Shown in pieces: positions 1-64,000 of a stretch of 64,000 nt of DNA. Location of the stretch: the NCBI RefSeq assembly GCF_039545455.1, contig NZ_CP154468.1:744001-808000 (forward strand). The letters run 5' to 3'. Below the pieces are notes generated by a model. It saw only the letters and a list, made by a program, of their open reading frames with translations, ran no database searches and was not told where the DNA came from. The DNA is from Brucella sp. BE17 (GTDB lineage Bacteria > Pseudomonadota > Alphaproteobacteria > Rhizobiales > Rhizobiaceae). Position numbers and translations under genes: made by a program. Positions within the stretch are counted from its first letter, which is position 1. Each line of letters opens with the position of its first letter.

Positions 1-115
1 AATCGTCGATATAATCCGACCAGTTATAGATGTTAACAACCCGCTCCTGCGCGCTCGCGGGGAAGACGGCAGCGGCCAAAAGTGTCGTCGTCAGAAGGAA
101 GGATTTCATCCTCAT
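1..115 (-). CDS. Polyamine ABC transporter substrate-binding protein, N-terminal part only
   Basis: Reading the complementary strand from an ATG at 115 (a second ATG lies at 109) gives an exported protein that runs off the left edge. The first ~22 residues form a signal peptide ending in a typical Ala-Ser-Ala cleavage site, followed by VVNIYNWSDYIDD. That wording is characteristic of the mature start of PotF/PotD-type spermidine/putrescine periplasmic binding proteins. A GGAG sequence sits 6 nt before the ATG at 115. Only 38 codons are visible, so ligand and operon partners cannot be judged. Polyamine-type catabolic genes (PuuA/PuuB-like) lie 4 kb away at 4149-6876, which fits a local polyamine theme but is not proof of a link. 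Confidence 0.75.
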   Translation of the reverse strand, partial: MRMKSFLLTTTLLAAAVFPASAQERVVNIYNWSDYIDD

Positions 116-241
116 CGCGTGCTCCATTGCGCACATCATTTTGCGTGCGGTTTCAGGGGTCAAAATATTCTTCCACCTTTTTAGATTGTGTGGCTCTCGT
201 CAACAGGCGGATGACACGACAAACACAAAAATATGGAGCAA

Positions 242-1648
242 CTACTGAAAATCAAACGCGGACAGTCCCGCCACCATCTCGTCAAGCCCGAGCGGACGCG
301 TCAGCGGCGGCTCGGCGCGGGTGATGCAGCCCTGCCGCTCGCAAAGCCTGCAGGCGGGACCGATTTCAATGGCTGCCGCTTTTCCCGCTCCATAGACCGT
401 GTCACCAGCGGCTTCCATAGCGCAACCCAAAAGGATAGCCGTGCGGCGTGGACGCTCGCCAAATGCACCTTGCGGTCCTTCCAATGTGCGCGAAACCGTC
501 AGGAAAGCCGAGCCATCGGGAAACACAACCGGCTCGGCCAATACCTGTCCCGCTTGCGCGAAGGCCGAATAAACGGCGAGTTTCGGGCATTGCCCGCCAA
601 AACGCTGCGGAAAGCCCTGCGCGCCTGCTAGGCGCAGACGATTGCCCGCATGGTCGACTTCCATCAAGAAAAATGGCACGGCACTCTCCCCCGGTCGTTG
701 CAAGGTGGTGAGCCGGTTTGCTGCCTGCTGAAACGACACGCCAAAACGCGAACGCAGCACATCGATATCATAATGCACACGCACCGCCGCATCGCGAAAG
801 GCGCGATAGGGCATCATCAAAGCCTGCGCCGCATAACGGGCAAGTTCAAAACGCGCAATACGCCGCGCTTCGCTTGTTGATAGCTTTAGACCTTCCACTT
901 CAGCGCCGATCACCACCTGCATGCGTATCAGCACCGCCTCGATCGCGATTTCCTGCATCTGATCATAGGGCGACAGCCGTTCGGAAATGAAAAGTCGTTG
1001 CGAATGCCGGTCATAGCGCCTGCGCCAGTTGGGCATGCTTGCCACCGGCAACGTGCGCACCACAATGCCATGCTCGCGCTTCATCCACTCCCGCAAGGCG
1101 GTGGGCAGATCGCCCTCCGGCTTTAAAAGCGCATAAAAACTGTCCGCCTCCTCCTCAATCCGCGCATAATGATTGCTGCGCCGCGCCATCCCGTCCCGCA
1201 CCTCATCAAGTGGTAACCGCGTTGCGGAAAGTTGCGCTTCACCGCCTTCATGGCTGAGCAATTGCGACAGGTCCGTGAGGCGTTGCTGCTGCTCCCGATA
1301 GGCGCGATAAAGTTTTACCATACCGGTGGCAGCGTTGGGAGCCGCCTCGCCCACCTCGATCAATTCCTGATCACCCGGCAATTCTCCGGCTAATAAAGGG
1401 TCGGAAAAAACTTCCTTGAGGTTGGCAATGCTTGTCCCGCTCTCGGCCTGAAGACTGTTCAGATCGAGTGTGTAAGTACTCGCCAGTTTTAACAAAAGCT
1501 GAACGGTCAGCGGGCGTTGGTTGCGTTCGATGAGGTTGAGATAGGACGGCGAAATGCCAAGCCCCTCGGCCATCGCCGTCTGGGTCAGTCCGCGCTCGTT
1601 GCGAATGCGCCGGATGCGCGGGCCCGCGAAAAGCTTTCGTTCACTCAT
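242..1648 (-). CDS. ScfR/RamB-type XRE transcriptional regulator
   Basis: Predicted 468-residue DNA-binding regulator. Residues ~5-60 are a Cro/CI helix-turn-helix. The middle resembles the IrrE/ImmA domain of the short-chain fatty acyl transcriptional regulator family, but the usual HExxH site reads FELARYAA, so metallopeptidase activity is unlikely. The C-terminus has a cysteine cluster (CRLCERQGC). The family includes RamB, which controls acetate and glyoxylate-cycle genes in Corynebacterium. Divergence from aceA suggests the same job here. The start was set at the ATG at 1648 because GGAGG precedes it by 6 nt and the HTH begins immediately; a longer reading from 1705 lacks such support. 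Three copies of an ATTTTACA(AAC) word in the shared promoter region are candidate binding sites, including for autoregulation. Confidence 0.85.
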   Translation of the reverse strand: MSERKLFAGPRIRRIRNERGLTQTAMAEGLGISPSYLNLIERNQRPLTVQLLLKLASTYTLDLNSLQAESGTSIANLKEVFSDPLLAGELPGDQELIEVGEAAPNAATGMVKLYRAYREQQQRLTDLSQLLSHEGGEAQLSATRLPLDEVRDGMARRSNHYARIEEEADSFYALLKPEGDLPTALREWMKREHGIVVRTLPVASMPNWRRRYDRHSQRLFISERLSPYDQMQEIAIEAVLIRMQVVIGAEVEGLKLSTSEARRIARFELARYAAQALMMPYRAFRDAAVRVHYDIDVLRSRFGVSFQQAANRLTTLQRPGESAVPFFLMEVDHAGNRLRLAGAQGFPQRFGGQCPKLAVYSAFAQAGQVLAEPVVFPDGSAFLTVSRTLEGPQGAFGERPRRTAILLGCAMEAAGDTVYGAGKAAAIEIGPACRLCERQGCITRAEPPLTRPLGLDEMVAGLSAFDFQ

Positions 1649-1686
1649 CTGATCCTCCCAAATCAACCTTCCGCAATCGAACACAC

Positions 1687-1747
1687 ATTTTACAAACCAT
1701 GACAAAGTTATTGCGGTGGAATATTTTACAAACTTTACAATTTTACA
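1687..1747. promoter_or_regulatory. Candidate operator: repeated ATTTTACA(AAC) boxes between the regulator and aceA
   Basis: ATTTTACAAAC occurs at 1687-1697 and 1723-1733, and ATTTTACA again at 1740-1747, all in the same orientation, with an AT-rich stretch around them. The known RamB operator core (AAAGTTTGCAAA) shares the ACAAACTTT-like character seen at 1728-1736. The spacing from the first to second box is 36 bp and from the second to third 17 bp. The rest of the 267-bp gap between the divergent starts shows no further gene. Assignment to the regulator at 242-1648 is inference. Confidence 0.5.
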
Positions 1748-1915
1748 TGCTGTATTAGTAAAGGGTTTGACAGTATTTCCCTTATTATCGCGTTATTTTT
1801 CGGCTTTTTCTAGCAGCTTCTTTGCTGTTCTGTAAATTATGTCACAGACAGAGCGGCCAATCAGTACTGCTCTCTAACGCTTTAATAATCGCATTACGCA
1901 CGAGGAGGCACTGAT

Positions 1916-3205
<1,290 letters not shown>

Positions 3206-3234
3206 CGACAGCGCGCACTCAAGGAGGATATGTC

Positions 3235-3471
3235 ATGAATTCACCCGCACGAGTCAAGGAAAGAGCGGAAGAACAGTCTTCCGCCATGTCGAGCGACCAG
3301 CAAAATATTATTCGCATGCTGGCCAACGATCTGCATCGCCTCAATTATACCGTCATGAAAGCGGTCGATGCTGGCGTGTCGGTCGAGCTGATCCGCTCCG
3401 CTCGTCATCATGGCGGCAACGGTAACTGGGGCGACTTGCTGATTCCGGTCGTCGTTACGCAGGACAAGTGA
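3235..3471 (+). CDS. Small conserved-looking protein downstream of aceA, function unknown
   Basis: A 78-residue soluble protein preceded by an excellent ribosome site (AAGGAGG, 7-8 nt upstream). The middle is helical and hydrophobic-patterned (residues ~22-50); the C-terminus contains a His-rich turn (RHHGGNGNWGD) and ends LLIPVVVTQDK. No membrane segment or signal peptide is seen. The 29-bp gap from aceA and the strong hairpin just after its stop indicate that it forms the second gene of an aceA transcript, so a role in acetate growth or in modulating isocitrate lyase is possible. I do not recognise the family. Confidence 0.75.
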   Translation: MNSPARVKERAEEQSSAMSSDQQNIIRMLANDLHRLNYTVMKAVDAGVSVELIRSARHHGGNGNWGDLLIPVVVTQDK

Positions 3472-3479
3472 GACTTCAA

Positions 3480-3513
3480 GATGTCGCCGCGCTGGTTCCC
3501 AGGCGGCGGCATC
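3480..3513 (+). terminator. Long hairpin after the aceA-linked small gene
   Basis: GATGTCGCCGC at 3480-3490 pairs with GCGGCGGCATC at 3503-3513 (one G-T wobble), and the inner CTGG/CCAG extends the stem to a 3-nt loop with a single bulged G. It begins 8 bp after the stop codon at 3471. There is no immediate T-run, so it could be a terminator or a 3'-end stabilising structure. Confidence 0.55.
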
Positions 3514-3619
3514 ATGCGAGCCTGTCTTTTCTGACCGTGGCGCTGGCGCGATGAAGACGCCATAATCCAGAATATTAAAGCATTTTTAGTTGATTTTCAT
3601 CCGGATTTTAAGTGCGCCC

Positions 3620-4045
3620 ATGCCTGTTCAAACCCTCATAGACGAGATCGCCAGTACCGCCGGTATCGACCAGCAGGTGGCAGAACGTGCCGCCGGAATA
3701 GTCCTCTCAATCATCCTCCATGAAGCGCCGGAACATGCACAACGTTTTTTTGTAAAGCTTTCAGGTGCAGATGCACTTGCAGCCGCCAACGATGTCATGG
3801 CTCCACAGCAACTGGTCAATGAAGGTGCGTTGGGGGTTTTTTCCGGTGTGCTTGGCCACTTTGCCGGTGAAAAGGCTGAGGCTTTGGTAAGTGGCCTTGT
3901 CGCTCTCGAAAAAAACGGGCTGACGTTCGAGCAGCTCCATCATGCAGGTACAATCGTCATCCGGCATCTTCGTGAAATAGAGCCAAACCTTACTGAGGAG
4001 CTGCTTGATCATGTTCCTGGACTGAGAAAGCATTTCGGCGGATAG
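3620..4045 (+). CDS. Hypothetical helical protein, DUF2267/DUF937-like in pattern
   Basis: A 141-residue protein without signal peptide or membrane segments. It looks like a bundle of amphipathic helices with the pattern IDEIASTAGI / AAGIVLSIIL / GALGVFSGVL, reminiscent of small DUF2267/DUF937-type proteins, and ends LRKHFGG. The family assignment is only by feel. I chose the ATG at 3620 over the upstream in-frame ATG at 3590 because the 10 extra residues look non-native; no clear ribosome site supports either. It stands alone between the aceA unit and a glutamine-synthetase-like gene, on the same strand as both. Confidence 0.6.
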   Translation: MPVQTLIDEIASTAGIDQQVAERAAGIVLSIILHEAPEHAQRFFVKLSGADALAAANDVMAPQQLVNEGALGVFSGVLGHFAGEKAEALVSGLVALEKNGLTFEQLHHAGTIVIRHLREIEPNLTEELLDHVPGLRKHFGG

Positions 4046-4148
4046 GTTGACGCGATATTATTCGCCCTGAAAAAAGACCCATGCCCCCTTTGTCAAAGCT
4101 GCGCGGCGCAGCTATCATGCAGATATCTTAATAATAGTCTGGTGATGG

Positions 4149-5579
4149 ATGTCTGCTGATACGACGGAGAAAAAGGTTACGCGAGCGCCGCGTCGCCGTA
4201 CGCCGAGTTATGTCAAGGCGCTGCGTGGTGTGAAAAATTGGAAACAGGCCACCGAATGGCTGGCCTGGCGCGATATCGAAGACATCGAATGCATCACCCC
4301 CGATCAGGCAGGTGTGGCGCGCGGCAAGATGATGCCGTCTAAAAAATTCACCTCCAATACCTCGCTGGCGCTTCCTTCCGCCGTTTTCATGGCGACGATT
4401 TCCGGCGAATACCCCGAAGATGGCTATGGTTTCCACTATCCGGCAGATGACGGTGATCTGCGGCTTTTACCGGACCTCTCCACACTTTCGGCGGTGCCGT
4501 GGGAATCTGATGCCACAGCGCAGGTGATCTGCGATCTCGTCTATCAGGACGGACGCGCGGTGGAATTCACGCCGCGCAATGTGCTGCGTCGCGTGGTCGC
4601 CGCCTTTAACAGGCGCGGTTTGAAGCCGGTCGTCGCCCCCGAAATCGAGTTCTATCTGGTGCGCAAGAACCCCGATCCCGATTATCCGCTGACCCCGCCG
4701 GTCGGTCGCTCCGGCCGCGCCATTGGCGGCGGGCAAGGCTATTCGATCGCAGGTGTCAATGAATTCGATGAATTGATAGATGACATCTACCATTTTTCCG
4801 AAGGTCAAGGTCTGGAAATCGACACGCTGATCCACGAGGAAGGGGCTGCACAGCTTGAAATAAACCTGCGCCACGGCGATCCGGTCGAACTTGCCGATCA
4901 GGTCTTTATGTTCAAGCGAACCATTCGTGAAGCAGCACTCAAGCACGACATGTATGCGACCTTTATGGCAAAGCCCATTCAGGGCCAGCCCGGCTCGGCT
5001 ATGCATATTCACCAATCCGTCGTCGATAAGAAAACGGGACAGAACATCTTTACCAATGAGGATGGCAGCGAAAGCGAGGCTTTTCGCCATTTTCTCGGTG
5101 GCATGCAAAAACATGTGCCGAATGCATTGGTGATGTTTGCACCCTATGTAAATTCCTATCGCCGCCTGACCCCGGATGCATCTGCACCTGTTAACGTCAA
5201 ATGGGGCTATGACAATCGCACCACGGCATTTCGTGTGCCGCGCTCGTCGCCCGATGCGCGACGTGTTGAAAACCGCATTCCATCCTCTGACGCCAACCCC
5301 TATCTGGCGCTGGCGGCGTCACTTGCCTGTGGCCTGATCGGGCTTATCAATAAGCTTGAGGCTGAGGAACCGGCAACAACAAGCGTCAACACCAAGGAGA
5401 TCGAATTGCCGCGCGGGCTGATCGATGCGGTGGAGCTATTCGAGGAAGACACGGAACTCGGCAATATGCTCGGCAGTTCGTTTGTTACCACCTATGCCGC
5501 CATCAAGCGCGCCGAATTTGAAACTTTCATGGAAGTCATCAGCCCCTGGGAACGCGAGTTCCTGCTGCTCAACGTTTGA
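4149..5579 (+). CDS. Glutamine synthetase family protein, gamma-glutamylpolyamine synthetase type
   Basis: A 476-residue member of the glutamine synthetase fold. The beta-grasp N-domain (~30-140) is followed by the ATP/glutamate catalytic domain, with the metal-ligand segments APEIEFYL and EEGAAQLEINLRHGDP, AMHIHQS, and the arginine-rich VENRIPSSDANPYLALAA. It lacks the adenylylation loop sequence of GlnA. Families of this kind (PuuA, GlnA3-like) ligate glutamate to putrescine, spermidine or other amines. The downstream FAD oxidoreductase begins only 10 bp after the stop, as in puuA-puuB pairs, which supports amine catabolism by gamma-glutamylation. Substrate is inferred. The N-terminus is basic (residues 8-18), common in rhizobial homologues. 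Confidence 0.85.
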   Translation: MSADTTEKKVTRAPRRRTPSYVKALRGVKNWKQATEWLAWRDIEDIECITPDQAGVARGKMMPSKKFTSNTSLALPSAVFMATISGEYPEDGYGFHYPADDGDLRLLPDLSTLSAVPWESDATAQVICDLVYQDGRAVEFTPRNVLRRVVAAFNRRGLKPVVAPEIEFYLVRKNPDPDYPLTPPVGRSGRAIGGGQGYSIAGVNEFDELIDDIYHFSEGQGLEIDTLIHEEGAAQLEINLRHGDPVELADQVFMFKRTIREAALKHDMYATFMAKPIQGQPGSAMHIHQSVVDKKTGQNIFTNEDGSESEAFRHFLGGMQKHVPNALVMFAPYVNSYRRLTPDASAPVNVKWGYDNRTTAFRVPRSSPDARRVENRIPSSDANPYLALAASLACGLIGLINKLEAEEPATTSVNTKEIELPRGLIDAVELFEEDTELGNMLGSSFVTTYAAIKRAEFETFMEVISPWEREFLLLNV

Positions 5580-5589
5580 TCGGCTGCAA

Positions 5590-6876
5590 ATGCCATACCA
5601 GTCACCCATTTCTCCGGGCTATTCGTGGTACGAAGCCAGTGTTTCCGTACGACCGCAGTATCCCGAACTTGACGGCGCGCAACAGGCTGATGTCGCCGTC
5701 ATCGGTGGCGGCTATACGGGTTTGTCAGCCGCCTATCATTTGGCGCGGCAGGGTGCGGATGTGATCCTGATTGATGCGGCGCGCTTCGGTGATGGCGCAT
5801 CGGGCCGCAACGGCGGACAGCTTGGTACCGGCCAGCGCACATGGGCTGAAGACCTTGAGAAGCAATATGGTTTTGCGCGGGCCAAGGCGCTGTTTGATGT
5901 TGCAGACGAGGCCAAAGCGCATATGCTTGCCTTTGCCAAAGAGCACACTATCGATATGGACTATGTGCCTGGGCAGATTTCCGCCGTCCATAAACCGCGC
6001 TATCTGAAAGCCTATCAGGATCACGCGCAAGCGATGGCGGCGCGTTTCAATTATCCGCATATACGCTTTGTCGAGCAGGCCGAAATGGCGTCCCTTTTAG
6101 GCTCCAGCCGCTATCACGGGGGCGTTTATGATGCGGGTACTGGGCACATTCATCCGCTGAAACTGCTAGTTGGTACGGCAAAGGCGGCGCAGGCCGCAGG
6201 CGCACGGCTGTTCGAGAATACCAAAGCGACAAAAATCTCCACGGCGAGCGGTCGCGTGGAAATTCAAACCCCGCGCGGTACGATCACCGCCCGCCATACC
6301 TTTCTTGCCGTCAATGCGCATGGCGGCGATCTCGAGCCCACAAGTGCTTCGCACGTCATGCCAATCCGGTCCTTCATCGGGGTAACTGTGCCGCTTGGTG
6401 ATGACAGTTCCGTCATACCGGGCGGGGAATCGGTGGATGATTCACGCTTCGTCGTGCGCTATTTCCGTCGCTCCAAGGATGGCCGTTTGCTGTTTGGCGG
6501 ACGTGAGGCGTATACGGCGGACAACCCGCGTGACATCAGCACGCATATCCGGCGCCAGATCGCGGAAATCTATCCGGCACTTGAGAACGTCGAGATCACC
6601 CATGCATGGGGCGGTTCGGTCGGCATCACCATGCCGCGCCAGCCTTTTGTACGCGAGGTGATGCCCGGCGTCATTTCCGCTGGCGGTTATTCGGGCCACG
6701 GCGTGATGCTGGCCAATTTCATGGGTAGGCTATACGCCGAGGCCATTTCCGGCAAGCGCGACAAGCTGAAACTGTTCGAGGAGCTGCACATTCCAGCCTT
6801 CCCCGGCGGTCGCACCCTGCGCGCACCGCTGCTGTTTCTGGCCCTGTCGTGGTATGCGCTTAAAGACCGGCTGTAA
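5590..6876 (+). CDS. FAD-dependent amine oxidoreductase, gamma-glutamylputrescine oxidase-like (PuuB type)
   Basis: A 428-residue DAO-family flavoprotein. The dinucleotide-binding motif VAVIGGGYTGLSAAYHLA lies at residues ~34-51, followed by the acidic residue that binds the ribose (VILIDAARFGDGASGRNGGQ). The C-terminal GGYSGHGVMLANFMGRLYAEAI is the typical FAD-contact segment. It probably oxidises a gamma-glutamylated amine, releasing an aldehyde and H2O2. An open frame extends back to 5425, but that part overlaps the upstream gene; the ATG at 5590 gives a family-like N-terminus (MPYQSPISPGYSWYEAS). It is translated 10 bp behind the glutamine-synthetase-like gene, so the two form an operon. 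Confidence 0.9.
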   Translation: MPYQSPISPGYSWYEASVSVRPQYPELDGAQQADVAVIGGGYTGLSAAYHLARQGADVILIDAARFGDGASGRNGGQLGTGQRTWAEDLEKQYGFARAKALFDVADEAKAHMLAFAKEHTIDMDYVPGQISAVHKPRYLKAYQDHAQAMAARFNYPHIRFVEQAEMASLLGSSRYHGGVYDAGTGHIHPLKLLVGTAKAAQAAGARLFENTKATKISTASGRVEIQTPRGTITARHTFLAVNAHGGDLEPTSASHVMPIRSFIGVTVPLGDDSSVIPGGESVDDSRFVVRYFRRSKDGRLLFGGREAYTADNPRDISTHIRRQIAEIYPALENVEITHAWGGSVGITMPRQPFVREVMPGVISAGGYSGHGVMLANFMGRLYAEAISGKRDKLKLFEELHIPAFPGGRTLRAPLLFLALSWYALKDRL

Positions 6877-6896
6877 AAAGCATACCCCTCGTTTTT

Positions 6897-8405
6897 TCAG
6901 CGCGGAAAACGCTGATTCTCCTCCAGCACATTGAGGTCCATGTGATTGCGCATATAGCGCTCGGACGCTTTTTGCAGGGGCTGATAATCCCATGGATAAT
7001 AGGCGCCGTTGCGAAGTGCCGGATAGACCACATGCCGCCGCGCCTGGCTTGCGCGCACATCGGCGTCATATCGATCGAGATTCCAGCGGGCTTCCGCTTT
7101 GCGCGTAAGATCGTGTAGTATTGTCTGATAAGCGGGCGACCCTGCCAGATTGCGCAGTTCGGCCGCATCATCATCGAGATTGAACAATTGCGGCGGGTCG
7201 GCACGGCAAAGGTTCAGCTTCCATGGCCCTTCGCGCATGGAAACCATGGGCGCAATCGTGCCTTCGGCCGCATATTCGATTGGGACGGCACCACGTGTCT
7301 CATTACCTGATGCAACGCCCCTCAGCGAAACCCCGTCCGTCCAAGGCATGATGCCCATAAGATCGATGCCTGCCAGATCGGCTAGCGTCGGCAGCACGTC
7401 GAGCGTCGAAACCGGCGTATCGACACGACCAGCGGGCAATTGCGGGGCGGAAATCATCAGAGGCACCCTTGCTGCACCCTCAAAGAAGCTCATCTTGAAC
7501 CACAATCCACGCTCGCCCAGCATGTCGCCATGATCGGAGGTGAAGACAACAATCGTATCTTGGGCCATGTTGCAGCGCTCGATCACATCGAGCAATTGCC
7601 CGATCTTTTCATCGACATAGGAGATATTGGCGAAATAGGCCTGTCGCGCTGCCCTCACCTGCTCGCGGGTCAGATCATAATCCTCCGCCTTGCAGGCACG
7701 CAAAAGGCGTTCGCTGTGCGGGTCGATTTCCGTTTCCGCCAAGGGTCCGATCTTTGGATCGAGTTCGGGAATATCGGCATAAAGATCGAAAAAGCGTTTG
7801 CGCGCCACATAAGGGTCGTGCGGATGGGTAAAACTCACCGTCAGACACCATGGCCTTTCGTCATGGCTGCGCGCCAGATCGTAAAGCTTGGCTTCGGCCT
7901 GATAGGCCACCTCATCGTCATATTCGAGCTGGTTGGTGATTTCGGCCGAGCCAGCATCCGTAATGGAGCCGAGATTATGATACCACCAGTCGATGCGTTC
8001 ACCGGGCTTACGATAATCCGGCGTCCAGCCGAAATCGGCCGGATAAATATCGGTGGTCAGACGCTGCTCGAACCCATGCAACTGGTCGGGGCCGACAAAA
8101 TGCATCTTGCCCGAAAGCGCGGTCTGGTAGCCGCCATTACGCAAATGATGGGCGTAGGTCGGAATTTCCGATGAAAACTCGGCCGCATTGTCATAGACGC
8201 CGGTGCGAAACGGCAACTGCCCCGACATGAACGAGGCACGCGCGGGGGCACAAAGCGGGCTTGGCGTATAGCAATTTGCAAAGCGTGACGAACGCTCAGC
8301 CAGCGCACGCAAATGCGGCACATGCAAAAACTGCGCGGGACCGTCGGGGAAGAACGTTCCGTTCAACTGATCGACCATGAGAATGAGGATATTCGGCTTT
8401 TTCAT
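6897..8405 (-). CDS. betC: Choline-sulfatase
   Basis: Hydrolyses choline-O-sulfate to choline and sulfate, feeding glycine betaine synthesis; cytoplasmic member of the alkaline-phosphatase-like sulfatases. It has 502 residues. The sulfatase signature CAPAR (residues ~52-56) supplies the cysteine converted to formylglycine; metal ligands are seen in LMVDQ near the N-terminus and in FTSDHGDMLGE. The C-terminal WNLDRYDADVRASQARRHVV tail is typical of BetC. The start is the ATG at 8405 (MKKPNILILMVDQ); the in-frame upstream ATG at 8438 adds an unlikely leader. It lies 81 bp after choX on the same strand. Downstream it converges with the PuuB-like gene, only 20 bp away. Confidence 0.92.
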   Translation of the reverse strand: MKKPNILILMVDQLNGTFFPDGPAQFLHVPHLRALAERSSRFANCYTPSPLCAPARASFMSGQLPFRTGVYDNAAEFSSEIPTYAHHLRNGGYQTALSGKMHFVGPDQLHGFEQRLTTDIYPADFGWTPDYRKPGERIDWWYHNLGSITDAGSAEITNQLEYDDEVAYQAEAKLYDLARSHDERPWCLTVSFTHPHDPYVARKRFFDLYADIPELDPKIGPLAETEIDPHSERLLRACKAEDYDLTREQVRAARQAYFANISYVDEKIGQLLDVIERCNMAQDTIVVFTSDHGDMLGERGLWFKMSFFEGAARVPLMISAPQLPAGRVDTPVSTLDVLPTLADLAGIDLMGIMPWTDGVSLRGVASGNETRGAVPIEYAAEGTIAPMVSMREGPWKLNLCRADPPQLFNLDDDAAELRNLAGSPAYQTILHDLTRKAEARWNLDRYDADVRASQARRHVVYPALRNGAYYPWDYQPLQKASERYMRNHMDLNVLEENQRFPR

Positions 8406-8441
8406 TTGTGCGAACCGTTCTAGATATGTGAAACGCAAAGC

Positions 8442-8463
8442 GGCGGGCGCTAAAGCACCCGCC
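8442..8463 (-). terminator. Hairpin between choX and betC
   Basis: On the minus strand the transcript reads GGCGGGTGC-TTTA-GCGCCCGCC, a 9-bp stem that is complete if one U-G wobble is allowed; on the plus strand the same position is a C-A mismatch, so the structure is favoured in the choX-to-betC direction. There is no T-run. It could partly terminate after choX or protect the choX 3' end, giving more binding protein than sulfatase. Confidence 0.5.
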
Positions 8464-8486
8464 TTTAAACACAGAATAGCGTGTGA

Positions 8487-9431
8487 TCAGAGGCCGAGAC
8501 TGGCCTTGACGGCCTCAGTGCCCGGTTCACCCTTGAAGGTGGTGACGCCTTCAAGCCATGTGTCGATCTGCGTGGGATTTGCCTTCAGCCATTGCCTGGC
8601 TGCATCCGGTCCTTCTGTCCCGTCATTCAGGATCTTGTCCATCAGTGCATTCTCGATATCGACGCTGAACACCAGATTCTTGAAAAATGTCGCGGCATTT
8701 GGACACTCGGCAGCCCAGCCGGTGCGCGCCAAAGTAAACACTTCCGCCCCGCCAAAATTCGGCCCGAAATAATCATCGCCGCCGGTCAGATATTCAATAT
8801 TGAGCTTGGTGTTCATGGGATGCGGCGCCCAGGCGAGAAACACAACCCAATTCTTGTCCTTATTCTTACGCTCGACCTGCGCCAGCATCGCCTGCTCGCT
8901 CGATTCAACGATCTTCCAGCCATCAAGCTTGAATTTTTCATCGGCAATGATTTTTTCGATGTTCTGGTTAGCGGGCGCTCCGGGTTCGATACCATAGATC
9001 TGTTTGCTGAACTTGTCCGCATGGGCACCAAGATCGGCAAAATCCTTCACGCCTTCGTTTGCCACATAATCAGGCACCGCCAGCGTGAACTTCGCACCTT
9101 CGAGATTCTTCACAATCACTTCGGCGGCCTCGGCTTGATCGAGATCGTCACGGAATTTTTGCTGCGCAGGCATCCAGTTGCCAAGAAATACGTCGGTATT
9201 ACCGCTTTTGAGCGCTTCATAGCCAATCGGCACCGACATGGTCTTCACATCAGCCTTATAGCCAAGCCCGTTTAACAATACGCTGGCAATGGCATTGGTG
9301 GAGGTGATGTCGGTCCAGCCCGGATCGGACAAGCGGATGGTTTGGCATGCAGCCGGATCGGCGGCGAAGGCCGCGCCATTCAATGCCGTGAAAGCGGTAA
9401 GTGCCAAAGCGGTCAATTTCAGATAGTGCAT
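8487..9431 (-). CDS. choX: Periplasmic choline-binding protein of an ABC importer
   Basis: A 314-residue substrate-binding protein with a Sec signal peptide ending GAAFA-AD (cleavage ~residue 23). It closely follows the ChoX pattern: PGWTD near residue 42, NWMP near 90, YGIEPGAPANQN near 150 and FLAWAPHPMN near 200. Those blocks contain the tryptophan and tyrosine box that holds the quaternary ammonium group in Sinorhizobium ChoX. It delivers choline (less well acetylcholine) to a ChoWV permease/ATPase. No choW or choV gene follows; choline sulfatase does instead, so the permease must be encoded elsewhere. Arrangement on one strand with betC implies joint supply of betaine precursors. Confidence 0.9.
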   Translation of the reverse strand: MHYLKLTALALTAFTALNGAAFAADPAACQTIRLSDPGWTDITSTNAIASVLLNGLGYKADVKTMSVPIGYEALKSGNTDVFLGNWMPAQQKFRDDLDQAEAAEVIVKNLEGAKFTLAVPDYVANEGVKDFADLGAHADKFSKQIYGIEPGAPANQNIEKIIADEKFKLDGWKIVESSEQAMLAQVERKNKDKNWVVFLAWAPHPMNTKLNIEYLTGGDDYFGPNFGGAEVFTLARTGWAAECPNAATFFKNLVFSVDIENALMDKILNDGTEGPDAARQWLKANPTQIDTWLEGVTTFKGEPGTEAVKASLGL

Positions 9432-9593
9432 GGAGTATCCCCTCTTCGATTCATGTATTGCATTCCCCGCCGAGATCAGAGAACCATTATGGCTCCCTAT
9501 TGTTTATCAGGAAAGCCCCATTCAGGCTAAGAGAAAAGCTGGTTTTTTTTCGGCACCGGTGAGCACGGTGCATCAAACTAGGAAAATCTGGGA

Positions 9594-10373
9594 CTACTCC
9601 ACGAGTCCCAGAATTGGTCCGAAACCGCCATGCCAAGAGAAATCGTTGCGCCCAAGTGCGGGTTCATAGATGCCAGCACCCTGCCCACCGTCAAGAAAGA
9701 GTGCGTTCGGGCATTTCAGGTGGTCGCGAAATAATCGTGCGAAATCATGAAAGTTGACCGGGTCTTCGCTAATCGCGATATGAACTGCGCCCTTTTCGCA
9801 GATACCAATGCCGCTGCGCCGGGTACGATCTTTCGATCCGACGATAAAAGCAGGATGAAACTTATTGGCGATCACCAGCATCGGACCCGACTGGGTTGCA
9901 AATTGCACCTTGGGGCGTTCTTTCAGGAATGTCTCGGTTGTCAGGATGCCTGCCTGCTTTTCCCCCACGAAGAAGACACCGTTCGGCTTCTTGTAGAAAT
10001 TCGGCACCGGACCTTTCGCGCCATCGGATTTGCCTGTGTCAGCGGGACGCAATTCCTGTCCATCCTCGATATAGAGTCCCAGCGGCGAAAAATCTTCACG
10101 ATACATTCCGGCATTGATTGCGAAAACAAGCCGCTGCCCTTCTTCTATTACGGATTTGGCAAGCCTTGAAAAATAACGGTAAGGCTTGCCATCCGCATTC
10201 TGCCAGAACAGGCGCAACGTGCCTTTTCCCTCTTCCGGCGTGCACAGAATATAGCTTGTGCCCTCAAAGGTGATCGGCTTGCAGGCTCCAGCTGAAGCAC
10301 TTTGTGGTGCTGAGAAAACCGCGGCCGCCATCATGACCAGAGTAGAGAGGCTATACTTTAGGGAAATGGTCAC
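9594..10373 (-). CDS. Exported phosphodiester glycosidase (NAGPA/DUF2233) family protein
   Basis: A 259-residue protein with a signal peptide (residues 1-~27, ending SAPQSASA-GA). The mature part contains the family's blocks FAINAGMY near residue 80, GVFFVG near 120, QSGPMLV near 155 and the C-terminal LFLDGG near 230. Members are related to the uncovering enzyme that removes N-acetylglucosamine from phosphodiesters; the bacterial substrate is usually unknown, with cell-envelope polymers likely. Start: an ATG is absent. The GTG at 10373 is preceded by AAGGA at 7 nt and starts directly at the signal peptide, so I prefer it to the TTG at 10406. It is divergent from mutL. Confidence 0.78.
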   Translation of the reverse strand: MTISLKYSLSTLVMMAAAVFSAPQSASAGACKPITFEGTSYILCTPEEGKGTLRLFWQNADGKPYRYFSRLAKSVIEEGQRLVFAINAGMYREDFSPLGLYIEDGQELRPADTGKSDGAKGPVPNFYKKPNGVFFVGEKQAGILTTETFLKERPKVQFATQSGPMLVIANKFHPAFIVGSKDRTRRSGIGICEKGAVHIAISEDPVNFHDFARLFRDHLKCPNALFLDGGQGAGIYEPALGRNDFSWHGGFGPILGLVE

Positions 10374-10460
10374 CCGGTCGTCCTTCGCTTCTTCTTTTGT
10401 CCACAAATGGATTGGCAGCAGTTCGAATGCAAACCCTTATCGCCCACGGGCGAATCTGCC

Positions 10461-10466
10461 TATAAT
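10461..10466 (+). promoter_or_regulatory. -10 box immediately before mutL
   Basis: A perfect TATAAT lies at 10461-10466 and the mutL ATG begins at 10472, five bases later. Transcription would start at or next to the A of the ATG, implying a leaderless mRNA; no ribosome site is present upstream of the ATG. The -35 position (about 10438-10443, TTATCG) matches the consensus poorly. Confidence 0.5.
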
Positions 10467-10471
10467 ACCGC

Positions 10472-12334
10472 ATGTCCATCCGTCTTCTCAACGAAACCAT
10501 TATCAACCAGATCGCGGCCGGCGAGGTCATCGAACGACCTGCCAGTGTGATCAAGGAACTAGTCGAAAATGCCATCGACGCAGGCGCCACGCGTATCGAG
10601 GTGGTGACAGGCGGTGGCGGCAAGACGCTTTTGCGCGTGACCGATAATGGTTCGGGTATTCCCGCCGATGAGTTGCCGCTTGCCGTCGCGCGCCATTGTA
10701 CCTCCAAGCTTCAAGACGATGTGCACGATATCCGAGCCCTGGGCTTTCGTGGTGAGGCCTTGCCTTCGATCGGTTCGGTTGCAAAACTCACACTTAAATC
10801 TAGAACGCCTGATGCGGAGTCTGGTTTCGAGATTTTGGTGGAGGGCGGACGGTTGCTTGGGCCCCGTCCGGCGGCGCTTAATCGTGGCACCATTGCGGAA
10901 GTGCGCGATCTTTTTTATGTCACGCCCGCGCGGCTCAAATTCATGAAGACCGACCGTGCTGAAGCTTCGGCGATCACCGATATGCTCAAGCGCATCGCCA
11001 TCGCCTTCCCGCATATCCGCTTTTCGCTTGCAGGCACCGACCGCATACCGCTGGAATTACCAGCGACAGGCCATGGGGCAGACGCGACGCTGGAACGCAT
11101 CGGGCAGATACTGGGAAAGGACTTCACCCAGAACTCACTGGCAATTGATGCAGAGCGTGACGGTGTCAGGCTCGCCGGTTTCGTCGGTATACCGTCCTAT
11201 AATCGCGGCAATGCCCAGCATCAGTTTGCCTATATCAACGGACGGCCTGTGCGTGACAAGCAGCTCTTCGGTGCGTTGCGTGGTGCCTATGCCGATGTCA
11301 TTGCGCGCGACCGCCACCCCGTAGCCGTTCTTTTTCTTAACCTTGATCCGGCCCTTGTCGACGTCAATGTGCATCCGGCAAAGGCCGATGTCCGCTTTCG
11401 CGATCCGGGCCTCATCCGTGGACTTATCGTCGGTGCCATCAAGCAGGCCCTGGCACTCTCGGGCATTCGTCCGGCAACCAGAGGCGCGGAGGCGATGCTG
11501 CAGGCGTTTAGCGCCCAGAGCACGCAACCGCACACGGCTTCTGCCGGATATACATCGCAGAACTGGCGCTCTGCCACGCAAGTGAGCCCACGTAGCGAAT
11601 GGTCGCCTGAGACCGCGCATCCTGCGCACAGGCCGCTTGATTTTCCGGCTGGTCCTTCTTTCCATGAAGATGGGCAGTCAACGATAGCAGAAGTCGATAT
11701 GCCTGCCGCCGATGCACGTGGGTGGCTCGAAGACGCACCTGTCGAATTGCAGCAAAAGCCACTTGGTGCAGCACGCGCGCAAATCCACGAAAATTATATC
11801 GTCTCGCAGACACAGGATAGTCTGGTCATCGTCGACCAACATGCAGCCCACGAGCGACTGGTCTATGAGGCATTTAAAAATGCGCTGCATTCACGCCCCA
11901 TCCCCGGGCAGATGCTGCTCATCCCCGAAATCGTTGATCTGCCGGAAGAAGATGCCGAGCGACTGGCAAGCCACGCAGAGACGCTCGCGCGGTTCGGCCT
12001 TGGTATTGAACAATTCGGCCCCGGTGCTATCGCTGTGCGTGAGACGCCTGCCATGCTTGGCGAGATGAACGCGCAGCAATTGATCCGTGATCTCGCCGAT
12101 GAAATCGCTGAGCACGACACATCGGACGGTTTGAAAGCCATGCTGCATCATGTTGCGGCCACCATGGCCTGCCATGGGTCGGTCCGGTCGGGCCGCAGGC
12201 TTAAACCGGAAGAAATGAATGCGCTGCTGCGCGACATGGAAGCGACACCCGGTTCCGGCACGTGCAATCACGGTCGCCCGACCTATATCGAACTCAAACT
12301 CAGCGATATAGAAAGGCTTTTCGGCAGACGTTGA
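10472..12334 (+). CDS. mutL: DNA mismatch repair protein MutL
   Basis: A 620-residue GHKL ATPase that couples MutS recognition to strand incision. The N-terminal ATPase shows [14 protein letters not shown] (motif I, residues ~29-42), DNGSGIP (motif II), and [10 protein letters not shown] (motif III). A variable linker rich in Pro/Ser/Thr spans ~345-430. The C-terminal dimerisation domain contains [12 protein letters not shown] at ~454-465, matching the endonuclease motif DQHA-x2-E-x4-E, as expected in a lineage without MutH. The start agrees with the family N-terminus [22 protein letters not shown]. The product would act in the nucleoid. See the adjacent -10 box for the possible leaderless start. 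Confidence 0.97.
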
Positions 12335-12398
12335 AAGGTTTGCGGGCTGGACGCGGGAAGTGGTGCTTGCTAAAGTCCTGCGCAAAGGTTTTACGCAT

Positions 12399-12638
12399 AT
12401 GAACAGATTTGAATCACCCCATTCTTCCTCGCAAGCTGTCCTGCGCTATCTCGACGGCGATTATGAGATCGTCAAGCACGGCTCCTTTGTGACCTGTGCC
12501 GTGACGGGCGCGCCCATTGCGCTTGATGAACTGCGTTACTGGAGCGTGGCGCGACAGGAAGCCTATGCGTCGGGGCTGATTTCATTCGAACGCGAGCTTG
12601 AGCTCAACCCAGATCTGCGCAGCCGCAAGAAAGGCTGA
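12399..12638 (+). CDS. DUF2093 domain protein
   Basis: A 79-residue protein of unknown role found widely in rhizobia and relatives. The recognisable core runs AVLRYLDGDYEIVKHGSFVTCAVTGAPIALDELRYWSVARQEAY, the DUF2093 pattern, with a lone Cys in VTCAVTG. The ATG at 12399 was chosen over 12360 because it begins the conserved region; the upstream residues look like read-through of a leader. It follows mutL by 64 bp on the same strand and its stop lies 4 bp from the convergent lpxK end, so there is no room for a terminator between them. Confidence 0.75.
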   Translation: MNRFESPHSSSQAVLRYLDGDYEIVKHGSFVTCAVTGAPIALDELRYWSVARQEAYASGLISFERELELNPDLRSRKKG

Positions 12639-12642
12639 ATAT

Positions 12643-13668
12643 TCAGCCGTGCGAACGTGATTTAAAGCGTTCGATCGTGGCGTCGAGAATATTTGTGAGC
12701 GCGTCCGGGCGAGAAAATTCAAGACTGACATCAAGAACCGCGAGACGTGCCAGAAACGCTTCCGGCACGCCAAGCATCGTTTTAAGCCGGACGTGGTCCT
12801 TCGCGGTAGTAATCATTCCGAGGTTCTGTTTCTGCGCTGTCTGCATCAGATCGCGCAATTCGTCGGGCTGAAAGCTGTGATGGTCGGGAAAGGAACGCGT
12901 GACCACAATCTCTCCTCCGGCATCGCGAAGACTTGCATAAAACTTGTCCGGATTGCCGATTCCTGCAAAGGCTAACCAGCGATTACCGTGAAGTGATGCG
13001 GTTGATGAGGCAGTCAGCACGGCTTCATAGATCGGTCGACCGGCCCGTGCCGCCTGCCTGATCACGAAATCCGCACCACTTCCCTTGCCGATGCGCAAAA
13101 GCGCGTCGGTCTTGCGCATCTGGTCAGTCAGTGGCGCGCGCAATGGACCCGCCGGAACCACCTTGCCATTGCCGATGCCGCGCGTTGAATCCACCACCAG
13201 AAGCGAAAAATCGGCATGAAGCCGCGCGCTCTGGAAGCCGTCATCCATAATGATGAAATCGCAATCGAAGGAGCGTAGGTGTTGCGCCGCCATGAAGCGG
13301 TCCGGTGACAGCACCACGGATGCGTGACGGGCCAACAACAAGGGTTCGTCACCGACACGGCGCGCGCTATCGTGATCGGGGTCGACGACATGAAGTCCCT
13401 TGTAGCTGCCGCCATAGCCGCGTGAAACGATGCCGGGCTTGAGGCCTCGCGCTTTGGCCGCATCGGCGAATGCAATGGCTGTCGGCGTCTTACCCGCCCC
13501 TCCCACGGTGAAATTGCCGATGCAAAGAACGGGTGCCGCGACTTTCGGCGGCGCGGCGCGGACCAACCTTCGTCCTGCAATCGCGCCGTAGATCCAAGCC
13601 GCAGGTGCCAGCGACAAAGCGCGCCAGTCAGGCTTGTCCCACCAAAAGGGCGGCGCTTCGCTGACCAT
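12643..13668 (-). CDS. lpxK: Tetraacyldisaccharide 4'-kinase
   Basis: Phosphorylates the 4' position of the lipid A disaccharide, giving lipid IVA at the inner membrane. 341 residues. An N-terminal hydrophobic helix (residues ~14-30) anchors it; the P-loop GNFTVGGAGKTPTA lies at ~51-64, followed by the IVSRGYGG block and DDGFQS near 140, the typical catalytic Asp region. The ATG at 13668 is two bases from the waaA stop at 13670, so translation is coupled. It is the last gene of the minus-strand envelope run that starts with pmbA at 18257. Confidence 0.95.
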   Translation of the reverse strand: MVSEAPPFWWDKPDWRALSLAPAAWIYGAIAGRRLVRAAPPKVAAPVLCIGNFTVGGAGKTPTAIAFADAAKARGLKPGIVSRGYGGSYKGLHVVDPDHDSARRVGDEPLLLARHASVVLSPDRFMAAQHLRSFDCDFIIMDDGFQSARLHADFSLLVVDSTRGIGNGKVVPAGPLRAPLTDQMRKTDALLRIGKGSGADFVIRQAARAGRPIYEAVLTASSTASLHGNRWLAFAGIGNPDKFYASLRDAGGEIVVTRSFPDHHSFQPDELRDLMQTAQKQNLGMITTAKDHVRLKTMLGVPEAFLARLAVLDVSLEFSRPDALTNILDATIERFKSRSHG

Positions 13669-13669
13669 G

Positions 13670-15010
13670 TCAGATGCCGCCGTGAATAAAAGCTGCTTCG
13701 TTACGATTTCCGGGCAGTTGCGCCTGAAGAATCAGCGGTTGGATGAACGGCTCCAGAGCGGTGATCGTGCGCTCCAGCGCCCCGCTCATATCGCTAACAG
13801 CCCGCGCACCCGCTTCCGCCATGGCATCTATACTGTCGGGATTGGCTAGAAGGAAGTTGACGGCACCTGCCAGCATATTACGGTCTTTGACCACGCGTGC
13901 CCCGCCATTTTTGATCAAACGTTGAAAAGAATCGCGGAAATTCTGCACATTACGCCCGGTAAGAATAGCGACCCCCATCATCGCCGGTTCCATCGGATTA
14001 TGACCGCCTTCCGTGGTCAAGGAATTGCCAATGAAAGCGATATTCGTCAGTTGCAGATAAAGTCCCATTTCGCCGATCGTATCGCCCAGAAACACATCCG
14101 TATCCGCTTCGATCGGCGCGCCACTGCTGCGTTTTGCGACTTTCAGACCTTTTTCGGCAAGCATCGATTCTATGGCTTCGGCACGATGGGGATGGCGGGG
14201 CACGATGATCGTGACGATATCCTTGTAACGCATCTTCAGCATCTTATGCACTTCAGCTGCAATGGTTTCTTCACCGTCATGTGTGGAGATTGCAGCCCAG
14301 ATTGCTCGTCCGCCAATCTGCTGCTTGAATGCTGCCAGCACCGAGGCGTCGGTGGACGGCAAGGCCGTATCGACTTTCAGATTGCCTGATACCGTAACCG
14401 GTCTTGCGCCAAGGGCACGGAAACGCTCACCGTCGAGATCTGATTGCGCAACCACATGCGCGAAATTCTCAAACAGCGCTTCGGCCAGTGCCGGGCGCTT
14501 GCGCCACGCGCCATAAGAGCGGTCCGACAGGCGGGCATTGACGAGAACATGCGGAATATGGCGGTTGCCCAGCGACAATACGGTGGCCGGCCAGATTTCC
14601 GATTCGCATCCAATTGCCAGATCGGGCTTCCAGTGATCGAGGAAGTTGTTGACCGCCGGTTGCAGATCGAGCGGCGCATATTGATGAATAACCTTGTGCC
14701 CGAGTTGTTCGGAAACCATGCCTGCCGAGGTCACCGTACCGGTCGTCATGACGATATGAATACCGGTAGCCGCGATCCTCTCGACAAGCGGTGCAACAGC
14801 GACCGTTTCGCCCACACTTGCCGCATGTGCCCAGATCACGGGGCCCTGCGGGCGCGCAATGGCCGTCTTGCCGTATCGTTCGCCGCGCCGCTTGCGCTCC
14901 TCCTTGCCGCGCGAGGCGCGGTAGGCAATATAAGGTCCCATGAAAGGATAGGCGGCAGAGCCGAACATACGATAGGCCGACAGGATATTGCGTGCCCAGC
15001 GTTCGCTCAT
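13670..15010 (-). CDS. waaA: 3-deoxy-D-manno-octulosonic acid (Kdo) transferase
   Basis: Adds Kdo from CMP-Kdo to lipid IVA; inner-membrane-associated GT-B glycosyltransferase. 446 residues. The N-terminal domain contains the Kdo-transferase hallmark VIWAHAASVGETVAV (residues ~56-70), and MTTGTVTSAGM; the C-terminal half has IVPRHPHRAEAIE, and GNSLTTEGGHNPMEPAMMGVAILTG, the nucleotide-sugar site. The start overlaps the upstream DUF374 stop by four bases (ATGA, 15007-15010), indicating coupling. Whether it adds one or two Kdo units cannot be read from the sequence. Confidence 0.95.
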   Translation of the reverse strand: MSERWARNILSAYRMFGSAAYPFMGPYIAYRASRGKEERKRRGERYGKTAIARPQGPVIWAHAASVGETVAVAPLVERIAATGIHIVMTTGTVTSAGMVSEQLGHKVIHQYAPLDLQPAVNNFLDHWKPDLAIGCESEIWPATVLSLGNRHIPHVLVNARLSDRSYGAWRKRPALAEALFENFAHVVAQSDLDGERFRALGARPVTVSGNLKVDTALPSTDASVLAAFKQQIGGRAIWAAISTHDGEETIAAEVHKMLKMRYKDIVTIIVPRHPHRAEAIESMLAEKGLKVAKRSSGAPIEADTDVFLGDTIGEMGLYLQLTNIAFIGNSLTTEGGHNPMEPAMMGVAILTGRNVQNFRDSFQRLIKNGGARVVKDRNMLAGAVNFLLANPDSIDAMAEAGARAVSDMSGALERTITALEPFIQPLILQAQLPGNRNEAAFIHGGI

Positions 15011-15756
15011 TTCGCCTCCTCCAGTGCCGCATAGGCACGCGCCGTTGCATCGTTGAGCTGGCGCGTCAGTTCCATGCGTTTATCCTCCAATTGCTGCTCA
15101 TCTGCTTCCGTGTCGACCCAGACAGGCTCGCCTCGAACAACCATTGATCGTCCGAAAGGTAACGGAATCGCAGTCTTGTCCCACGATTTCTCCAAAACAT
15201 GGTTACGCGAGAAAGCATAAGCAACAGGAATTATCGGGCGACCGGACAATTTCGCCAACAAAATGATGCCCTCGCCCGCTTCGCGCGCTGTTCCATGCGC
15301 AATATCGGCGATCATCGACGCCGACTGCCCGTTCTTCAGCGCATTTTTTAAAGTCAGGAGTGCGCGCGCGCCGCCCTTTCTGGCGCTGGAACGCGAAGCA
15401 CGTCCGCCAGAACCACGCACAGTGATGAGCCCCAGTTTTTCCGCCACGCGTGCGTTGAGTTCCGCGTCGGCACTGCGTGAAAACATGGCAACAACATCTT
15501 CGCCCTTCGGGCAGATGAACGGTGCCATGATGTGTTGTCCGTGCCAGAAAGTCACGATGAACGGCGAAAAATCCATGGCGCTTTGCGGGTCGACCGAGTT
15601 TTTCAGCGGCGAGTTGGTCGCGTAGACAAACCTGAAATAGCTGGTCAAAAGCCAGACCAGTGCCGATTTAACGACAGCAGATTGCGCCAGCGGTCCGCGA
15701 ATGCGCCGCCACAGACGCTTTGCGAAACCTTCGGTCATTTTTGTTTTTTCCGTCAT
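15007..15756 (-). CDS. Lysophospholipid acyltransferase-like protein, DUF374
   Basis: A 249-residue protein of the DUF374 group, distantly related to the LpxL/LPLAT acyltransferases. Blocks seen: FIVTFWHGQHIMAPFICPKGEDVVAMFSRSADAEL (residues ~44-78), VRGSGGRASR and IADIAHGTAREAGEGIILLAKLSGRPIIPVAYA, in which FWHGQ stands for the Hx4D-type acyl site region. It lies directly before waaA with a 4-bp overlap, pointing to lipid A acylation or handling. Start uncertain: ATG at 15756, TTG at 15777 and ATG at 15738 are in frame and none has a strong ribosome site. Confidence 0.8.
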   Translation of the reverse strand: MTEKTKMTEGFAKRLWRRIRGPLAQSAVVKSALVWLLTSYFRFVYATNSPLKNSVDPQSAMDFSPFIVTFWHGQHIMAPFICPKGEDVVAMFSRSADAELNARVAEKLGLITVRGSGGRASRSSARKGGARALLTLKNALKNGQSASMIADIAHGTAREAGEGIILLAKLSGRPIIPVAYAFSRNHVLEKSWDKTAIPLPFGRSMVVRGEPVWVDTEADEQQLEDKRMELTRQLNDATARAYAALEEAK

Positions 15757-15780
15757 GTCAGCACGGGGCGAAGGCAAGCT

Positions 15781-16032
15781 TCACTCCGCCGTCAGCGTTA
15801 CACCATCAGGATCGAGCAGCCGGTGCAGATGCACGATGAAATAGCGCATATGCGCATTGTCGACTGTCTGCTGTGCCTTGGCCTTCCAGGCGGTCTTGGC
15901 TGTTTCGTAATTTGGATAAATGCCGACGATATCGAGATTTTCGAGGTCGCGGAATTCCACCTTGCCAAGATTTTTCAGCTCTCCTCCGAATACCAGATGA
16001 AGAAGCTGTTTTTTATCGCCTTCTGCGCTCAT
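15781..16032 (-). CDS. DUF4170 domain protein
   Basis: An 83-residue cytosolic protein with the DUF4170 pattern: LLHLVFGGELKNLGKVEFRDLENLDIVGIYPNY (in two blocks, residues ~9-41), a helical AKTAWKAKAQQTVDNA segment, and RYFIVHLHRLLDP at the end. Its function is unknown, but the gene is habitually found between cysQ-like and lipid A/Kdo genes in rhizobia, and is so here. The ATG at 16032 follows AGGGA at about 10 nt; the longer frame to 16101 would overlap the cysQ-like stop region and adds a basic leader that looks non-native. Confidence 0.8.
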   Translation of the reverse strand: MSAEGDKKQLLHLVFGGELKNLGKVEFRDLENLDIVGIYPNYETAKTAWKAKAQQTVDNAHMRYFIVHLHRLLDPDGVTLTAE

Positions 16033-16084
16033 TTTCAATAAATCCCTAAACAATTTCGCTTCGCGGAATGCTTTAACCCAACGC

Positions 16085-16927
16085 TCAATTCGCGACAACA
16101 CTCAACATTTCCTGCAAGAGGCTGCCACTGGCGGCAACCAGCGCGCCATGGCTGGGCGATGCCCCACCATAAACGAGCGCACGGTTGTGGCTGTCACGCA
16201 GCGCGCCGCCTGCCTCACTCAATATAAGGTCGGCCGCTGCCAGATCCCAGTCGTTTGAATTTGGGCGGACGAAAGTCCCGGCAATGTCACCGCGCGCCAC
16301 CATGGCAATCCGATAGGCAAGGGACGGCACATAAGGGTGGAGCCTGACCCGTTCACGCCAGGCTTCCGGCAATGCATCGGTCATTGCGCGCGCCGAGGCG
16401 ATGGTGACCTCCTGCCCTTCCAGTGGCAGTTGCACACGGACCGGCACGCCATTTTGCACAGCACCCCGCCCCTCTCCCGCCTCTATCGTTTCATCCAGAA
16501 CCGGACACTCGAGAACACCGGCGATCGGCCGGCCCTCCTCGACAATGGCAACGCTCACACACCATTGCTTCTGCCCGCCAATATAGGCGCGGGTGCCGTC
16601 GATTGGGTCGACGACAAAATAGCGGCTGCGCGCAGCCTTTGGCCGTTCATCGACGGTTTCCTCCGAAATCCAGCCATAATCTGGCCTTGCAGACAGCAGT
16701 GCGTCCTTGAGGAAGCGGTCAACGGCAAGGTCTGCTTCACTAACCGGCGAGCTACCGCCTTTCAGCCAGACTTCGGGGGATTGGCCAAAATAACGCATGG
16801 CAATGCGACCAGCCTCCTGCGCCGCATCGCGCAACAGAACCAGTTCAGCCTTGATGTCCTCACGAGATACCGCGTCGGATTTTGCAGTTTCCAGCCTATC
16901 AGTTTCCGGGCCATCAGTTTCCGGCAA
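16085..16927 (-). CDS. cysQ: 3'(2'),5'-bisphosphate nucleotidase/inositol monophosphatase family (CysQ-like)
   Basis: A 280-residue Mg-dependent, lithium-sensitive phosphatase family member. Metal-binding blocks are WISEETVD (residues ~87-94), VDPIDGTRAYIGG (~106-118) and the C-terminal NSNDWDLAAADLILSEAGG (~223-241). CysQ enzymes remove the 3' phosphate from PAP, a product of sulfate assimilation; other inositol-phosphatase substrates are possible. No ATG precedes the conserved region. The TTG at 16927 is preceded by AAGGA at 8 nt and lies inside the end of pmbA (14-bp overlap), so the two are translationally coupled. Residues 1-16 contain three near-repeats of an ETD/ETA unit encoded by GGAAACTG repeats. 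Confidence 0.85.
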   Translation of the reverse strand: MPETDGPETDRLETAKSDAVSREDIKAELVLLRDAAQEAGRIAMRYFGQSPEVWLKGGSSPVSEADLAVDRFLKDALLSARPDYGWISEETVDERPKAARSRYFVVDPIDGTRAYIGGQKQWCVSVAIVEEGRPIAGVLECPVLDETIEAGEGRGAVQNGVPVRVQLPLEGQEVTIASARAMTDALPEAWRERVRLHPYVPSLAYRIAMVARGDIAGTFVRPNSNDWDLAAADLILSEAGGALRDSHNRALVYGGASPSHGALVAASGSLLQEMLSVVAN

Positions 16928-18257
16928 GAGTCATTCCTTCGATAACAAGGGTGGGGGCGGTTATGCCGAAATTGCGGTCGATGTCGCAAGCTGGCGTCAT
17001 GTTGAGGAACATATCCTTGAGGTTCGACGCGATAGTGACTTCGCTCACCGGATAGGCAAGTTCGCCATTCTCGATCCAGAAACCCGATGCGCCACGGCTA
17101 TATTGCCCCGTCACCATATCGACGCCCTGCCCAAATACTTCGGTTGCGTAAAAGCCGGTGCCAAGGGCTCGAATGAGGTCCCGAGGTGCCTCACGACCCG
17201 GCTCGATGGCGAAATTGGTCGAGGCGGGCGTAACACTGGAACCCGAGCGAACGCCGCGACCGTTGCTGGTCAAACCAAGTTCGCGCGCACTGGAACCCGA
17301 CAACAACCAATGACGCAACACTCCGTTCTCCACCATCGTCAGCGGCTGGCCTTCAAGACCCTCGCCGTCGAACGGCCGCGAAGAAGAACCACGCACCCGC
17401 AGCGGATCGTCCGTGACGTCAACGCCGGATTTTAAAATCTGCTTTCCCAGATAATCGCGCAAGAAACTCGTCTTGCGGGCAACCGACGCGCCATTGATGG
17501 CGCTGGCGAGATGCCCGGCAATTCCGCGTGCCAGACGCGGGTCGAATACCACCGTTACCGGCCCGGTCTTTGCCTGCCGTGCACCAAGCCTGCGCACGGC
17601 ACGCTCGCCTGCCCGCTGTCCGATAGCCTCCGGCGCATCAAGGTCGGAAAAATGTAACCGCGAACTGAAATCGTAATCACGTTCCATCTTCGTACCCTCG
17701 CCGGCAATCACCGAAACAGAGCGTCCGAAACGCGTGGCCGCATAATGCCCGGTAAAACCGGTTGAGGTCACAAGCACGAGACCGCCCATGCCGCGTGATG
17801 CGCCCGCTCCACCGGAATTTGTCACGCCCTTTACCGCAAGTGCCGCGGCTTCCGCAGCCAGCGCGTCTTGCGTCAGGCGGTCGGTATCGACTTCAGTGGC
17901 GTCAAAAAGGTCGAGATCACGCGGCGTTTTCATCAGCGAAGCGGGATCGGCAAGCGCTTCGAACGGGTCTTCGGGTGATACCCGCGCCATGGCGACCGCA
18001 CGTTGCGCGAGACTTTCGGGATCCACCTCGCCGTTGGCTGAAATACTGGCCACCCGCCGTCCGACAAAAACGCGAAGCGCGAAATCATCGCTTTCCGACG
18101 ATTCGGTTCCTTCCACCTTGCCAAGGCGGACTGAAACGCTGACGGCGCGTGAACGCGTGACGACGCCGTCGGCATGATCGGCACCGGCGCGCTTGGCTGC
18201 CTCAACCAGCCGAGCAGCACGGTCAATGAGTTTTCCAGCCGAATTATCTGAAATCAT
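16914..18257 (-). CDS. pmbA: TldD/PmbA family protein, PmbA (TldE) type
   Basis: A 447-residue subunit of the TldD/TldE metalloprotease, known for maturing microcin B17 and degrading CcdA. Recognisable parts are the N-terminal SVSVRLGKVEGTESSESDDFALRVFVG (~40-66), PVTVVFDPRLARGIAGHLASAI (~235-256), the strongly conserved RGSSSRPFDGEGLEGQPL near 300 and the C-terminal GASGFWIENGELAYPVSEVTIASNLKDM. It lacks the TldD HExxxH zinc site, as expected of TldE. No tldD lies in the window. It heads the six-gene minus-strand run towards lpxK, in which the next start overlaps its stop. Confidence 0.9.
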   Translation of the reverse strand: MISDNSAGKLIDRAARLVEAAKRAGADHADGVVTRSRAVSVSVRLGKVEGTESSESDDFALRVFVGRRVASISANGEVDPESLAQRAVAMARVSPEDPFEALADPASLMKTPRDLDLFDATEVDTDRLTQDALAAEAAALAVKGVTNSGGAGASRGMGGLVLVTSTGFTGHYAATRFGRSVSVIAGEGTKMERDYDFSSRLHFSDLDAPEAIGQRAGERAVRRLGARQAKTGPVTVVFDPRLARGIAGHLASAINGASVARKTSFLRDYLGKQILKSGVDVTDDPLRVRGSSSRPFDGEGLEGQPLTMVENGVLRHWLLSGSSARELGLTSNGRGVRSGSSVTPASTNFAIEPGREAPRDLIRALGTGFYATEVFGQGVDMVTGQYSRGASGFWIENGELAYPVSEVTIASNLKDMFLNMTPACDIDRNFGITAPTLVIEGMTLAGN

Positions 18258-18458
18258 TAATTAATCCTGTTTCCGCAAGCTTTTGAGCAAAGAAGCGCAA
18301 TCGCGGTTTATATCAATGCGCGACAAAACCTTGCTAAAAAATAACGTCATTTTGTTCGACATATGACTGAGAGGCGCCATATCTAGTTTGTATATTGCCG
18401 AAATCGGGAGCCTTCAAGGCAAACCCGTCCACATTATCCAAATTCCAAGAGCGCATGC

Positions 18459-20294
18459 ATGGTTGCAACCGGTGGAAGTCTCTACCTTCAGTCCCTGATG
18501 ATCCTGGGCGGTGCCATCATTGCTGCGCCGTTGTTCAAGCGTCTGGGGCTAGGCACTATTCTCGGCTATCTTGCAGCAGGTATCACCATTGGGCCGATTG
18601 CGCGCCTTATCGCCGATGGGGAAGAATTCCTGCATTTCTCGGAACTTGGCGTGGTGTTTCTGCTCTTTATCATCGGCCTTGAACTCAAGCCCTCGCGGCT
18701 CTGGTCTTTGCGCCATGCGATTTTTGGCCTTGGGGCGGCGCAGGTGCTTTTGTGCGGCGCAGCGCTCAGCGCGCTCGGCATTTATCTCGCCGGGCTCAGC
18801 CCTGAAGCAGCGATCATCGTCGGTTTCGGACTAGCGCTGTCCTCCACGGCTTTTGCCATGCAAACACTGGAAGACCGTGCTGAGACCAACCAGAAGCATG
18901 GGCAAAGGGCCTTTTCTATCCTGCTGTTTCAGGATCTCGCCATCGTACCCATATTGGCGATCATTCCCGCTTTGTCGCCGCATCAACCGTCGCAGGTCAG
19001 CGCCGGTTTCCATATGGTGATGGCAATCGCCGCCATCGCGGCACTCGTCGTCGCCGGGCGTTATCTGATCAATCCAATGTTTCGCATTATCGCCAACACC
19101 GGCGCGCGTGAGGTCATGATCGCAGCCGCCCTTTTCGTTGTACTTGGCTCGGCAAGTCTTTTGCAGGCGGCGGGTCTGTCGATGGCGATGGGTGCATTCA
19201 TTGCTGGCGTTCTTTTGGCCGAATCCTCATACCGACATGAGCTTGAGGCCGATATCGAACCGTTTCGTGGCATTTTTCTCGGCCTCTTTTTCGTTGCGGT
19301 GGGGCTTTCGCTCAATCTTGCTGTTATCCTGCAATACTGGAAGACTATTCTTCTGGCAGTGCCTTTCTTCATGGCAGCCAAAATCATCATCATCTATCTT
19401 CTCTGCCGTATCTTCCGCTCAAACCATAATGATGCGGTGCGTGTCGCCTTTCTGCTGCCACAGGGCGGTGAATTTGCTTTCGTGCTGTTTTCAGCCGCAT
19501 CCGCTGCTGCAGTCATATCGAGCGCGCTTGGTTCGGAGCTTGTCGCCGCCGTCACCGTTTCCATGGCTTTGACGCCGCTTTCGGTGGCGCTGGGTTCTAA
19601 ACTTCTCATCAAGGACAAGGTCGATGACACGATGGATGAGAATTTCGAGGGTGCAGGCGCCGACGTGCTGATGATCGGCTTTTCGCGTTATGGCCAGATC
19701 GCATCACAGATCCTGCTTGCCGGCGGCATTGATGTGACCGTGATCGATAATTCGCCCAATCGGGTTCGCGCGGCGGGCAAGTTCGGTTTTCGCATTTATT
19801 TTGGCGATGGCACCCGTAAAGACGTTCTGGAAGCTGCAGGCATCCGCAAAGCCAAGATCGTTGCCATCTGCACGCATAAGAAGGAAATCACCAATCGTAT
19901 CGTCAATCTGATCCAGTCCGATTATCCCGATGTGCGGCTTTATGTGCGCTCATATGACCGTGAACATACTTTGCAGTTGCGCGCGCAAGGCGTGGAATAT
20001 GAACTGCGTGAGACCTTCGAATCAGGTCTGTTGTTCGGACAACGCGCGCTGGAAAGTCTTGGTCTCGCAGAATCCGATGCCTATGCTATTCGAGAGGATG
20101 TACGTCAGCGCGACGAGGACCGTCTACATGTGCAGGCATCCGAAGGCATCCTGGCCGGACGCCACCTTTTGTTCAACAAGCCGGTGACGCCGGAACCTCT
20201 GGTCAAACCTTCGCGCGAAGGACAGCGCATCGATAAAGCAGGCGATGCGTCAGCACCTTTGGTCGAGAATGCCATAGACGAAGCTGCCCAATAA
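18459..20294 (+). CDS. Cation:proton antiporter, CPA2/KefB-KefC type with NAD-binding domain
   Basis: A 611-residue inner-membrane protein. Residues ~5-385 form about 12 transmembrane helices (Na_H_exchanger fold) with GTILGYLAAGITIGP and the helix VGFGLALSSTAFAMQTL. Residues ~400-520 are a TrkA-N/RCK domain with VLMIGFSRYGQIASQILLAGG binding a nucleotide. The C-terminal ~70 residues are polar. By analogy with KefB/KefC it would exchange K+ or Na+ for H+, perhaps gated by glutathione adducts or nucleotides; the ion is not determinable. Its promoter lies in the 200-bp gap divergent from pmbA. The patatin-like gene ends convergently 6 bp after its stop. Confidence 0.88.
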   Translation: MVATGGSLYLQSLMILGGAIIAAPLFKRLGLGTILGYLAAGITIGPIARLIADGEEFLHFSELGVVFLLFIIGLELKPSRLWSLRHAIFGLGAAQVLLCGAALSALGIYLAGLSPEAAIIVGFGLALSSTAFAMQTLEDRAETNQKHGQRAFSILLFQDLAIVPILAIIPALSPHQPSQVSAGFHMVMAIAAIAALVVAGRYLINPMFRIIANTGAREVMIAAALFVVLGSASLLQAAGLSMAMGAFIAGVLLAESSYRHELEADIEPFRGIFLGLFFVAVGLSLNLAVILQYWKTILLAVPFFMAAKIIIIYLLCRIFRSNHNDAVRVAFLLPQGGEFAFVLFSAASAAAVISSALGSELVAAVTVSMALTPLSVALGSKLLIKDKVDDTMDENFEGAGADVLMIGFSRYGQIASQILLAGGIDVTVIDNSPNRVRAAGKFGFRIYFGDGTRKDVLEAAGIRKAKIVAICTHKKEITNRIVNLIQSDYPDVRLYVRSYDREHTLQLRAQGVEYELRETFESGLLFGQRALESLGLAESDAYAIREDVRQRDEDRLHVQASEGILAGRHLLFNKPVTPEPLVKPSREGQRIDKAGDASAPLVENAIDEAAQ

Positions 20295-20300
20295 TATACT

Positions 20301-21152
20301 TCAGGATAATGTCGGCAGATTATTACCTTCGAGGCTGCGTTCGATGGCATATTTCAGCTCATCACGCACATGGGCGCTTTGGGTCAATATCTGCTCGAAC
20401 TTCAGGAAATCGAGCAAGCCGATCCGGCTGACATCCGGCCTGAGAAAAATATGCGGCGGTCGAAGGCGAAATTTGTTATCGATAATAGCACACATGGTGA
20501 GCTGGTTCGCGCCCATGACGGCCTCGAATGTGGTGGGCATATGATCGTCGCCTCCGACAGGCGCGCCAACCACGTCGATACCGATGACGAGGTCGGCATG
20601 ATCGAACAGCAAATCAAACGGCACCGGATTGAACAGCCCGCCATCAACCAGAATACGCCCGTTGCGGCGCACCGGTGCAAAGACCGGCGGAATGGCGCAG
20701 GATGCTGCAATGGCAGAACGCAGATCGCCGTCGGTGATATGGACTTCTTTTGCCGCATGATAATCAGCAGCAGTGATGGTCATTGGAATTTTCAGCGCTT
20801 CGACGGTGGCAGGAAGCTCCGGCGGCAGAAAAACGTCGATGATTTTCTCGATATTGAACTGGCTGACGCGAAAGCCACCGGTCAAAAGCTCCACCCAGCG
20901 TTCGGGTCGGGTTTGCCAAACGCGCCGTGCCACTTCCGAGCGACGATTGAAAATTGCCCCCATATAGGCGCGAATTTCCTTGCCGCTCATGCCATTTGCG
21001 ACGCCGGACCCAACGATAGAGCCGATTGATGATCCGGCAATGGCCACTGGCTTGAGACCCAGTTCGTCCAGCACCTCGACAACGTGAATATGCGCAATGC
21101 CACGCGCACCGCCGCCGCCGAAAGCGACTGCGATACGTGGTGATGATGGCAT
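20301..21152 (-). CDS. Patatin-like phospholipase family protein
   Basis: A 283-residue cytosolic RssA/YlbK-like serine acyl hydrolase. The oxyanion loop GGGGARG is at residues ~11-17, the nucleophile elbow GSSIG near 37-41, and the catalytic dyad Asp in DGGLFNPVP near 175. No signal peptide or outer-membrane barrel is present, so it is not a two-partner secreted patatin. The ATG at 21152 begins directly before the first strand; the longer frame to 21221 would overlap the upstream M16 gene. It follows the M16 pair by 22 bp and is probably the last gene of that transcript. Confidence 0.87.
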   Translation of the reverse strand: MPSSPRIAVAFGGGGARGIAHIHVVEVLDELGLKPVAIAGSSIGSIVGSGVANGMSGKEIRAYMGAIFNRRSEVARRVWQTRPERWVELLTGGFRVSQFNIEKIIDVFLPPELPATVEALKIPMTITAADYHAAKEVHITDGDLRSAIAASCAIPPVFAPVRRNGRILVDGGLFNPVPFDLLFDHADLVIGIDVVGAPVGGDDHMPTTFEAVMGANQLTMCAIIDNKFRLRPPHIFLRPDVSRIGLLDFLKFEQILTQSAHVRDELKYAIERSLEGNNLPTLS

Positions 21153-21174
21153 TACGTCCTTCAAACTTCGCTCC

Positions 21175-22545
21175 CTAGCTTTTGGCCGGGCCGAAAACCA
21201 AAATTGCCGGTTCGGCCTCAAGCAGTTTTTTGGCGACTGCCTTGACCTGATCGATCGTTACGGAAACGATCAGCTCAGAACGCTTGTCGATATAATCGCG
21301 CGGCAATTCGGCCTCCTGTAATCCGACAAGCGTCGAAGCAATGGCGGCTGACGAATCGAGATTGTTGACTGCATAAGACCCTTTGAGGAAGCTCTTTGCG
21401 GCGGCAAGTTCGGCCTCGGTCGGTCCGTCGTTTGCCATTGCGGCTACCTGCTCACGGATGATCTTGAGCGAGTCCTGCGCCTTGTCCGGGCGGGTTGCCG
21501 TGGAAATGGTCAAAGCTGAAACGTGATCGCGCAACACCATCGAGGACGAGACCGAATAGGCAAGCCCGCGTTTCTCGCGCACTTCCGCATAAAGGCGCGA
21601 TGTGAACCCGCCACCCAGAATATGGTTCATCAGATAGGCGGCAAAAAAACCGGGGTCCTTGCGTGGCAATGCAGGATAAACAAAGGCAATCGCTGTCTGC
21701 GGCACATCGAAGTTGAGGCTCGTCGTGGTTCCCAGCGCAAGCTTGGCATCGGGAACGGGAACCAGCTCGGCTGAGGCAGGCAGATCGCCAAAAACCTTGT
21801 CGAGAAGAGTGCCGAGGTCTTTCGCGTTTATTGCACCAACAACACCAACAGTTAGCCGGTCACGCGCAAAATTCTTGCGATGGAATGTGGCGAGATCGTC
21901 GCGCTCGATGGTTTTGAGCGACTTTACGGTCCCGTCATCGGGACGTGCATAAGGGTGGTTGCCGTAAAGCACTTCGGCAAAGCGACGCGACGCGATGGTG
22001 GAGGGGTTGCGCTGCGACGCCTCGATACCGGCGACGACCTGCGCCCGGATGCGATCAATTGCATTTTGATCAAAACGCGGCTTGTTGACGGCGAGCGAGA
22101 CCAGATCGGTCACCGAATCGCGATTTTCGGACAGCATGCGCACGGAACCAGAAACCGAATCCTGCGACGCAGAAAAACTCATTTCCGCGCCGAGATTATC
22201 GATGCGTTCCTGAAATACATCGGAATTGAGATCGCCAGCACCTTCATCGAAAAGGCCAGTCATTAGATTGGCAAGCCCCTCCTTGCCCGTGGGATCCTGC
22301 GAAGCGCCGCCCTTGAAAGAGAATTGCATGGAGACCAACGGCACGGAGCTATCTTCCACCAGCCAGGCACGGATGCCCTTTGATGAGACCACTTCTTGTA
22401 TATCGATAGCGCGCGCTGGTAACGCGCAGACCATCAACAAAGTAAAAGCGGCGACGAACGTAGCGGCAAACTCGCGGGCGTGGCGCAGACGGAAATTACC
22501 CCTGAAGAAGGATAGGAAGAAAGTCGGCATAAAATTGTTACTCAC
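21175..22545 (-). CDS. M16 peptidase-like protein without the zinc motif, exported
   Basis: A 456-residue pitrilysin/insulinase-fold protein with a long signal sequence (hydrophobic residues ~27-46, cleavage after ARA). In the position of the zinc site it reads GLANLMTGLFDEGAG, with no HxxEH, so it should be a catalytically inactive partner. It keeps the substrate-binding block GGGFTSRLYAEVREKRGLAYSV (~295-316) typical of the regulatory beta subunit. It starts at a GTG that overlaps the stop of the zinc-containing M16 gene by 4 bp (22542-22545), so the two are made together and likely form a periplasmic heterodimer. Confidence 0.88.
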   Translation of the reverse strand: MSNNFMPTFFLSFFRGNFRLRHAREFAATFVAAFTLLMVCALPARAIDIQEVVSSKGIRAWLVEDSSVPLVSMQFSFKGGASQDPTGKEGLANLMTGLFDEGAGDLNSDVFQERIDNLGAEMSFSASQDSVSGSVRMLSENRDSVTDLVSLAVNKPRFDQNAIDRIRAQVVAGIEASQRNPSTIASRRFAEVLYGNHPYARPDDGTVKSLKTIERDDLATFHRKNFARDRLTVGVVGAINAKDLGTLLDKVFGDLPASAELVPVPDAKLALGTTTSLNFDVPQTAIAFVYPALPRKDPGFFAAYLMNHILGGGFTSRLYAEVREKRGLAYSVSSSMVLRDHVSALTISTATRPDKAQDSLKIIREQVAAMANDGPTEAELAAAKSFLKGSYAVNNLDSSAAIASTLVGLQEAELPRDYIDKRSELIVSVTIDQVKAVAKKLLEAEPAILVFGPAKS

Positions 22546-24083
22546 TGGACGGCTCCTCCCGAATTTTCATTATTCGCACCCTGTGCATCCGGATCGGCCT
22601 GATCTTGCGGCTTGGCGTTTTCCGGTTCGGCGTTGGGTGGCAGGAGATAACTCGTCACCGACTGATCCTTGACGAGATAGCGCGCTGCGGCATCCTTGAC
22701 TTGGTCTGTGGTTACGGACTTAATCAGGTCCGGCCATTTCTGGATGTCCTCAACGCTCTGCCCGACCGACAACGTGGATCCGTAAATACGCGCCATCCCG
22801 GTCTGGCTGTCACGCGCAAAAATGACGGCCTTCAAAAAGCGGTTGCGCGCCTGATCGAGTTCGGTTTGTGTAACACCATCCTTGACGATTTTCGCCACTT
22901 CCGCCTCGACTGCTTTTTCTACATCTGCAAGCGTTGCACCATCACGCGGGGCGCCATAGACGGAAAACGTACCGTCATCGAGCGCGTCTCCGCCATAATT
23001 GGCACCCGCATTGGCAGCAATGCCACGCTTGACGATCAGTTCCTGATAAAGACGCGAGCGCAAACCACCGCCAAGAATTTCGCCCAGCAGATCCAGTGCC
23101 GCCGCATCGTCCGGCTTCACATCGGGAAAACGCTTTTCATTGGCATAAGACGGCACCAGCCATGAAATACGGAAAGACGGCGTGCTGATACGCTCATCAT
23201 GAAGCGTAACGACGCGCGCCGCATGTTTTTTAGGCTCTTGCGGACGTTCACGGGGGCCAACTTCGGCACGCTTGGGGACACGCCCCCAAGTTTTCATGGA
23301 AAGCTCGCGTACGCGCTCAGGCGTCACATCGCCTGCAATCACGAGTGTGGCATTGTTCGGCGTGTAATACTGCTGATAGAAATCGATGGCGTTCTTGAGA
23401 CTGAGCTTCTCCATTTCCTGCTGCCAACCGATGACGGGCTTGCGATAGGGATGATTATAGAAAAGCACGGCATCGGAATTTTCCATGAGCATGGCAGCAG
23501 GTGTCGAATCGACACGCATGCGCCGCTCTTCCAATATGACCTGACGCTCGGTCGTTACCGCTTCCTCGTTCAGAATCAGATGCTGCATCCGGTCGGATTC
23601 GAAATCCATGATCATTTCCAGCGCTTCGGGCGAGACGCGCTGATAATAAGCGGTATAGTCATAAGAGGTGAATGCGTTTTCCTGCCCGCCAATCGACGCT
23701 ACCTTACCGGAAAACTCGCCTGCCGGATGGTTCTTCGTGCCCTTGAACATCAGATGCTCGAGGAAATGCGCTATGCCCGAAACGCCGGGCGCTTCATCAG
23801 CCGAGCCAACGTGATACCAGACCATCTGGGTGACGACCGGCGCACGGTGATCAGGGATGACCACGACCTTCAAACCATTGTCGAGCGTGAAACTGCTGAT
23901 ACCGTCAGACTGGGTGATATCGGGAAGCTGTGTGTCGGAAGCCTGCCCCTCAGGCTTGCTTTGTTGCTGGGCGGCGGGTTCTTCCGACTGCGCCCAGACG
24001 GTTCCTGTGCCAATCGGCAGAGCGAGAGTGAAACCCAGGGCAGTCGACAGCAACAGGCGCCGCAGTGAGGTGTTCTTCGCCAA
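22542..24083 (-). CDS. Zinc-dependent M16 peptidase, exported catalytic subunit
   Basis: A 513-residue periplasmic metalloprotease of the pitrilysin family. The signal peptide ends near VWAQ (residues ~1-31). The inverted zinc motif is present as HFLEHLMFKGT (~105-115) with the distal Glu in NEEAVTTERQVILEERRM about 75 residues on. The C-terminal domain carries GGGLRSRLYQELIVKRGIA. The last ~35 residues are Pro/Gln/Asn-rich. No ATG is available: the TTG at 24083 has GGAGA at about 7 nt. Substrates (misfolded or signal-peptide fragments) are not determinable. Confidence 0.9.
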   Translation of the reverse strand: MAKNTSLRRLLLSTALGFTLALPIGTGTVWAQSEEPAAQQQSKPEGQASDTQLPDITQSDGISSFTLDNGLKVVVIPDHRAPVVTQMVWYHVGSADEAPGVSGIAHFLEHLMFKGTKNHPAGEFSGKVASIGGQENAFTSYDYTAYYQRVSPEALEMIMDFESDRMQHLILNEEAVTTERQVILEERRMRVDSTPAAMLMENSDAVLFYNHPYRKPVIGWQQEMEKLSLKNAIDFYQQYYTPNNATLVIAGDVTPERVRELSMKTWGRVPKRAEVGPRERPQEPKKHAARVVTLHDERISTPSFRISWLVPSYANEKRFPDVKPDDAAALDLLGEILGGGLRSRLYQELIVKRGIAANAGANYGGDALDDGTFSVYGAPRDGATLADVEKAVEAEVAKIVKDGVTQTELDQARNRFLKAVIFARDSQTGMARIYGSTLSVGQSVEDIQKWPDLIKSVTTDQVKDAAARYLVKDQSVTSYLLPPNAEPENAKPQDQADPDAQGANNENSGGAVQ

Positions 24084-24138
24084 GCGACATCTCCAATAGG
24101 TTTACCCGGAGAGACCGGGTGATATGCTTCAGTTCAGA

Positions 24139-24723
24139 TCAGGCGCCAGATTGCAGCTGGATCAACCGGATGATCGTGTCGCCATAATTGCGTTCTTCAG
24201 TGACCACGAATCGCCCATCAAGATTAAGGGGCGCGTCCGCGACCTCTTCAAGCACTAAAAGTGCGTCAGGATTAAGCCATCCTCCGTCAAGCACCGACAA
24301 CAGCGCCTTTTCACCCAGGCCTCGCCCGTAAGGCGGATCGGCAAAGATGAGATCGAATGGCTCCATGGTGCCTACAATGCCAAGCGCACAGGCGTCACGG
24401 CGCAGGATTTTGCTGTGGCCCTGCAAGCCGAAGGCTTCGATATTCTGGCGCAGAAGCCCCCGGCCTTCTGCCGATTCCTCGACAAAAGTGGCAAACCGCG
24501 CACCGCGAGATAAAGCCTCAAGCCCAAGCGCCCCGGTGCCGGCAAAAAGATCGAGCACGCGGGCACCCTCTACCTTGTCAGGAAAGCCGTGCGCGAGAAT
24601 ATTGAACAAGCTCTCGCGCGTACGGTCCGTGGTAGGGCGGATGGCGTTTGTGGCTGGCGTTACAAGGGGACGCCCGCGCAGCCTACCGCCGACGATCCGC
24701 ACCGCTGCCTCCTGGTCTGCCAT
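24139..24723 (-). CDS. rsmD: 16S rRNA (guanine(966)-N(2))-methyltransferase
   Basis: A ~195-residue SAM-dependent methyltransferase that modifies G966 of 16S rRNA. It shows RIVGGRLRGRPLVTP at the start, the SAM motif VLDLFAGTGALGLEALSRGA (residues ~51-70) and the catalytic DPPYGRGLGEKAL near 135, typical for N2-guanine methylases. The start is uncertain: the ATG at 24723 or the GTG at 24702, which gives the canonical N-terminus. Both lie inside the end of rluB (stop at 24683), an overlap of 20-41 bp in another frame. The open frame continues upstream to 24903 only because it shadows the biased rluB tail. Confidence 0.9.
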   Translation of the reverse strand: MADQEAAVRIVGGRLRGRPLVTPATNAIRPTTDRTRESLFNILAHGFPDKVEGARVLDLFAGTGALGLEALSRGARFATFVEESAEGRGLLRQNIEAFGLQGHSKILRRDACALGIVGTMEPFDLIFADPPYGRGLGEKALLSVLDGGWLNPDALLVLEEVADAPLNLDGRFVVTEERNYGDTIIRLIQLQSGA

Positions 24724-26428
24724 TCGGCTTGCCGTTACCAGAACCGCCGCTGCCTGATTTACCATCTGGCCGTCCACCCGATTTACCGGTTGGTTTTCCG
24801 CCGGGTCTTCCATCAGGCTTACCGCCACCTGGCCTGCGTGGAGCGTCACTGCGGGAGGTCGAGCGCGTATCGCGATCCGAACCGCCGAAACGACCCTCCC
24901 CACGTGGTCCTACAGGCTTATCCGGACGATCCGACCGCCGGCCATCGAAACCACCGTGCGGACGGTTATTGGAACGCTCACCTGAAGCGCCATCGCGCAA
25001 TTCCGCACGCTCACGCTTTCCCGGACGGCGCTCCTTGCGGTCGTCCTCACGTCGATCATCGCGCTTGCCAGTCCCGTCAAAGCGAGGCCCGTGCGAAGGC
25101 TTCCCCTGTGGACGGGGACGATCCTTGTCGAAACGACCTTCGCCGCGTGGACCGCGACGCTCATCATTATCGTCTCGCCTTGGTCGCTCGTCGTCGTCGC
25201 GGCGCGGGCGCATCTGGAGATCACCGCTGAATTTAGCAGCACGATGCGGAACCTGATGCTCGACGCGCGCAGGCTTCGCTGCCGCTTTCTCGCCTTTTGG
25301 ACGTGCGCCGGGCGCCATCCAGACATTAGCATTGCCGCGACGGCGCGGCTCTACCTTTTCGGTCTTGTCTTCACGCGGCTTGCGACGTTCGCCCTGACTG
25401 GAAATCCATTCGCGCTCGCGTGGAGCACGGCGGCGATCACCTTCAGGCTCCACCCTGCTCTGGTCCAGCTCGCGGCCCGTGCTACCTTTGACCACGGCAT
25501 TGGAAAATTCATTATGGATCGGTGCGTCAAAATCGGCACCGGAATCCTCGATCAGCTTGTCGCCAAGCTGATCGCGCAAGATACGTCCCCTGATCTCGCG
25601 CACAGCGCCTTCCTCGAGATCGCCAAGCTGGAAAGGCCCAAAGGAAACACGGATCAGGCGACCAACCGTCAGGCCGAGCGCGCCCAGAATATTCTTCACT
25701 TCGCGGTTCTTGCCTTCACGCAGCCCGATCGAAATCCAGACATTTGCACCCTGTTCCCGCTCCAGCGCCGCTTCCACGCTGCCATAGAACACGCCGTCAA
25801 CGGCAATGCCGTTCTTCAGCTCATCGAGCTGCGCCTGCGTGACCTTGCCATGCGCACGTACGCGGTAGCGGCGCAGCCAGCCGGTCGAGGGTAGTTCGAG
25901 AACGCGCGACAGGCCGCCATCATTGGTCAGGAGCAAAAGGCCTTCTGTATTGATGTCGAGGCGTCCGACCGAAAGCACGCGTGGCATTTCGGCAGGCAGC
26001 GCCTCGAAAACCGTTGCCCGGCCTTCAGGGTCGCGATTGGTGGTCACCAGACCCGCAGGTTTGTGATAAAGCCATAGCCGAGTACGCTCGGCAGGTTTTA
26101 GAGGCTTGCCGTCCACGGTGATCATGTCGGTACGCTTGACGTTCACGGCTGGGCTTTCCAGCACCTTGCCGTTGAGCGCAATACGCCCAGCTGCAATCAT
26201 GGTTTCCGCTTCGCGACGTGATGCAATGCCCGCCCGCGCAAGGCGCTTGGCGATACGCTCGCTGCCGTCATCGTCGGCTTGTGCGTCGCGCGCGGGCCGC
26301 TTGCGGTCATCCGCATTGCGTGACACATCGCGGCCATCACCCTCGCGGCGGCGACTGGTACGGTCATCTGCCTGCCGGTTACGGCTCTGGGGGCGTTTTC
26401 CGCCCTTGTCGTCGTCTTCTGTGGTCAT
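24683..26428 (-). CDS. rluB: rRNA pseudouridine synthase RluB-type with long basic tail
   Basis: A 581-residue protein; RluB/RsuA enzymes are usually 240-300. Residues ~1-55 are charged and disordered. An S4 RNA-binding domain follows (ERIAKRLARAGIASRREAETMIAAGRIALNG, ~57-87), then the synthase domain with LYHKPAGLVTTNRDPEGR and the catalytic Asp in GRLDINTEGLLLLTNDGGL (~157-175). From ~300 to 581 it is an Arg/Gly/Asp/Pro/Lys-rich low-complexity region with RxDDR- and RPGGKP-type repeats, probably RNA-binding. Such tails are common in Rhizobiales RluB. Its 3' end overlaps rsmD, so both rRNA-modifying enzymes are co-expressed. Confidence 0.92.
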   Translation of the reverse strand: MTTEDDDKGGKRPQSRNRQADDRTSRRREGDGRDVSRNADDRKRPARDAQADDDGSERIAKRLARAGIASRREAETMIAAGRIALNGKVLESPAVNVKRTDMITVDGKPLKPAERTRLWLYHKPAGLVTTNRDPEGRATVFEALPAEMPRVLSVGRLDINTEGLLLLTNDGGLSRVLELPSTGWLRRYRVRAHGKVTQAQLDELKNGIAVDGVFYGSVEAALEREQGANVWISIGLREGKNREVKNILGALGLTVGRLIRVSFGPFQLGDLEEGAVREIRGRILRDQLGDKLIEDSGADFDAPIHNEFSNAVVKGSTGRELDQSRVEPEGDRRRAPREREWISSQGERRKPREDKTEKVEPRRRGNANVWMAPGARPKGEKAAAKPARVEHQVPHRAAKFSGDLQMRPRRDDDERPRRDDNDERRGPRGEGRFDKDRPRPQGKPSHGPRFDGTGKRDDRREDDRKERRPGKRERAELRDGASGERSNNRPHGGFDGRRSDRPDKPVGPRGEGRFGGSDRDTRSTSRSDAPRRPGGGKPDGRPGGKPTGKSGGRPDGKSGSGGSGNGKPNGRPGGSGADRRR

Positions 26429-26635
26429 TTGATAGTGGCCTTTTCAGCAGCGCTACCGCATCGTCTTGCACCCTGAAGCCGGGTAAAGGACAATCAGGCC
26501 CGGGCCGGAGCAGACCGGATCGGAAACGCCAAATAATTCTGTTCGCAAATCGATTTCGATTTCGAGAATTATGCAGTAACAAATCGCATGCTGGCTTGCG
26601 AGCAAAATTTGACCGAATGCATGAAATGGATGGTC

Positions 26636-27103
26636 ATGGCACGGATGTTCGAGATTGAAAATGCTGCAACGCCCATGGATGTGGCCCTCGAAGAAGCGCG
26701 GGCAGCAGCCACGCGCGGAGAGGTACCGATAGGCGCCGTCATCGTGCATGCGGGAAATATCATTGCGCGCAGTGGAAATCGCACGCGAGAACTCAATGAT
26801 GTGAGCGCACATGCGGAGTTGCTCGCAATCCGCGCGGCGGGCGAGGCACTCCAAGCGGAACGTTTGAACGACTGCGATCTCTACGTGACGCTTGAACCCT
26901 GCGCCATGTGCGCGGCAGCGATTTCCTTCGCGCGCATCCGACGGCTCTATTACGGTGCGTCCGACCCCAAAGGAGGCGGTGTGGAACATGGAGGACGCTT
27001 TTACACACAGCCTACATGCCATCATGTTCCTGAAGTCTATGGAGGATTCAGCGAAAGTGAAGCCCGGGAAATTCTCAAAAAATTCTTTCGCGAAAAGCGA
27101 TAG
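26636..27103 (+). CDS. tadA: tRNA-specific adenosine deaminase
   Basis: Deaminates A34 to inosine in tRNA-Arg(ACG); essential zinc enzyme. About 155 residues. The zinc motifs are HAELLAIRAAGEAL (His and catalytic Glu, ~57-70) and LEPCAMCAAAISFARI (two Cys ligands, ~87-102). The substrate-binding YYGASDPKGGGVEHGGRF follows. Several in-frame ATGs exist (26588, 26621, 26636, 26645); the first real secondary structure begins near MDVALEEARAAA, so I take 26636, without a clear ribosome site. It is divergent from rluB with about 200 bp between. The opposite strand carries a 190-codon open frame that is only its shadow. Confidence 0.93.
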   Translation: MARMFEIENAATPMDVALEEARAAATRGEVPIGAVIVHAGNIIARSGNRTRELNDVSAHAELLAIRAAGEALQAERLNDCDLYVTLEPCAMCAAAISFARIRRLYYGASDPKGGGVEHGGRFYTQPTCHHVPEVYGGFSESEAREILKKFFREKR

Positions 27104-27263
27104 CCCTTAGTTCAGTGCGAATTGATTAATCAGTACCATCTATCGTTGCTACAAAATATACGCCACATATTCTTAGCGAAATCGCACAGAATTGCCGAGG
27201 TAAAAACCAAGCGAATAAAACCGACGCGAGCCAAATGCTAGGCAGGACTATATGCAAACTAAA

Positions 27264-27295
27264 TAGCCGCATCCGGTGAACACAAGATGCGGCTA
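27264..27295. terminator. 10-bp hairpin between tadA and the lipoprotein gene
   Basis: TAGCCGCATC (27264-27273) pairs with GATGCGGCTA (27286-27295) around a 12-nt loop. The plus side is followed by AAAAAT and the minus side by TTTAGTTTG after one base, so it fits best as the terminator of the minus-strand lipoprotein gene ending at 27320, possibly bidirectional with tadA. Confidence 0.6.
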
Positions 27296-27319
27296 AAAAT
27301 GCGATATTATAAACTATGA

Positions 27320-27994
27320 TTAGTTCCAGGGCATATAATCACGCCAACCCTTGCTGCCCTTGCCGGCGGCCTTCTTACGCTCGCGCTCTTTTTGCGCCTC
27401 GTCGGTGCCAAGCTCGCCTGCGGCGGCAGTTGAAGCCGGTGCGCGGTAGGTCAGCGGTGGCTCGCTCAGATAACGGCGCGTCGCAGAATTTCCGTGCGAC
27501 TGCTGGGCGCGCTGCGCCTTGAGGGCCGCGAGCTTTTGCGGGTCCACAGTGGGCGTGCGCGACGCATAATCTTCGCGGCGACTGCTGCCGCTTGGTAAGG
27601 CCACCTTCAGATTGTCGGCCACCGGACCGTCATGTTCGATCGGGGATACAAAATTCGGATCGTCGCGATTAGCCGTGATTTCGTCGCGCAGACGTTTGCG
27701 GCGCTGTTCGGGCGATTCCGGCCAGTTTGGATCACCAGCACTGGCGACGCTTTGCTGGGGCTGCGGCAACTGCCCCTTTTCACCGGCAGCCGGGCGCACA
27801 AGGTCCGGACGCGGCTTGTAATCGATCCGGTCTTTCTTTTTACCCTGGCCGAAGCTGGCCAGATTGGACATGTCGTCGAGGAGCTGAGAACTCGCTGTTT
27901 TGTCGGTTCCATAGGTCGGAGAAGACATGCAGCCGGAGAGCGAAAGCCCCGCAACAGCCGTCATCAATACCAGAACTCGTCCTTCAATCTTCAT
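27320..27994 (-). CDS. Hypothetical lipoprotein
   Basis: A 224-residue protein with a lipoprotein signal: MKIEGRVLVLMTAVAGLSLSGC, lipobox LSGC with acylated Cys at residue 22. The mature part is hydrophilic, Pro/Arg/Lys-rich and looks mostly disordered, with a short AALKAQRAQQSHG helix and a C-terminal basic end (KGSKGWRDYMPWN). Sorting to the outer membrane is likely because the residues after Cys are MSS, not Asp. The ATG at 27994 was chosen because the signal peptide begins there; the frame runs on to 28063. I recognise no domain. The gene stands downstream of ileS on its strand, 184 bp after the ileS-side start region. Confidence 0.75.
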   Translation of the reverse strand: MKIEGRVLVLMTAVAGLSLSGCMSSPTYGTDKTASSQLLDDMSNLASFGQGKKKDRIDYKPRPDLVRPAAGEKGQLPQPQQSVASAGDPNWPESPEQRRKRLRDEITANRDDPNFVSPIEHDGPVADNLKVALPSGSSRREDYASRTPTVDPQKLAALKAQRAQQSHGNSATRRYLSEPPLTYRAPASTAAAGELGTDEAQKERERKKAAGKGSKGWRDYMPWN

Positions 27995-28178
27995 AAGCGC
28001 CACTTCTTTTACGCCTGCCGGTTTTTCAGCCGAATGCTTGCCTTTTGGAAAGCCTTGCCGCACAAAATCGGCAACTCCAAGGCAGATATTGAACTAATTA
28101 GAGAAAGCTTTGTACATGAGTGCAATCCATGCGGCAAGCCGCCTCATTGTCAGCAAGGCGGCTTGTTGCTGGTTGAAC

Positions 28179-31127
28179 CTAACCGCCCAGACGGCCCAAA
28201 GCCTTCAATTCATGGAGTGCTGCCGCATCCCGCGCTGACACATCCGGGAATTCGGCGTCCGTTCCCACATCGTCGGTATAGCGCCATGAGCGCGCACATT
28301 TTTCACCCGTCGCGCGGATCGGGACCACGGCAACGCCGCTCACCTCATCGAGCGTGAAAGCCGCCTGCGGGGCGGACTGATCGGTGATCACGATGCCGCT
28401 GGTGATGCAGATTTCGGAGAAATCGAGACCATCAAGCGAATCGGCAAGGCTCTTGTCGGCAATATGCACGATCGGAGCAGCCTCCAGCGACGAGCCGATG
28501 CGCTTGTCGGCGCGTTCAAGCTCCAAGGCACCCGTTACCACCCGGCGTACAGCACGCACCTTGCGCCATTTTTCAGCCAGCACATCGTCGCGCCACTCAG
28601 TTGGGATCGCGCGGAACTGCTCCAGATGCACCGAAGTCGCCGAAGGATAGCGGTCGAGCCATGCTTCTTCCGTGGTAAAGGGCAGCATCGGCGCAAGCCA
28701 TGTCGTCACGCGATCAAAAATCGCCCGCACTGTCTGAAGGGCTGCCTTGCGGCGCGTGCTCGAAGGCGCATCGCAATAAAGCGCATCCTTGCGGATATCG
28801 AAATAGAAGGCCGAAAGCTCGACATTCATAAAATCGATCAGGCTACGTGCGATCTTCTTGAAATCGAACGCGTCATAGCCCGAACGCACCACTTCATCGA
28901 GTTCCGCAAGCCTGTGCAGCATCAGCCGTTCCAGTTCCGGCAGATCAGAATGGGAAAGCGTCTCGCCGTCGTCATGGGCGAGCGTTCCCAACATCCAGCG
29001 CATCGTGTTACGCAGCTTGCGGTAAGCATCGATATTGGTCTGGATGATGCTTTTGCCCAGACGCTGGTCTTCCCAGTAATCGGTGGTCATGACCCAGAGA
29101 CGTAAGATATCCGCGCCCGATTCCTTGATCACATCCTGCGGCGTCACCGTATTGCCGAGCGATTTCGACATTTTCTTGCCGTTTTCATCCATGGTGAAAC
29201 CATGGGTGACAACTGCATTATAGGGCGCACGGCCCCGTGTGCCGCAGCTTTCGAGCAATGATGAATGGAACCAGCCGCGATGCTGGTCCGAGCCTTCGAG
29301 ATAGACATCTGCAGGCCATTTCATGTCGGCACGATCTTCAAGCGTAAAGGTGTGGGTGGAACCGGAATCAAACCACACATCGAGAATGTCGCGCACCTGA
29401 ACCCAGTTCTCACTGGCGCGGCTGCCCAGAAAACGTTCCCGCGCGCCGTCTGCAAACCATGCATCGGCCCCTTCGGCTTCAAACGCCTCCAGAATGCGCT
29501 TATTGACCACATCGTCCTGCAAAACATTGCCATCCTCATCGGCAAAGACGCAGATCGGCACACCCCATGCGCGCTGGCGCGACAGCACCCAGTCCGGGCG
29601 CCCTTCGATCATGGCACGCAAACGCGTCTGACCGGCAGCCGGCACGAAACGGGTGTCATCAATGGCTGTGAGTGCACGAGAACGCAACGTGGTGCCATCG
29701 CCAAGATTCTTGTCCATATAGACAAACCATTGCGGCGTGTTGCGGAAGATGACCGCTTTTTTCGAGCGCCATGAATGCGGATAGGAATGTTTGAGCCGCC
29801 CGCGTGCAAACAGGCGATCACGGGCGATCAACTGCTTGATGACCGCTTCGTTGGCGTCACCCTTCTTGCCGTTATCGTCGATGACACGCGCAGCGCCACC
29901 TTCGCGATCCGGCCCAAAACCGGGCGCGTCCTTGGTATAAAAACCAGCATCATCAACCGGGAACGGAATGGTTGGGTCAATGCCGCGTGCTTCCAATTCA
30001 CGCACATTGTCCATCCATGCCTCAAAGTCTTCGCGGCCATGGCTTGGGGCGGTATGCACAAAACCCGTACCGGCATCGTCGGTAACGTGATCACCGGAAA
30101 CCAGCGGCACGGTGAAATCATAGCCGCCGCCAAAACCTTTGAGCGGATGAAGTAAATCGATATTATCCAGTTGTTCTGAACTGACTGAATCCAAACGCTC
30201 ATACGAAAGCTTTGCTTTTTTAAAGCATTCATCAGCTAGCTTATCAGCGAATATCAGCTTTTCACCTGCTTGCGGACCAAAGTCATTTTCAGCACCAGTA
30301 ACTCTATAAAGGCCATACTCAACCCGCGGAGAATAGGCGACCGCACGGTTGCCGGGGATCGTCCACGGTGTAGTGGTCCAAATCACGATAGAAGATTGCA
30401 ATAAATTATCCAAAAGCCTTTCACCTTTGGCATCCCCAACGACACTCGCTGCTCCTACCGGGAATTTCACCCAGATCATATCCGACTCTATGTCGTGATA
30501 TTCGACTTCGGCTTCCGCCAACGCGGTGCGTTCGACCACCGACCACATGACGGGCTTTGAACCGCGATAAAGCTGGCCGGAGGCGGCGAATTTCAAAAGT
30601 TCACCGGCAATCCGCGCCTCGGCATGGAAATTCATGGTCGTGTAGGGATTTTCAAAATCGCCGCAGATCGCCAGTCGCTTGAATTCGTCCGATTGGATTT
30701 TGATCCAGCCGCTCGCAAATTCACGACATTCCTTGCGGAATTCGTTGATGGCGACCTCGTCCTTGTTCTTGCCTTGTGCGCGATATTTTTCTTCGATCTT
30801 CCATTCGATCGGCAGGCCATGGCAATCCCAGCCCGGCACGTAATTGGAATTGAAGCCTCTCATCTGGAACGAGCGCGTGATCACGTCTTTCAAAATTTTG
30901 TTGAGCGCGTGCCCGATGTGGATATTGCCGTTGGCATAGGGAGGCCCGTCATGCAGCACATAAAGTGGCCGGTCTTTGGCATCCTCTCGCAGCTTTTTAT
31001 AGAGGTTCATTTCCTCCCAGCGCTGCACGAGCACGGGCTCACGTGCCGGAAGCCCCGCGCGCATCGGAAATTCGGTCTGCGGCAGATTGAGTGTCTTGGA
31101 ATAATCGATTTTGGTCGTCTCGGTCAT
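28179..31127 (-). CDS. ileS: Isoleucyl-tRNA synthetase
   Basis: A 982-residue class Ia synthetase. The HIGH motif is in [19 protein letters not shown] (residues ~61-79), the KMSKS motif in [15 protein letters not shown] (~655), and the editing CP1 domain lies between ~200 and 430 with [13 protein letters not shown] and [16 protein letters not shown]. The C-terminal zinc finger of bacterial IleRS is reduced: only KCARSW of the paired cysteines remains, common in alphaproteobacteria. The ATG at 31127 starts [22 protein letters not shown]; upstream codons to 31184 are not family-like. Between about 30130 and 30440 the DNA is near 43-46% G+C against ~57% on either side, see findings. lspA is not adjacent. 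Confidence 0.97.
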
Positions 31128-31384
31128 GATCGGTCTTAGCCTGTAAAGCCTGCAGTGAAAGGCAAGCATATGGATCAAGTACAAAAGGGATAACAGGGGG
31201 CTGCAAAAACACAGCCATTCGCTCCCGGACTTCCACGCTCAGAGTACCTGAACGTCACGCATCAGGCAAAGCGGGAGGCCGGGCCAATAATTCGTATGGC
31301 CATCATGATAAGCCGAAAATCCGTCATCATGGGGTCGCTTTTAGCAATGCGTTTGGCAAGAATAAAGAGGGCACGGACAAGAAA
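31128..31384. other. Intergenic region upstream of ileS
   Basis: The 321 bp between the ileS start and the MipA/OmpV gene hold the terminator described at 31385-31420 and, presumably, the ileS promoter. I see no gene, no tRNA-like fold and no obvious T-box or other leader. The open frame on the minus strand across 31262-31645 is an antisense-type shadow of the OmpV gene. Confidence 0.5.
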
Positions 31385-31420
31385 GGGACAGACAGGCGCT
31401 TTAATGCGCCTGTCTGTCCC
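31385..31420 (-). terminator. 15-bp perfect hairpin terminator after the MipA/OmpV gene
   Basis: GGGACAGACAGGCGC at 31385-31399 is perfectly complementary to 31406-31420 with a TTTAAT loop. On the minus strand the stem is followed by TTTCTTGT, and the OmpV-like gene stops 28 bp before it. It is a good intrinsic terminator. Confidence 0.8.
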
Positions 31421-31448
31421 TGAAAAAGGTGACAGTTCCCCGTTCTGA

Positions 31449-32294
31449 TCAGTCGAGCGAGAAATCGAAACGGTAGGTGGCGGAAACACCGACCATGAAC
31501 TGGTTACGCGAGCCTTCCTGTTTGACGATGCTCGAATTCTTCGCAGGACCCTGAAGGCGGCTATATTCGGCAAACAGAGACGTGTCGATCTTTTCGGTGG
31601 TCTTCCAGTTGATGGCACCGCCAAAGCCGACCGATTCCACCCCACCCTTAGGGCTATATTCTCTTATCCCGGATGCGGCGGATTCTTCGCCGCTGACACC
31701 GAAATAGGTCTTGAAATAATCTTTGGAGGCGAAGGTCGCACGCGGTCCCGCAGAGACGCGGATGGCAGGTGTCACATCATGGAATACATCGGCGGAAACA
31801 TTGGCCACAACGCCATTATGGGCGCGAATACCGTGGCGGACTTCACCGCGCACACGCATCCAGTCAGTGGGATAGACTTCGGCAAAGCCACCGAGTTCAC
31901 CGCCGAATTTCGTTTCCTTGAGACCATCGATTTCGGTATCGCGCTCAAACAGAAATTTGCCCGCCACGCCAACGCGGAAGCGGTCATTGTCGATCAGTGC
32001 GAAGGAAATATTGTCATTACGCGAGGAGAAGCGGGTCGATTCGCCCTGACGTCCCAGAGAAACCAACGGCTGGGCAGAGAACTTGTATTTGTTCGATCCG
32101 GTGAATTTGGGAGCGACCAGACCGGCAGCGCCGACCTTTAGATACCAATCGCCGGACCAAAAATATTTGCGCTCGGGCTGCGGCGTCACGGCCACTGCAT
32201 CAATATAAGGCTCCTGCGCGTCAGCAGCATATGCGATTGAACCAGTCACAGGCGAAATCGCGCCTGCTATGAAAGCCAGAAAAAAAATACGCAA
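31449..32294 (-). CDS. MipA/OmpV family outer-membrane protein
   Basis: A 281-residue beta-barrel protein. A signal peptide (RIFFLAFIAGAISPVTGSIAYA) is followed by a mature domain of alternating strands, for example YFWSGDWYLKVGAAGLVAPKFTGS, RFRVGVAGKFLFERD, GFAEVYPTDWMRVRGEVRHGI, ending in a C-terminal Phe-rich strand (FMVGVSATYRFDFSLD). MipA scaffolds murein enzymes in E. coli, but most members are plain outer-membrane barrels. No ATG is available: the TTG at 32294 has GGAG at 8 nt and begins exactly at the signal peptide, so I prefer it to the TTG at 32312. It forms its own unit with a strong terminator. Confidence 0.82.
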   Translation of the reverse strand: MRIFFLAFIAGAISPVTGSIAYAADAQEPYIDAVAVTPQPERKYFWSGDWYLKVGAAGLVAPKFTGSNKYKFSAQPLVSLGRQGESTRFSSRNDNISFALIDNDRFRVGVAGKFLFERDTEIDGLKETKFGGELGGFAEVYPTDWMRVRGEVRHGIRAHNGVVANVSADVFHDVTPAIRVSAGPRATFASKDYFKTYFGVSGEESAASGIREYSPKGGVESVGFGGAINWKTTEKIDTSLFAEYSRLQGPAKNSSIVKQEGSRNQFMVGVSATYRFDFSLD

Positions 32295-32406
32295 AACACA
32301 ATACTCCAACAAACACCACCCCCAAAACTTGGGATGTTTAATAGTCTCTGTCGGAAAACCGTAAATTTTGGCTTAAAGTCTGAGATCAGCCTAAGAACAG
32401 AATGTT

Positions 32407-33411
32407 TCAGGCAAATGAAAGAACGTGATCTAGTGCGGAAAGCGGACGCGCTCCAGCCAGAACAGCTCGGGCTTCTTCTTCGTCACGCTTCATTTGTGCT
32501 ACCAGCGGATCGAGACCTTCAAACTTCACTTCGCCGCGCAAAAATCCGAAGAACGACACGCAGGCGACGTCTCCATAAAGGTCGCCGGTAAAATCGAACA
32601 GAAATGTTTCCAGAAGCGGTAAACCATCGCTATCGACTGTCGGACGGCGACCGAAACTTGCCATGCCATTGTGCAAGCTACCGTCCTGACGCCGGAAACG
32701 CACAGCATATATGCCGTGCTTGAGGCTCGTGCGTGCACTCACTTGCATATTGGCGGTTGGAAAACCGAGCGTTCGCCCAAGCTTCTTACCGTGAATGACC
32801 TCGCCACAAAAGCGATAGCGATAGCCTAGAAGCCCCCCGGCCAAAGCGACATCTCCTTCGCTGAGTGCATTTCGCACACGGGTCGACGAGACGGGCTGCC
32901 CGCCCTCATCGCTGAACGCATCCACCAGAGTTACATCGAAGCCGGCACCCTCGCCTGCTTCAAGCAGAAAGTCGGGCGTACCGCGCCGTCCCTTACCGAA
33001 ATGAAAGTCATAGCCGGTGACGACACGCCGCGCCTGAAGTTTGTCTATAAGGATATGCTGCACAAAATCTTCAGCCGAACAGCTGGAAAATTCCGCGGTG
33101 AAGGGCTGCTCGACAATGGCATCAAAACCCATCTGCTGCAAAATCGCGGCCTTCTCAGTCGCGCCTGTGAGGCGGTCTATGGGTTCGTCGGGGCGAAAGA
33201 AGCTGCGCGGATGCGGCTCGAAGGTAAGCACGACCGCAGGCAATCCGTCTTTATGAGCAATCTCAAGTGCCGATTCGAGAACCGCCTGATGACCGCGATG
33301 AACGCCATCGAAATTGCCGATTGCCACAACGCAATTATGCAGATGCTGCGGCAACGCATCGGCGCCCGAAAAGCGCTGAAAGACGGAGTTATTGATCCCG
33401 GATTGTACCAT
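32407..33411 (-). CDS. ribF: Bifunctional riboflavin kinase/FAD synthetase
   Basis: A 334-residue enzyme that phosphorylates riboflavin to FMN and adenylylates FMN to FAD. The N-terminal nucleotidyltransferase domain has AIGNFDGVHRGHQAVLE (residues ~30-46), with the HxGH-like motif, and VVTGYDFHFGKGRRGTPDFL. The C-terminal kinase domain (~190-320) has HGKKLGRTLGFPTANM, the ATP/Mg site PTAN, and LLETFLFDFTGDLYG. The ATG at 33411 has support only from family alignment. The HAD phosphatase gene lies just upstream on the same strand with a 33-bp gap. Confidence 0.95.
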   Translation of the reverse strand: MVQSGINNSVFQRFSGADALPQHLHNCVVAIGNFDGVHRGHQAVLESALEIAHKDGLPAVVLTFEPHPRSFFRPDEPIDRLTGATEKAAILQQMGFDAIVEQPFTAEFSSCSAEDFVQHILIDKLQARRVVTGYDFHFGKGRRGTPDFLLEAGEGAGFDVTLVDAFSDEGGQPVSSTRVRNALSEGDVALAGGLLGYRYRFCGEVIHGKKLGRTLGFPTANMQVSARTSLKHGIYAVRFRRQDGSLHNGMASFGRRPTVDSDGLPLLETFLFDFTGDLYGDVACVSFFGFLRGEVKFEGLDPLVAQMKRDEEEARAVLAGARPLSALDHVLSFA

Positions 33412-33444
33412 TGGGTGCCTGATCGTGCCTGTGGTCCAAAAATA

Positions 33445-34293
33445 TCAGACGAGCGCCTGAAGGGTTGCAACAGGACGATGCCCGTGTTTTTCAAGAAAAG
33501 CGTTCATCTTTTCAAAATTTACGATCCCCTCACTCGTATAGTCTGCGGCATGAATGCCACCGGAGATATAAAGCACATCCAGACCGAAAGCGGCAGCGCC
33601 TTTTACATCGGTGAGCACGCCGTCTCCAATCCCAAGAATACGGTTCTTGTCAATTGTACCGCCACGCACCTCTTCTGCCGCCTCAAGGGCTGCTTCATAA
33701 ATGGGGCGGTGTGGTTTTCCGGCAATCAGCGTACGACCGCCAAGTTGGCTGTAATCGCGCGCCAGAGCACCGGCACACCAAATGAGGCGCGCACCGCGCT
33801 CGACCATAATGTCGGGATTCGCACATATGAACGGCAGATTACGTGACCTCAGGCGCTGCAGGAGTTCGGCATAATCTTCCGGCGCTTCCACCTCATCATC
33901 AAAAAGTCCGGTGCAAACGATACCTGCAGCTTCGAATTCCTCGACCAATTCTACACCCAGTCCGTCATAGATCGACAACTCACGCTCGTTACCAATGTGG
34001 AACACCTTGCGCGGACCTTCCGCGATCAGATCGCGGGTCACATCGCCGGAAGTGACAACGCGGTCATAGGCATCTTCGGGCACGCCCAAAAGAAGCATCT
34101 GTGCTTCCACGCCCGGATGCGGACGCGGCGAATTAGTGACGAGGATAACCGTAACGCCCTGTGCACGCGCGCGCTTCAAGGCCTCCACGGCTGCCGGATA
34201 AGCGGCAACGCCATTATGCACCACACCCCAGACGTCGCAGAAAAGCACGTCATACTGGCCGGTCAGTTCATCAAGGCGTTCAAGCTTATTCAT
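33445..34293 (-). CDS. HAD-superfamily class IIA hydrolase (TIGR01459 type)
   Basis: A 282-residue NagD-like phosphatase. Motif I is DVLFCDVWGVVHNG (residues ~14-27), motif II VILVTNSPRPHPGVE (~48-62), and motif III/IV in GIGDGVLTDVKGAAAFGLD near 240. Catalytic Asp residues and the NagD cap domain are present. The substrate is unknown; related enzymes dephosphorylate nucleotides, phosphoglycolate or pyridoxal phosphate. Next to ribF a flavin-nucleotide or precursor role is conceivable. Two tandem ATGs exist; AGAGGA is spaced better from the second (34293). It starts about 450 bp from groES in the divergent direction. Confidence 0.88.
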   Translation of the reverse strand: MNKLERLDELTGQYDVLFCDVWGVVHNGVAAYPAAVEALKRARAQGVTVILVTNSPRPHPGVEAQMLLLGVPEDAYDRVVTSGDVTRDLIAEGPRKVFHIGNERELSIYDGLGVELVEEFEAAGIVCTGLFDDEVEAPEDYAELLQRLRSRNLPFICANPDIMVERGARLIWCAGALARDYSQLGGRTLIAGKPHRPIYEAALEAAEEVRGGTIDKNRILGIGDGVLTDVKGAAAFGLDVLYISGGIHAADYTSEGIVNFEKMNAFLEKHGHRPVATLQALV

Positions 34294-34617
34294 CATCTTC
34301 CTCTTGCATAGTCTCAAGTCTGCGTGTCCTGCCGACGGTACGCGCCCATGTAGAGCATTTTGCCACCAAATGGAAATATCCGAAGCCCTATAATGTAATT
34401 ATGACACGCCGATTTGCTTGCAGTCGGGCAAATTTCGACAAATTCTGGGCCCAAGCGCCGACTTTTAAGACTGTGAAAACCATATACTCATCGGACCGTG
34501 CGTCCTACTCTTGATTCCAGAAAGCCAGTCCCCACATCCGCCCCTTGGCCTGAAAAACCGAGAGGTTCAAAGCGGTGAAAATTATCCATCATCCGCCTGT
34601 CAAAATCCTCAGGCAAT

Positions 34618-34646
34618 CTTGACAAGTCCGCAGTCACATTCTATCT
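34618..34646 (+). promoter_or_regulatory. Heat-shock-type promoter of groESL
   Basis: CTTGAC at 34618-34623 and CTATCT at 34641-34646 are separated by 17 bp. This matches the alphaproteobacterial RpoH pattern (CTTG, about 17 bp, CTATNT) and also serves as an acceptable housekeeping promoter. It lies about 100 bp before groES and directly before the CIRCE element. Confidence 0.7.
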
Positions 34647-34656
34647 CAGAGCCACG

Positions 34657-34683
34657 TTAGCACTCTGGCAAAGAGAGTGCTAA
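34657..34683 (+). promoter_or_regulatory. CIRCE operator (HrcA site)
   Basis: TTAGCACTC at 34657-34665, a 9-bp spacer, and GAGTGCTAA at 34675-34683: a perfect match to the CIRCE inverted repeat bound by HrcA. It sits just downstream of the heat-shock promoter, so groESL has dual RpoH and HrcA control as in other alphaproteobacteria. The remaining ~320 bp up to the HAD gene show nothing else I can name. Confidence 0.95.
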
Positions 34684-34746
34684 CAGCGCGGATCAGTCTG
34701 ATCCGCTTCACAGGGTTCAACGTCTATAACACCAAGGGTTCATACC

Positions 34747-35043
34747 ATGGCTGATATCAAGTTCCGCCCGCTTCATGACCGCGTCGTCGTTCGTCGCGTT
34801 GAGTCGGAAGCCAAGACTGCCGGTGGCATCATCATTCCGGACACCGCCAAGGAAAAGCCGCAGGAAGGCGAAATCGTCGCTGCCGGTTCCGGCGCTCGCG
34901 ATGAGAGCGGCAAGCTTGTTGCTCTCGACGTCAAGGCTGGCGATCGCGTTCTGTTCGGCAAGTGGTCGGGCACCGAAGTCAAGATCGGCGGCGAAGACCT
35001 GCTGATCATGAAGGAATCCGATATTCTTGGCATTATCGGCTAA
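34747..35043 (+). CDS. groES: Co-chaperonin GroES
   Basis: A 98-residue, heptameric lid of the GroEL chamber. Typical blocks: [16 protein letters not shown], the mobile loop [23 protein letters not shown] (residues ~18-40), and [31 protein letters not shown] at the C-terminus. It is the first gene of the groESL operon, controlled by the CIRCE and promoter upstream, with groEL 81 bp downstream. Codon usage is strongly biased as expected of a highly expressed gene. Confidence 0.98.
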
Positions 35044-35118
35044 TCACTTCACCGGACCGGCATCAGCCGGTTTAGGCTTACCAATTTAAATATCTGACCG
35101 GGATATTCCCAGGAGTAG

Positions 35119-36848
<1,730 letters not shown>

Positions 36849-36865
36849 ACAGTCTTGAAATTGAG

Positions 36866-36890
36866 AAAGGCGGCCAATGGCCGCCTTTTT
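36866..36890 (+). terminator. groESL transcription terminator
   Basis: AAAGGCGGCC (36866-36875), loop AAT, GGCCGCCTTT (36879-36888), followed by more T. A classical intrinsic terminator about 100 bp after the groEL stop. Confidence 0.9.
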
Positions 36891-37066
36891 CATTGTGTAA
36901 CTATTTGTGATTTATGGAAAATTTACCTTTTGGGCGCTTTGCGTGAATTTAGGTTTCAATTTAGCATCTTCTGATTGACTTGATGGAACCACTTGTGGTC
37001 AATCACACTTATCGAGATGGACTTCCTGTTTGCCCCCGCACCCTGGAAGTCCTGTCTTGGGCAACA

Positions 37067-37094
37067 GGAAAGGCAGACTTTGGTCTGCCTTTCC
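37067..37094. repeat. 12-bp inverted repeat in the groEL-to-membrane-protein gap
   Basis: GGAAAGGCAGAC at 37067-37078 is perfectly complementary to 37083-37094, with a TTTG loop. No T-run follows on either strand. Other hairpins in this gap lie at 36972-37005 (TGATTGAC arms) and 37345-37367 (11-bp GC-rich palindrome). This 620-bp stretch holds no intact gene. Confidence 0.6.
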
Positions 37095-37229
37095 AATTAA
37101 CATCGAAGTTTATTCGAAAGCCGCCGCGCTCCAGATTACGTTGGGTGGTGGTCAGCATTTTTTGGGAAATACAGTTGACGGTCCGGCGCAGCGCATTGAA
37201 CCGCATGGGACCGTTACCAAGATAACTGA

Positions 37230-37334
37230 CAACCAGCACGGTCTACCTACCCGCATTTCACCGAGGCTGCCAAGAATATGCTCGATCGGCTTGTCTGGTG
37301 GGGCAAGGCGCTCAAAGCCGCACGCGGCAACTAA
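37230..37334 (+). pseudogene. C-terminal fragment of an NADPH-dependent FMN reductase/flavodoxin-like protein
   Basis: Reading from just after a TGA at 37227, one frame gives a 34-residue fragment containing YPHFTEAAKNMLDRLVWWGKALKAARGN and ending in TAA at 37332. The wording resembles the C-terminal helix of NAD(P)H:FMN reductases. No start codon or upstream domain exists in this frame; another frame across 37110-37220 also reads protein-like (ALQITLGGGQHF) but is not recognised. I interpret this as a decayed gene. Family assignment is from memory of pattern only. Confidence 0.4.
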
Positions 37335-37389
37335 ACCCTGTCAGGCCGGAACGGGTCCCGTTCCGGCTCGCTGTCGCCGAAAACGCGGT

Positions 37390-37872
37390 TCAAACATGTC
37401 TTGACGCTCGACGGAGATAAAAAATCTGCGTCGGGAGTCCAATAATCAGCACAACGAGAAGAGAACCGAGAGCCAGTTTTAAAATTGGGGAGTCTGGATC
37501 GCTTGCAATTGGATGTCCGTCCGGCACGCGCCGCAAAGTTTCCGAGACACTGGGGACCATCAACAGAAACACACTCAAAGTCAGAAAAACCGTCTCAAGA
37601 TATTTGCGGGCGCGTCCCAGAAATGCAACCTGTTCCACTCCGTAACCGGCGATCAGCAAAAGCAGCGTTACAGCGCCGATAATGCTGCTGAGCGGTGACT
37701 TGGCGACCAGAAAAACCGTAATGCATCCAAACATCATACCGGTGAAATACATAAGACCGGGCCTTGAGCGCGGGACGATGCGCCCATAGCGGGCAAGCAT
37801 GTAGATTGCAGCGGGGATGGCCGGGAGGCTGCCCAGAGTATGTAGCCATCCCAGGGGCGATATTCCAAACAT
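37390..37872 (-). CDS. Small membrane protein of unknown function
   Basis: A 160-residue protein with about five hydrophobic segments (residues ~5-24, 38-55, 60-82, 90-107, 132-152), short loops, and a basic C-terminus (YLRRASRHV). The ATG at 37872 follows GAGG at 7 nt, and is better placed than the TTG at 37875. I recognise no family. It is divergent from the OhrR-like regulator across a 214-bp promoter region that contains an inverted repeat, so it is a candidate target of that regulator. Its 3' end lies beside the GC-rich palindrome at 37345-37367, which may terminate it. Confidence 0.7.
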   Translation of the reverse strand: MFGISPLGWLHTLGSLPAIPAAIYMLARYGRIVPRSRPGLMYFTGMMFGCITVFLVAKSPLSSIIGAVTLLLLIAGYGVEQVAFLGRARKYLETVFLTLSVFLLMVPSVSETLRRVPDGHPIASDPDSPILKLALGSLLVVLIIGLPTQIFYLRRASRHV

Positions 37873-38000
37873 CAAATTACCTCTTATTGATCGGCGCGCA
37901 TGTAGGTTTGTCCGCCTGTAATCGCCGTCTCCTCTTGAGAAGGCGACGTATCAGCCAAATTCCTACATCATAGCGTTCATTCTATTTGTCTCAATAATGT

Positions 38001-38067
38001 TTATTGCGATAATTAATAAATGCATAGGCGCCGCCCATTGTCCATAATGATTGTCGCAATAATTAAT
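38001..38067. promoter_or_regulatory. Inverted repeat upstream of the MarR/OhrR gene, candidate operator
   Basis: TTATTGCGA at 38001-38009 is the exact reverse complement of TCGCAATAA at 38054-38062, and each is joined to ATAATTAAT (38009-38017 and 38059-38067). It ends 19 bp before the regulator ATG. OhrR-family operators are AT-rich palindromes, so autoregulation and control of the divergent membrane protein are plausible. Confidence 0.5.
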
Positions 38068-38086
38068 TTTGTGATAGAAAGTCCCT

Positions 38087-38557
38087 ATGGACAGTTATAT
38101 CCCGCTTGAGAACCAACTTTGTTTCTCGATTTATTCGACTTCGCTTGCCATTAATCGTTTGTACAAGCCTCTGCTTGACGAGCTTGGCATCACCTACCCT
38201 CAGTATCTGGTGTTGAACGTTCTCTGGGAAGAGGACGGACGCAGTATCAGCACAATCGCTCAGCGTATCGCTCTGGAGCCAAGCACGATCACGCCTCTGG
38301 TCAAAAGACTGGAAGCAGCAGGTTTGGTTCAAAGGATTCGCAGCGCAGAAGACGAGAGAACCGTGCACGTCAGATTGACCCAACGGGGGCGTGCTCTGCG
38401 CGAAGAGAGCCGCTGCCTTGGTGAAGCCTTGTTTGTCAAGGCGCACATGCCAGTCGATGACATGATCGCGCTCAACCGGGAGATACGCCGCTTATATAGC
38501 GCTCTTACGTTGGAGCAGAACGCTGAAAGCGCTAGTTCCGACTTGCCGTTACCGTGA
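38087..38557 (+). CDS. MarR-family regulator, OhrR-like
   Basis: A 156-residue winged-helix repressor. The N-terminal NQLCFSIYSTSLAINRLYKPLLDELGITYPQYLVL closely follows OhrR, including the peroxide-sensing Cys in NQLCF (Cys12). The DNA-binding helix is ISTIAQRIALEPSTITPLVKRLEAAGL (~63-89) and the wing RSAEDERTVHVRLT. OhrR proteins sense organic hydroperoxides and repress ohr; no ohr gene is adjacent, and a five-helix membrane protein occupies the divergent position. It has no obvious strong ribosome site. Close wording to OhrR makes redox sensing likely, target uncertain. Confidence 0.85.
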   Translation: MDSYIPLENQLCFSIYSTSLAINRLYKPLLDELGITYPQYLVLNVLWEEDGRSISTIAQRIALEPSTITPLVKRLEAAGLVQRIRSAEDERTVHVRLTQRGRALREESRCLGEALFVKAHMPVDDMIALNREIRRLYSALTLEQNAESASSDLPLP

Positions 38558-38630
38558 TCCGCCCTATGATTGTCGAAAACCGCATTGCGCTCCCGCGCGC
38601 CTGATTTCAACAAAGCAGAATGGACAAACC

Positions 38631-38891
38631 ATGCGCAAGGAACTGCCAATCGCCACCGCCCCCAAAGATGGCCGCAAGATCACCGTTGTCTGGACCGACG
38701 ATGACGATCAGCGCAACGAATCGCTCGCGCAATACCGCTCTTTGCAACAGTTGAATGCGGGTGGCGGCCAATGGGACGAGACCGATACCGGCTGGTGGAT
38801 ATTTACCGATAGCAAGACCCAGCGCAAAATAGAGCCGGTTGCTTGGGTTTCGGAAACCGAGGGCGGCGACGACAACGAAGACGATAATTGA
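38631..38891 (+). CDS. Small acidic hypothetical protein
   Basis: An 86-residue soluble protein with strongly acidic blocks (WTDDDDQ and a C-terminal GGDDNEDDN). The core reads LPIATAPKDGRKITVVWTDDD and GWWIFTDSKTQRKIEPVAWVS, a pattern seen in short proteins annotated as hypothetical across rhizobia and phage-like contexts (APxDG...W..G.W). No clear domain or partner is visible. It is between the OhrR-like gene and fumC on the same strand, 131 bp before fumC. Confidence 0.65.
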   Translation: MRKELPIATAPKDGRKITVVWTDDDDQRNESLAQYRSLQQLNAGGGQWDETDTGWWIFTDSKTQRKIEPVAWVSETEGGDDNEDDN

Positions 38892-39022
38892 TCGTCAACG
38901 GTCACTGCGCGTCGATTAAAGTTGAATTGTTTCATCATATTTTGTCAAATGCGATCATTCTGCGCAGCGGTTGCAATGCCGCGCAGATTTTCACGTAGCG
39001 ACGAGACAGCCGGAGATAAAAC

Positions 39023-40414
39023 ATGACCGCCACGCGTACCGAAACAGATACTTTCGGACCGATCGACGTCCCCACGGATCGTTACTGGGGTGCGCAGACG
39101 CAGCGCTCTTTGCAGAATTTCAAGATTGGCGGCGAGCGCCTGCCTTTGCCACTGGTGCATGCACTGGGCGTGGTTAAACGTGCCGCCGCTGAAACAAATA
39201 TTGCACTCGGCAAACTCGATCCCGTGCTGGGTCAGGTCATTGCTGTCGCAGCTTCCGAAGTCATCGAAGGCAAGCTCGACGACCATTTCCCGCTTGTCGT
39301 CTGGCAGACGGGATCCGGCACGCAGTCGAACATGAACGCCAATGAAGTGATCTCCAACCGTGCCATCGAGCTGCTCGGCGGGGAAAAAGGCTCCAAGAAG
39401 CCGGTCCACCCCAATGACCACGTCAATATGAGCCAGTCGTCCAATGACAGCTTTCCCACTGCGATCCACATCGCGACCGCCGTCGAGGCGGTTAACCGCC
39501 TTTATCCCGCTCTTGAGCATCTGACGAGGTCGCTGAAGGTCAAGGAAGAAGCGTTTAAAGACATCATCAAGATCGGTCGCACCCACACACAGGACGCGAC
39601 ACCTATTACGCTCGGTCAGGAATTTTCCGGCTACCGCGTCGCACTCGACTATGCGCGCCAGCGTATCGAACATTCGCTCGCCGACATATTTTTGCTTGCG
39701 CAGGGTGGAACTGCGGTCGGTACCGGTCTGAATGCTCCCAAAGGCTTCGATACCGGCGTTGCCGATGCGGTGAGCGCCATTACAGGCCTGTCCTTCAAGA
39801 CAGCACCCAACAAGTTCGAGGCACTGGCAAGCCACGGTGCGATTGCCAATTTCCATGGAAGCCTCAATGCGCTGGCAGCCGATCTGTTCAAAATCGCCAA
39901 CGATATTCGTTTCCTCGGCTCCGGCCCGCGATCAGGGCTGGGCGAACTGTCGCTGCCGGAAAACGAACCCGGATCGTCAATTATGCCGGGCAAGGTCAAC
40001 CCGACGCAGGCCGAGGCACTGACGATGGTTGCAACGCAGATTTTCGGCAATCATACCGCCGTGACGGTTGCCGCCAGCCAGGGCCATTTCGAACTCAATG
40101 TCTTCAAGCCCGTCATCGCCTATAATGTGCTGCAATCCATCCGTCTGCTGAGCGACGCCATGTTATCCTTTGCCGATCATTGTGTGGAAGGGATCGAGCC
40201 GAACCAATCCCGTATCAAGGAGCTTCTGGATCGTTCGCTGATGCTGGTGACCGCGCTTGCACCGGCCATCGGCTATGACAACGCCGCCAAGATTGCCAAG
40301 ACTGCGCATAAGAACGACACGACCCTGCGCGAGGAAGCCCTGAAAAGCGGCCTTGTCTCCGAAGAAGATTATGATCGTCTTGTTCAAGCAGAACGCATGA
40401 TCGCTCCTGAATAG
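39023..40414 (+). CDS. fumC: Fumarate hydratase, class II
   Basis: Interconverts fumarate and malate in the TCA cycle; iron-independent homotetramer. 463 residues. Conserved region 1 is [18 protein letters not shown] (residues ~97-114), region 2 the [20 protein letters not shown] catalytic His/Thr segment (~185-204) and region 3 the signature [17 protein letters not shown] (~318-334). CGGAG precedes the ATG by 8 nt. Being oxygen- and superoxide-stable, FumC is often induced by oxidative or iron stress; a redox-type MarR regulator lies 500 bp upstream, but a link is not shown. Confidence 0.98.
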
Positions 40415-40515
40415 TGATTGTTCGTAATTTGGATACAATCTGTCGAGAAGAGTGTCGCTTTTCTTGACAGATTTTAATCGTTAATGGGAGAACCCAGTTC
40501 AATTGGAGATATCCC

Positions 40516-40908
40516 ATGTCCTCTATCAATGCCCCGACCAATGGTGCGGTCACACTCGTTGCCCGTATTCTTCTGACAATCCTGTTTATTCCTTCGGGTT
40601 TCAGCAAGCTGACGGCAATTTCCGGCACCGCCGGTTATTTTGCAAATCTCGGCCTTCCGCTGCCCACCGTCACGGCTGTTATCGTCGGCCTGATTGAATT
40701 CGTCGGCGGTATTGCCGTTCTCATTGGCTTCAAGACGCGCGTTGCAGCCATTCTTCTCGGCCTGTTCACCATCGGTGCGGCTCTTATTGGCCATGCAGTA
40801 CCTTTCGATGAGACCGCATTCTTCAAGAATATGGCCATTGCCGGTGGCTTTTTCGTTCTCACCATGCATGGTGCCGGCAGCATCTCTGTTGATGCCAAGC
40901 GTGCCTGA
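40516..40908 (+). CDS. DoxX family membrane protein
   Basis: A 130-residue protein with four transmembrane helices: ~14-33, 50-72, 77-97 and 103-123. The DoxX pattern is seen in LTILFIPSGFSKLTAI, GLPLPTVTAVIVGLIEFVGGIAVLIGF and FFKNMAIAGGFFVL. Members include inner-membrane parts of thiol-oxidation and redox-resistance complexes, but many have no known role. GGAG stands 8 nt before the ATG. It follows fumC by 101 bp and ends its unit with the terminator at 41001-41032. Confidence 0.85.
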   Translation: MSSINAPTNGAVTLVARILLTILFIPSGFSKLTAISGTAGYFANLGLPLPTVTAVIVGLIEFVGGIAVLIGFKTRVAAILLGLFTIGAALIGHAVPFDETAFFKNMAIAGGFFVLTMHGAGSISVDAKRA

Positions 40909-41000
40909 CTGAAACAGATTGGCGTCCAATCACCTGTAATTTTAAGCCTGATCTTACAGGCAATTGACTAATGCAGATTGGAATTCTTTTTAACTTATTG

Positions 41001-41032
41001 AAAAAGCTGCGCTATAAAGCGCAGCTTTTTTT
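41001..41032 (+). terminator. Terminator after the DoxX gene
   Basis: AAAAAGCTGCGC (41001-41012), loop TATAAA, GCGCAGCTTTTT (41019-41030) and two further T. Intrinsic terminator for the fumC-doxX side. The ORF 40971-41213 that overlaps it is not a gene. Confidence 0.9.
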
Positions 41033-41226
41033 ATTGGTTGCACAGCATGGATTAAAACTGGCGATGTTGGTCAGGTTCGCTTTTATTCAATCCATCGATA
41101 GTTATGTTTTGAAAATTGCTCAGTTAATCAAGAAACCCTATTTCATCATGTCACTGCTGGCAGAGATATTGGATGAATGCATTTCCTATAAGTGCAGCAT
41201 CGTGGTTGGCTAACAGACTGGCCGTC

Positions 41227-41922
41227 TCACTTTGTGAGGCTCTCGCGGATACGTGCGGCAATCTCAGAAACACCCGGCTTACCACGGCTTGATTTTGCGC
41301 AGACAAGACAGGCCTGCGAGCGCAGGATGATGCCATCTTCCAGAACTTTGAGATGATTGGCATGAAGCGTCGAGCCTGTCGAGGTAATATCCACGATCAT
41401 GTCTGCGGAACCCGCAGCAGGCGCTCCCTCGGTAGCACCCAGACTTTCGACAATGCGATAGACCTGTATGCCGTGCTTTTGCGAGAAAAACTGCTGCGTC
41501 AGCCGCCAGTATTTGGTGGCAATCCGCAAACGGCGACCGTGGCGCTGACGAAAATCCGCCGCCACATCATCGAGATCAGCCATGGTCGTGACATCACGCC
41601 AGACGTCCGGCACAGCCACCACCACATCCGCTTGGCCGAACCCCAGTTCAGCTTCAATTGCCACGCGTTCATCGGCATGCGCCAGCGTTTCGCGCACCAG
41701 ATCTTCGCCCGTCACACCCAGATCGACACTGCCGTAGCCCAGCTCGCGTGCGATCTCGGACGCTGACAGAAACAGAATATCAAGATGGTCATCGCCCTCG
41801 ACCCGTGCGCGGTAATTGCGATTATCTTCCGGCAGGATCACCTTGTATCCGGCCTTTTCCAGAACGGCGAGCGTCTGCTCCTTCAAACGTCCCTTGGAAG
41901 GGAGTGCCAGCGTCACGCTCAT
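41227..41922 (-). CDS. hisG: ATP phosphoribosyltransferase catalytic subunit, short form
   Basis: First step of histidine synthesis: couples ATP and PRPP. At 231 residues this is the short HisG that lacks the C-terminal regulatory domain and needs HisZ. It contains [21 protein letters not shown] (residues 4-24), [10 protein letters not shown] (~68-77), [32 protein letters not shown] (~150-180), the PRPP loop. Start and hisZ stop overlap by four bases (ATGA at 41919-41922), so synthesis of both subunits is coupled. Third gene of hisS-hisZ-hisG. Confidence 0.97.
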
Positions 41923-43061
41923 GATGTTTCTCCCGCCAGGATCTGCAAGCGATCAAGCCAGATGGAAAAGCCAACACCCGGAATAGGCTCGGAGGCACCC
42001 AGCATGGTCAAAAGACGGTCGTAACGGCCACCACCGGCCAGAACCGTATCTTTTTGCGCTTGCGGGTTGCGGATTTCATAGACAAGACCAGTATAATAAT
42101 CGAGTGGTCGTCCGAAAGACGCATCATAAATAAGGTCGCCAGTCGCAATACCCGCATCGGCAATGGCATTCTTGCGCGCCTCGAATTTCTGCAAGACGGC
42201 ATTGAGATCAAGCGCATTATCAGCTGCAAAAGCCCTAAGCGTGATCGCTGCTGAATCAAGCGTTACACGCGTTTCAAGAAACTGGCGCAGCACATCAAGG
42301 GCTGATGACGGAAAGCGCGTGACCGCCAGATCTTCCTTCTCGATCAGACGCCGCGCGATTTCTGCGGGCGTGCGCCCTGCTCCGGGCGATATGCCTGCTT
42401 CGAGCATTTCAATTTCAAGAAGCCGTGCCAGTCCCGCCTCATCGCCTTCACTGACCAGAAGGCCGAGCTTTTCGGGCAATGGATCGCGCCGCTGTGCGCC
42501 GGTCAGCTCATTCAATGCCGCTTCCATGGAATGCGCATCGCCAAAGGCGCGCAACAGCTTCTTGCGCCAGCCCTGCGGCAGGCCCAGCGCCTTGAGAACG
42601 CCGGCAAACACCGATTGGTCGCCCAGCACGATTTCAAGCTTTGCGCCCGGGGCGACCGAATGCACGCAAGCCAGCGCATCAGCGATAGAGCGCGCGTCCG
42701 ATGATGCTTCATCAGGCGCGCCCAGATCCTCGATACCGGCCTGAAGAAATTCGGCGGCACCATCGCGGCGTTGGCGAAACACCTCGCCAAGATAGGCATA
42801 GCGCTTTGGCGTGGCAGCGTTCAGCGCAATATGGTTGCGGCACACGGGAATGGTGAATTCCGGTCTCAGACACAGGCTATCGCCATTCTCGTTTTCGGTC
42901 AGAAAAATCCGGCGGCGCAAATCCTCGCCCGCCATATCCAGAAACGGATCGGCAGGCTGGATCAGCGGAATATCGACCAGTTCCGCCTCACACGCATCAA
43001 GTGTTCCGCGAAGCGCATTGAAAACCGTCGATGGGCGTGTTGCGATCATAGAGGCAATCAC
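41919..43061 (-). CDS. hisZ: ATP phosphoribosyltransferase regulatory subunit HisZ
   Basis: A 380-residue paralogue of histidyl-tRNA synthetase without aminoacylation activity, which forms the hetero-octamer with short HisG and confers histidine feedback. It keeps class II-like motifs ([14 protein letters not shown], residues ~63-76, [23 protein letters not shown] near 92) and [20 protein letters not shown], but not the C-terminal anticodon domain. The GTG at 43061 overlaps the hisS stop by four bases; an internal ATG at 43049 is an alternative. Confidence 0.94.
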
Positions 43062-44566
43062 TTTTTGGCTTGAGCGCTATCCTGCGCCTGACTGGCAAGG
43101 ATTTCGCGAACCGCGTCGACAAGGCCGCTTTCACTGACCGTGATCTGCGCCGGGCGGCTTTCGCGCCAGGTCACATTATCCTCGATCTCTGCCGACAGGC
43201 GCTTACCCTCGATCAAATCCTTGATCTGGACTTCACCGGCCTCGCGCTCCTGCGAGCCCTGAATAATGGCACAAGGCGCATTGCGGCGGTCGGCATATTT
43301 CATCTGCGCCTTCATGCCTGAACCACCCACATACATTTCAGCGCGGATGCCAGCCTGCCTGAGATCAGAGACCATTTTCTGATAGCGGCCAAGGCTTTCG
43401 GTATCCTTGTCCATGACCAGCACCACGACCGGGCCGATATTATCGGAAACATCGAGCTTGCCGAGGTTTTTGAGCGCCGTCATCAAACGAGAAACGCCGA
43501 TCGAAAAGCCGGTCGCAGGTACCGGCTCGCCACGGAAGCGCGACACCAGACCGTCATAACGACCACCGCCGCCGACAGAACCGAACACCACCTTCTGGCC
43601 ATCCTCATTGGTAACGTCGAACAAGAGCTCGGCCTCAAAAACCGGGCCGGTATAATATTCAAGTCCACGCACAACCGATGGATCGATTTTGACACGGCCC
43701 TCATAGCCGCCCGCCAAAAACAGCGCCTGCATGTCGGAAAGCTCACGCACGCCTTCCTCACCCTTGGCATTGCCGGCTACGACCAATTGCAGGTTGGCGA
43801 TGGTTTCAGCCCCGGATGCTCCGCCCGCAGCGGTGAAAGCCAAAATCTTTTCGATTGCCTGATCAGGCAATTCTGCACCCTTGGTAAAGTCGCCGCTCTC
43901 ATCAAGTCGGCCCTTGCCCAAGAGAAGGCGGACGCCTTCCTGGCCAAACTTGTCGAGCTTGTCGATAGCGCGCAGCACATTGAGCCGCTTTGCGGCATTG
44001 CCCTCGCCTTCGAGGCCGATTGCATCGAGCACGCCGTCGAGCACCTTGCGGTTGTTGACGCGGATCACATAATCGCCGCGCTGAATACCCAGACGCTCCA
44101 TCGTATCGGCCATCATCATGCACATTTCGGCATCTGCCGAGACATTGGGTGCGCCGACCGTATCGGCATCGAACTGCATGAACTGGCGGAAACGGCCCGG
44201 GCCCGGTTTTTCATTGCGGAAAACCCAGCCGTTGCGATAGCTGCGGTAAGGCTTCGGCAGGCTCTCGAAATTTTCGGCAAAGTAGCGCGCCAGTGGAGCC
44301 GTCAGATCGTAGCGCAGCGACAGCCATTGCTCGTCATCATCCTGGAATGAGAACACGCCCTCATTGGGCCGGTCCTGATCGGGCAGAAATTTGCCAAGCG
44401 CATCGGTGTATTCGATAAGCGGTGTTTCCACCGGCTCGAAACCATAAAGGTCATAGACTTCGCGGATGGTCGCCATCATTTTTTCGGCGGCGCGCAAATC
44501 ATCCGGAACCCGGTCGACAAACCCGCGCGGCAAACGCGCTTTCATCTTGTCCGCTTTATCGGCCAT
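43058..44566 (-). CDS. hisS: Histidyl-tRNA synthetase
   Basis: A 502-residue class II synthetase. Motif 2 is near [27 protein letters not shown] (~118-144), the HisA/HisB histidine-binding motifs are [16 protein letters not shown] (~294-309) and [10 protein letters not shown], and motif 3 is [16 protein letters not shown] (~346-361). The C-terminal anticodon domain carries [17 protein letters not shown]. Unlike gammaproteobacterial HisRS it is of the alphaproteobacterial type that may recognise a distinctive tRNA-His; that property is family knowledge, not read here. It leads the hisS-hisZ-hisG operon; the 198 bp upstream hold its promoter and nothing else that I see. Confidence 0.96.
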
Positions 44567-44764
44567 TTTTCCTGCCTGATTGCTGATTATCCATGGATGC
44601 TGAAGAGGCCAGCAATCCGAATTGCCCGTTTCCTAACCGATCAGCACTGGTGCGGCAAGTGTGCTGGAGCGATTTGATGCTTACATAAGAGCGTTTAGGC
44701 TCATCATCAGGCTCCATGCAATGGTGGCACACGAGCAGACAGGATAATTAAGTTTGATCCCGGA

Positions 44765-46627
44765 CTATTCGGCGGCAATGAGGGGTAAATCGCCTTGCGC
44801 GCCGGTTGCTATCTCGTACGGCATATCGAACTGTACCGGACGCAGCGAAATGTAACCGTTGCGGATATCCAGCACGTGCGAATAAACCTGCGCACCGTTT
44901 TCGAGAAGCGGAAGCTTGTCCTCATGCATGATGCTGATGACGATTGCCTGCGGGCAACGGCTTTTCAAAGCTTCATGAAAGCGCATCTTGGCAGCCGGAT
45001 CGAGTGCACCGGTGGCTTCGTCAAGGAAGATGACCGATGGCTTATGAAGAAGGATACGCGCCAGCACGAGCTTCTGCTTCTGCCCGCCTGAAAGCACCAT
45101 ATCCCATGGCGAACCGTCCGCATCTGCCTCGTTCATGCGCTCGATAAATTCACCGAGCCCCGCTTCATGCAAGACGGCCGCAACGGCAAGATCGCTAAAA
45201 TTATCGGCATCTCCCGGCAGTCCGACAAGCTTTTTCAACGAGACCGAAGGAAATTTGGCTTCCTGTGTCGCATAGAGCACGGAGGCGTTTTGCGGGAAGA
45301 TGATTTCGCCTGCACCGTAAGACCAGAGACCATTCAGCGCCTTGATAAATGAGGTTTTGCCCGAGCCGGATTCACCGCGCATATAGACCCAATCCCCCGC
45401 ACGAATATTGATCACCCCCGAGCGCAGGAACGGCGTTTCGGTGTCAGGCCCCTGCATGAGCGCCAGATTGCGGACCGACAGCCCGAAACGCGGATGCTGC
45501 GTAGCAAAGGCAAAGCGGTTGATGCCGGAGCGGGCATAAAATTGTGCCGGATCGCTCACATTTTCAATCGATTGCGCAAGGCCGGTAACGCGACCTGCAT
45601 TGGCGCGCAAATTGGCGATGGCCGGCATAACCTGAATGAACCATGAGCAGTCATTGATCATGGCCGCGACCAGCTCAGCGCCCGTCACATAATTACGAAA
45701 ATTCACGGCACCACTCATATAGGGAAGCAGGCCCGGTATATAGGCGATAATACGGTTGGAGAGAAAGCCATAGGCCTGCGAAAAGGCCAGATAACTCGCA
45801 TCGAAGCGGTTGAGCTTATGCCACGTTTGATCGACATCCGTGTAAAGACGGTTGTTCACCGATTGCTGAACGGGTTCGCCTTTGGACGCGGAAATCTGGA
45901 AGCTGCGACGCAGAAGCGTGGTCCATTCTCCACGGTAGGAGCCTTCCGCCTGCTGCATGCGCAGGTTCAGCCGCTCAAGACGGCGACCAATCAAGACAGC
46001 TATCAGCGTGCCGAGCGGTACATAAAGCACGATGGCCGCAAAAGCGAGAAACGCGCCGCCATAGGCACCGAACAGTTCCAGCCCCTGAACCTCGGTTGAC
46101 ATTTCAATGAGTTTTTGCCCAACAAAAAAGCCGGACATCAGAACACCAACAATTCCTGTCACCAGACCAATGGCACCACCAGTCATGCCCTTGACCGATT
46201 CCTGCAGGCGCTGATCGACATTATCGATATGATCCTTGCCGCGGCCCTGCTGCAAATGGAAATGCGCGTGGCGTCCGTTCAGCATCGCGCTCGAGAACTG
46301 GTCGTTGAGCCATTTGCGCCATTTGCGATGCAAGGTCGTCGACAGAAAATGCCGCGAGCCGACGAGCATCACGTCCTTGGCAAGCATCAGTGCAATGAGA
46401 ATGCCAGCGTTGGCTGCAATAGCCAGAAGCGGATGCTGCACCGGAGCCGTGTTGACGTTAACGATGGAGTTCATCATCAGGCCGGAGGCCTCGGCCACCC
46501 AGACCGTCGTCTTGCTGACGATTGCTGTCAAAACAAAGATCGCGATGGTTAGCGCCCAGGCTTCTTTCCAGCGGTCCGAAACCCAGTAGGCGCGCATCAG
46601 CCCCCAGAAGGATGTCATTGAAGCCAT
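44765..46627 (-). CDS. ABC transporter with SbmA/BacA-like membrane domain and fused ATPase
   Basis: A 620-residue half transporter. The membrane domain (~1-380) follows the SbmA/BacA pattern: MTSFWGLMRAYWVSDRWKEAWAL, the segment SSTLHRKWRKWL-like region near 95, LQQGRGKDHIDNVDQRLQESV and YIPGLLPYMSGAVNFRN. The ATPase (~395-600) has Walker A GESGSGKTSF, signature LSGGQKQKL and Walker B VIFLDEATGAL. Family members import peptides, vitamin B12 (Rv1819c) or handle very-long-chain fatty acids (ExsE-type annotation in rhizobia). The substrate here is unknown; B12 is tempting because a B12-riboswitch gene lies next door, but that is inference. The ATG at 46627 starts the family-like N-terminus. Confidence 0.87.
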   Translation of the reverse strand: MASMTSFWGLMRAYWVSDRWKEAWALTIAIFVLTAIVSKTTVWVAEASGLMMNSIVNVNTAPVQHPLLAIAANAGILIALMLAKDVMLVGSRHFLSTTLHRKWRKWLNDQFSSAMLNGRHAHFHLQQGRGKDHIDNVDQRLQESVKGMTGGAIGLVTGIVGVLMSGFFVGQKLIEMSTEVQGLELFGAYGGAFLAFAAIVLYVPLGTLIAVLIGRRLERLNLRMQQAEGSYRGEWTTLLRRSFQISASKGEPVQQSVNNRLYTDVDQTWHKLNRFDASYLAFSQAYGFLSNRIIAYIPGLLPYMSGAVNFRNYVTGAELVAAMINDCSWFIQVMPAIANLRANAGRVTGLAQSIENVSDPAQFYARSGINRFAFATQHPRFGLSVRNLALMQGPDTETPFLRSGVINIRAGDWVYMRGESGSGKTSFIKALNGLWSYGAGEIIFPQNASVLYATQEAKFPSVSLKKLVGLPGDADNFSDLAVAAVLHEAGLGEFIERMNEADADGSPWDMVLSGGQKQKLVLARILLHKPSVIFLDEATGALDPAAKMRFHEALKSRCPQAIVISIMHEDKLPLLENGAQVYSHVLDIRNGYISLRPVQFDMPYEIATGAQGDLPLIAAE

Positions 46628-46964
46628 GGCAGACCGTTCCCCTGTCTGCAGGGTATGCCGATCTGTCTGCCGTATTTGCTTCAATTGATCACCTCGCTCA
46701 AGCCACTGCGATAACGCGCTGTAACATATTGCAACAAAGTGTGCTTAACACAGTATTAATAGTCAATACAAAACGCGAGCACATAAGGGTGAGTTCTATG
46801 CCTGAGAGGGCCAATAGATTGAAAACACTGAGCTATAATAATCACTAATTAACCAAAAAAACTTTCCCGAAAGTCCAGGTTTTCGATGAGTCCATTGTTA
46901 CAGAAAATAAAATTCAAACGATTTGACCTTTCCCTCGCTGCGCAAATCACTTTAACATTTAAAG

Positions 46965-46984
46965 ATATAAAGATTTCTTTATAT
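46965..46984. promoter_or_regulatory. 9-bp palindrome upstream of the metE riboswitch, candidate ArsR-type operator
   Basis: ATATAAAGA at 46965-46973, a TT spacer, and TCTTTATAT at 46976-46984 form a perfect inverted repeat. TTGACA follows at 46989-46994, so the palindrome sits on or before a -35 region of the metE leader. Similar ATATNAAGA..TCTTNATAT palindromes are known as sites of ArsR-type SAH/SAM-responsive regulators (SahR/SamR) of methionine genes in Proteobacteria; matching it to those is from memory. Confidence 0.55.
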
Positions 46985-47023
46985 GATATTGACACGACAT
47001 CAGTTCTCGCTCACACTAAAGTA

Positions 47024-47216
47024 ATCGTGGTCCTCGCCGCCAATCGGGTGGCGAGGCTAAGAGGGAATCCGGTGCGTTAGGTATTTATATTAAACACAGG
47101 TCCGGAGCTGCCCCCGCAACTGTAAGCGGCGAGCCGACATTCATTTCAAGTCACTGGAATGCGTATTCCGGGAAGGCGAATGAAGGCTTTGACCCGCAAG
47201 CCAGGAGACCTGCCAT
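47024..47216 (+). ncRNA. Cobalamin (B12) riboswitch in the metE leader
   Basis: The region carries the standard cobalamin-riboswitch landmarks in order: GGTCCTCGCC, GGCGAGGCTAAGAGGGAA with CCGGTGCG, then CCGGAGCTGCCCCCGCAAC with TGTAAGCGG, a peripheral stem (GCCGACATTC ... GAATG), GACCCGCAAGCCAGGAGACC and TGCC, the conserved B12 box. It lies 120-310 bp before metE. When adenosylcobalamin is plentiful it should switch off this B12-independent methionine synthase. Boundaries are approximate. Confidence 0.95.
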
Positions 47217-47260
47217 GATGCAGTAACGTCCACGGGCGGGGTGTCCCGATGTGTCGCAGC

Positions 47261-47284
47261 AACCGCGCTTCAGCGGGCGGTTTT
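47261..47284 (+). terminator. Probable expression-platform terminator of the B12 riboswitch
   Basis: AACCGC at 47261-47266 pairs with GCGGTT at 47277-47282 around GCTTCAGCGG (inner GC/GC pairs), followed by TTTTGCG. It lies 45 bp after the B12 box and 54 bp before metE, the position expected of a regulatory terminator. Confidence 0.6.
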
Positions 47285-47337
47285 GCGTTGCACGCATCCT
47301 AAAGCCCCTGCCCCAACCTGAATCGGGGTAAACAGTC

Positions 47338-49674
47338 ATGTCAAACGCCACCATCGCTACCGCCACGCTGGGCGTGCCGCGCATCGGCCGCCATCGCGAA
47401 CTTAAATTCGCGCTTGAATCCTACTGGTCGGGCAAGAGCGACGCATCGCAGCTCCTGGATACGGCAAAAGCGCTCAGAGCCGCCAACTGGCTCGAGCAGA
47501 AACAAAGCGGTATCACAAAAATTCCATCGAATGATTTCTCGCTCTATGACCATGTGCTCGATACGGTCGCCATGGTGGGTGCCATTCCATCCCGTTATGG
47601 CTGGACCGGCGGAGAGGTCTCACTCGACACTTATTTTGCCATGGCACGTGGGCTCGAAGGTGAAGCTCCATCCTGCGGCCATAACCATCACGAGCACAGC
47701 TCTTCAGGTGTGACCGCAATGGAAATGACCAAATGGTTCGACACAAATTATCATTATTTGGTGCCGGAACTGGCAGACGATCAGGAGTTCGCGCTCTCAA
47801 GCACCAAAATTCTAGATCATTTTCTGGAAGCCAAGGCGCTAGGTGTCCATACGCGCCCTGTTCTACTTGGCCCTGTGACATTGCTGAAACTCGCCAAACC
47901 GACGACGCCGGGCTCCAACCCGCTTACGCTGTTGCCGAAACTGTTGCCGGTCTATGTGCAAATTCTGCAAAAGCTGGCAGGCGCTGGCGCAGACTGGGTG
48001 CAGATCGACGAACCCGCACTTGTTCTGGACTTGATCCCCAACGAACTGGCGGCCTATGAACTCGCATACAGGCACCTGGCATCTGACGCCCACCCAAAAA
48101 TCATGTTGACGACCTATTTCGGCGCGCTTGGCAACAATCTCGATACGGCCCTGTTACTGCCCGTAGCAGGACTGCATGTCGATCTGGTCCGTGCGCCGGA
48201 ACAGCTTGCAGACATCGCTGCAAAGATAAGTCCTGAACAGGTTTTGTCACTTGGCGTTATCGACGGACGCAATATTTGGCGCTCCGATCTCGTTTCGATC
48301 ATCGACCGGATAAAGCCGATCTTCGAGCAGCGCGGTTCCCATGCAATCGAGATTGCGCCATCCTGCTCGCTTCTGCATGTGCCGATTGATCTGGATCTCG
48401 AAGATGCGCTCGACGCGGATTTAAAAAGCTGGCTTGCCTTCGCCAAGCAGAAGATCGATGAACTGACCGTTCTTGGCAAGGCGCTGGCGTCGGGAAAAAA
48501 CACCGTGCTGCCGCAACTGGAAATTGCAAGCGAGGCCATCGTCGCACGAAAAGCGTCCACAAAGGTGCACGACAAGAATGTCGAAAAGCGCATCGGCTCC
48601 ATCGATCAATCCATGCTGCGCCGCACTGGCGCTTTTGCCGAGCGCCAGAGACTTCAAAGCGAAAAACTCGGCCTGCCGCGTTTTCCGACTACCACCATCG
48701 GCTCCTTTCCGCAGACGCCTGAAGTTCGCAAGGCACGCGCCGCCCATAACAGGGGTGAGCTCGGCGACAGTGATTACGAGGCCTTCCTCCGCACCGAAAC
48801 CGAAGCAGCCATCCGCTGGCAGGAAGAAATCGGTCTTGATGTGCTCGTGCATGGTGAATTCGAGCGCAACGACATGGTGCAATATTTCGGGGAGAAACTC
48901 TCCGGCTTCGCCTTTACCAAACATGCCTGGGTGCAGAGCTACGGCTCGCGCTATGTGCGCCCACCGATCATTTTCGGCGATGTTTCTCGGCCTCAACCGA
49001 TGACGGTCGGCTGGTGGCGCTATGCCCAGTCTCTGACCGCCCGTCCCGTCAAAGGCATGCTGACCGGGCCGGTCACAATCCTGAACTGGTCATTCGTCCG
49101 CGACGATATTCCTCGTGCTGCCACCTGCCGCCAGATTGCGCTCGCCATCCACGACGAGGTCAGCGATCTGGAAAAAGCGGGGGCGGCAATGATCCAGATC
49201 GACGAGGCGGCCTTGCGGGAAGGCCTGCCCTTGCGGCGGTCGGAATGGAAGACCTATCTCGACTGGGCGGTTGAATCTTTCCGTATCTGTTCAAGCGGCG
49301 TGGTCGATCAAACCCAGATCCACACCCATATGTGCTATTCGGAATTCAACGACATCATCGACGCGATTGCGGCCATGGATGCGGATGTGATTTCCATTGA
49401 GACCTCGCGCTCACGCATGGAACTGCTTGATGCATTCAACGCGTTCAAGTATCCAAACGAGATCGGGCCCGGCGTCTATGACATTCATTCGCCACGCGTA
49501 CCGGACGTAAGCGAGATGACCGATCTTTTATCACTGGCCCGCAAGAGGCTTTCCGATAACCAGATTTGGGTTAATCCAGATTGTGGCTTGAAAACGCGCA
49601 AATGGGATGAAGTCCGCCCTGCTCTTGTCAATATGGTGGCTGCAGCCAAGGCTCTACGTGCTACGCTGGGCTGA
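47338..49674 (+). CDS. metE: Cobalamin-independent methionine synthase
   Basis: Transfers the methyl group of 5-methyltetrahydropteroyltri-glutamate to homocysteine without B12. 778 residues, two TIM-barrel-like halves. Zinc ligands in the C-terminal half: HTHMCYSEF (His/Cys, residues ~661-669), with Glu in EFERNDMVQYFGEKL region and the final Cys in WVNPDCGLKTRKWDEV (~745-760). Homocysteine-binding TTTIGSFPQT is at ~451-460. A GTAAACAGTC spacer precedes the ATG; no strong ribosome site is visible. It is controlled by the upstream riboswitch and probably by a protein operator at 46965-46984. A B12-dependent enzyme must exist elsewhere for the switch to make sense. Confidence 0.97.
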   Translation: MSNATIATATLGVPRIGRHRELKFALESYWSGKSDASQLLDTAKALRAANWLEQKQSGITKIPSNDFSLYDHVLDTVAMVGAIPSRYGWTGGEVSLDTYFAMARGLEGEAPSCGHNHHEHSSSGVTAMEMTKWFDTNYHYLVPELADDQEFALSSTKILDHFLEAKALGVHTRPVLLGPVTLLKLAKPTTPGSNPLTLLPKLLPVYVQILQKLAGAGADWVQIDEPALVLDLIPNELAAYELAYRHLASDAHPKIMLTTYFGALGNNLDTALLLPVAGLHVDLVRAPEQLADIAAKISPEQVLSLGVIDGRNIWRSDLVSIIDRIKPIFEQRGSHAIEIAPSCSLLHVPIDLDLEDALDADLKSWLAFAKQKIDELTVLGKALASGKNTVLPQLEIASEAIVARKASTKVHDKNVEKRIGSIDQSMLRRTGAFAERQRLQSEKLGLPRFPTTTIGSFPQTPEVRKARAAHNRGELGDSDYEAFLRTETEAAIRWQEEIGLDVLVHGEFERNDMVQYFGEKLSGFAFTKHAWVQSYGSRYVRPPIIFGDVSRPQPMTVGWWRYAQSLTARPVKGMLTGPVTILNWSFVRDDIPRAATCRQIALAIHDEVSDLEKAGAAMIQIDEAALREGLPLRRSEWKTYLDWAVESFRICSSGVVDQTQIHTHMCYSEFNDIIDAIAAMDADVISIETSRSRMELLDAFNAFKYPNEIGPGVYDIHSPRVPDVSEMTDLLSLARKRLSDNQIWVNPDCGLKTRKWDEVRPALVNMVAAAKALRATLG

Positions 49675-49692
49675 TGAAACATGACAAACTGT

Positions 49693-49716
49693 CCCGCTTT
49701 GCTCATGCAAAGCGGG
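49693..49716 (+). terminator. Hairpin after metE
   Basis: CCCGCTTTGC (49693-49702), loop TCAT, GCAAAGCGGG (49707-49716), 18 bp after the metE stop. Perfect 10-bp stem with no T-run; terminator or 3'-end structure. The rest of the 256-bp gap before the isomerase gene contains a protein-like but start-less frame at 49781-49900. Confidence 0.6.
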
Positions 49717-49930
49717 GCATCGCAGATTATTTTACTTCACATAAAGTGCATGCGAGCGCTGCAGATGCCGTAGCAGGGCGGCTTTCGGCAAAGACCCAAT
49801 CGCCTGCCCTTATCTCAAGGGCCTGTTGATTGGCCGCTCTATCTGGAAGGTGGAAGGCTATCTTGATAGCCTCGACAAATGTGCGCGCAAGATACAATAA
49901 ATCCCAAATCCGCCAACAAGGAGTAGAATC

Positions 49931-50386
49931 ATGAAAATTGCAGTAGCGGGCGACAGCGCCGGTGAAGGCCTCTCAAAAATTCTGGCCGATTATCTCAAGG
50001 ATCGTTTTGAGGTTTCTGAAATCTCGCACACGGACGCCGGACCGGATGCATTTTATGCCAACCTTTCCGATCGGGTTGCCTCCGCCGTTCTTGATGGCAC
50101 CTATGACCGCGCTATTCTGGTTTGCGGCACCGGTATCGGCGTTTGCATTGCTGCCAACAAGGTTCCCGGCATTCGCGCTGCATTGACCCATGATACCTAT
50201 TCGGCAGAACGTGCAGCACTGTCTAACAATGCCCAGATCATCACCATGGGCGCACGCGTGATCGGTTCGGAAGTCGCCAAGACAATTGCTGATGCCTTCC
50301 TCGCGCGGACATTTGATGAAAAGGGCCGTTCGACTGGCAATGTAGACGCCATTAACGCAGTCGATGCTAAATATAACGCACGTTAA
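49931..50386 (+). CDS. RpiB/LacAB-family sugar-phosphate isomerase (DerI/EryI-like)
   Basis: A 151-residue aldose-ketose isomerase of the RpiB/LacAB fold. It has the catalytic-cysteine block [24 protein letters not shown] (residues ~61-84; Cys64 region) and [14 protein letters not shown] (~98-111). Residues 1-12 read [12 protein letters not shown] where classical RpiB has SDHAG; this matches my memory of the Brucella erythritol-pathway isomerase EryI (D-erythrulose-4-phosphate isomerase) more closely than ribose-5-phosphate isomerase. No other erythritol gene is adjacent. AAGGAG stands 7-8 nt before the ATG. It is a single-gene unit flanked by hairpins. Confidence 0.82.
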
Positions 50387-50408
50387 TTCGTTTCCGTACA
50401 TGTTTCCT

Positions 50409-50442
50409 GCACACGGGCGCAGCAGCGTCTACGCTCGTGTGC
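50409..50442 (+). terminator. Hairpin after the isomerase gene
   Basis: GCACACGGGCG (50409-50419) pairs with CGCTCGTGTGC (50432-50442), one G-T wobble, 12-nt loop. It begins 23 bp after the stop codon. No T-run; weaker terminator candidate. Confidence 0.5.
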
Positions 50443-50547
50443 ATGTCTGGCTTTCAAACAATTGCCGGAAATTCTTTCAAAACCGGATTGAACCAAATTG
50501 CATGAGCCGCGTTTATTTAACGTTCGTTAACCATAACGGAGGCTGTC

Positions 50548-50628
50548 ATGCTCTGGTACTATAAATTGGAAAGCGCTTTTGCCGCCACATTCGTCATCGG
50601 CGCGGCTCTCACCTTCTGGTGGATGTAA
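50548..50628 (+). CDS. 26-residue membrane peptide, unknown
   Basis: A 26-codon frame encoding one hydrophobic helix, MLWYYKLESAFAATFVIGAA then LTFWWM, with aromatic residues at both ends as in interface-anchored single-span peptides. A strong ribosome site (GGAGG) sits 6 nt upstream of the ATG. A second tiny membrane gene follows 64 bp on, and a terminator closes the pair at 50836-50871. Shape resembles small accessory subunits of membrane complexes (for example oxidase subunits), but it does not match CydX, CydH or CcoQ as I remember them. Not visible to length-limited gene callers. Confidence 0.6.
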   Translation: MLWYYKLESAFAATFVIGAALTFWWM

Positions 50629-50692
50629 AGCGGATCGTTCCGCTTCGTTTTCCGACGCATTTATTTACAATCTAAAACGGAAAGGGTGCACA

Positions 50693-50785
50693 ATGGAGTG
50701 GCTCCAATGGGCAGGCTATGCCCTGATCGCTTTCATGCCTGCAATTATTCTCGGCCTCACCTTTGTTGAAAAAGGTCGGATTTGA
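50693..50785 (+). CDS. 30-residue membrane peptide, unknown
   Basis: A 30-codon frame: N-terminal MEWLQWAGYALIAFMPAI, then ILGLTFVEKGRI. It has a single hydrophobic helix from about residue 5 to 25 and a charged C-terminal end (EKGRI), which predicts an N-out or N-in single-span topology with the basic end in the cytoplasm. GGAAAGGG lies 6-7 nt before the ATG. It is the second of two tiny membrane-protein genes on the same strand and is followed after ~50 bp by an intrinsic terminator, which supports real transcription. No family is recognised. Confidence 0.62.
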   Translation: MEWLQWAGYALIAFMPAIILGLTFVEKGRI

Positions 50786-50835
50786 CAGGCAATGAGCACA
50801 TCAATCAAATGCGAATACATTAGAATTAAATAGCG

Positions 50836-50871
50836 CGCTTCGGTCTGATATGAAAGGGCCGAAGCGTTTTT
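50836..50871 (+). terminator. Terminator after the two tiny membrane genes
   Basis: CGCTTCGG (50836-50843) and CCGAAGCG (50859-50866) form an 8-bp stem with a 15-nt loop followed by TTTTT. Good intrinsic terminator on the plus strand. Between it and the next gene (51030) lies an AT-rich stretch that presumably holds that gene's promoter. Confidence 0.8.
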
Positions 50872-51029
50872 GAGTATAATTGATATTTTTAAAAAAACCA
50901 CTTTTTCCTCTCCCGGTGTTCTTCATGCTTTGTGCTGGCATTTTTGTAATTTCGGATGACTTTCGTGTATGCAACGCATATGCACGAATAAACGAAATCA
51001 AGAATTTTCTGGCATGAAAGGATATCATC

Positions 51030-52061
51030 ATGAGCGAAGCCATCCTGCTAACGGTCGATCATCTCTTTGAACTTGCCAGCGATATCTTCCGCAAAGCCGG
51101 GTTGAGTGAAGCCCATGCCCAATCGGTTGCCCGTACAATCGTTGCGGCAGAACGGGACGGCTGCAAATCGCATGGCGTATACCGCATCGAGGGATGCCTG
51201 CGCACCATTAAGAGCGGCAAGGTCGTGCCCGACGCCGTGCCGATGTTGACAGTGGATGAAAGCGCGGTCGTGCGCGTCGACGCCAAGGGTGGCTTTGCCA
51301 ATTTGGCCTTTGAAACCGGAACACCGGCCCTTGTGGAACGTACCCGCCAACTTGGGCTCGCCGCCCTCGTCATCAATGATTGCACGCATTTTGCAGCGTT
51401 GTGGCCCGAGGTTGAAGTGCTGGCGCAATCAGGCCTGTCTGCCATTGCCATGTGCCCAAGCTATGCCACGGTCGCGCCTGCAGGCGGCACAAAACCGCTG
51501 CTCGGCACCAATCCTTTTGCGTTTGGCTGGCCGCGCCCCGGTGAAAATCCCTATGTCTTCGATTTTGCAACCAGCGTTGCAGCGCGCGGCGAACTCGAAC
51601 TCTACCGTCGTGCTGGAAAGCCTCTGCCGGAAGGCTGGGCGATCGACGCGGATGGCAACCCCACCACCGATCCTGAAGCAGCGCTCGAAGGCGCGATGCT
51701 TCCATTCGGCGGCCATAAGGGCTCAGCCATTTCAACGATGATCGAACTGCTGGCTGGTTCTATGATCGGCGATTTCAACAGTCCCGAAGCGCTCGAATTT
51801 TTGGGAACCACCACCATTGCGCCCCGCCATGGCGAGTTGATCATCGCCTTCGATCCCGCGCGTATGGCGGGCGGACGTGGCAATCCACTCCAGCATGGCG
51901 AAGCATTGATCGAAGCCATTGTTGGACAGGGTGCTCGCCTTCCCTCACAGCGTCGGTTCGCGGCGCGCAGCGTATCACTTGCCAAAGGCATTTCGCTGAA
52001 CCAAGCCGAAATGTCCCAACTAGACATGCTGCGCGAAAAGGGACTGGATGCAGTCGCCTAA
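51030..52061 (+). CDS. Ldh-family NAD(P)-dependent oxidoreductase
   Basis: A 343-residue member of the malate/L-lactate dehydrogenase-like (Ldh2/MdhB) family, which uses a Rossmann-unrelated fold. Substrates in the family include malate, sulfolactate, ureidoglycolate, and delta1-piperideine-2-carboxylate. Seen blocks: VARTIVAAERDGCKSHGVYRIEG (with the SHG segment, ~30-52), INDCTHFAALWPEVE (catalytic-His region, ~115), GTNPFAFGWPRP (~160) and GAMLPFGGHKGSAISTMIELLAG (~225). Ribosome site AAAGGA, 7 nt upstream. It converges with the NAGGN operon (2-bp gap at 52064), and is not obviously part of it. Related enzymes act in trans-4-hydroxyproline or ketimine metabolism. Confidence 0.85.
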   Translation: MSEAILLTVDHLFELASDIFRKAGLSEAHAQSVARTIVAAERDGCKSHGVYRIEGCLRTIKSGKVVPDAVPMLTVDESAVVRVDAKGGFANLAFETGTPALVERTRQLGLAALVINDCTHFAALWPEVEVLAQSGLSAIAMCPSYATVAPAGGTKPLLGTNPFAFGWPRPGENPYVFDFATSVAARGELELYRRAGKPLPEGWAIDADGNPTTDPEAALEGAMLPFGGHKGSAISTMIELLAGSMIGDFNSPEALEFLGTTTIAPRHGELIIAFDPARMAGGRGNPLQHGEALIEAIVGQGARLPSQRRFAARSVSLAKGISLNQAEMSQLDMLREKGLDAVA

Positions 52062-52063
52062 GC

Positions 52064-53224
52064 CTAATCGGTCGGCCCGTCCCCGGGCCGCAAAACCTGT
52101 TCGGCCTGTGTCGACTTTTGGTGCGTGAAACCCTTGAGACCAGGTGCGGTTTCTTCCGCGTCGCGTTTGATCTCGACGGGGCTCATCGCATAATGAACGG
52201 CAAGAGATGCAATGGAAGTCAGCGCGCTTGAGTGAATGCGCTCATAGCCGTGCGATGCATCGACACCGAAGGCCAGAAGCGCTGTGCGCACATCATGTCC
52301 CGCCACGACCGCCGATGCGGCATCGGAGCGATAATAGCGAAAAACATCCTTCTGCACCGGAATATCGTTTTCCAGGCAGAGATCGAACAGTTTCTTTGTC
52401 AGGTGATAATCGAACGGGCCGGTCTGATCGGCCATGGCTAGGGTGACGCCAAACTCCGACGAATTTTGCCCGTCAGCACTGGTGCCATTATCGATGGCGA
52501 CCAGCGAGGCCATGTCAGGTACCACAACCGCCGAGGCACCAACCCCCACTTCCTCACCGATCGTAAACAACCAGTAGGTATCGACCGGCGTTTGAGCATT
52601 CACCCTCTGCATGGCTTCAAGCGCTGCAAGCATAATGGCAACGCCCGCCTTGTCGTCGAGATGGCGCGAGATGATGAAGCCATTATCGATGAATTCAGGT
52701 GTCGGATCGACCGCGACGATATCACCGACATCAATGCCAAGCTGGACAAGATCATCCTTGTTGCGGGCAAGCGCATCAACGCGCAGTTCGACGTGCCGCC
52801 ATCCAACGGGCTGTGTATCGACCTCATCATTGAAGGTGTGGCCGGATGCTTTCAATGGCAGGATCGAGCCTCGATAAATGCCCCTGGACGAGAAAATAGA
52901 CACGCGTGCGCCCTCAGCAAAACGCGCCGACCAGTTGCCAATCGAAACCAGTTCAAGCCGCCCGTTGTCTTTGAGATATTTGACCTGCGCGCCCAATGTG
53001 TCGACATGCGAGACGATGCCGCGCGCCGGGCGCTCGGAGAGGCCCGATCGTCGTGCGCGGATCGCACCGCGCCGCGTCAGCATCACATCAAGGCCAAGCG
53101 CTTCGAGCTCATGGGCAACATAGTGCACCACTTCATCGGTGAAGCCTGTCGGGCTTGGTATCGCAAGCAGGGCTTTAAGCCGCTCGATGAGATAATCCTG
53201 ATTAATGGAAATCAAACCATGCAT
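52064..53224 (-). CDS. M42-family hydrolase of the NAGGN osmoprotectant system
   Basis: A 386-residue binuclear-metal aminopeptidase family member matching the third gene of the N-acetylglutaminylglutamine amide (NAGGN) trio. Metal-ligand blocks: GIVSHVDTLGAQVKYL (~69-84), RHLDDKAGVAIMLAALEAM (~191-209), the EEVGVG catalytic/metal Glu pair (~224-229), and the His in DASHGYERIH near 335. Its role in the system is not established; turnover or processing of the dipeptide osmolyte is assumed. It follows the synthetase gene on the minus strand with 9 bp between, so one operon. Confidence 0.88.
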   Translation of the reverse strand: MHGLISINQDYLIERLKALLAIPSPTGFTDEVVHYVAHELEALGLDVMLTRRGAIRARRSGLSERPARGIVSHVDTLGAQVKYLKDNGRLELVSIGNWSARFAEGARVSIFSSRGIYRGSILPLKASGHTFNDEVDTQPVGWRHVELRVDALARNKDDLVQLGIDVGDIVAVDPTPEFIDNGFIISRHLDDKAGVAIMLAALEAMQRVNAQTPVDTYWLFTIGEEVGVGASAVVVPDMASLVAIDNGTSADGQNSSEFGVTLAMADQTGPFDYHLTKKLFDLCLENDIPVQKDVFRYYRSDAASAVVAGHDVRTALLAFGVDASHGYERIHSSALTSIASLAVHYAMSPVEIKRDAEETAPGLKGFTHQKSTQAEQVLRPGDGPTD

Positions 53225-53233
53225 GATCCAGCC

Positions 53234-54994
53234 CTACCCCGCATATGAACCCAGTTGCGGAAACAAGCATTCAACGAAGCGCGCCGCAGTCGGGCGAGGT
53301 TCGTGATTGGCAAGGCCCGGGCGCTCATTGGCTTCCACAAAGATATAGTCCGGCTCTTCCGGGTCTTTGACCATGAAATCGATGCCGACCACCGGAATAT
53401 GGATAGCGCGTGCCGCCTTGCACGCCGCCTCGACCAAAGTTTCATGCACACTCGCCGTCACATCGTGGATGGTGCCGCCGGTGTGAAGATTGGCAGCCTT
53501 GCGCACCGTAATTTCACGGTGGTCGGCAAGCACGTCTTCAAGCGCCAATCCCTGCCCCTCAAGGCATCGTCTGGTTTCATCGTCGATGGGTATGCGGCTT
53601 TCGCCGCCCGTTGCTGCCAGACGGCGGCGCGATTGCCGTTCGATCAGCTTGCGGATTGTTGTACGCCCATCTCCGACCACACGCGGCGGACGGCGGACGG
53701 CGGCAGCCACCAGCTTGTAATCGATGATCACCAGCCGCAGGTCCTCGCCGTCAAAGCAGGCTTCCAGAAGCACTCGGTCGCAAACCGTTTTCGCACGTTT
53801 GATTGCGGCGCGCAGATCCTTCATCGTGGTGATGCCCACAGAAATTCCCCGCCCCTGCTCGCCACGTGCCGGTTTCACCACCAGTTTGCCGTGGCTTTCG
53901 AGAAAATCCTGCAAGGCACTTTCGTCCGCATCGGCGGAAATCTGTTGCGGTACGACGAGACCAGCCTTTTCCACGACGCGACGCGTCACCGCCTTGTCAT
54001 CGCAGATCGACATGGCAACACCTGAAGTCATTTCCGACAGGCTTTCACGGCAATGTACAGAACGTCCGGCATAGGAAAGACGAAAAAAACCGCCTTCAGC
54101 GTCGGTCACGTCTACCTGCACGCCACGGCGCATGGCTTCGTCTACGATTATGCGGGCATAGGGATTAAGTTCATCGACCGATTGCAATGGTGAGGCGAAA
54201 AACTTTTCATTGATCGCGTTCTTACATTTGATCGCGAATAGCGGAACGCGGCGAAATTTCAGCTTTTCATAAAGCCTGATGGCATTGTCATTGTCATGCA
54301 GCACCGACAGATCGACATGGCTCAAACCCCGTGCCTGAAAATGCTCGGCAAGTTTGCGCACCAGCTTTTCGCCGATACCGGGCTGGCGGGCTTGCGGGTG
54401 AACCGCCAGACACCAGAGTGAGGCACCTTGATCGGCGTCGCCGAACAGGCGCCGATGATTAAGCCCGGTCACTGTGCCGATCACTTCGCCGGTGGCGTCG
54501 TCCTGTGCCACGAAATAAGTGACGGCGCGATTGTCGCGATCCTCCGAGAAGAAATCGGGCCGCAACTGCACCATACCGCAGGCGGCATAGACACCGTTAA
54601 TGCCTTCGGCATCCGCTTCAGAAGCGGCGCGGCGAATGGTTACACCGCGTATGCGCCGACCGCCGGGGCGATAGGTTGCAAGTTCCAGCCGATAGGTGTG
54701 TGAGGGATCGAGGAATATTTCGTGCGGCGCCATCGACAAGAGCACATGCGGGTCGCTGGCATAGAACAAAATATCCCGGCTTGCGGGGGCTTCGGCACGC
54801 AACGCCTCGATAATTGCTTCATTGCTTTCAAAAGTCTGCGCAAATAGTAGCCGCCCCCAACCGCAATCGAGCGCCACATTGGTTTTGCGCTCGATATTGT
54901 CCTGCTCCTGATGAAAGCCTGCGCTTTCGGGGTTACGCAGGCGCGTCAGACGGTGCGAAAAGGCCCTCGTACCCTTGGTCTTTTGCCGCGTCAT
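53234..54994 (-). CDS. ngg: N-acetylglutaminylglutamine synthetase (GNAT + ATP-grasp fusion)
   Basis: A 586-residue fused enzyme for NAGGN, an osmolyte made by rhizobia and pseudomonads under high salt. The N-terminal half is a GNAT acetyltransferase (~110-280: YFVAQDDATGEVIGTVTGLNH, CLAVHPQARQPGIGEKLVRKL, the acetyl-CoA loop). The C-terminal half (~320-575) is an ATP-grasp ligase with GKLVVKPARGEQGRGISVGI, FDGEDLRLVIIDYKLV, the Asp near GIDFMVKDP, and VEANERPGLANHEP. The ATG at 54994 has GAGG at 6 nt; an open frame extends to 55210 but overlaps asnO. The amidotransferase ends 25 bp upstream. Confidence 0.93.
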   Translation of the reverse strand: MTRQKTKGTRAFSHRLTRLRNPESAGFHQEQDNIERKTNVALDCGWGRLLFAQTFESNEAIIEALRAEAPASRDILFYASDPHVLLSMAPHEIFLDPSHTYRLELATYRPGGRRIRGVTIRRAASEADAEGINGVYAACGMVQLRPDFFSEDRDNRAVTYFVAQDDATGEVIGTVTGLNHRRLFGDADQGASLWCLAVHPQARQPGIGEKLVRKLAEHFQARGLSHVDLSVLHDNDNAIRLYEKLKFRRVPLFAIKCKNAINEKFFASPLQSVDELNPYARIIVDEAMRRGVQVDVTDAEGGFFRLSYAGRSVHCRESLSEMTSGVAMSICDDKAVTRRVVEKAGLVVPQQISADADESALQDFLESHGKLVVKPARGEQGRGISVGITTMKDLRAAIKRAKTVCDRVLLEACFDGEDLRLVIIDYKLVAAAVRRPPRVVGDGRTTIRKLIERQSRRRLAATGGESRIPIDDETRRCLEGQGLALEDVLADHREITVRKAANLHTGGTIHDVTASVHETLVEAACKAARAIHIPVVGIDFMVKDPEEPDYIFVEANERPGLANHEPRPTAARFVECLFPQLGSYAG

Positions 54995-55019
54995 ATTTAC
55001 CTCACCGCGTTTATGCATG

Positions 55020-56795
55020 TCATGCCTCCTGAGTCTGGAGCCACATTTCAAGAAGGCCCGCCTGCCACAATTCCGACCCGCGCAGCGGCGTGATATGATC
55101 GGAGGGATTAGCGAACAATTGATCCAGATAATCGCGCTGAAAAAGACCGCGCTCACGCGCTTTTTGCGAGGAGAGCGCATCGCGCAGCATATCGAGATAA
55201 GGCCCGGCAATATATTTGAGCTGCGGCACCGGGAAATAGCCCTTTTTGCGATCGATGACTTCGCTTGGAATGATTTTTCGCGCTACATCCTTCAATATGC
55301 CTTTGCCGCCATTACGCAGCTTTTCTTCCGGCGGAATGCGTGCGGCAAGTTCGACCAGTTCGTGATCAAGGAATGGCACACGTGCCTCCAGCCCCCATGC
55401 CATGGTCATGTTGTCGACACGCTTGACGGGATCATCCACCAGCATGACATTGGTATCAAGCCGCAAGGCGCGGTCTACGGGTGTATCTGCGCCGTCTTGC
55501 AACAGATAATCTTCGAGCAGCGCCTGACTGTAATCGCGCTCGGGCATCCATTGCGGAGCAAGCTGCGTTGCCAGCACTTGGTGTGAACGGTCGCGGAAAC
55601 CCCTCGCGTAATCGCCGACGACGTCGTTGGAATCGACCAGCGGTGGATACCAGTGATAGCCCGCAAAGACCTCATCTGCGCCCTGACCCGACTGCACCAC
55701 CTTGATATGCTTCGAAACCTCTTTCGATAAAAGATAGAAACCGACATTGTCATAGGAGACCATCGGTTCGGACATCGCGGCGATGGTGCCGGGCAGCGCA
55801 TCCATAAGGTCGGATGACGGCACGAAAATCTTGTGATGCTCGGTGCCGTAATGTTTTGCGATCAAGTCGGAATAGACGAATTCGTCGCCTTTCTCGCCAT
55901 TGGCCTCTTCGAAGCCGACAGAAAAACTCATGAGACCAGCCTGCCCCGCTTCGGCCAGAAGGCCAACGATGAGGCTCGAATCGACACCACCCGATAAAAG
56001 CACACCCACCGGCACATCGGCAATCATCCGGCGCTTGACTGCAACGCGCAGCATGTCGAGAAGCTGGTCCTGCCAGTCCTCACGGCTCATCGCGCCATCC
56101 CCCGCAAGTCGTTGATACCGCGCCTGCCAATAGATATTATCCCTGAAGCTGCCATTGGCCTCATAGATGCGTATGGTTGCGGGTGGCAGTTTGCGCACAC
56201 CATTATATATAGTGCGCGGCGGAGGCACGACGGCGTGGAAACTCATGTAATTATGCAGTGCCGCACGGTCTATGGACGTATCCACACCGCCCGCCTTGAT
56301 CAGCGCCGGCAGCGCCGAGGCAAAGCGCAAAGCGCCATTCGTATCAGCCAGATAAAGCGGCTTGATACCGAAACGGTCGCGTACGAGCACAAGCCTGCCC
56401 GTTTCGCGTTCATGAAGGGCAAAGGCGAACATGCCGAGGAAACGCTTTACACAGTCTTCGCCCCACGCATGCCATGCCTTGAGAATGACTTCTGTGTCGC
56501 CATCGGAAAAGAACTTATAGCCCTTGGTCTCAAGTTCAGCGCGCAACTCACGGAAATTATAGATGCAGCCGTTGAACACCAGTGTCAGGCCAAGATCGGA
56601 ATCAATCATCGGCTGCTGTGATTTTTCGGAAAGATCAAGGATTCTCAATCGTCGGTGTCCGAAACCAATATTGTCTCTTATCACTATCCCAGATGCGTCC
56701 GGCCCACGGGGGCTGAGCACATCTGCCATTTTCGAGACTGCCGCAACCGACGGCGAACCGCCATCGAACCTGACTTCTCCGCAAATTCCACACAT
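55020..56795 (-). CDS. asnO: N-acetylglutaminylglutamine amidotransferase (asparagine-synthase-like)
   Basis: A 591-residue class II glutamine amidotransferase that amidates the dipeptide. The start is fixed by MCGICGE: the nucleophile Cys2 must follow the removed Met, so upstream codons to 56822 are excluded. The GATase domain (~1-200) includes GHRRLRILDLS and FNGCIYNF; the synthase domain has the PP-loop SGGVDSSLIVGLLAEAG (~260-276), SVGFEEANGEKGDEF, and LEARVPFLDHELVELAARIP near 480. First gene of the asnO-ngg-M42 operon. Its leader carries a terminator-like hairpin 35-70 bp upstream, suggesting attenuation, see findings. Confidence 0.94.
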   Translation of the reverse strand: MCGICGEVRFDGGSPSVAAVSKMADVLSPRGPDASGIVIRDNIGFGHRRLRILDLSEKSQQPMIDSDLGLTLVFNGCIYNFRELRAELETKGYKFFSDGDTEVILKAWHAWGEDCVKRFLGMFAFALHERETGRLVLVRDRFGIKPLYLADTNGALRFASALPALIKAGGVDTSIDRAALHNYMSFHAVVPPPRTIYNGVRKLPPATIRIYEANGSFRDNIYWQARYQRLAGDGAMSREDWQDQLLDMLRVAVKRRMIADVPVGVLLSGGVDSSLIVGLLAEAGQAGLMSFSVGFEEANGEKGDEFVYSDLIAKHYGTEHHKIFVPSSDLMDALPGTIAAMSEPMVSYDNVGFYLLSKEVSKHIKVVQSGQGADEVFAGYHWYPPLVDSNDVVGDYARGFRDRSHQVLATQLAPQWMPERDYSQALLEDYLLQDGADTPVDRALRLDTNVMLVDDPVKRVDNMTMAWGLEARVPFLDHELVELAARIPPEEKLRNGGKGILKDVARKIIPSEVIDRKKGYFPVPQLKYIAGPYLDMLRDALSSQKARERGLFQRDYLDQLFANPSDHITPLRGSELWQAGLLEMWLQTQEA

Positions 56796-56829
56796 GAAAA
56801 GGGTCGAAACCTCCATTATCATTCATCAT

Positions 56830-56864
56830 AAAAATGAGGCCGTCGCGTGGATTGTGCGACGGCC
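56830..56864 (-). terminator. GC-rich hairpin with T-run just before asnO, possible attenuator
   Basis: On the minus strand GGCCGTCGC (56864-56856) pairs with GCGACGGCC (56846-56838), loop of 9, then TCATTTTTATG with five T at 56834-56830. It fits an intrinsic terminator reading towards asnO, whose ATG is only 35 bp further. Either it ends a small upstream transcript or it attenuates the NAGGN operon. Confidence 0.55.
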
Positions 56865-56947
56865 TGCATAAAAATAAATGCAAACATGTCGATATGGTTC
56901 CCAAAAAAATCAGTTTTTTTCGCAGAAGGTTCACTGATTTTAGAATG

Positions 56948-56982
56948 CTGGTTATTCCTTGCCAAGGAAACCAGTCTTTTTT
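56948..56982 (+). terminator. Plus-strand terminator with no plus-strand gene before it
   Basis: CTGGT and TTCCTT (56948-56952, 56955-56960), loop GCC, AAGGAA and ACCAG (56964-56974), then TCTTTTTT. The nearest plus-strand gene upstream ends at 52061, so it would terminate a small RNA or antisense transcript. The remaining bases to 57252 hold the promoter area of the molybdenum-enzyme genes. Confidence 0.5.
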
Positions 56983-57252
56983 CTGCAATGAAAGATGATA
57001 TTCACAATATGAGCGCAAATGTCCCATTGACAGAGGCACTCCATTCTTTCTAATCGTCAATTAGCAAATCGAAGGGGGCGTTTTGTTATGCTTCATTTTT
57101 GATTATGTCATAAAACTATTTCTTCAATAGTTCATTTTTCTTTTCTGCATCGCATATCTTTATATCAGCATTATTGAATATTTGACTGAAAGACGAAACA
57201 TGAAGAATTATTGTCGGCATACCGCTGTCGCTCATCATCAAAGGGGCACGGC

Positions 57253-57798
57253 ATGAGTATAGAAAAGCGACCGCTCTCGCTTACCGTCAATGGGACTGCA
57301 ATCGGCCCGGTCGATGTGCCGCTCGGCTTGCCGATGATCGATTTCCTGCACGAATATCTTGATCTGACTGGCACGCATTTTGGTTGCGGACAGGGCATCT
57401 GCCACGCCTGCACGGTGATCGAACTCCAAGCGGATGGTAGCAAGACAGAAAGCCGAACTTGCATTTATGACGCCCATTTCTTCAATGGAAAGTCTATTCA
57501 GACCATCGAAGGCCACGCAGAACAGGACAAGGCGGGAAATATCGTCAATCTCACCCCGATTCAGCAAGCCTTTATCGATCGTTTTTCGTTCCAGTGCGGC
57601 TATTGCACACCAGGTTTTGTCGCCGGGGCAACAGTTTTTATCGAAGGGCTGAAGAAGAAGCCCGTCAATCGCGTTGATCTCGAAGGGGCTATCGAGGACG
57701 CACTGGATATCCATATCTGCCGCTGCACTGGTTATGTGCGCTATTATGAAGCCATCCGCGATGTTGCTCTGGCAACGCCCGGCTGTGTCATCGACTGA
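57253..57798 (+). CDS. (2Fe-2S)-binding subunit of a molybdenum hydroxylase (IorA-like)
   Basis: A 181-residue iron-sulfur subunit carrying two [2Fe-2S] clusters. The plant-ferredoxin-type cluster uses HFGCGQGICHACTV (residues ~43-56) and the later Cys in ESRTCIYDA; the second cluster uses FQCGYCTPGFV and IHICRCTGYVRYYEAI (~118 and ~157). It matches the alpha subunit of isoquinoline-1-oxidoreductase-type enzymes and other xanthine-oxidase family aldehyde oxidases. The ATG at 57253 has AAGGGG at 6-7 nt; codons from 57211 look unlike protein. Starts an operon with the cytochrome (10-bp gap) and the Mo subunit. Confidence 0.9.
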   Translation: MSIEKRPLSLTVNGTAIGPVDVPLGLPMIDFLHEYLDLTGTHFGCGQGICHACTVIELQADGSKTESRTCIYDAHFFNGKSIQTIEGHAEQDKAGNIVNLTPIQQAFIDRFSFQCGYCTPGFVAGATVFIEGLKKKPVNRVDLEGAIEDALDIHICRCTGYVRYYEAIRDVALATPGCVID

Positions 57799-57808
57799 CG
57801 GGGGACTG

Positions 57809-59125
57809 ATGGGGCCGATGATGAGAAATAGAAAAACGCGCAAAATCATTCTGACTGTTCTGGCGCTTGTGATCGTTGGCGGATTGACGGTGCTGTCGGG
57901 CGTGTTGCGCCCTTCCGCCGTCAGCAAGGATGTGAGCCAGCCCCTGTCGGCAGATGAGATGCAAAGGCTGATCCCAAGAGGGCGCGAACTGGCGCAAGCA
58001 GCCGACTGTTTCGGCTGTCATTCTTTGCCGCAAGGTCCGATGGCTGCGGGCGGAGTGCCGATTGCAACGCCGTTCGGCACTCTGCACTCGACCAATATCA
58101 CGCCTGATCCTGAGCATGGTATCGGCAAATATAGCCGCGCAGATTTTCACCGCGTCTTGAAGGATGGTATAGCACCGGGCAATCGCAATCTTTATCCGGC
58201 GATGCCATTTATCTTCACGCAAGTCACCACGCCGGAAGATATCGACGCTCTTTATGCCTATATGATTAGCATTCCGCCGATGGCGGTGGCCAACAAGGGC
58301 AATGGCGGCGTTTTCGAATTGCCGGTGCGCCCCTTCGTGAATTTCTGGTCGCTCGTCAATTTCTCAAAACGTGCAGCACCGCATAATGATCAACGTTCGC
58401 CGGAATGGAACCGTGGTGCCTATCTGGTTGAGGGGCTTGCGCATTGCGGTGCCTGTCATACGCCGCTCAATGCGATGATGGCGCCCGACTTTTCCCGTAA
58501 TCTTCAGGGCGGCAGACTCGAAGGCATGGTTGTGCCCGACATTACCCAGCCGACACTGAACCGGCAGGGATTTGATGTGCGTGCGCTCAGCCAATATCTC
58601 AAAACCGGCATCGCACCGCAGGGAACCTCCTTTGCGGAGATGAACACGGTGACGCATTTTTCCACCAGCGTCATGAACGATGCCGATATAAAGGCGGTTG
58701 CCACCTATCTCCTGACCGATCAGGACGGCAATATTCCTGATCCAAAGCCCGCGCCGGAACCTCTGGCCCATGCCGTCAATCCCGAACGTGGCAGCGACAT
58801 GGACAAGGGACGATTGGCGTATATTTCCGGCTGCGCAGGTTGTCATGGCCTCAAGGGTGAAGGCATCCCCAATGTCGCGCCCGCTATGAAAGGCAATGGC
58901 GTGGTAGCGCTCGCCAAACCCGATACACTGGTAAGCGCGATCGTCAACGGTGTGCAGACGCAAAGCTTCACTAACGGACAGCGCATGTATGCCATGCCAT
59001 CTTTCGCCGACCAGATGGACGATGCGCAGATTGCCGCCCTTGCGACGTGGATGCGTGCGCAATGGGGCGGACAGGATGACCCCGTTACCGTGGATCAGGT
59101 GAAAGTGCTGACGCGCGACCGATAA
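57809..59125 (+). CDS. Membrane-anchored triheme cytochrome c of the oxidase
   Basis: A 438-residue electron carrier. A hydrophobic N-terminal segment (~13-32, IILTVLALVIVGGLTVLSGV) acts as signal anchor. Three covalent heme sites are seen: CFGCH (~67), CGACH (~213) and CAGCH (~342), with distal Met ligands likely in NLYPAMPF, and YAMPSFADQMDD segments. Similar proteins accept electrons from periplasmic aldehyde or alcohol dehydrogenases and pass them to ubiquinone or oxidases. Several ATGs (57809, 57818, 57821) precede the basic RNRKTRK; GGGGG at 57800-57804 favours the first. Second gene of the three-gene unit. Confidence 0.88.
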   Translation: MGPMMRNRKTRKIILTVLALVIVGGLTVLSGVLRPSAVSKDVSQPLSADEMQRLIPRGRELAQAADCFGCHSLPQGPMAAGGVPIATPFGTLHSTNITPDPEHGIGKYSRADFHRVLKDGIAPGNRNLYPAMPFIFTQVTTPEDIDALYAYMISIPPMAVANKGNGGVFELPVRPFVNFWSLVNFSKRAAPHNDQRSPEWNRGAYLVEGLAHCGACHTPLNAMMAPDFSRNLQGGRLEGMVVPDITQPTLNRQGFDVRALSQYLKTGIAPQGTSFAEMNTVTHFSTSVMNDADIKAVATYLLTDQDGNIPDPKPAPEPLAHAVNPERGSDMDKGRLAYISGCAGCHGLKGEGIPNVAPAMKGNGVVALAKPDTLVSAIVNGVQTQSFTNGQRMYAMPSFADQMDDAQIAALATWMRAQWGGQDDPVTVDQVKVLTRDR

Positions 59126-59175
59126 CAAATATGAAATGGCCCGCTTTGAGCCGGGCCGATGAAGGAGACGGATAG

Positions 59176-62109
59176 ATGGCTGCCGGATTGTCACGCCGTG
59201 ATTTTATCAAGCTTGGAACGTTTGCCGGTATTTCGGTTATGTTCGCGCGTCTTCCCGCGGCACAAGCGCTGGAAGTGCAATCGGGCCGCGCACCCGCCGA
59301 CTGGCTAGGTACCGACGGCAAGGCGCGTTATCGCTGGGACGCCATGCGAAAGGTTACAGGCGGCAAGACCTTTGCCCGTGATTATCGCGCCAAGGATATT
59401 TCCGGATGGACAAAAGAACAGGGACACGCCTTTTTCATCAAAGCCACGAAAGCCGACCGCACTTTTGAGGGCGTCGATCTCTCGCTTCTGGGCCACGACC
59501 TGCAACCCGACCGGCTGATCCTGCATGAGGACCTCGAACGCGACGGCATTCGCGTGCCGCAGGCTCCTGATCTGGCAGAAGAGTTTTTCGGCAGGAACTT
59601 CCTTGTCCCCAAGGGTGAAACGCCGCCTCTGCTCGGTCATCCCGTAGCGCTGCTGGTGTATGACGATTTCGAGCGTTTCGAACTTGCCAAGCGTATGTTG
59701 CGCTTCGAGCCGGATATTGCGCGCTATGGTACTGAAACCGGGCCGAAGCCTCCGCAAAATTATGGTGCTGCGCGCTATGTGCGCATCGGCGGCGATACGC
59801 CGACATCCTCGTCCGCCTTCTCCTCGATACAGGATGCGGTGATTTTTGGCGATTTCAACGGCGACGAACCGGTCTGGCCCGATGAAAGCCAGACCGGCAT
59901 TTTCGTGCCGCACTCGGTGCAGGCGAAACATCGCGGCGGCGGCGGACGGCGCGATCCCGAACAGGTGGCGCGCGAAACTTATGAGCCGATGCGTCGCGGC
60001 ATGAATGCAGCCGCTGAACTCGCAAAAGAAATCGAGGCGGCGCGTAACGACGATGGCAAGATCGTGCTCGACCGCAAGGCTTTTTCGCAGTCGATCGACC
60101 CATCTGCGCTTGAAGCCGATAACGGCAATGCCTGGTATGATGCCAAGACGCGCACGCTGCATCTCATCATAGCCGCGCAATCGCCCTACGATGCCGCGCG
60201 CCTTGCGGCAATGATGGTCAAAGACAATACGACATTTCCTGTCGATGAGATCAGGCTTCTTTCCGGCACAACGGTTGGTTACGGCTCGAAGGACCATTCG
60301 ATCTTCCCCCTTTATTGTGTCATGGCCGCCTTTTATGGCGCAGGCAAAGCCGTGCGCCTTGCCAATGACCGCTATGAACAGTTCCAGATCGGCCTCAAGC
60401 GCCACTCCATCCATATGGACGTACCGCTTGTGGCGGACCGCAAGAGCGGTCAGTTCGAAATCATGAAAGGCCATTACGTCGCCAATGGCGGCGGACGCGC
60501 CAACTTCTCCTTTTCGGTCGCGCAGGTCGCGGCAACCGCGGCCCAGTCGATCTATTATCTGCCGAAATCGGATTTCAGCTCGGTGGCGCTGGCAAGCAAG
60601 GCCGTGGAAGCAGGCTCCATGCGCGGCTATGGTGCGCTTCAGGTCATGTCGGTTACCGAACAACTTGTCGATGAACTGGCCGGGGAAATCGACATAGACG
60701 CCATCGAACTGCGTCGGCGCAATGCCCTAAAGCCAGGCTATGAAAACACGCAAGGCGCGCAACCGCTGGGCGATCCACGTAATATCGAAATGCTGGATAT
60801 GGCGGCGAAGAATCCCTTGTGGATCAACCGCCAGGCGGCCAAAACAGATTATGATGCGGCCAATCCCGGACGGCTTTACGGTCTGGGTTTTGCGCAGGTG
60901 CAGAAGGATTACGGATCGGGCGCGGATACCTGCGCACTGGCGCTGGAATTTGATGCCGAGGGCCGTTTGACCATGCGCCATTGTGTGCAGGAAATCGGCA
61001 CAGGTGCCACAACCACGCAGCAGGTGCTGGTTGGCGATATCATCGGCAAGGTGCCGGACGATGTCGAATTTGGTGTGACCGATTTTGCGCAATTGCCACT
61101 GGTCAGCGAATATTCTCCCTATACGATCACGCAAGCCGAGCAGGATGAAGCGGCGAAGAATCCGTTCTGGGTGCCCTATCTTCTGCCTGCGATGAGCGCT
61201 TCCAACAGCGCCTATTTCCTCGGTTTTGGTACAAGGCAGGCAGCACAATTCCTGCTTGAAAATGCGATCTGGCCAGCAGCGCGCGCCATCTGGAGCGAAG
61301 GGCCTGCTGGCGGGCAGATATCGGCCGGCAGCGTGACCTTCGCCGATTTGCGCATCGTTCCGGGCGGGGTTGGCGGCGGCGGCATGGAAACGCTGTCTTT
61401 TGCGCGTATCGCTCGCAAGGCGCATGAAGAAGGCTTTATCACCGGCGTGGCGCTGCATTGCTTCAGCCGCTGGGAATGGGCAACGGCGACGTTCGACCTG
61501 CCGGGACTGGGTATGCGCGACTTGCCCGTCGATGCGCTGGCCGTGCGTCATGGCGATGGCGCTTCGACTGAGCAAAAGGCCCGTATGACCGCAGGCGGCT
61601 ATGAATATATCAAACGCAGCACGGTCAATTTCCCGCCTGTGCAGCGCAATAATGCAGGCGTCACCACCTATGCGCCTGCTGCCTGTCTCGTCGAACTCAA
61701 CGTCAACACCTTTACCGGCGAAGTCGAAGTCATGCGCCATCATAGCCTGCTCGACCCCGGCAAGATCATCGTTCCGCAACTGGTCTCCGGCCAGCAGCAA
61801 GGCGGGCTTGCCATGGGAATAGGCCATGCGCTGATGGAGGAATTGCCGCTTTATGATGATGGACCGGGCGATGGTACATGGAACTTTAATCGCTACACCC
61901 TGCCCCGTTCGAAAAATGTCGCAGTATGGAAGCAGAGTACAGACTATCTGCCACCACTTTCGGATAGCTCGCCGCCGAAAGGCATGGCGGAGGTCGTGAT
62001 GATTCCGATCATTGCAGCCATAGGCAATGCCATCGCTCATGCCATAGGAAAGCGCTTCTATGAATATCCAATCACCCCGGAAAAGATAAAAGAGGCGCTC
62101 GCTTCTTAG
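59176..62109 (+). CDS. Molybdopterin cofactor-binding oxidoreductase subunit, Tat-exported (IorB-like)
   Basis: A 977-residue large subunit of the xanthine-oxidase family. The N-terminus MAAGLSRRDFIKLGTFAGIS has a twin-arginine signal (SRRDFIK), so the enzyme is periplasmic. Residues ~180-400 contain the first Mo-pterin domain, followed by conserved pieces GYGALQVMSVTEQLVDELAGE (~480), QEIGTGATTTQQVLVGDIIG (~610), and the C-terminal KGMAEVVMIPIIAAIGNAIAHAIG, where the Glu in GMAEV is the expected catalytic base (~938). Its closest types are isoquinoline-1-oxidoreductase beta and broad aldehyde oxidases; the substrate cannot be stated. Partner genes precede it directly. Confidence 0.9.
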   Translation: MAAGLSRRDFIKLGTFAGISVMFARLPAAQALEVQSGRAPADWLGTDGKARYRWDAMRKVTGGKTFARDYRAKDISGWTKEQGHAFFIKATKADRTFEGVDLSLLGHDLQPDRLILHEDLERDGIRVPQAPDLAEEFFGRNFLVPKGETPPLLGHPVALLVYDDFERFELAKRMLRFEPDIARYGTETGPKPPQNYGAARYVRIGGDTPTSSSAFSSIQDAVIFGDFNGDEPVWPDESQTGIFVPHSVQAKHRGGGGRRDPEQVARETYEPMRRGMNAAAELAKEIEAARNDDGKIVLDRKAFSQSIDPSALEADNGNAWYDAKTRTLHLIIAAQSPYDAARLAAMMVKDNTTFPVDEIRLLSGTTVGYGSKDHSIFPLYCVMAAFYGAGKAVRLANDRYEQFQIGLKRHSIHMDVPLVADRKSGQFEIMKGHYVANGGGRANFSFSVAQVAATAAQSIYYLPKSDFSSVALASKAVEAGSMRGYGALQVMSVTEQLVDELAGEIDIDAIELRRRNALKPGYENTQGAQPLGDPRNIEMLDMAAKNPLWINRQAAKTDYDAANPGRLYGLGFAQVQKDYGSGADTCALALEFDAEGRLTMRHCVQEIGTGATTTQQVLVGDIIGKVPDDVEFGVTDFAQLPLVSEYSPYTITQAEQDEAAKNPFWVPYLLPAMSASNSAYFLGFGTRQAAQFLLENAIWPAARAIWSEGPAGGQISAGSVTFADLRIVPGGVGGGGMETLSFARIARKAHEEGFITGVALHCFSRWEWATATFDLPGLGMRDLPVDALAVRHGDGASTEQKARMTAGGYEYIKRSTVNFPPVQRNNAGVTTYAPAACLVELNVNTFTGEVEVMRHHSLLDPGKIIVPQLVSGQQQGGLAMGIGHALMEELPLYDDGPGDGTWNFNRYTLPRSKNVAVWKQSTDYLPPLSDSSPPKGMAEVVMIPIIAAIGNAIAHAIGKRFYEYPITPEKIKEALAS

Positions 62110-62226
62110 CATTACAGTTGCGTGCCTCTGAATTATATCGGGTCGAAAGAGCGACCAACCATCGCCGTACGCAAATCTCTGCCTATATGTCTTTTAAGAC
62201 GCAGTTCCGGAAGCGGAGGTTATGCA

Positions 62227-62631
62227 GTGGCTGAATTAACTAATAATCAGAGCAATCTCGAGTATATCATTGTAAAAGCACGCGAATATGATGTGCAGGT
62301 TCCAGCAGTGGACGAAGATTCTGGTTCCAATCCCGGTGATGACGGCGATATCGATATTCTCGATGCGTCGAGTGACAACCCCACTCGCAGGGAACTGATT
62401 GCAGCAATCCGCTCTCTCAACGATGACCAACGCGTCGAATTGCTGGCGCTGATGTGGGTTGGACGCGGTGACTTCTCCGCTGTGGAATGGGAAGATGCCT
62501 TATCCACCGCCCGTGAGCGTCACAATGGGCGCGAGGCCCGTTATCTCATCGGTACGCCGCTTCTGGGCGATTATATCGAAGAAGGGCTTGCAGCACTTGG
62601 TATCGAGACGCAAACAGACCAAGACAAATAA
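62227..62631 (+). CDS. DUF3775 domain protein
   Basis: A 134-residue protein. The N-terminal ~60 residues are acidic with DEDSGSNPGDDGDIDIL; the conserved region follows: RRELIAAIRSLNDDQRVELLALMWVGRGDFSAVEWEDALSTAR (two blocks) and YLIGTPLLGDYIEEGLAALG at the end, the DUF3775 pattern. Function unknown. No ATG is suitable; the GTG at 62227 has GGAGG at 7-8 nt and starts VAELTNNQSNLEYIIVKA, the family start. It lies 117 bp after the Mo subunit and before the aldehyde dehydrogenase, on the same strand. Confidence 0.78.
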   Translation: MAELTNNQSNLEYIIVKAREYDVQVPAVDEDSGSNPGDDGDIDILDASSDNPTRRELIAAIRSLNDDQRVELLALMWVGRGDFSAVEWEDALSTARERHNGREARYLIGTPLLGDYIEEGLAALGIETQTDQDK

Positions 62632-62752
62632 GCAAAAATTGATGCCATCAAAGAGCTTTGTGTTTGCCCCGCAACTGTCCACGCACTACGTTGCCACCGA
62701 ATGGGCGGCAGACAATCGCTAGCAAGAAACTGCGAACAATAGAGGACGTACC

Positions 62753-64000
62753 ATGTTGCAAAAGAATCTTGCACAGAAAACGGATTTTTATATCGACGGT
62801 ACCTGGCGTGCGCCGGTTGAAGCAAAGACCATAGAGGTCGTCAATCCGGCCAATGAAAAGCCCTATGCTGAAATCTCCGCCGGGTCGGCGGCAGATATCG
62901 ATCACGCGGTGAAAGCCGCGCGCACGGCGTTTCCTGGCTGGAGCGAAACGCCCGCCTCGAAGCGCATCGATTATATTCGGAGCATTGCCGAAATCTACGA
63001 GCGTCGCATTGATGAAATGGCGAAAACAATTTCCATGGAAATGGGCGCGCCGATAACATTGGCGCGGGAATCGCAGGCAGCCGTTGGCGTTTCGCATATC
63101 AAAGCTTTCATTGCAGCCTTCGAGAATTTTGAATTCGAGGAGATTTTATCGTCAAAACATGCCGACCAGACCATTGTGCGTGAACCGATCGGCGTTTGTG
63201 GCCTGATAACGCCGTGGAACTGGCCGATGAACCAGATTGCGCTCAAGGTCATTCCAGCCCTTTCCGTCGGTTGCACTGTGGTGCTCAAACCATCGGAAAT
63301 CGCGCCGATGTCGGCAATGCTGTTTGCGGAATTCGTCGATGAGGCGGGTCTGCCAAAGGGTGTCTTCAATCTCGTCAACGGCGAAGGTCCAGTCGTCGGT
63401 GAAGCACTTTCGCAGCATCCGGAGGTCGATATGATGTCCTTTACCGGCTCGACGCGGGCAGGCACGGCGGTTTCACGCGCATCAGCTGCAACGGTCAAAC
63501 GCGTATCTCTGGAGCTTGGTGGCAAGTCGCCCAATATCGTCTTTGCCGACAGCGATCTGGAAAAGGCCATGGCACGCAGCCTCGCCCATTGCTTTGAAAA
63601 CACCGGCCAATCCTGCAACGCGCCGACGCGCATGCTGGTTGAGCGCTCCGTCTATGACAAAGCCGTGGAACTGGCGTGCAAGGCCGCAGAAGTAACCAAG
63701 GTCGGCGATCCGGCGCAGGAGGGCAATCATATCGGCCCGTTGTCTTCGTCGGTACAGTTCGAAAAGGTGCAGACACTCATTCAGAAAGGCATCGACGAAG
63801 GCGCGCGCCTTGTTGCTGGCGGAACGGGACGGCCTGACGGTTTTACCGAGGGCGATTTCGTCAAACCAACGGTTTTTGCCGACGTGAACAACGACATGAC
63901 TATCGCACGTGAGGAAATATTTGGACCCGTTCTGGCCATGATCCCCTTCGACACAGAAGAAGAGGCCATCGCCATTGCCAATGATACGCCCTATGGTCTT
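62753..64000 (+). CDS. Aldehyde dehydrogenase family protein, 3' end cut by the window
   Basis: The first 416 codons of an NAD(P)-dependent aldehyde dehydrogenase (typical length ~475). Seen blocks: CGLITPWNWPMNQIALKVIPAL (~143-164), the NAD-binding KPSEIAP, FTGSTRAG (~228), the base Glu in VSLELGGKSPNIVFADSD (~252) and the catalytic Cys in NTGQSCNAPTRM (~286). It resembles the group including betaine-aldehyde and broad-range ALDHs. AGAGGA precedes the ATG at 8-9 nt. Placed after a possible aldehyde-oxidising Mo enzyme, it may belong to the same catabolic unit, though the 121-bp gap after DUF3775 argues for its own promoter. It runs off the right edge. Confidence 0.92.
   Translation, partial: MLQKNLAQKTDFYIDGTWRAPVEAKTIEVVNPANEKPYAEISAGSAADIDHAVKAARTAFPGWSETPASKRIDYIRSIAEIYERRIDEMAKTISMEMGAPITLARESQAAVGVSHIKAFIAAFENFEFEEILSSKHADQTIVREPIGVCGLITPWNWPMNQIALKVIPALSVGCTVVLKPSEIAPMSAMLFAEFVDEAGLPKGVFNLVNGEGPVVGEALSQHPEVDMMSFTGSTRAGTAVSRASAATVKRVSLELGGKSPNIVFADSDLEKAMARSLAHCFENTGQSCNAPTRMLVERSVYDKAVELACKAAEVTKVGDPAQEGNHIGPLSSSVQFEKVQTLIQKGIDEGARLVAGGTGRPDGFTEGDFVKPTVFADVNNDMTIAREEIFGPVLAMIPFDTEEEAIAIANDTPYGL

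What the first reader, a model, noticed from the sequence alone, without database searches (positions are those of the whole stretch)
50548..50871. Two tiny single-span membrane-protein genes closed by a terminator
A 643-bp stretch that looks empty at ordinary ORF cut-offs contains two consecutive plus-strand frames of 26 and 30 codons. Each has a good ribosome site and encodes one hydrophobic helix with aromatic ends, and together they are followed by an 8-bp stem plus T5 terminator. Seen directly: the frames, Shine-Dalgarno sequences and terminator. Inference: they encode small membrane peptides that may be subunits or regulators of a larger complex, like CydX-type or stress-induced proteins. 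Neither matches a family I know.
Basis: partly seen in the sequence, partly recalled or inferred. Interest (0 to 1): 0.72.

Follow-up and report, generated by a model that had tools for sequence, protein, structure and literature searches.

The report
Stress-linked tiny membrane protein gene
A gene of only 26 codons, too short for ordinary gene finding, encodes a one-helix membrane protein kept across much of the Brucella/Ochrobactrum group behind what looks like a general-stress promoter with a cell-cycle regulator site on top; a second, 30-codon gene joins it in only some members.

Summary
In detail: two small frames (50548-50628, 26 aa; 50693-50785, 30 aa) with ribosome sites and a strong terminator.

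Frame 1 is a real gene. An intact homologue (26 or 29 aa) with the same leader was found in 26 of 35 genomes of the genus. It is under purifying selection (pN/pS 0.18). No credible relative appeared in the genomes sampled outside the genus.

Its most conserved part is the promoter. All 26 carry TGAAC-N16-CGTT, ending 32-37 nt before the ATG, one base from the rhizobial EcfG (general stress response) consensus GGAAC-N16-CGTT. 25 of 26 also carry a CtrA-type box (TTAA-N7-TTAAC, at most one mismatch) over the expected transcription start. The sequence differing only by T to G occurs at 11 sites in 10 of the 35 genomes: 3 at dps (a known top EcfG target) and 8 beside an HWE kinase gene.

Frame 2 was found in 8 genomes of one clade, with weaker support (pN/pS 0.62).

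Most likely this is a stress-induced, CtrA-gated single-span inner-membrane peptide that binds a membrane partner. Expression, translation and partner are untested.

The parts
50489..50498 (+). EcfG-like -35 element TGAAC plus conserved CAAAT
   Evidence: TGAAC-N16-CGTT upstream of all 26 homologues; CAAAT 92% identical between clades against about 31% for the 22 nt upstream
50510..50513 (+). EcfG-like -10 element CGTT, exactly 16 nt after TGAAC
   Evidence: consensus GGAAC-N16-CGTT in PMC3892343 (passage)
50516..50531 (+). CtrA-type full box (TTAA-N7-TTAAC, one mismatch here) overlapping the predicted transcription start
   Evidence: at most 1 mismatch in 25 of 26 genes, 0.005 expected per gene by background rate
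50527..50534 (+). CtrA half-site TTAACCAT
   Evidence: exact TTAACCAT in 23 of 26 genes, 22 of them at this half-site; half-site given in PMC3692519 (passage)
50538..50542 (+). Shine-Dalgarno GGAGG of frame 1
   Evidence: SD-like sequence starting 10-12 nt before ATG in 26 of 26
50548..50628 (+). Frame 1: 26-aa single-span membrane protein gene
   Evidence: homologues in 26 of 35 congeneric genomes; pN/pS 0.18
50682..50686 (+). Ribosome site AAGGG of frame 2 (weaker)
   Evidence: sequence; stronger sites in relatives
50693..50785 (+). Frame 2: 30-aa single-span membrane protein gene
   Evidence: found at 8 of 26 frame-1 loci, 48-64 nt downstream of frame 1; pN/pS 0.62
50835..50871 (+). Intrinsic terminator, 12-bp stem, 9-nt loop, T run

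Best explanation
Frame 1 is a free-standing gene for a 26-aa single-span inner-membrane protein of the Brucella/Ochrobactrum genus. Shown by comparison: conserved reading frame, start, ribosome site, purifying selection, and a promoter footprint TGAAC-N16-CGTT followed by a CtrA-type box. Inferred: the sigma factor EcfG (RpoE1), released from NepR by PhyR in the general stress response, starts transcription about 30 nt before the ATG. CtrA bound over the start site would repress it, so the peptide would be made when stress is on and CtrA activity is low. In the window and seven relatives a second small membrane peptide would be made from the same transcript. The peptide inserts with its short N-terminal end (invariant Y4, K/R6, E8) probably cytoplasmic and its hydrophobic stretch (invariant F15) in the membrane. 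It most likely acts by binding one inner-membrane protein, plausibly of envelope growth or division given the CtrA site, and adjusting its activity during stress. The partner is unknown.
For: Found in 26 of 35 genomes. pN/pS 0.18, p = 1e-17. The strict element TTGAACCAAAT-N20-40-TTAACCAT occurs once in each of 17 of 35 genomes, in all 17 just before this gene, reversed control 0. Between clades, CAAAT and the -35, -10 and second half-site blocks are 92-100% identical (first half-site 76%), while upstream flank, 3' flank and third codon positions are 25-31% identical (-35, -10 and second half-site were anchors of that count, CAAAT was not). The Rhizobium etli EcfG1 motif is GGAAC-N16-CGTT (PMC3892343 passage), and the window genome has that motif 119 nt before its phyR. 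Of 51 single-mismatch relatives of TGAACCAAAT-N11-CGTT in the genus, 11 are exactly GGAACCAAAT-N11-CGTT: 3 lie before dps and 8 past the end of an HWE-type kinase gene. dps is a top EcfG target in B. abortus (PMC12354254 passage). The CtrA box has at most 1 mismatch in 25 of 26 genes.
Against: The -35 is TGAAC, not GGAAC, in all 26 genes, so another ECF factor or weak EcfG use is possible. GGAAC-N16-CGTT as such is not enriched in the window genome (43 sites against 82 for the reversed pattern). The window genome itself has no GGAACCAAAT-N11-CGTT site, and since that search required CAAAT it cannot show that EcfG promoters in general carry it. The CtrA box lies where activation is not expected, and 15 of 26 boxes, the window's included, have one mismatch and one has two. 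No transcript or peptide data were seen. Nine of 35 genomes lack the gene. A test for a conserved helix face was negative (p = 0.65 over residues 2-26), so the partner-binding step has no direct support. The CtrA-based lean to envelope or division is inference only.
Confidence: 0.6

Rival explanations
1. A small subunit or chaperone of one fixed membrane complex, like CydX of the cytochrome bd oxidase: always made with its partner and needed for its activity.
For: Size, single span, aromatic-rich N-terminus; a small protein of this kind exists in the genus (CydX in Brucella abortus, cited in PMC10117765, passage).
Against: Neighbours differ by clade: rpiB and Ldh_2; a probable autotransporter and Ldh_2; RcnB and DUF808; others (some names recalled). 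It has its own conserved promoter and was not found in 9 of 35 genomes.
Confidence: 0.15
2. A membrane-acting type I toxin (TisB/Hok class, recalled) controlled by an antisense RNA.
For: Short hydrophobic peptide, stress-type promoter, own terminator in the window.
Against: One clear copy per genome, strong purifying selection; the 30 nt 3' of the frame are not conserved between clades (25% identity); no Rfam match at E up to 0.1 overlaps the gene in the six loci scanned.
Confidence: 0.08
3. The conserved thing is a regulatory RNA or a leader peptide, and the frame is incidental or only its translation matters.
For: The promoter and leader are more conserved than the peptide.
Against: 68 synonymous against 36 nonsynonymous changes in nine pairs; downstream genes vary; 51 nt around the start (50520-50570) do not fold better than shuffles (z = 0.65).
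Confidence: 0.07
4. The promoter is served by another ECF sigma factor, or TTAACCAT by a regulator other than CtrA; the peptide is a small stress protein all the same.
For: Invariant T in place of G at the first -35 position in 26 of 26.
Against: Same spacing and same CAAAT as the 11 GGAACCAAAT sites at dps and the HWE kinase gene.
Confidence: 0.2

Closest known systems
Small stress-induced single-span membrane proteins of E. coli (recalled; Hemm et al. 2010 seen only as a reference in PMC10117765)
   Same: 20-30 aa, one helix, stress-type control, easily missed by annotation
   Different: No sequence relation tested; EcfG-like and CtrA-type control is alphaproteobacterial
EcfG (RpoE1) general stress regulon: dps, phyR, stress-locus ncRNA such as R. 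etli ReC64 (PMC3892343 passages)
   Same: Element spacing N16 and CGTT; GAACCAAAT...CGTT shared with dps and kinase-side sites
   Different: First -35 base T instead of G in all 26 genes; CtrA-type box added
CydX of cytochrome bd oxidase (Brucella abortus; PMC10117765 passage)
   Same: Tiny single-span protein in the same genus
   Different: No fixed operon partner; own promoter
SidA/DidA division inhibitors of Caulobacter (recalled, no call)
   Same: SidA is a similar-size inner-membrane peptide under stress control
   Different: Different control; no sequence relation tested

Membership tests
EcfG (general stress response) regulon | GGAAC-N16-CGTT promoter | tested here: inconclusive
   TGAAC-N16-CGTT in 26 of 26: spacing and -10 met, first -35 base not
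EcfG (general stress response) regulon | Loss of transcript without EcfG | not testable with these tools
   no expression data in the tools
CtrA regulon | TTAA-N7-TTAAC full site or TTAACCAT half-site in the promoter | tested here: met
   full site exact in 10, one mismatch in 15, two in 1 of 26; TTAACCAT exact in 23 of 26; the window's own box has one mismatch and an exact half-site
CtrA regulon | CtrA bound in vivo | not testable with these tools
   Francis 2017 ChIP-seq seen only as a reference
CydX-type subunit | Encoded with cytochrome bd oxidase genes | tested here: not met
   window neighbours rpiB and Ldh_2, metE beyond; neighbours differ by clade and those named from Pfam or by eye are no oxidase genes, though many flanking frames were not identified
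CydX-type subunit | Match to a curated family model | tested here: not met
   no Pfam family at E up to 1 for the window's two peptides; one sub-threshold LHC match (E 0.09) for a homologue; NCBIfam not searched
Type I toxin-antitoxin | Overlapping or adjacent antisense RNA | tested here: inconclusive
   no Rfam match over the gene in six loci, 3' region not conserved; transcripts not testable
Protein-coding gene | Conserved frame with synonymous excess | tested here: met
   frame 1 pN/pS 0.18, p = 1e-17; frame 2 pN/pS 0.62, p = 0.02

The most novel reading that the evidence does not exclude
The gene is an AND-NOT gate in one promoter: EcfG turns it on in stress, CtrA keeps it off in the wrong cell-cycle phase. 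Its 26-aa product directly brakes or retunes an inner-membrane growth or division complex, which would make it a missing link by which these bacteria stop growing under stress.
Probability: 0.2. Interest if true: 0.78.

Novelty: new member of a known kind. Interest (0 to 1): 0.52.

Why it matters
It adds a selection-maintained gene, present in 26 of 35 genomes of a genus, that ordinary ORF cut-offs miss. It gives a testable link between the general stress response and the CtrA cell-cycle network in the Brucella/Ochrobactrum group, which existing RNA-seq and ChIP-seq data could confirm or refute. The footprint also points to an element (GAACCAAAT-N11-CGTT) shared with dps and with a site beside an HWE kinase gene.

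Tried and rejected
Sigma-70 promoter: the scan of 50387-51029 found none on the + strand, one on the - strand, 1.0 expected; no -10 at 17 nt is conserved (read by eye). Profile search outside the genus: 12 of 397 order genomes matched, one being the window's own, the best two others at E 6e-4 and 7e-4 inside open frames of about 480 codons; 16 of 394 family genomes matched, five being genuine genus members, one (G217) a genus genome with a match inside a longer frame, and ten from other genera, best E 0.0025 inside a 535-codon frame, a few inside short frames. I judged these chance and did not look at them one by one. Plasmid and phage tblastn, one peptide each time: no match, one at E 9, two at E 10. 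Conserved helix face at 100 degrees: p = 0.25 to 0.66 over five residue ranges. Known sRNA: no Rfam match over the gene in the six loci scanned. rpiB as partner: in 15 of the 80 public rpiB loci (those nearest the genus) no frame resembling frame 1 or 2 lies within 900 nt behind rpiB. One search translated minus-strand loci on the wrong strand; corrected.

Exact element, looser form: TGAACCAAAT-N11-CGTT with at most one mismatch gave 76 matches in 35 genomes (25 exact, 51 with one mismatch) against 20 for the reversed control; 23 of the 25 exact ones are at this gene, two (G206, G211) are elsewhere. The enrichment (11 of 51, p = 3e-8) counts orthologous sites of related genomes several times and is overstated; it amounts to two kinds of place.

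Full report
What is there. The 643 bp between rpiB (49931-50386, LacAB_rpiB) and an Ldh_2-family dehydrogenase (51030-52061) hold two small plus-strand frames, 50548-50628 (26 aa) and 50693-50785 (30 aa), and a terminator at 50835-50871. The terminator folds at -20.1 kcal/mol, z = -4.0. Neither peptide matches Pfam at E up to 1.

Frame 1 is a gene. A search with the window peptide found 14 of 35 genomes of the genus at E up to 0.1. A profile of 8 distinct sequences gave matches in 30 of 35 at E up to 0.5, of which 25 are intact short frames behind the same leader. The other five (G217, G016, G204, G119, G205) lack the leader and are not counted. A search for the promoter element added a 26th, G210. 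So 26 of 35 have it and 9 do not (G016, G119, G201, G204, G205, G214, G215, G217, G223). Two of the 35 genomes (G205, G218) are under 75% complete. Each of the 26 has one clear copy; G202, G226 and G227 have a second, partial match at E 0.24-0.48 that I did not examine. Invariant residues in 23 distinct rows are M1, Y4, E8 and F15. Codon positions differ in the order 3 > 1 > 2 (0.62, 0.42, 0.30; 23 distinct sequences of the first 25 genes). In nine non-overlapping pairs (18 of 26 genomes) there are 68 synonymous and 36 nonsynonymous changes, pN/pS 0.18, p = 1e-17. The pairs were chosen by similarity, not from a tree, and the proportions are uncorrected.

Outside the genus nothing credible was found in samples of 397 order genomes and 394 family genomes (the two samples may overlap), nor in plasmids or phages. 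For so short a protein this is weak evidence of absence.

Frame 2 was found behind frame 1 in 8 of the 26 loci, all with the MLWYY-type peptide, by a search for hydrophobic frames within 400 nt. It is intact in each. pN/pS is 0.53 pooled over all pairs and 0.62, p = 0.02, in four non-overlapping pairs. It is probably coding, but the pair is not obligate.

The promoter. All 26 genes have TGAAC, 16 nt, CGTT, then 32-37 nt to the ATG. CAAAT follows TGAAC in nearly all. Between clades CAAAT is 92% and the -35, -10 and second half-site blocks 94-100% identical, the first half-site 76%, while the 22 nt upstream (31%), the 11-nt spacer (40%), the 3' flank (25%) and third codon positions (31%) are not conserved. 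The -35, -10 and second half-site served as anchors in that count, so their figures are partly by construction; CAAAT was not an anchor. The strict pattern TTGAACCAAAT-N20-40-TTAACCAT occurs exactly once in each of 17 of 35 genomes, in all 17 at this gene, with 0 for the reversed control.

Why EcfG. Rhizobium etli EcfG1 uses GGAAC-N16-CGTT (PMC3892343, passage). The window genome has one NepR and carries GGAACTTTTTTCACCGACGCCCGTT 119 nt before the start of phyR (PhyR families in Pfam). That pattern as such is not enriched genome-wide over its reversed control (43 against 82), so it alone proves little. Better is the neighbourhood of the element found here. TGAACCAAAT-N11-CGTT with up to one mismatch gives 76 sites in the 35 genomes against 20 for the reversed control. 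Of the 51 with one mismatch, 11, in 10 genomes, change only the first T to G. Three of the 11 precede dps (G213, G218, G219; Ferritin family in all three). The other eight lie past the 3' end of a histidine kinase gene, read in all eight; three of the eight were run against Pfam and are HWE kinases. In the window genome the start of such a kinase frame lies about 0.5 kb after phyR on the same strand, but the window genome has no GGAACCAAAT site of this form. dps is one of the three most EcfG-activated genes in B. abortus (PMC12354254, passage), and R. etli has an EcfG-driven ncRNA downstream of phyR-tcrY (PMC3892343, passage). The gene thus shares an element with likely EcfG promoters, except that its first base is T in all 26. 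Since the search itself required CAAAT, it does not show that EcfG promoters in general carry it.

Why CtrA. PMC3692519 (passage) gives TTAAN7TTAAC as full and TTAACCAT as half-site; PMC11527210 (passage) uses TTAA-N7-TTAA and TTAACCAT for Agrobacterium. Within 50 nt of the ATG, 10 of 26 genes have an exact full site, 15 one mismatch, 1 two. The background rate predicts 0.005 sites of at most one mismatch per gene. TTAACCAT is exact in 23 of 26. The box covers the place where transcription from CGTT should start, which suggests repression; this is inference.

Neighbours. Clades differ: Ldh_2 and DapA-like genes; an autotransporter upstream; RcnB and DUF808; dinB and a metal-binding protein gene (several names are recalled from sequence, and many flanking frames were not identified). 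The gene therefore looks free-standing, not a subunit gene of a fixed operon.

Most likely working. Stress activates PhyR, frees EcfG, and the gene is read unless CtrA occupies the start. The product sits in the inner membrane and acts on a partner. Only the sequence part is shown; a test for a conserved helix face was negative.

Papers. Passages found by term were seen in PMC4433202, PMC10746212, PMC11527210, PMC3692519, PMC3892343, PMC6599016, PMC10117765, PMC12772402, PMC4438053 and PMC12354254; none was read in full, and other papers only as listings. Searches for EcfG with small membrane proteins, for CtrA with EcfG and small proteins, and for Ochrobactrum with Brucella and sORF returned no paper; Brucella with small proteins and ribosome profiling listed six, none with Brucella in its title. 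The library is open-licence only, so this is weak evidence of novelty.

Noticed in passing
L135:1501-1593 (genome G204): A 30-codon frame MHWYFIIEGTILAAFLTVTAALVWKNLRRH followed by a terminator-like hairpin and T run (by eye) resembles frame 1 at the N-terminus but lacks the promoter element; it follows another frame. Possibly a distant paralogue.
   Followed up: partly
L250-L253, L255, L257, L260, L261: A GGAACCAAAT-N11-CGTT site faces the 3' end of an HWE kinase gene in eight of 35 genomes; possibly the promoter of a stress-locus ncRNA like R. etli ReC64.
   Followed up: partly
L261:865-1028: Rfam Brucella sRNA CI153 match, 40 bits, below its gathering score of 137.
   Followed up: no
L154:406-532: Rfam ar14 sRNA above its gathering score.
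   Followed up: no
window 52064-55210, minus strand: M42-type peptidase next to a GNAT/ATP-grasp protein; looks like an osmolyte (NAGGN-type, recalled) gene pair.
   Followed up: partly
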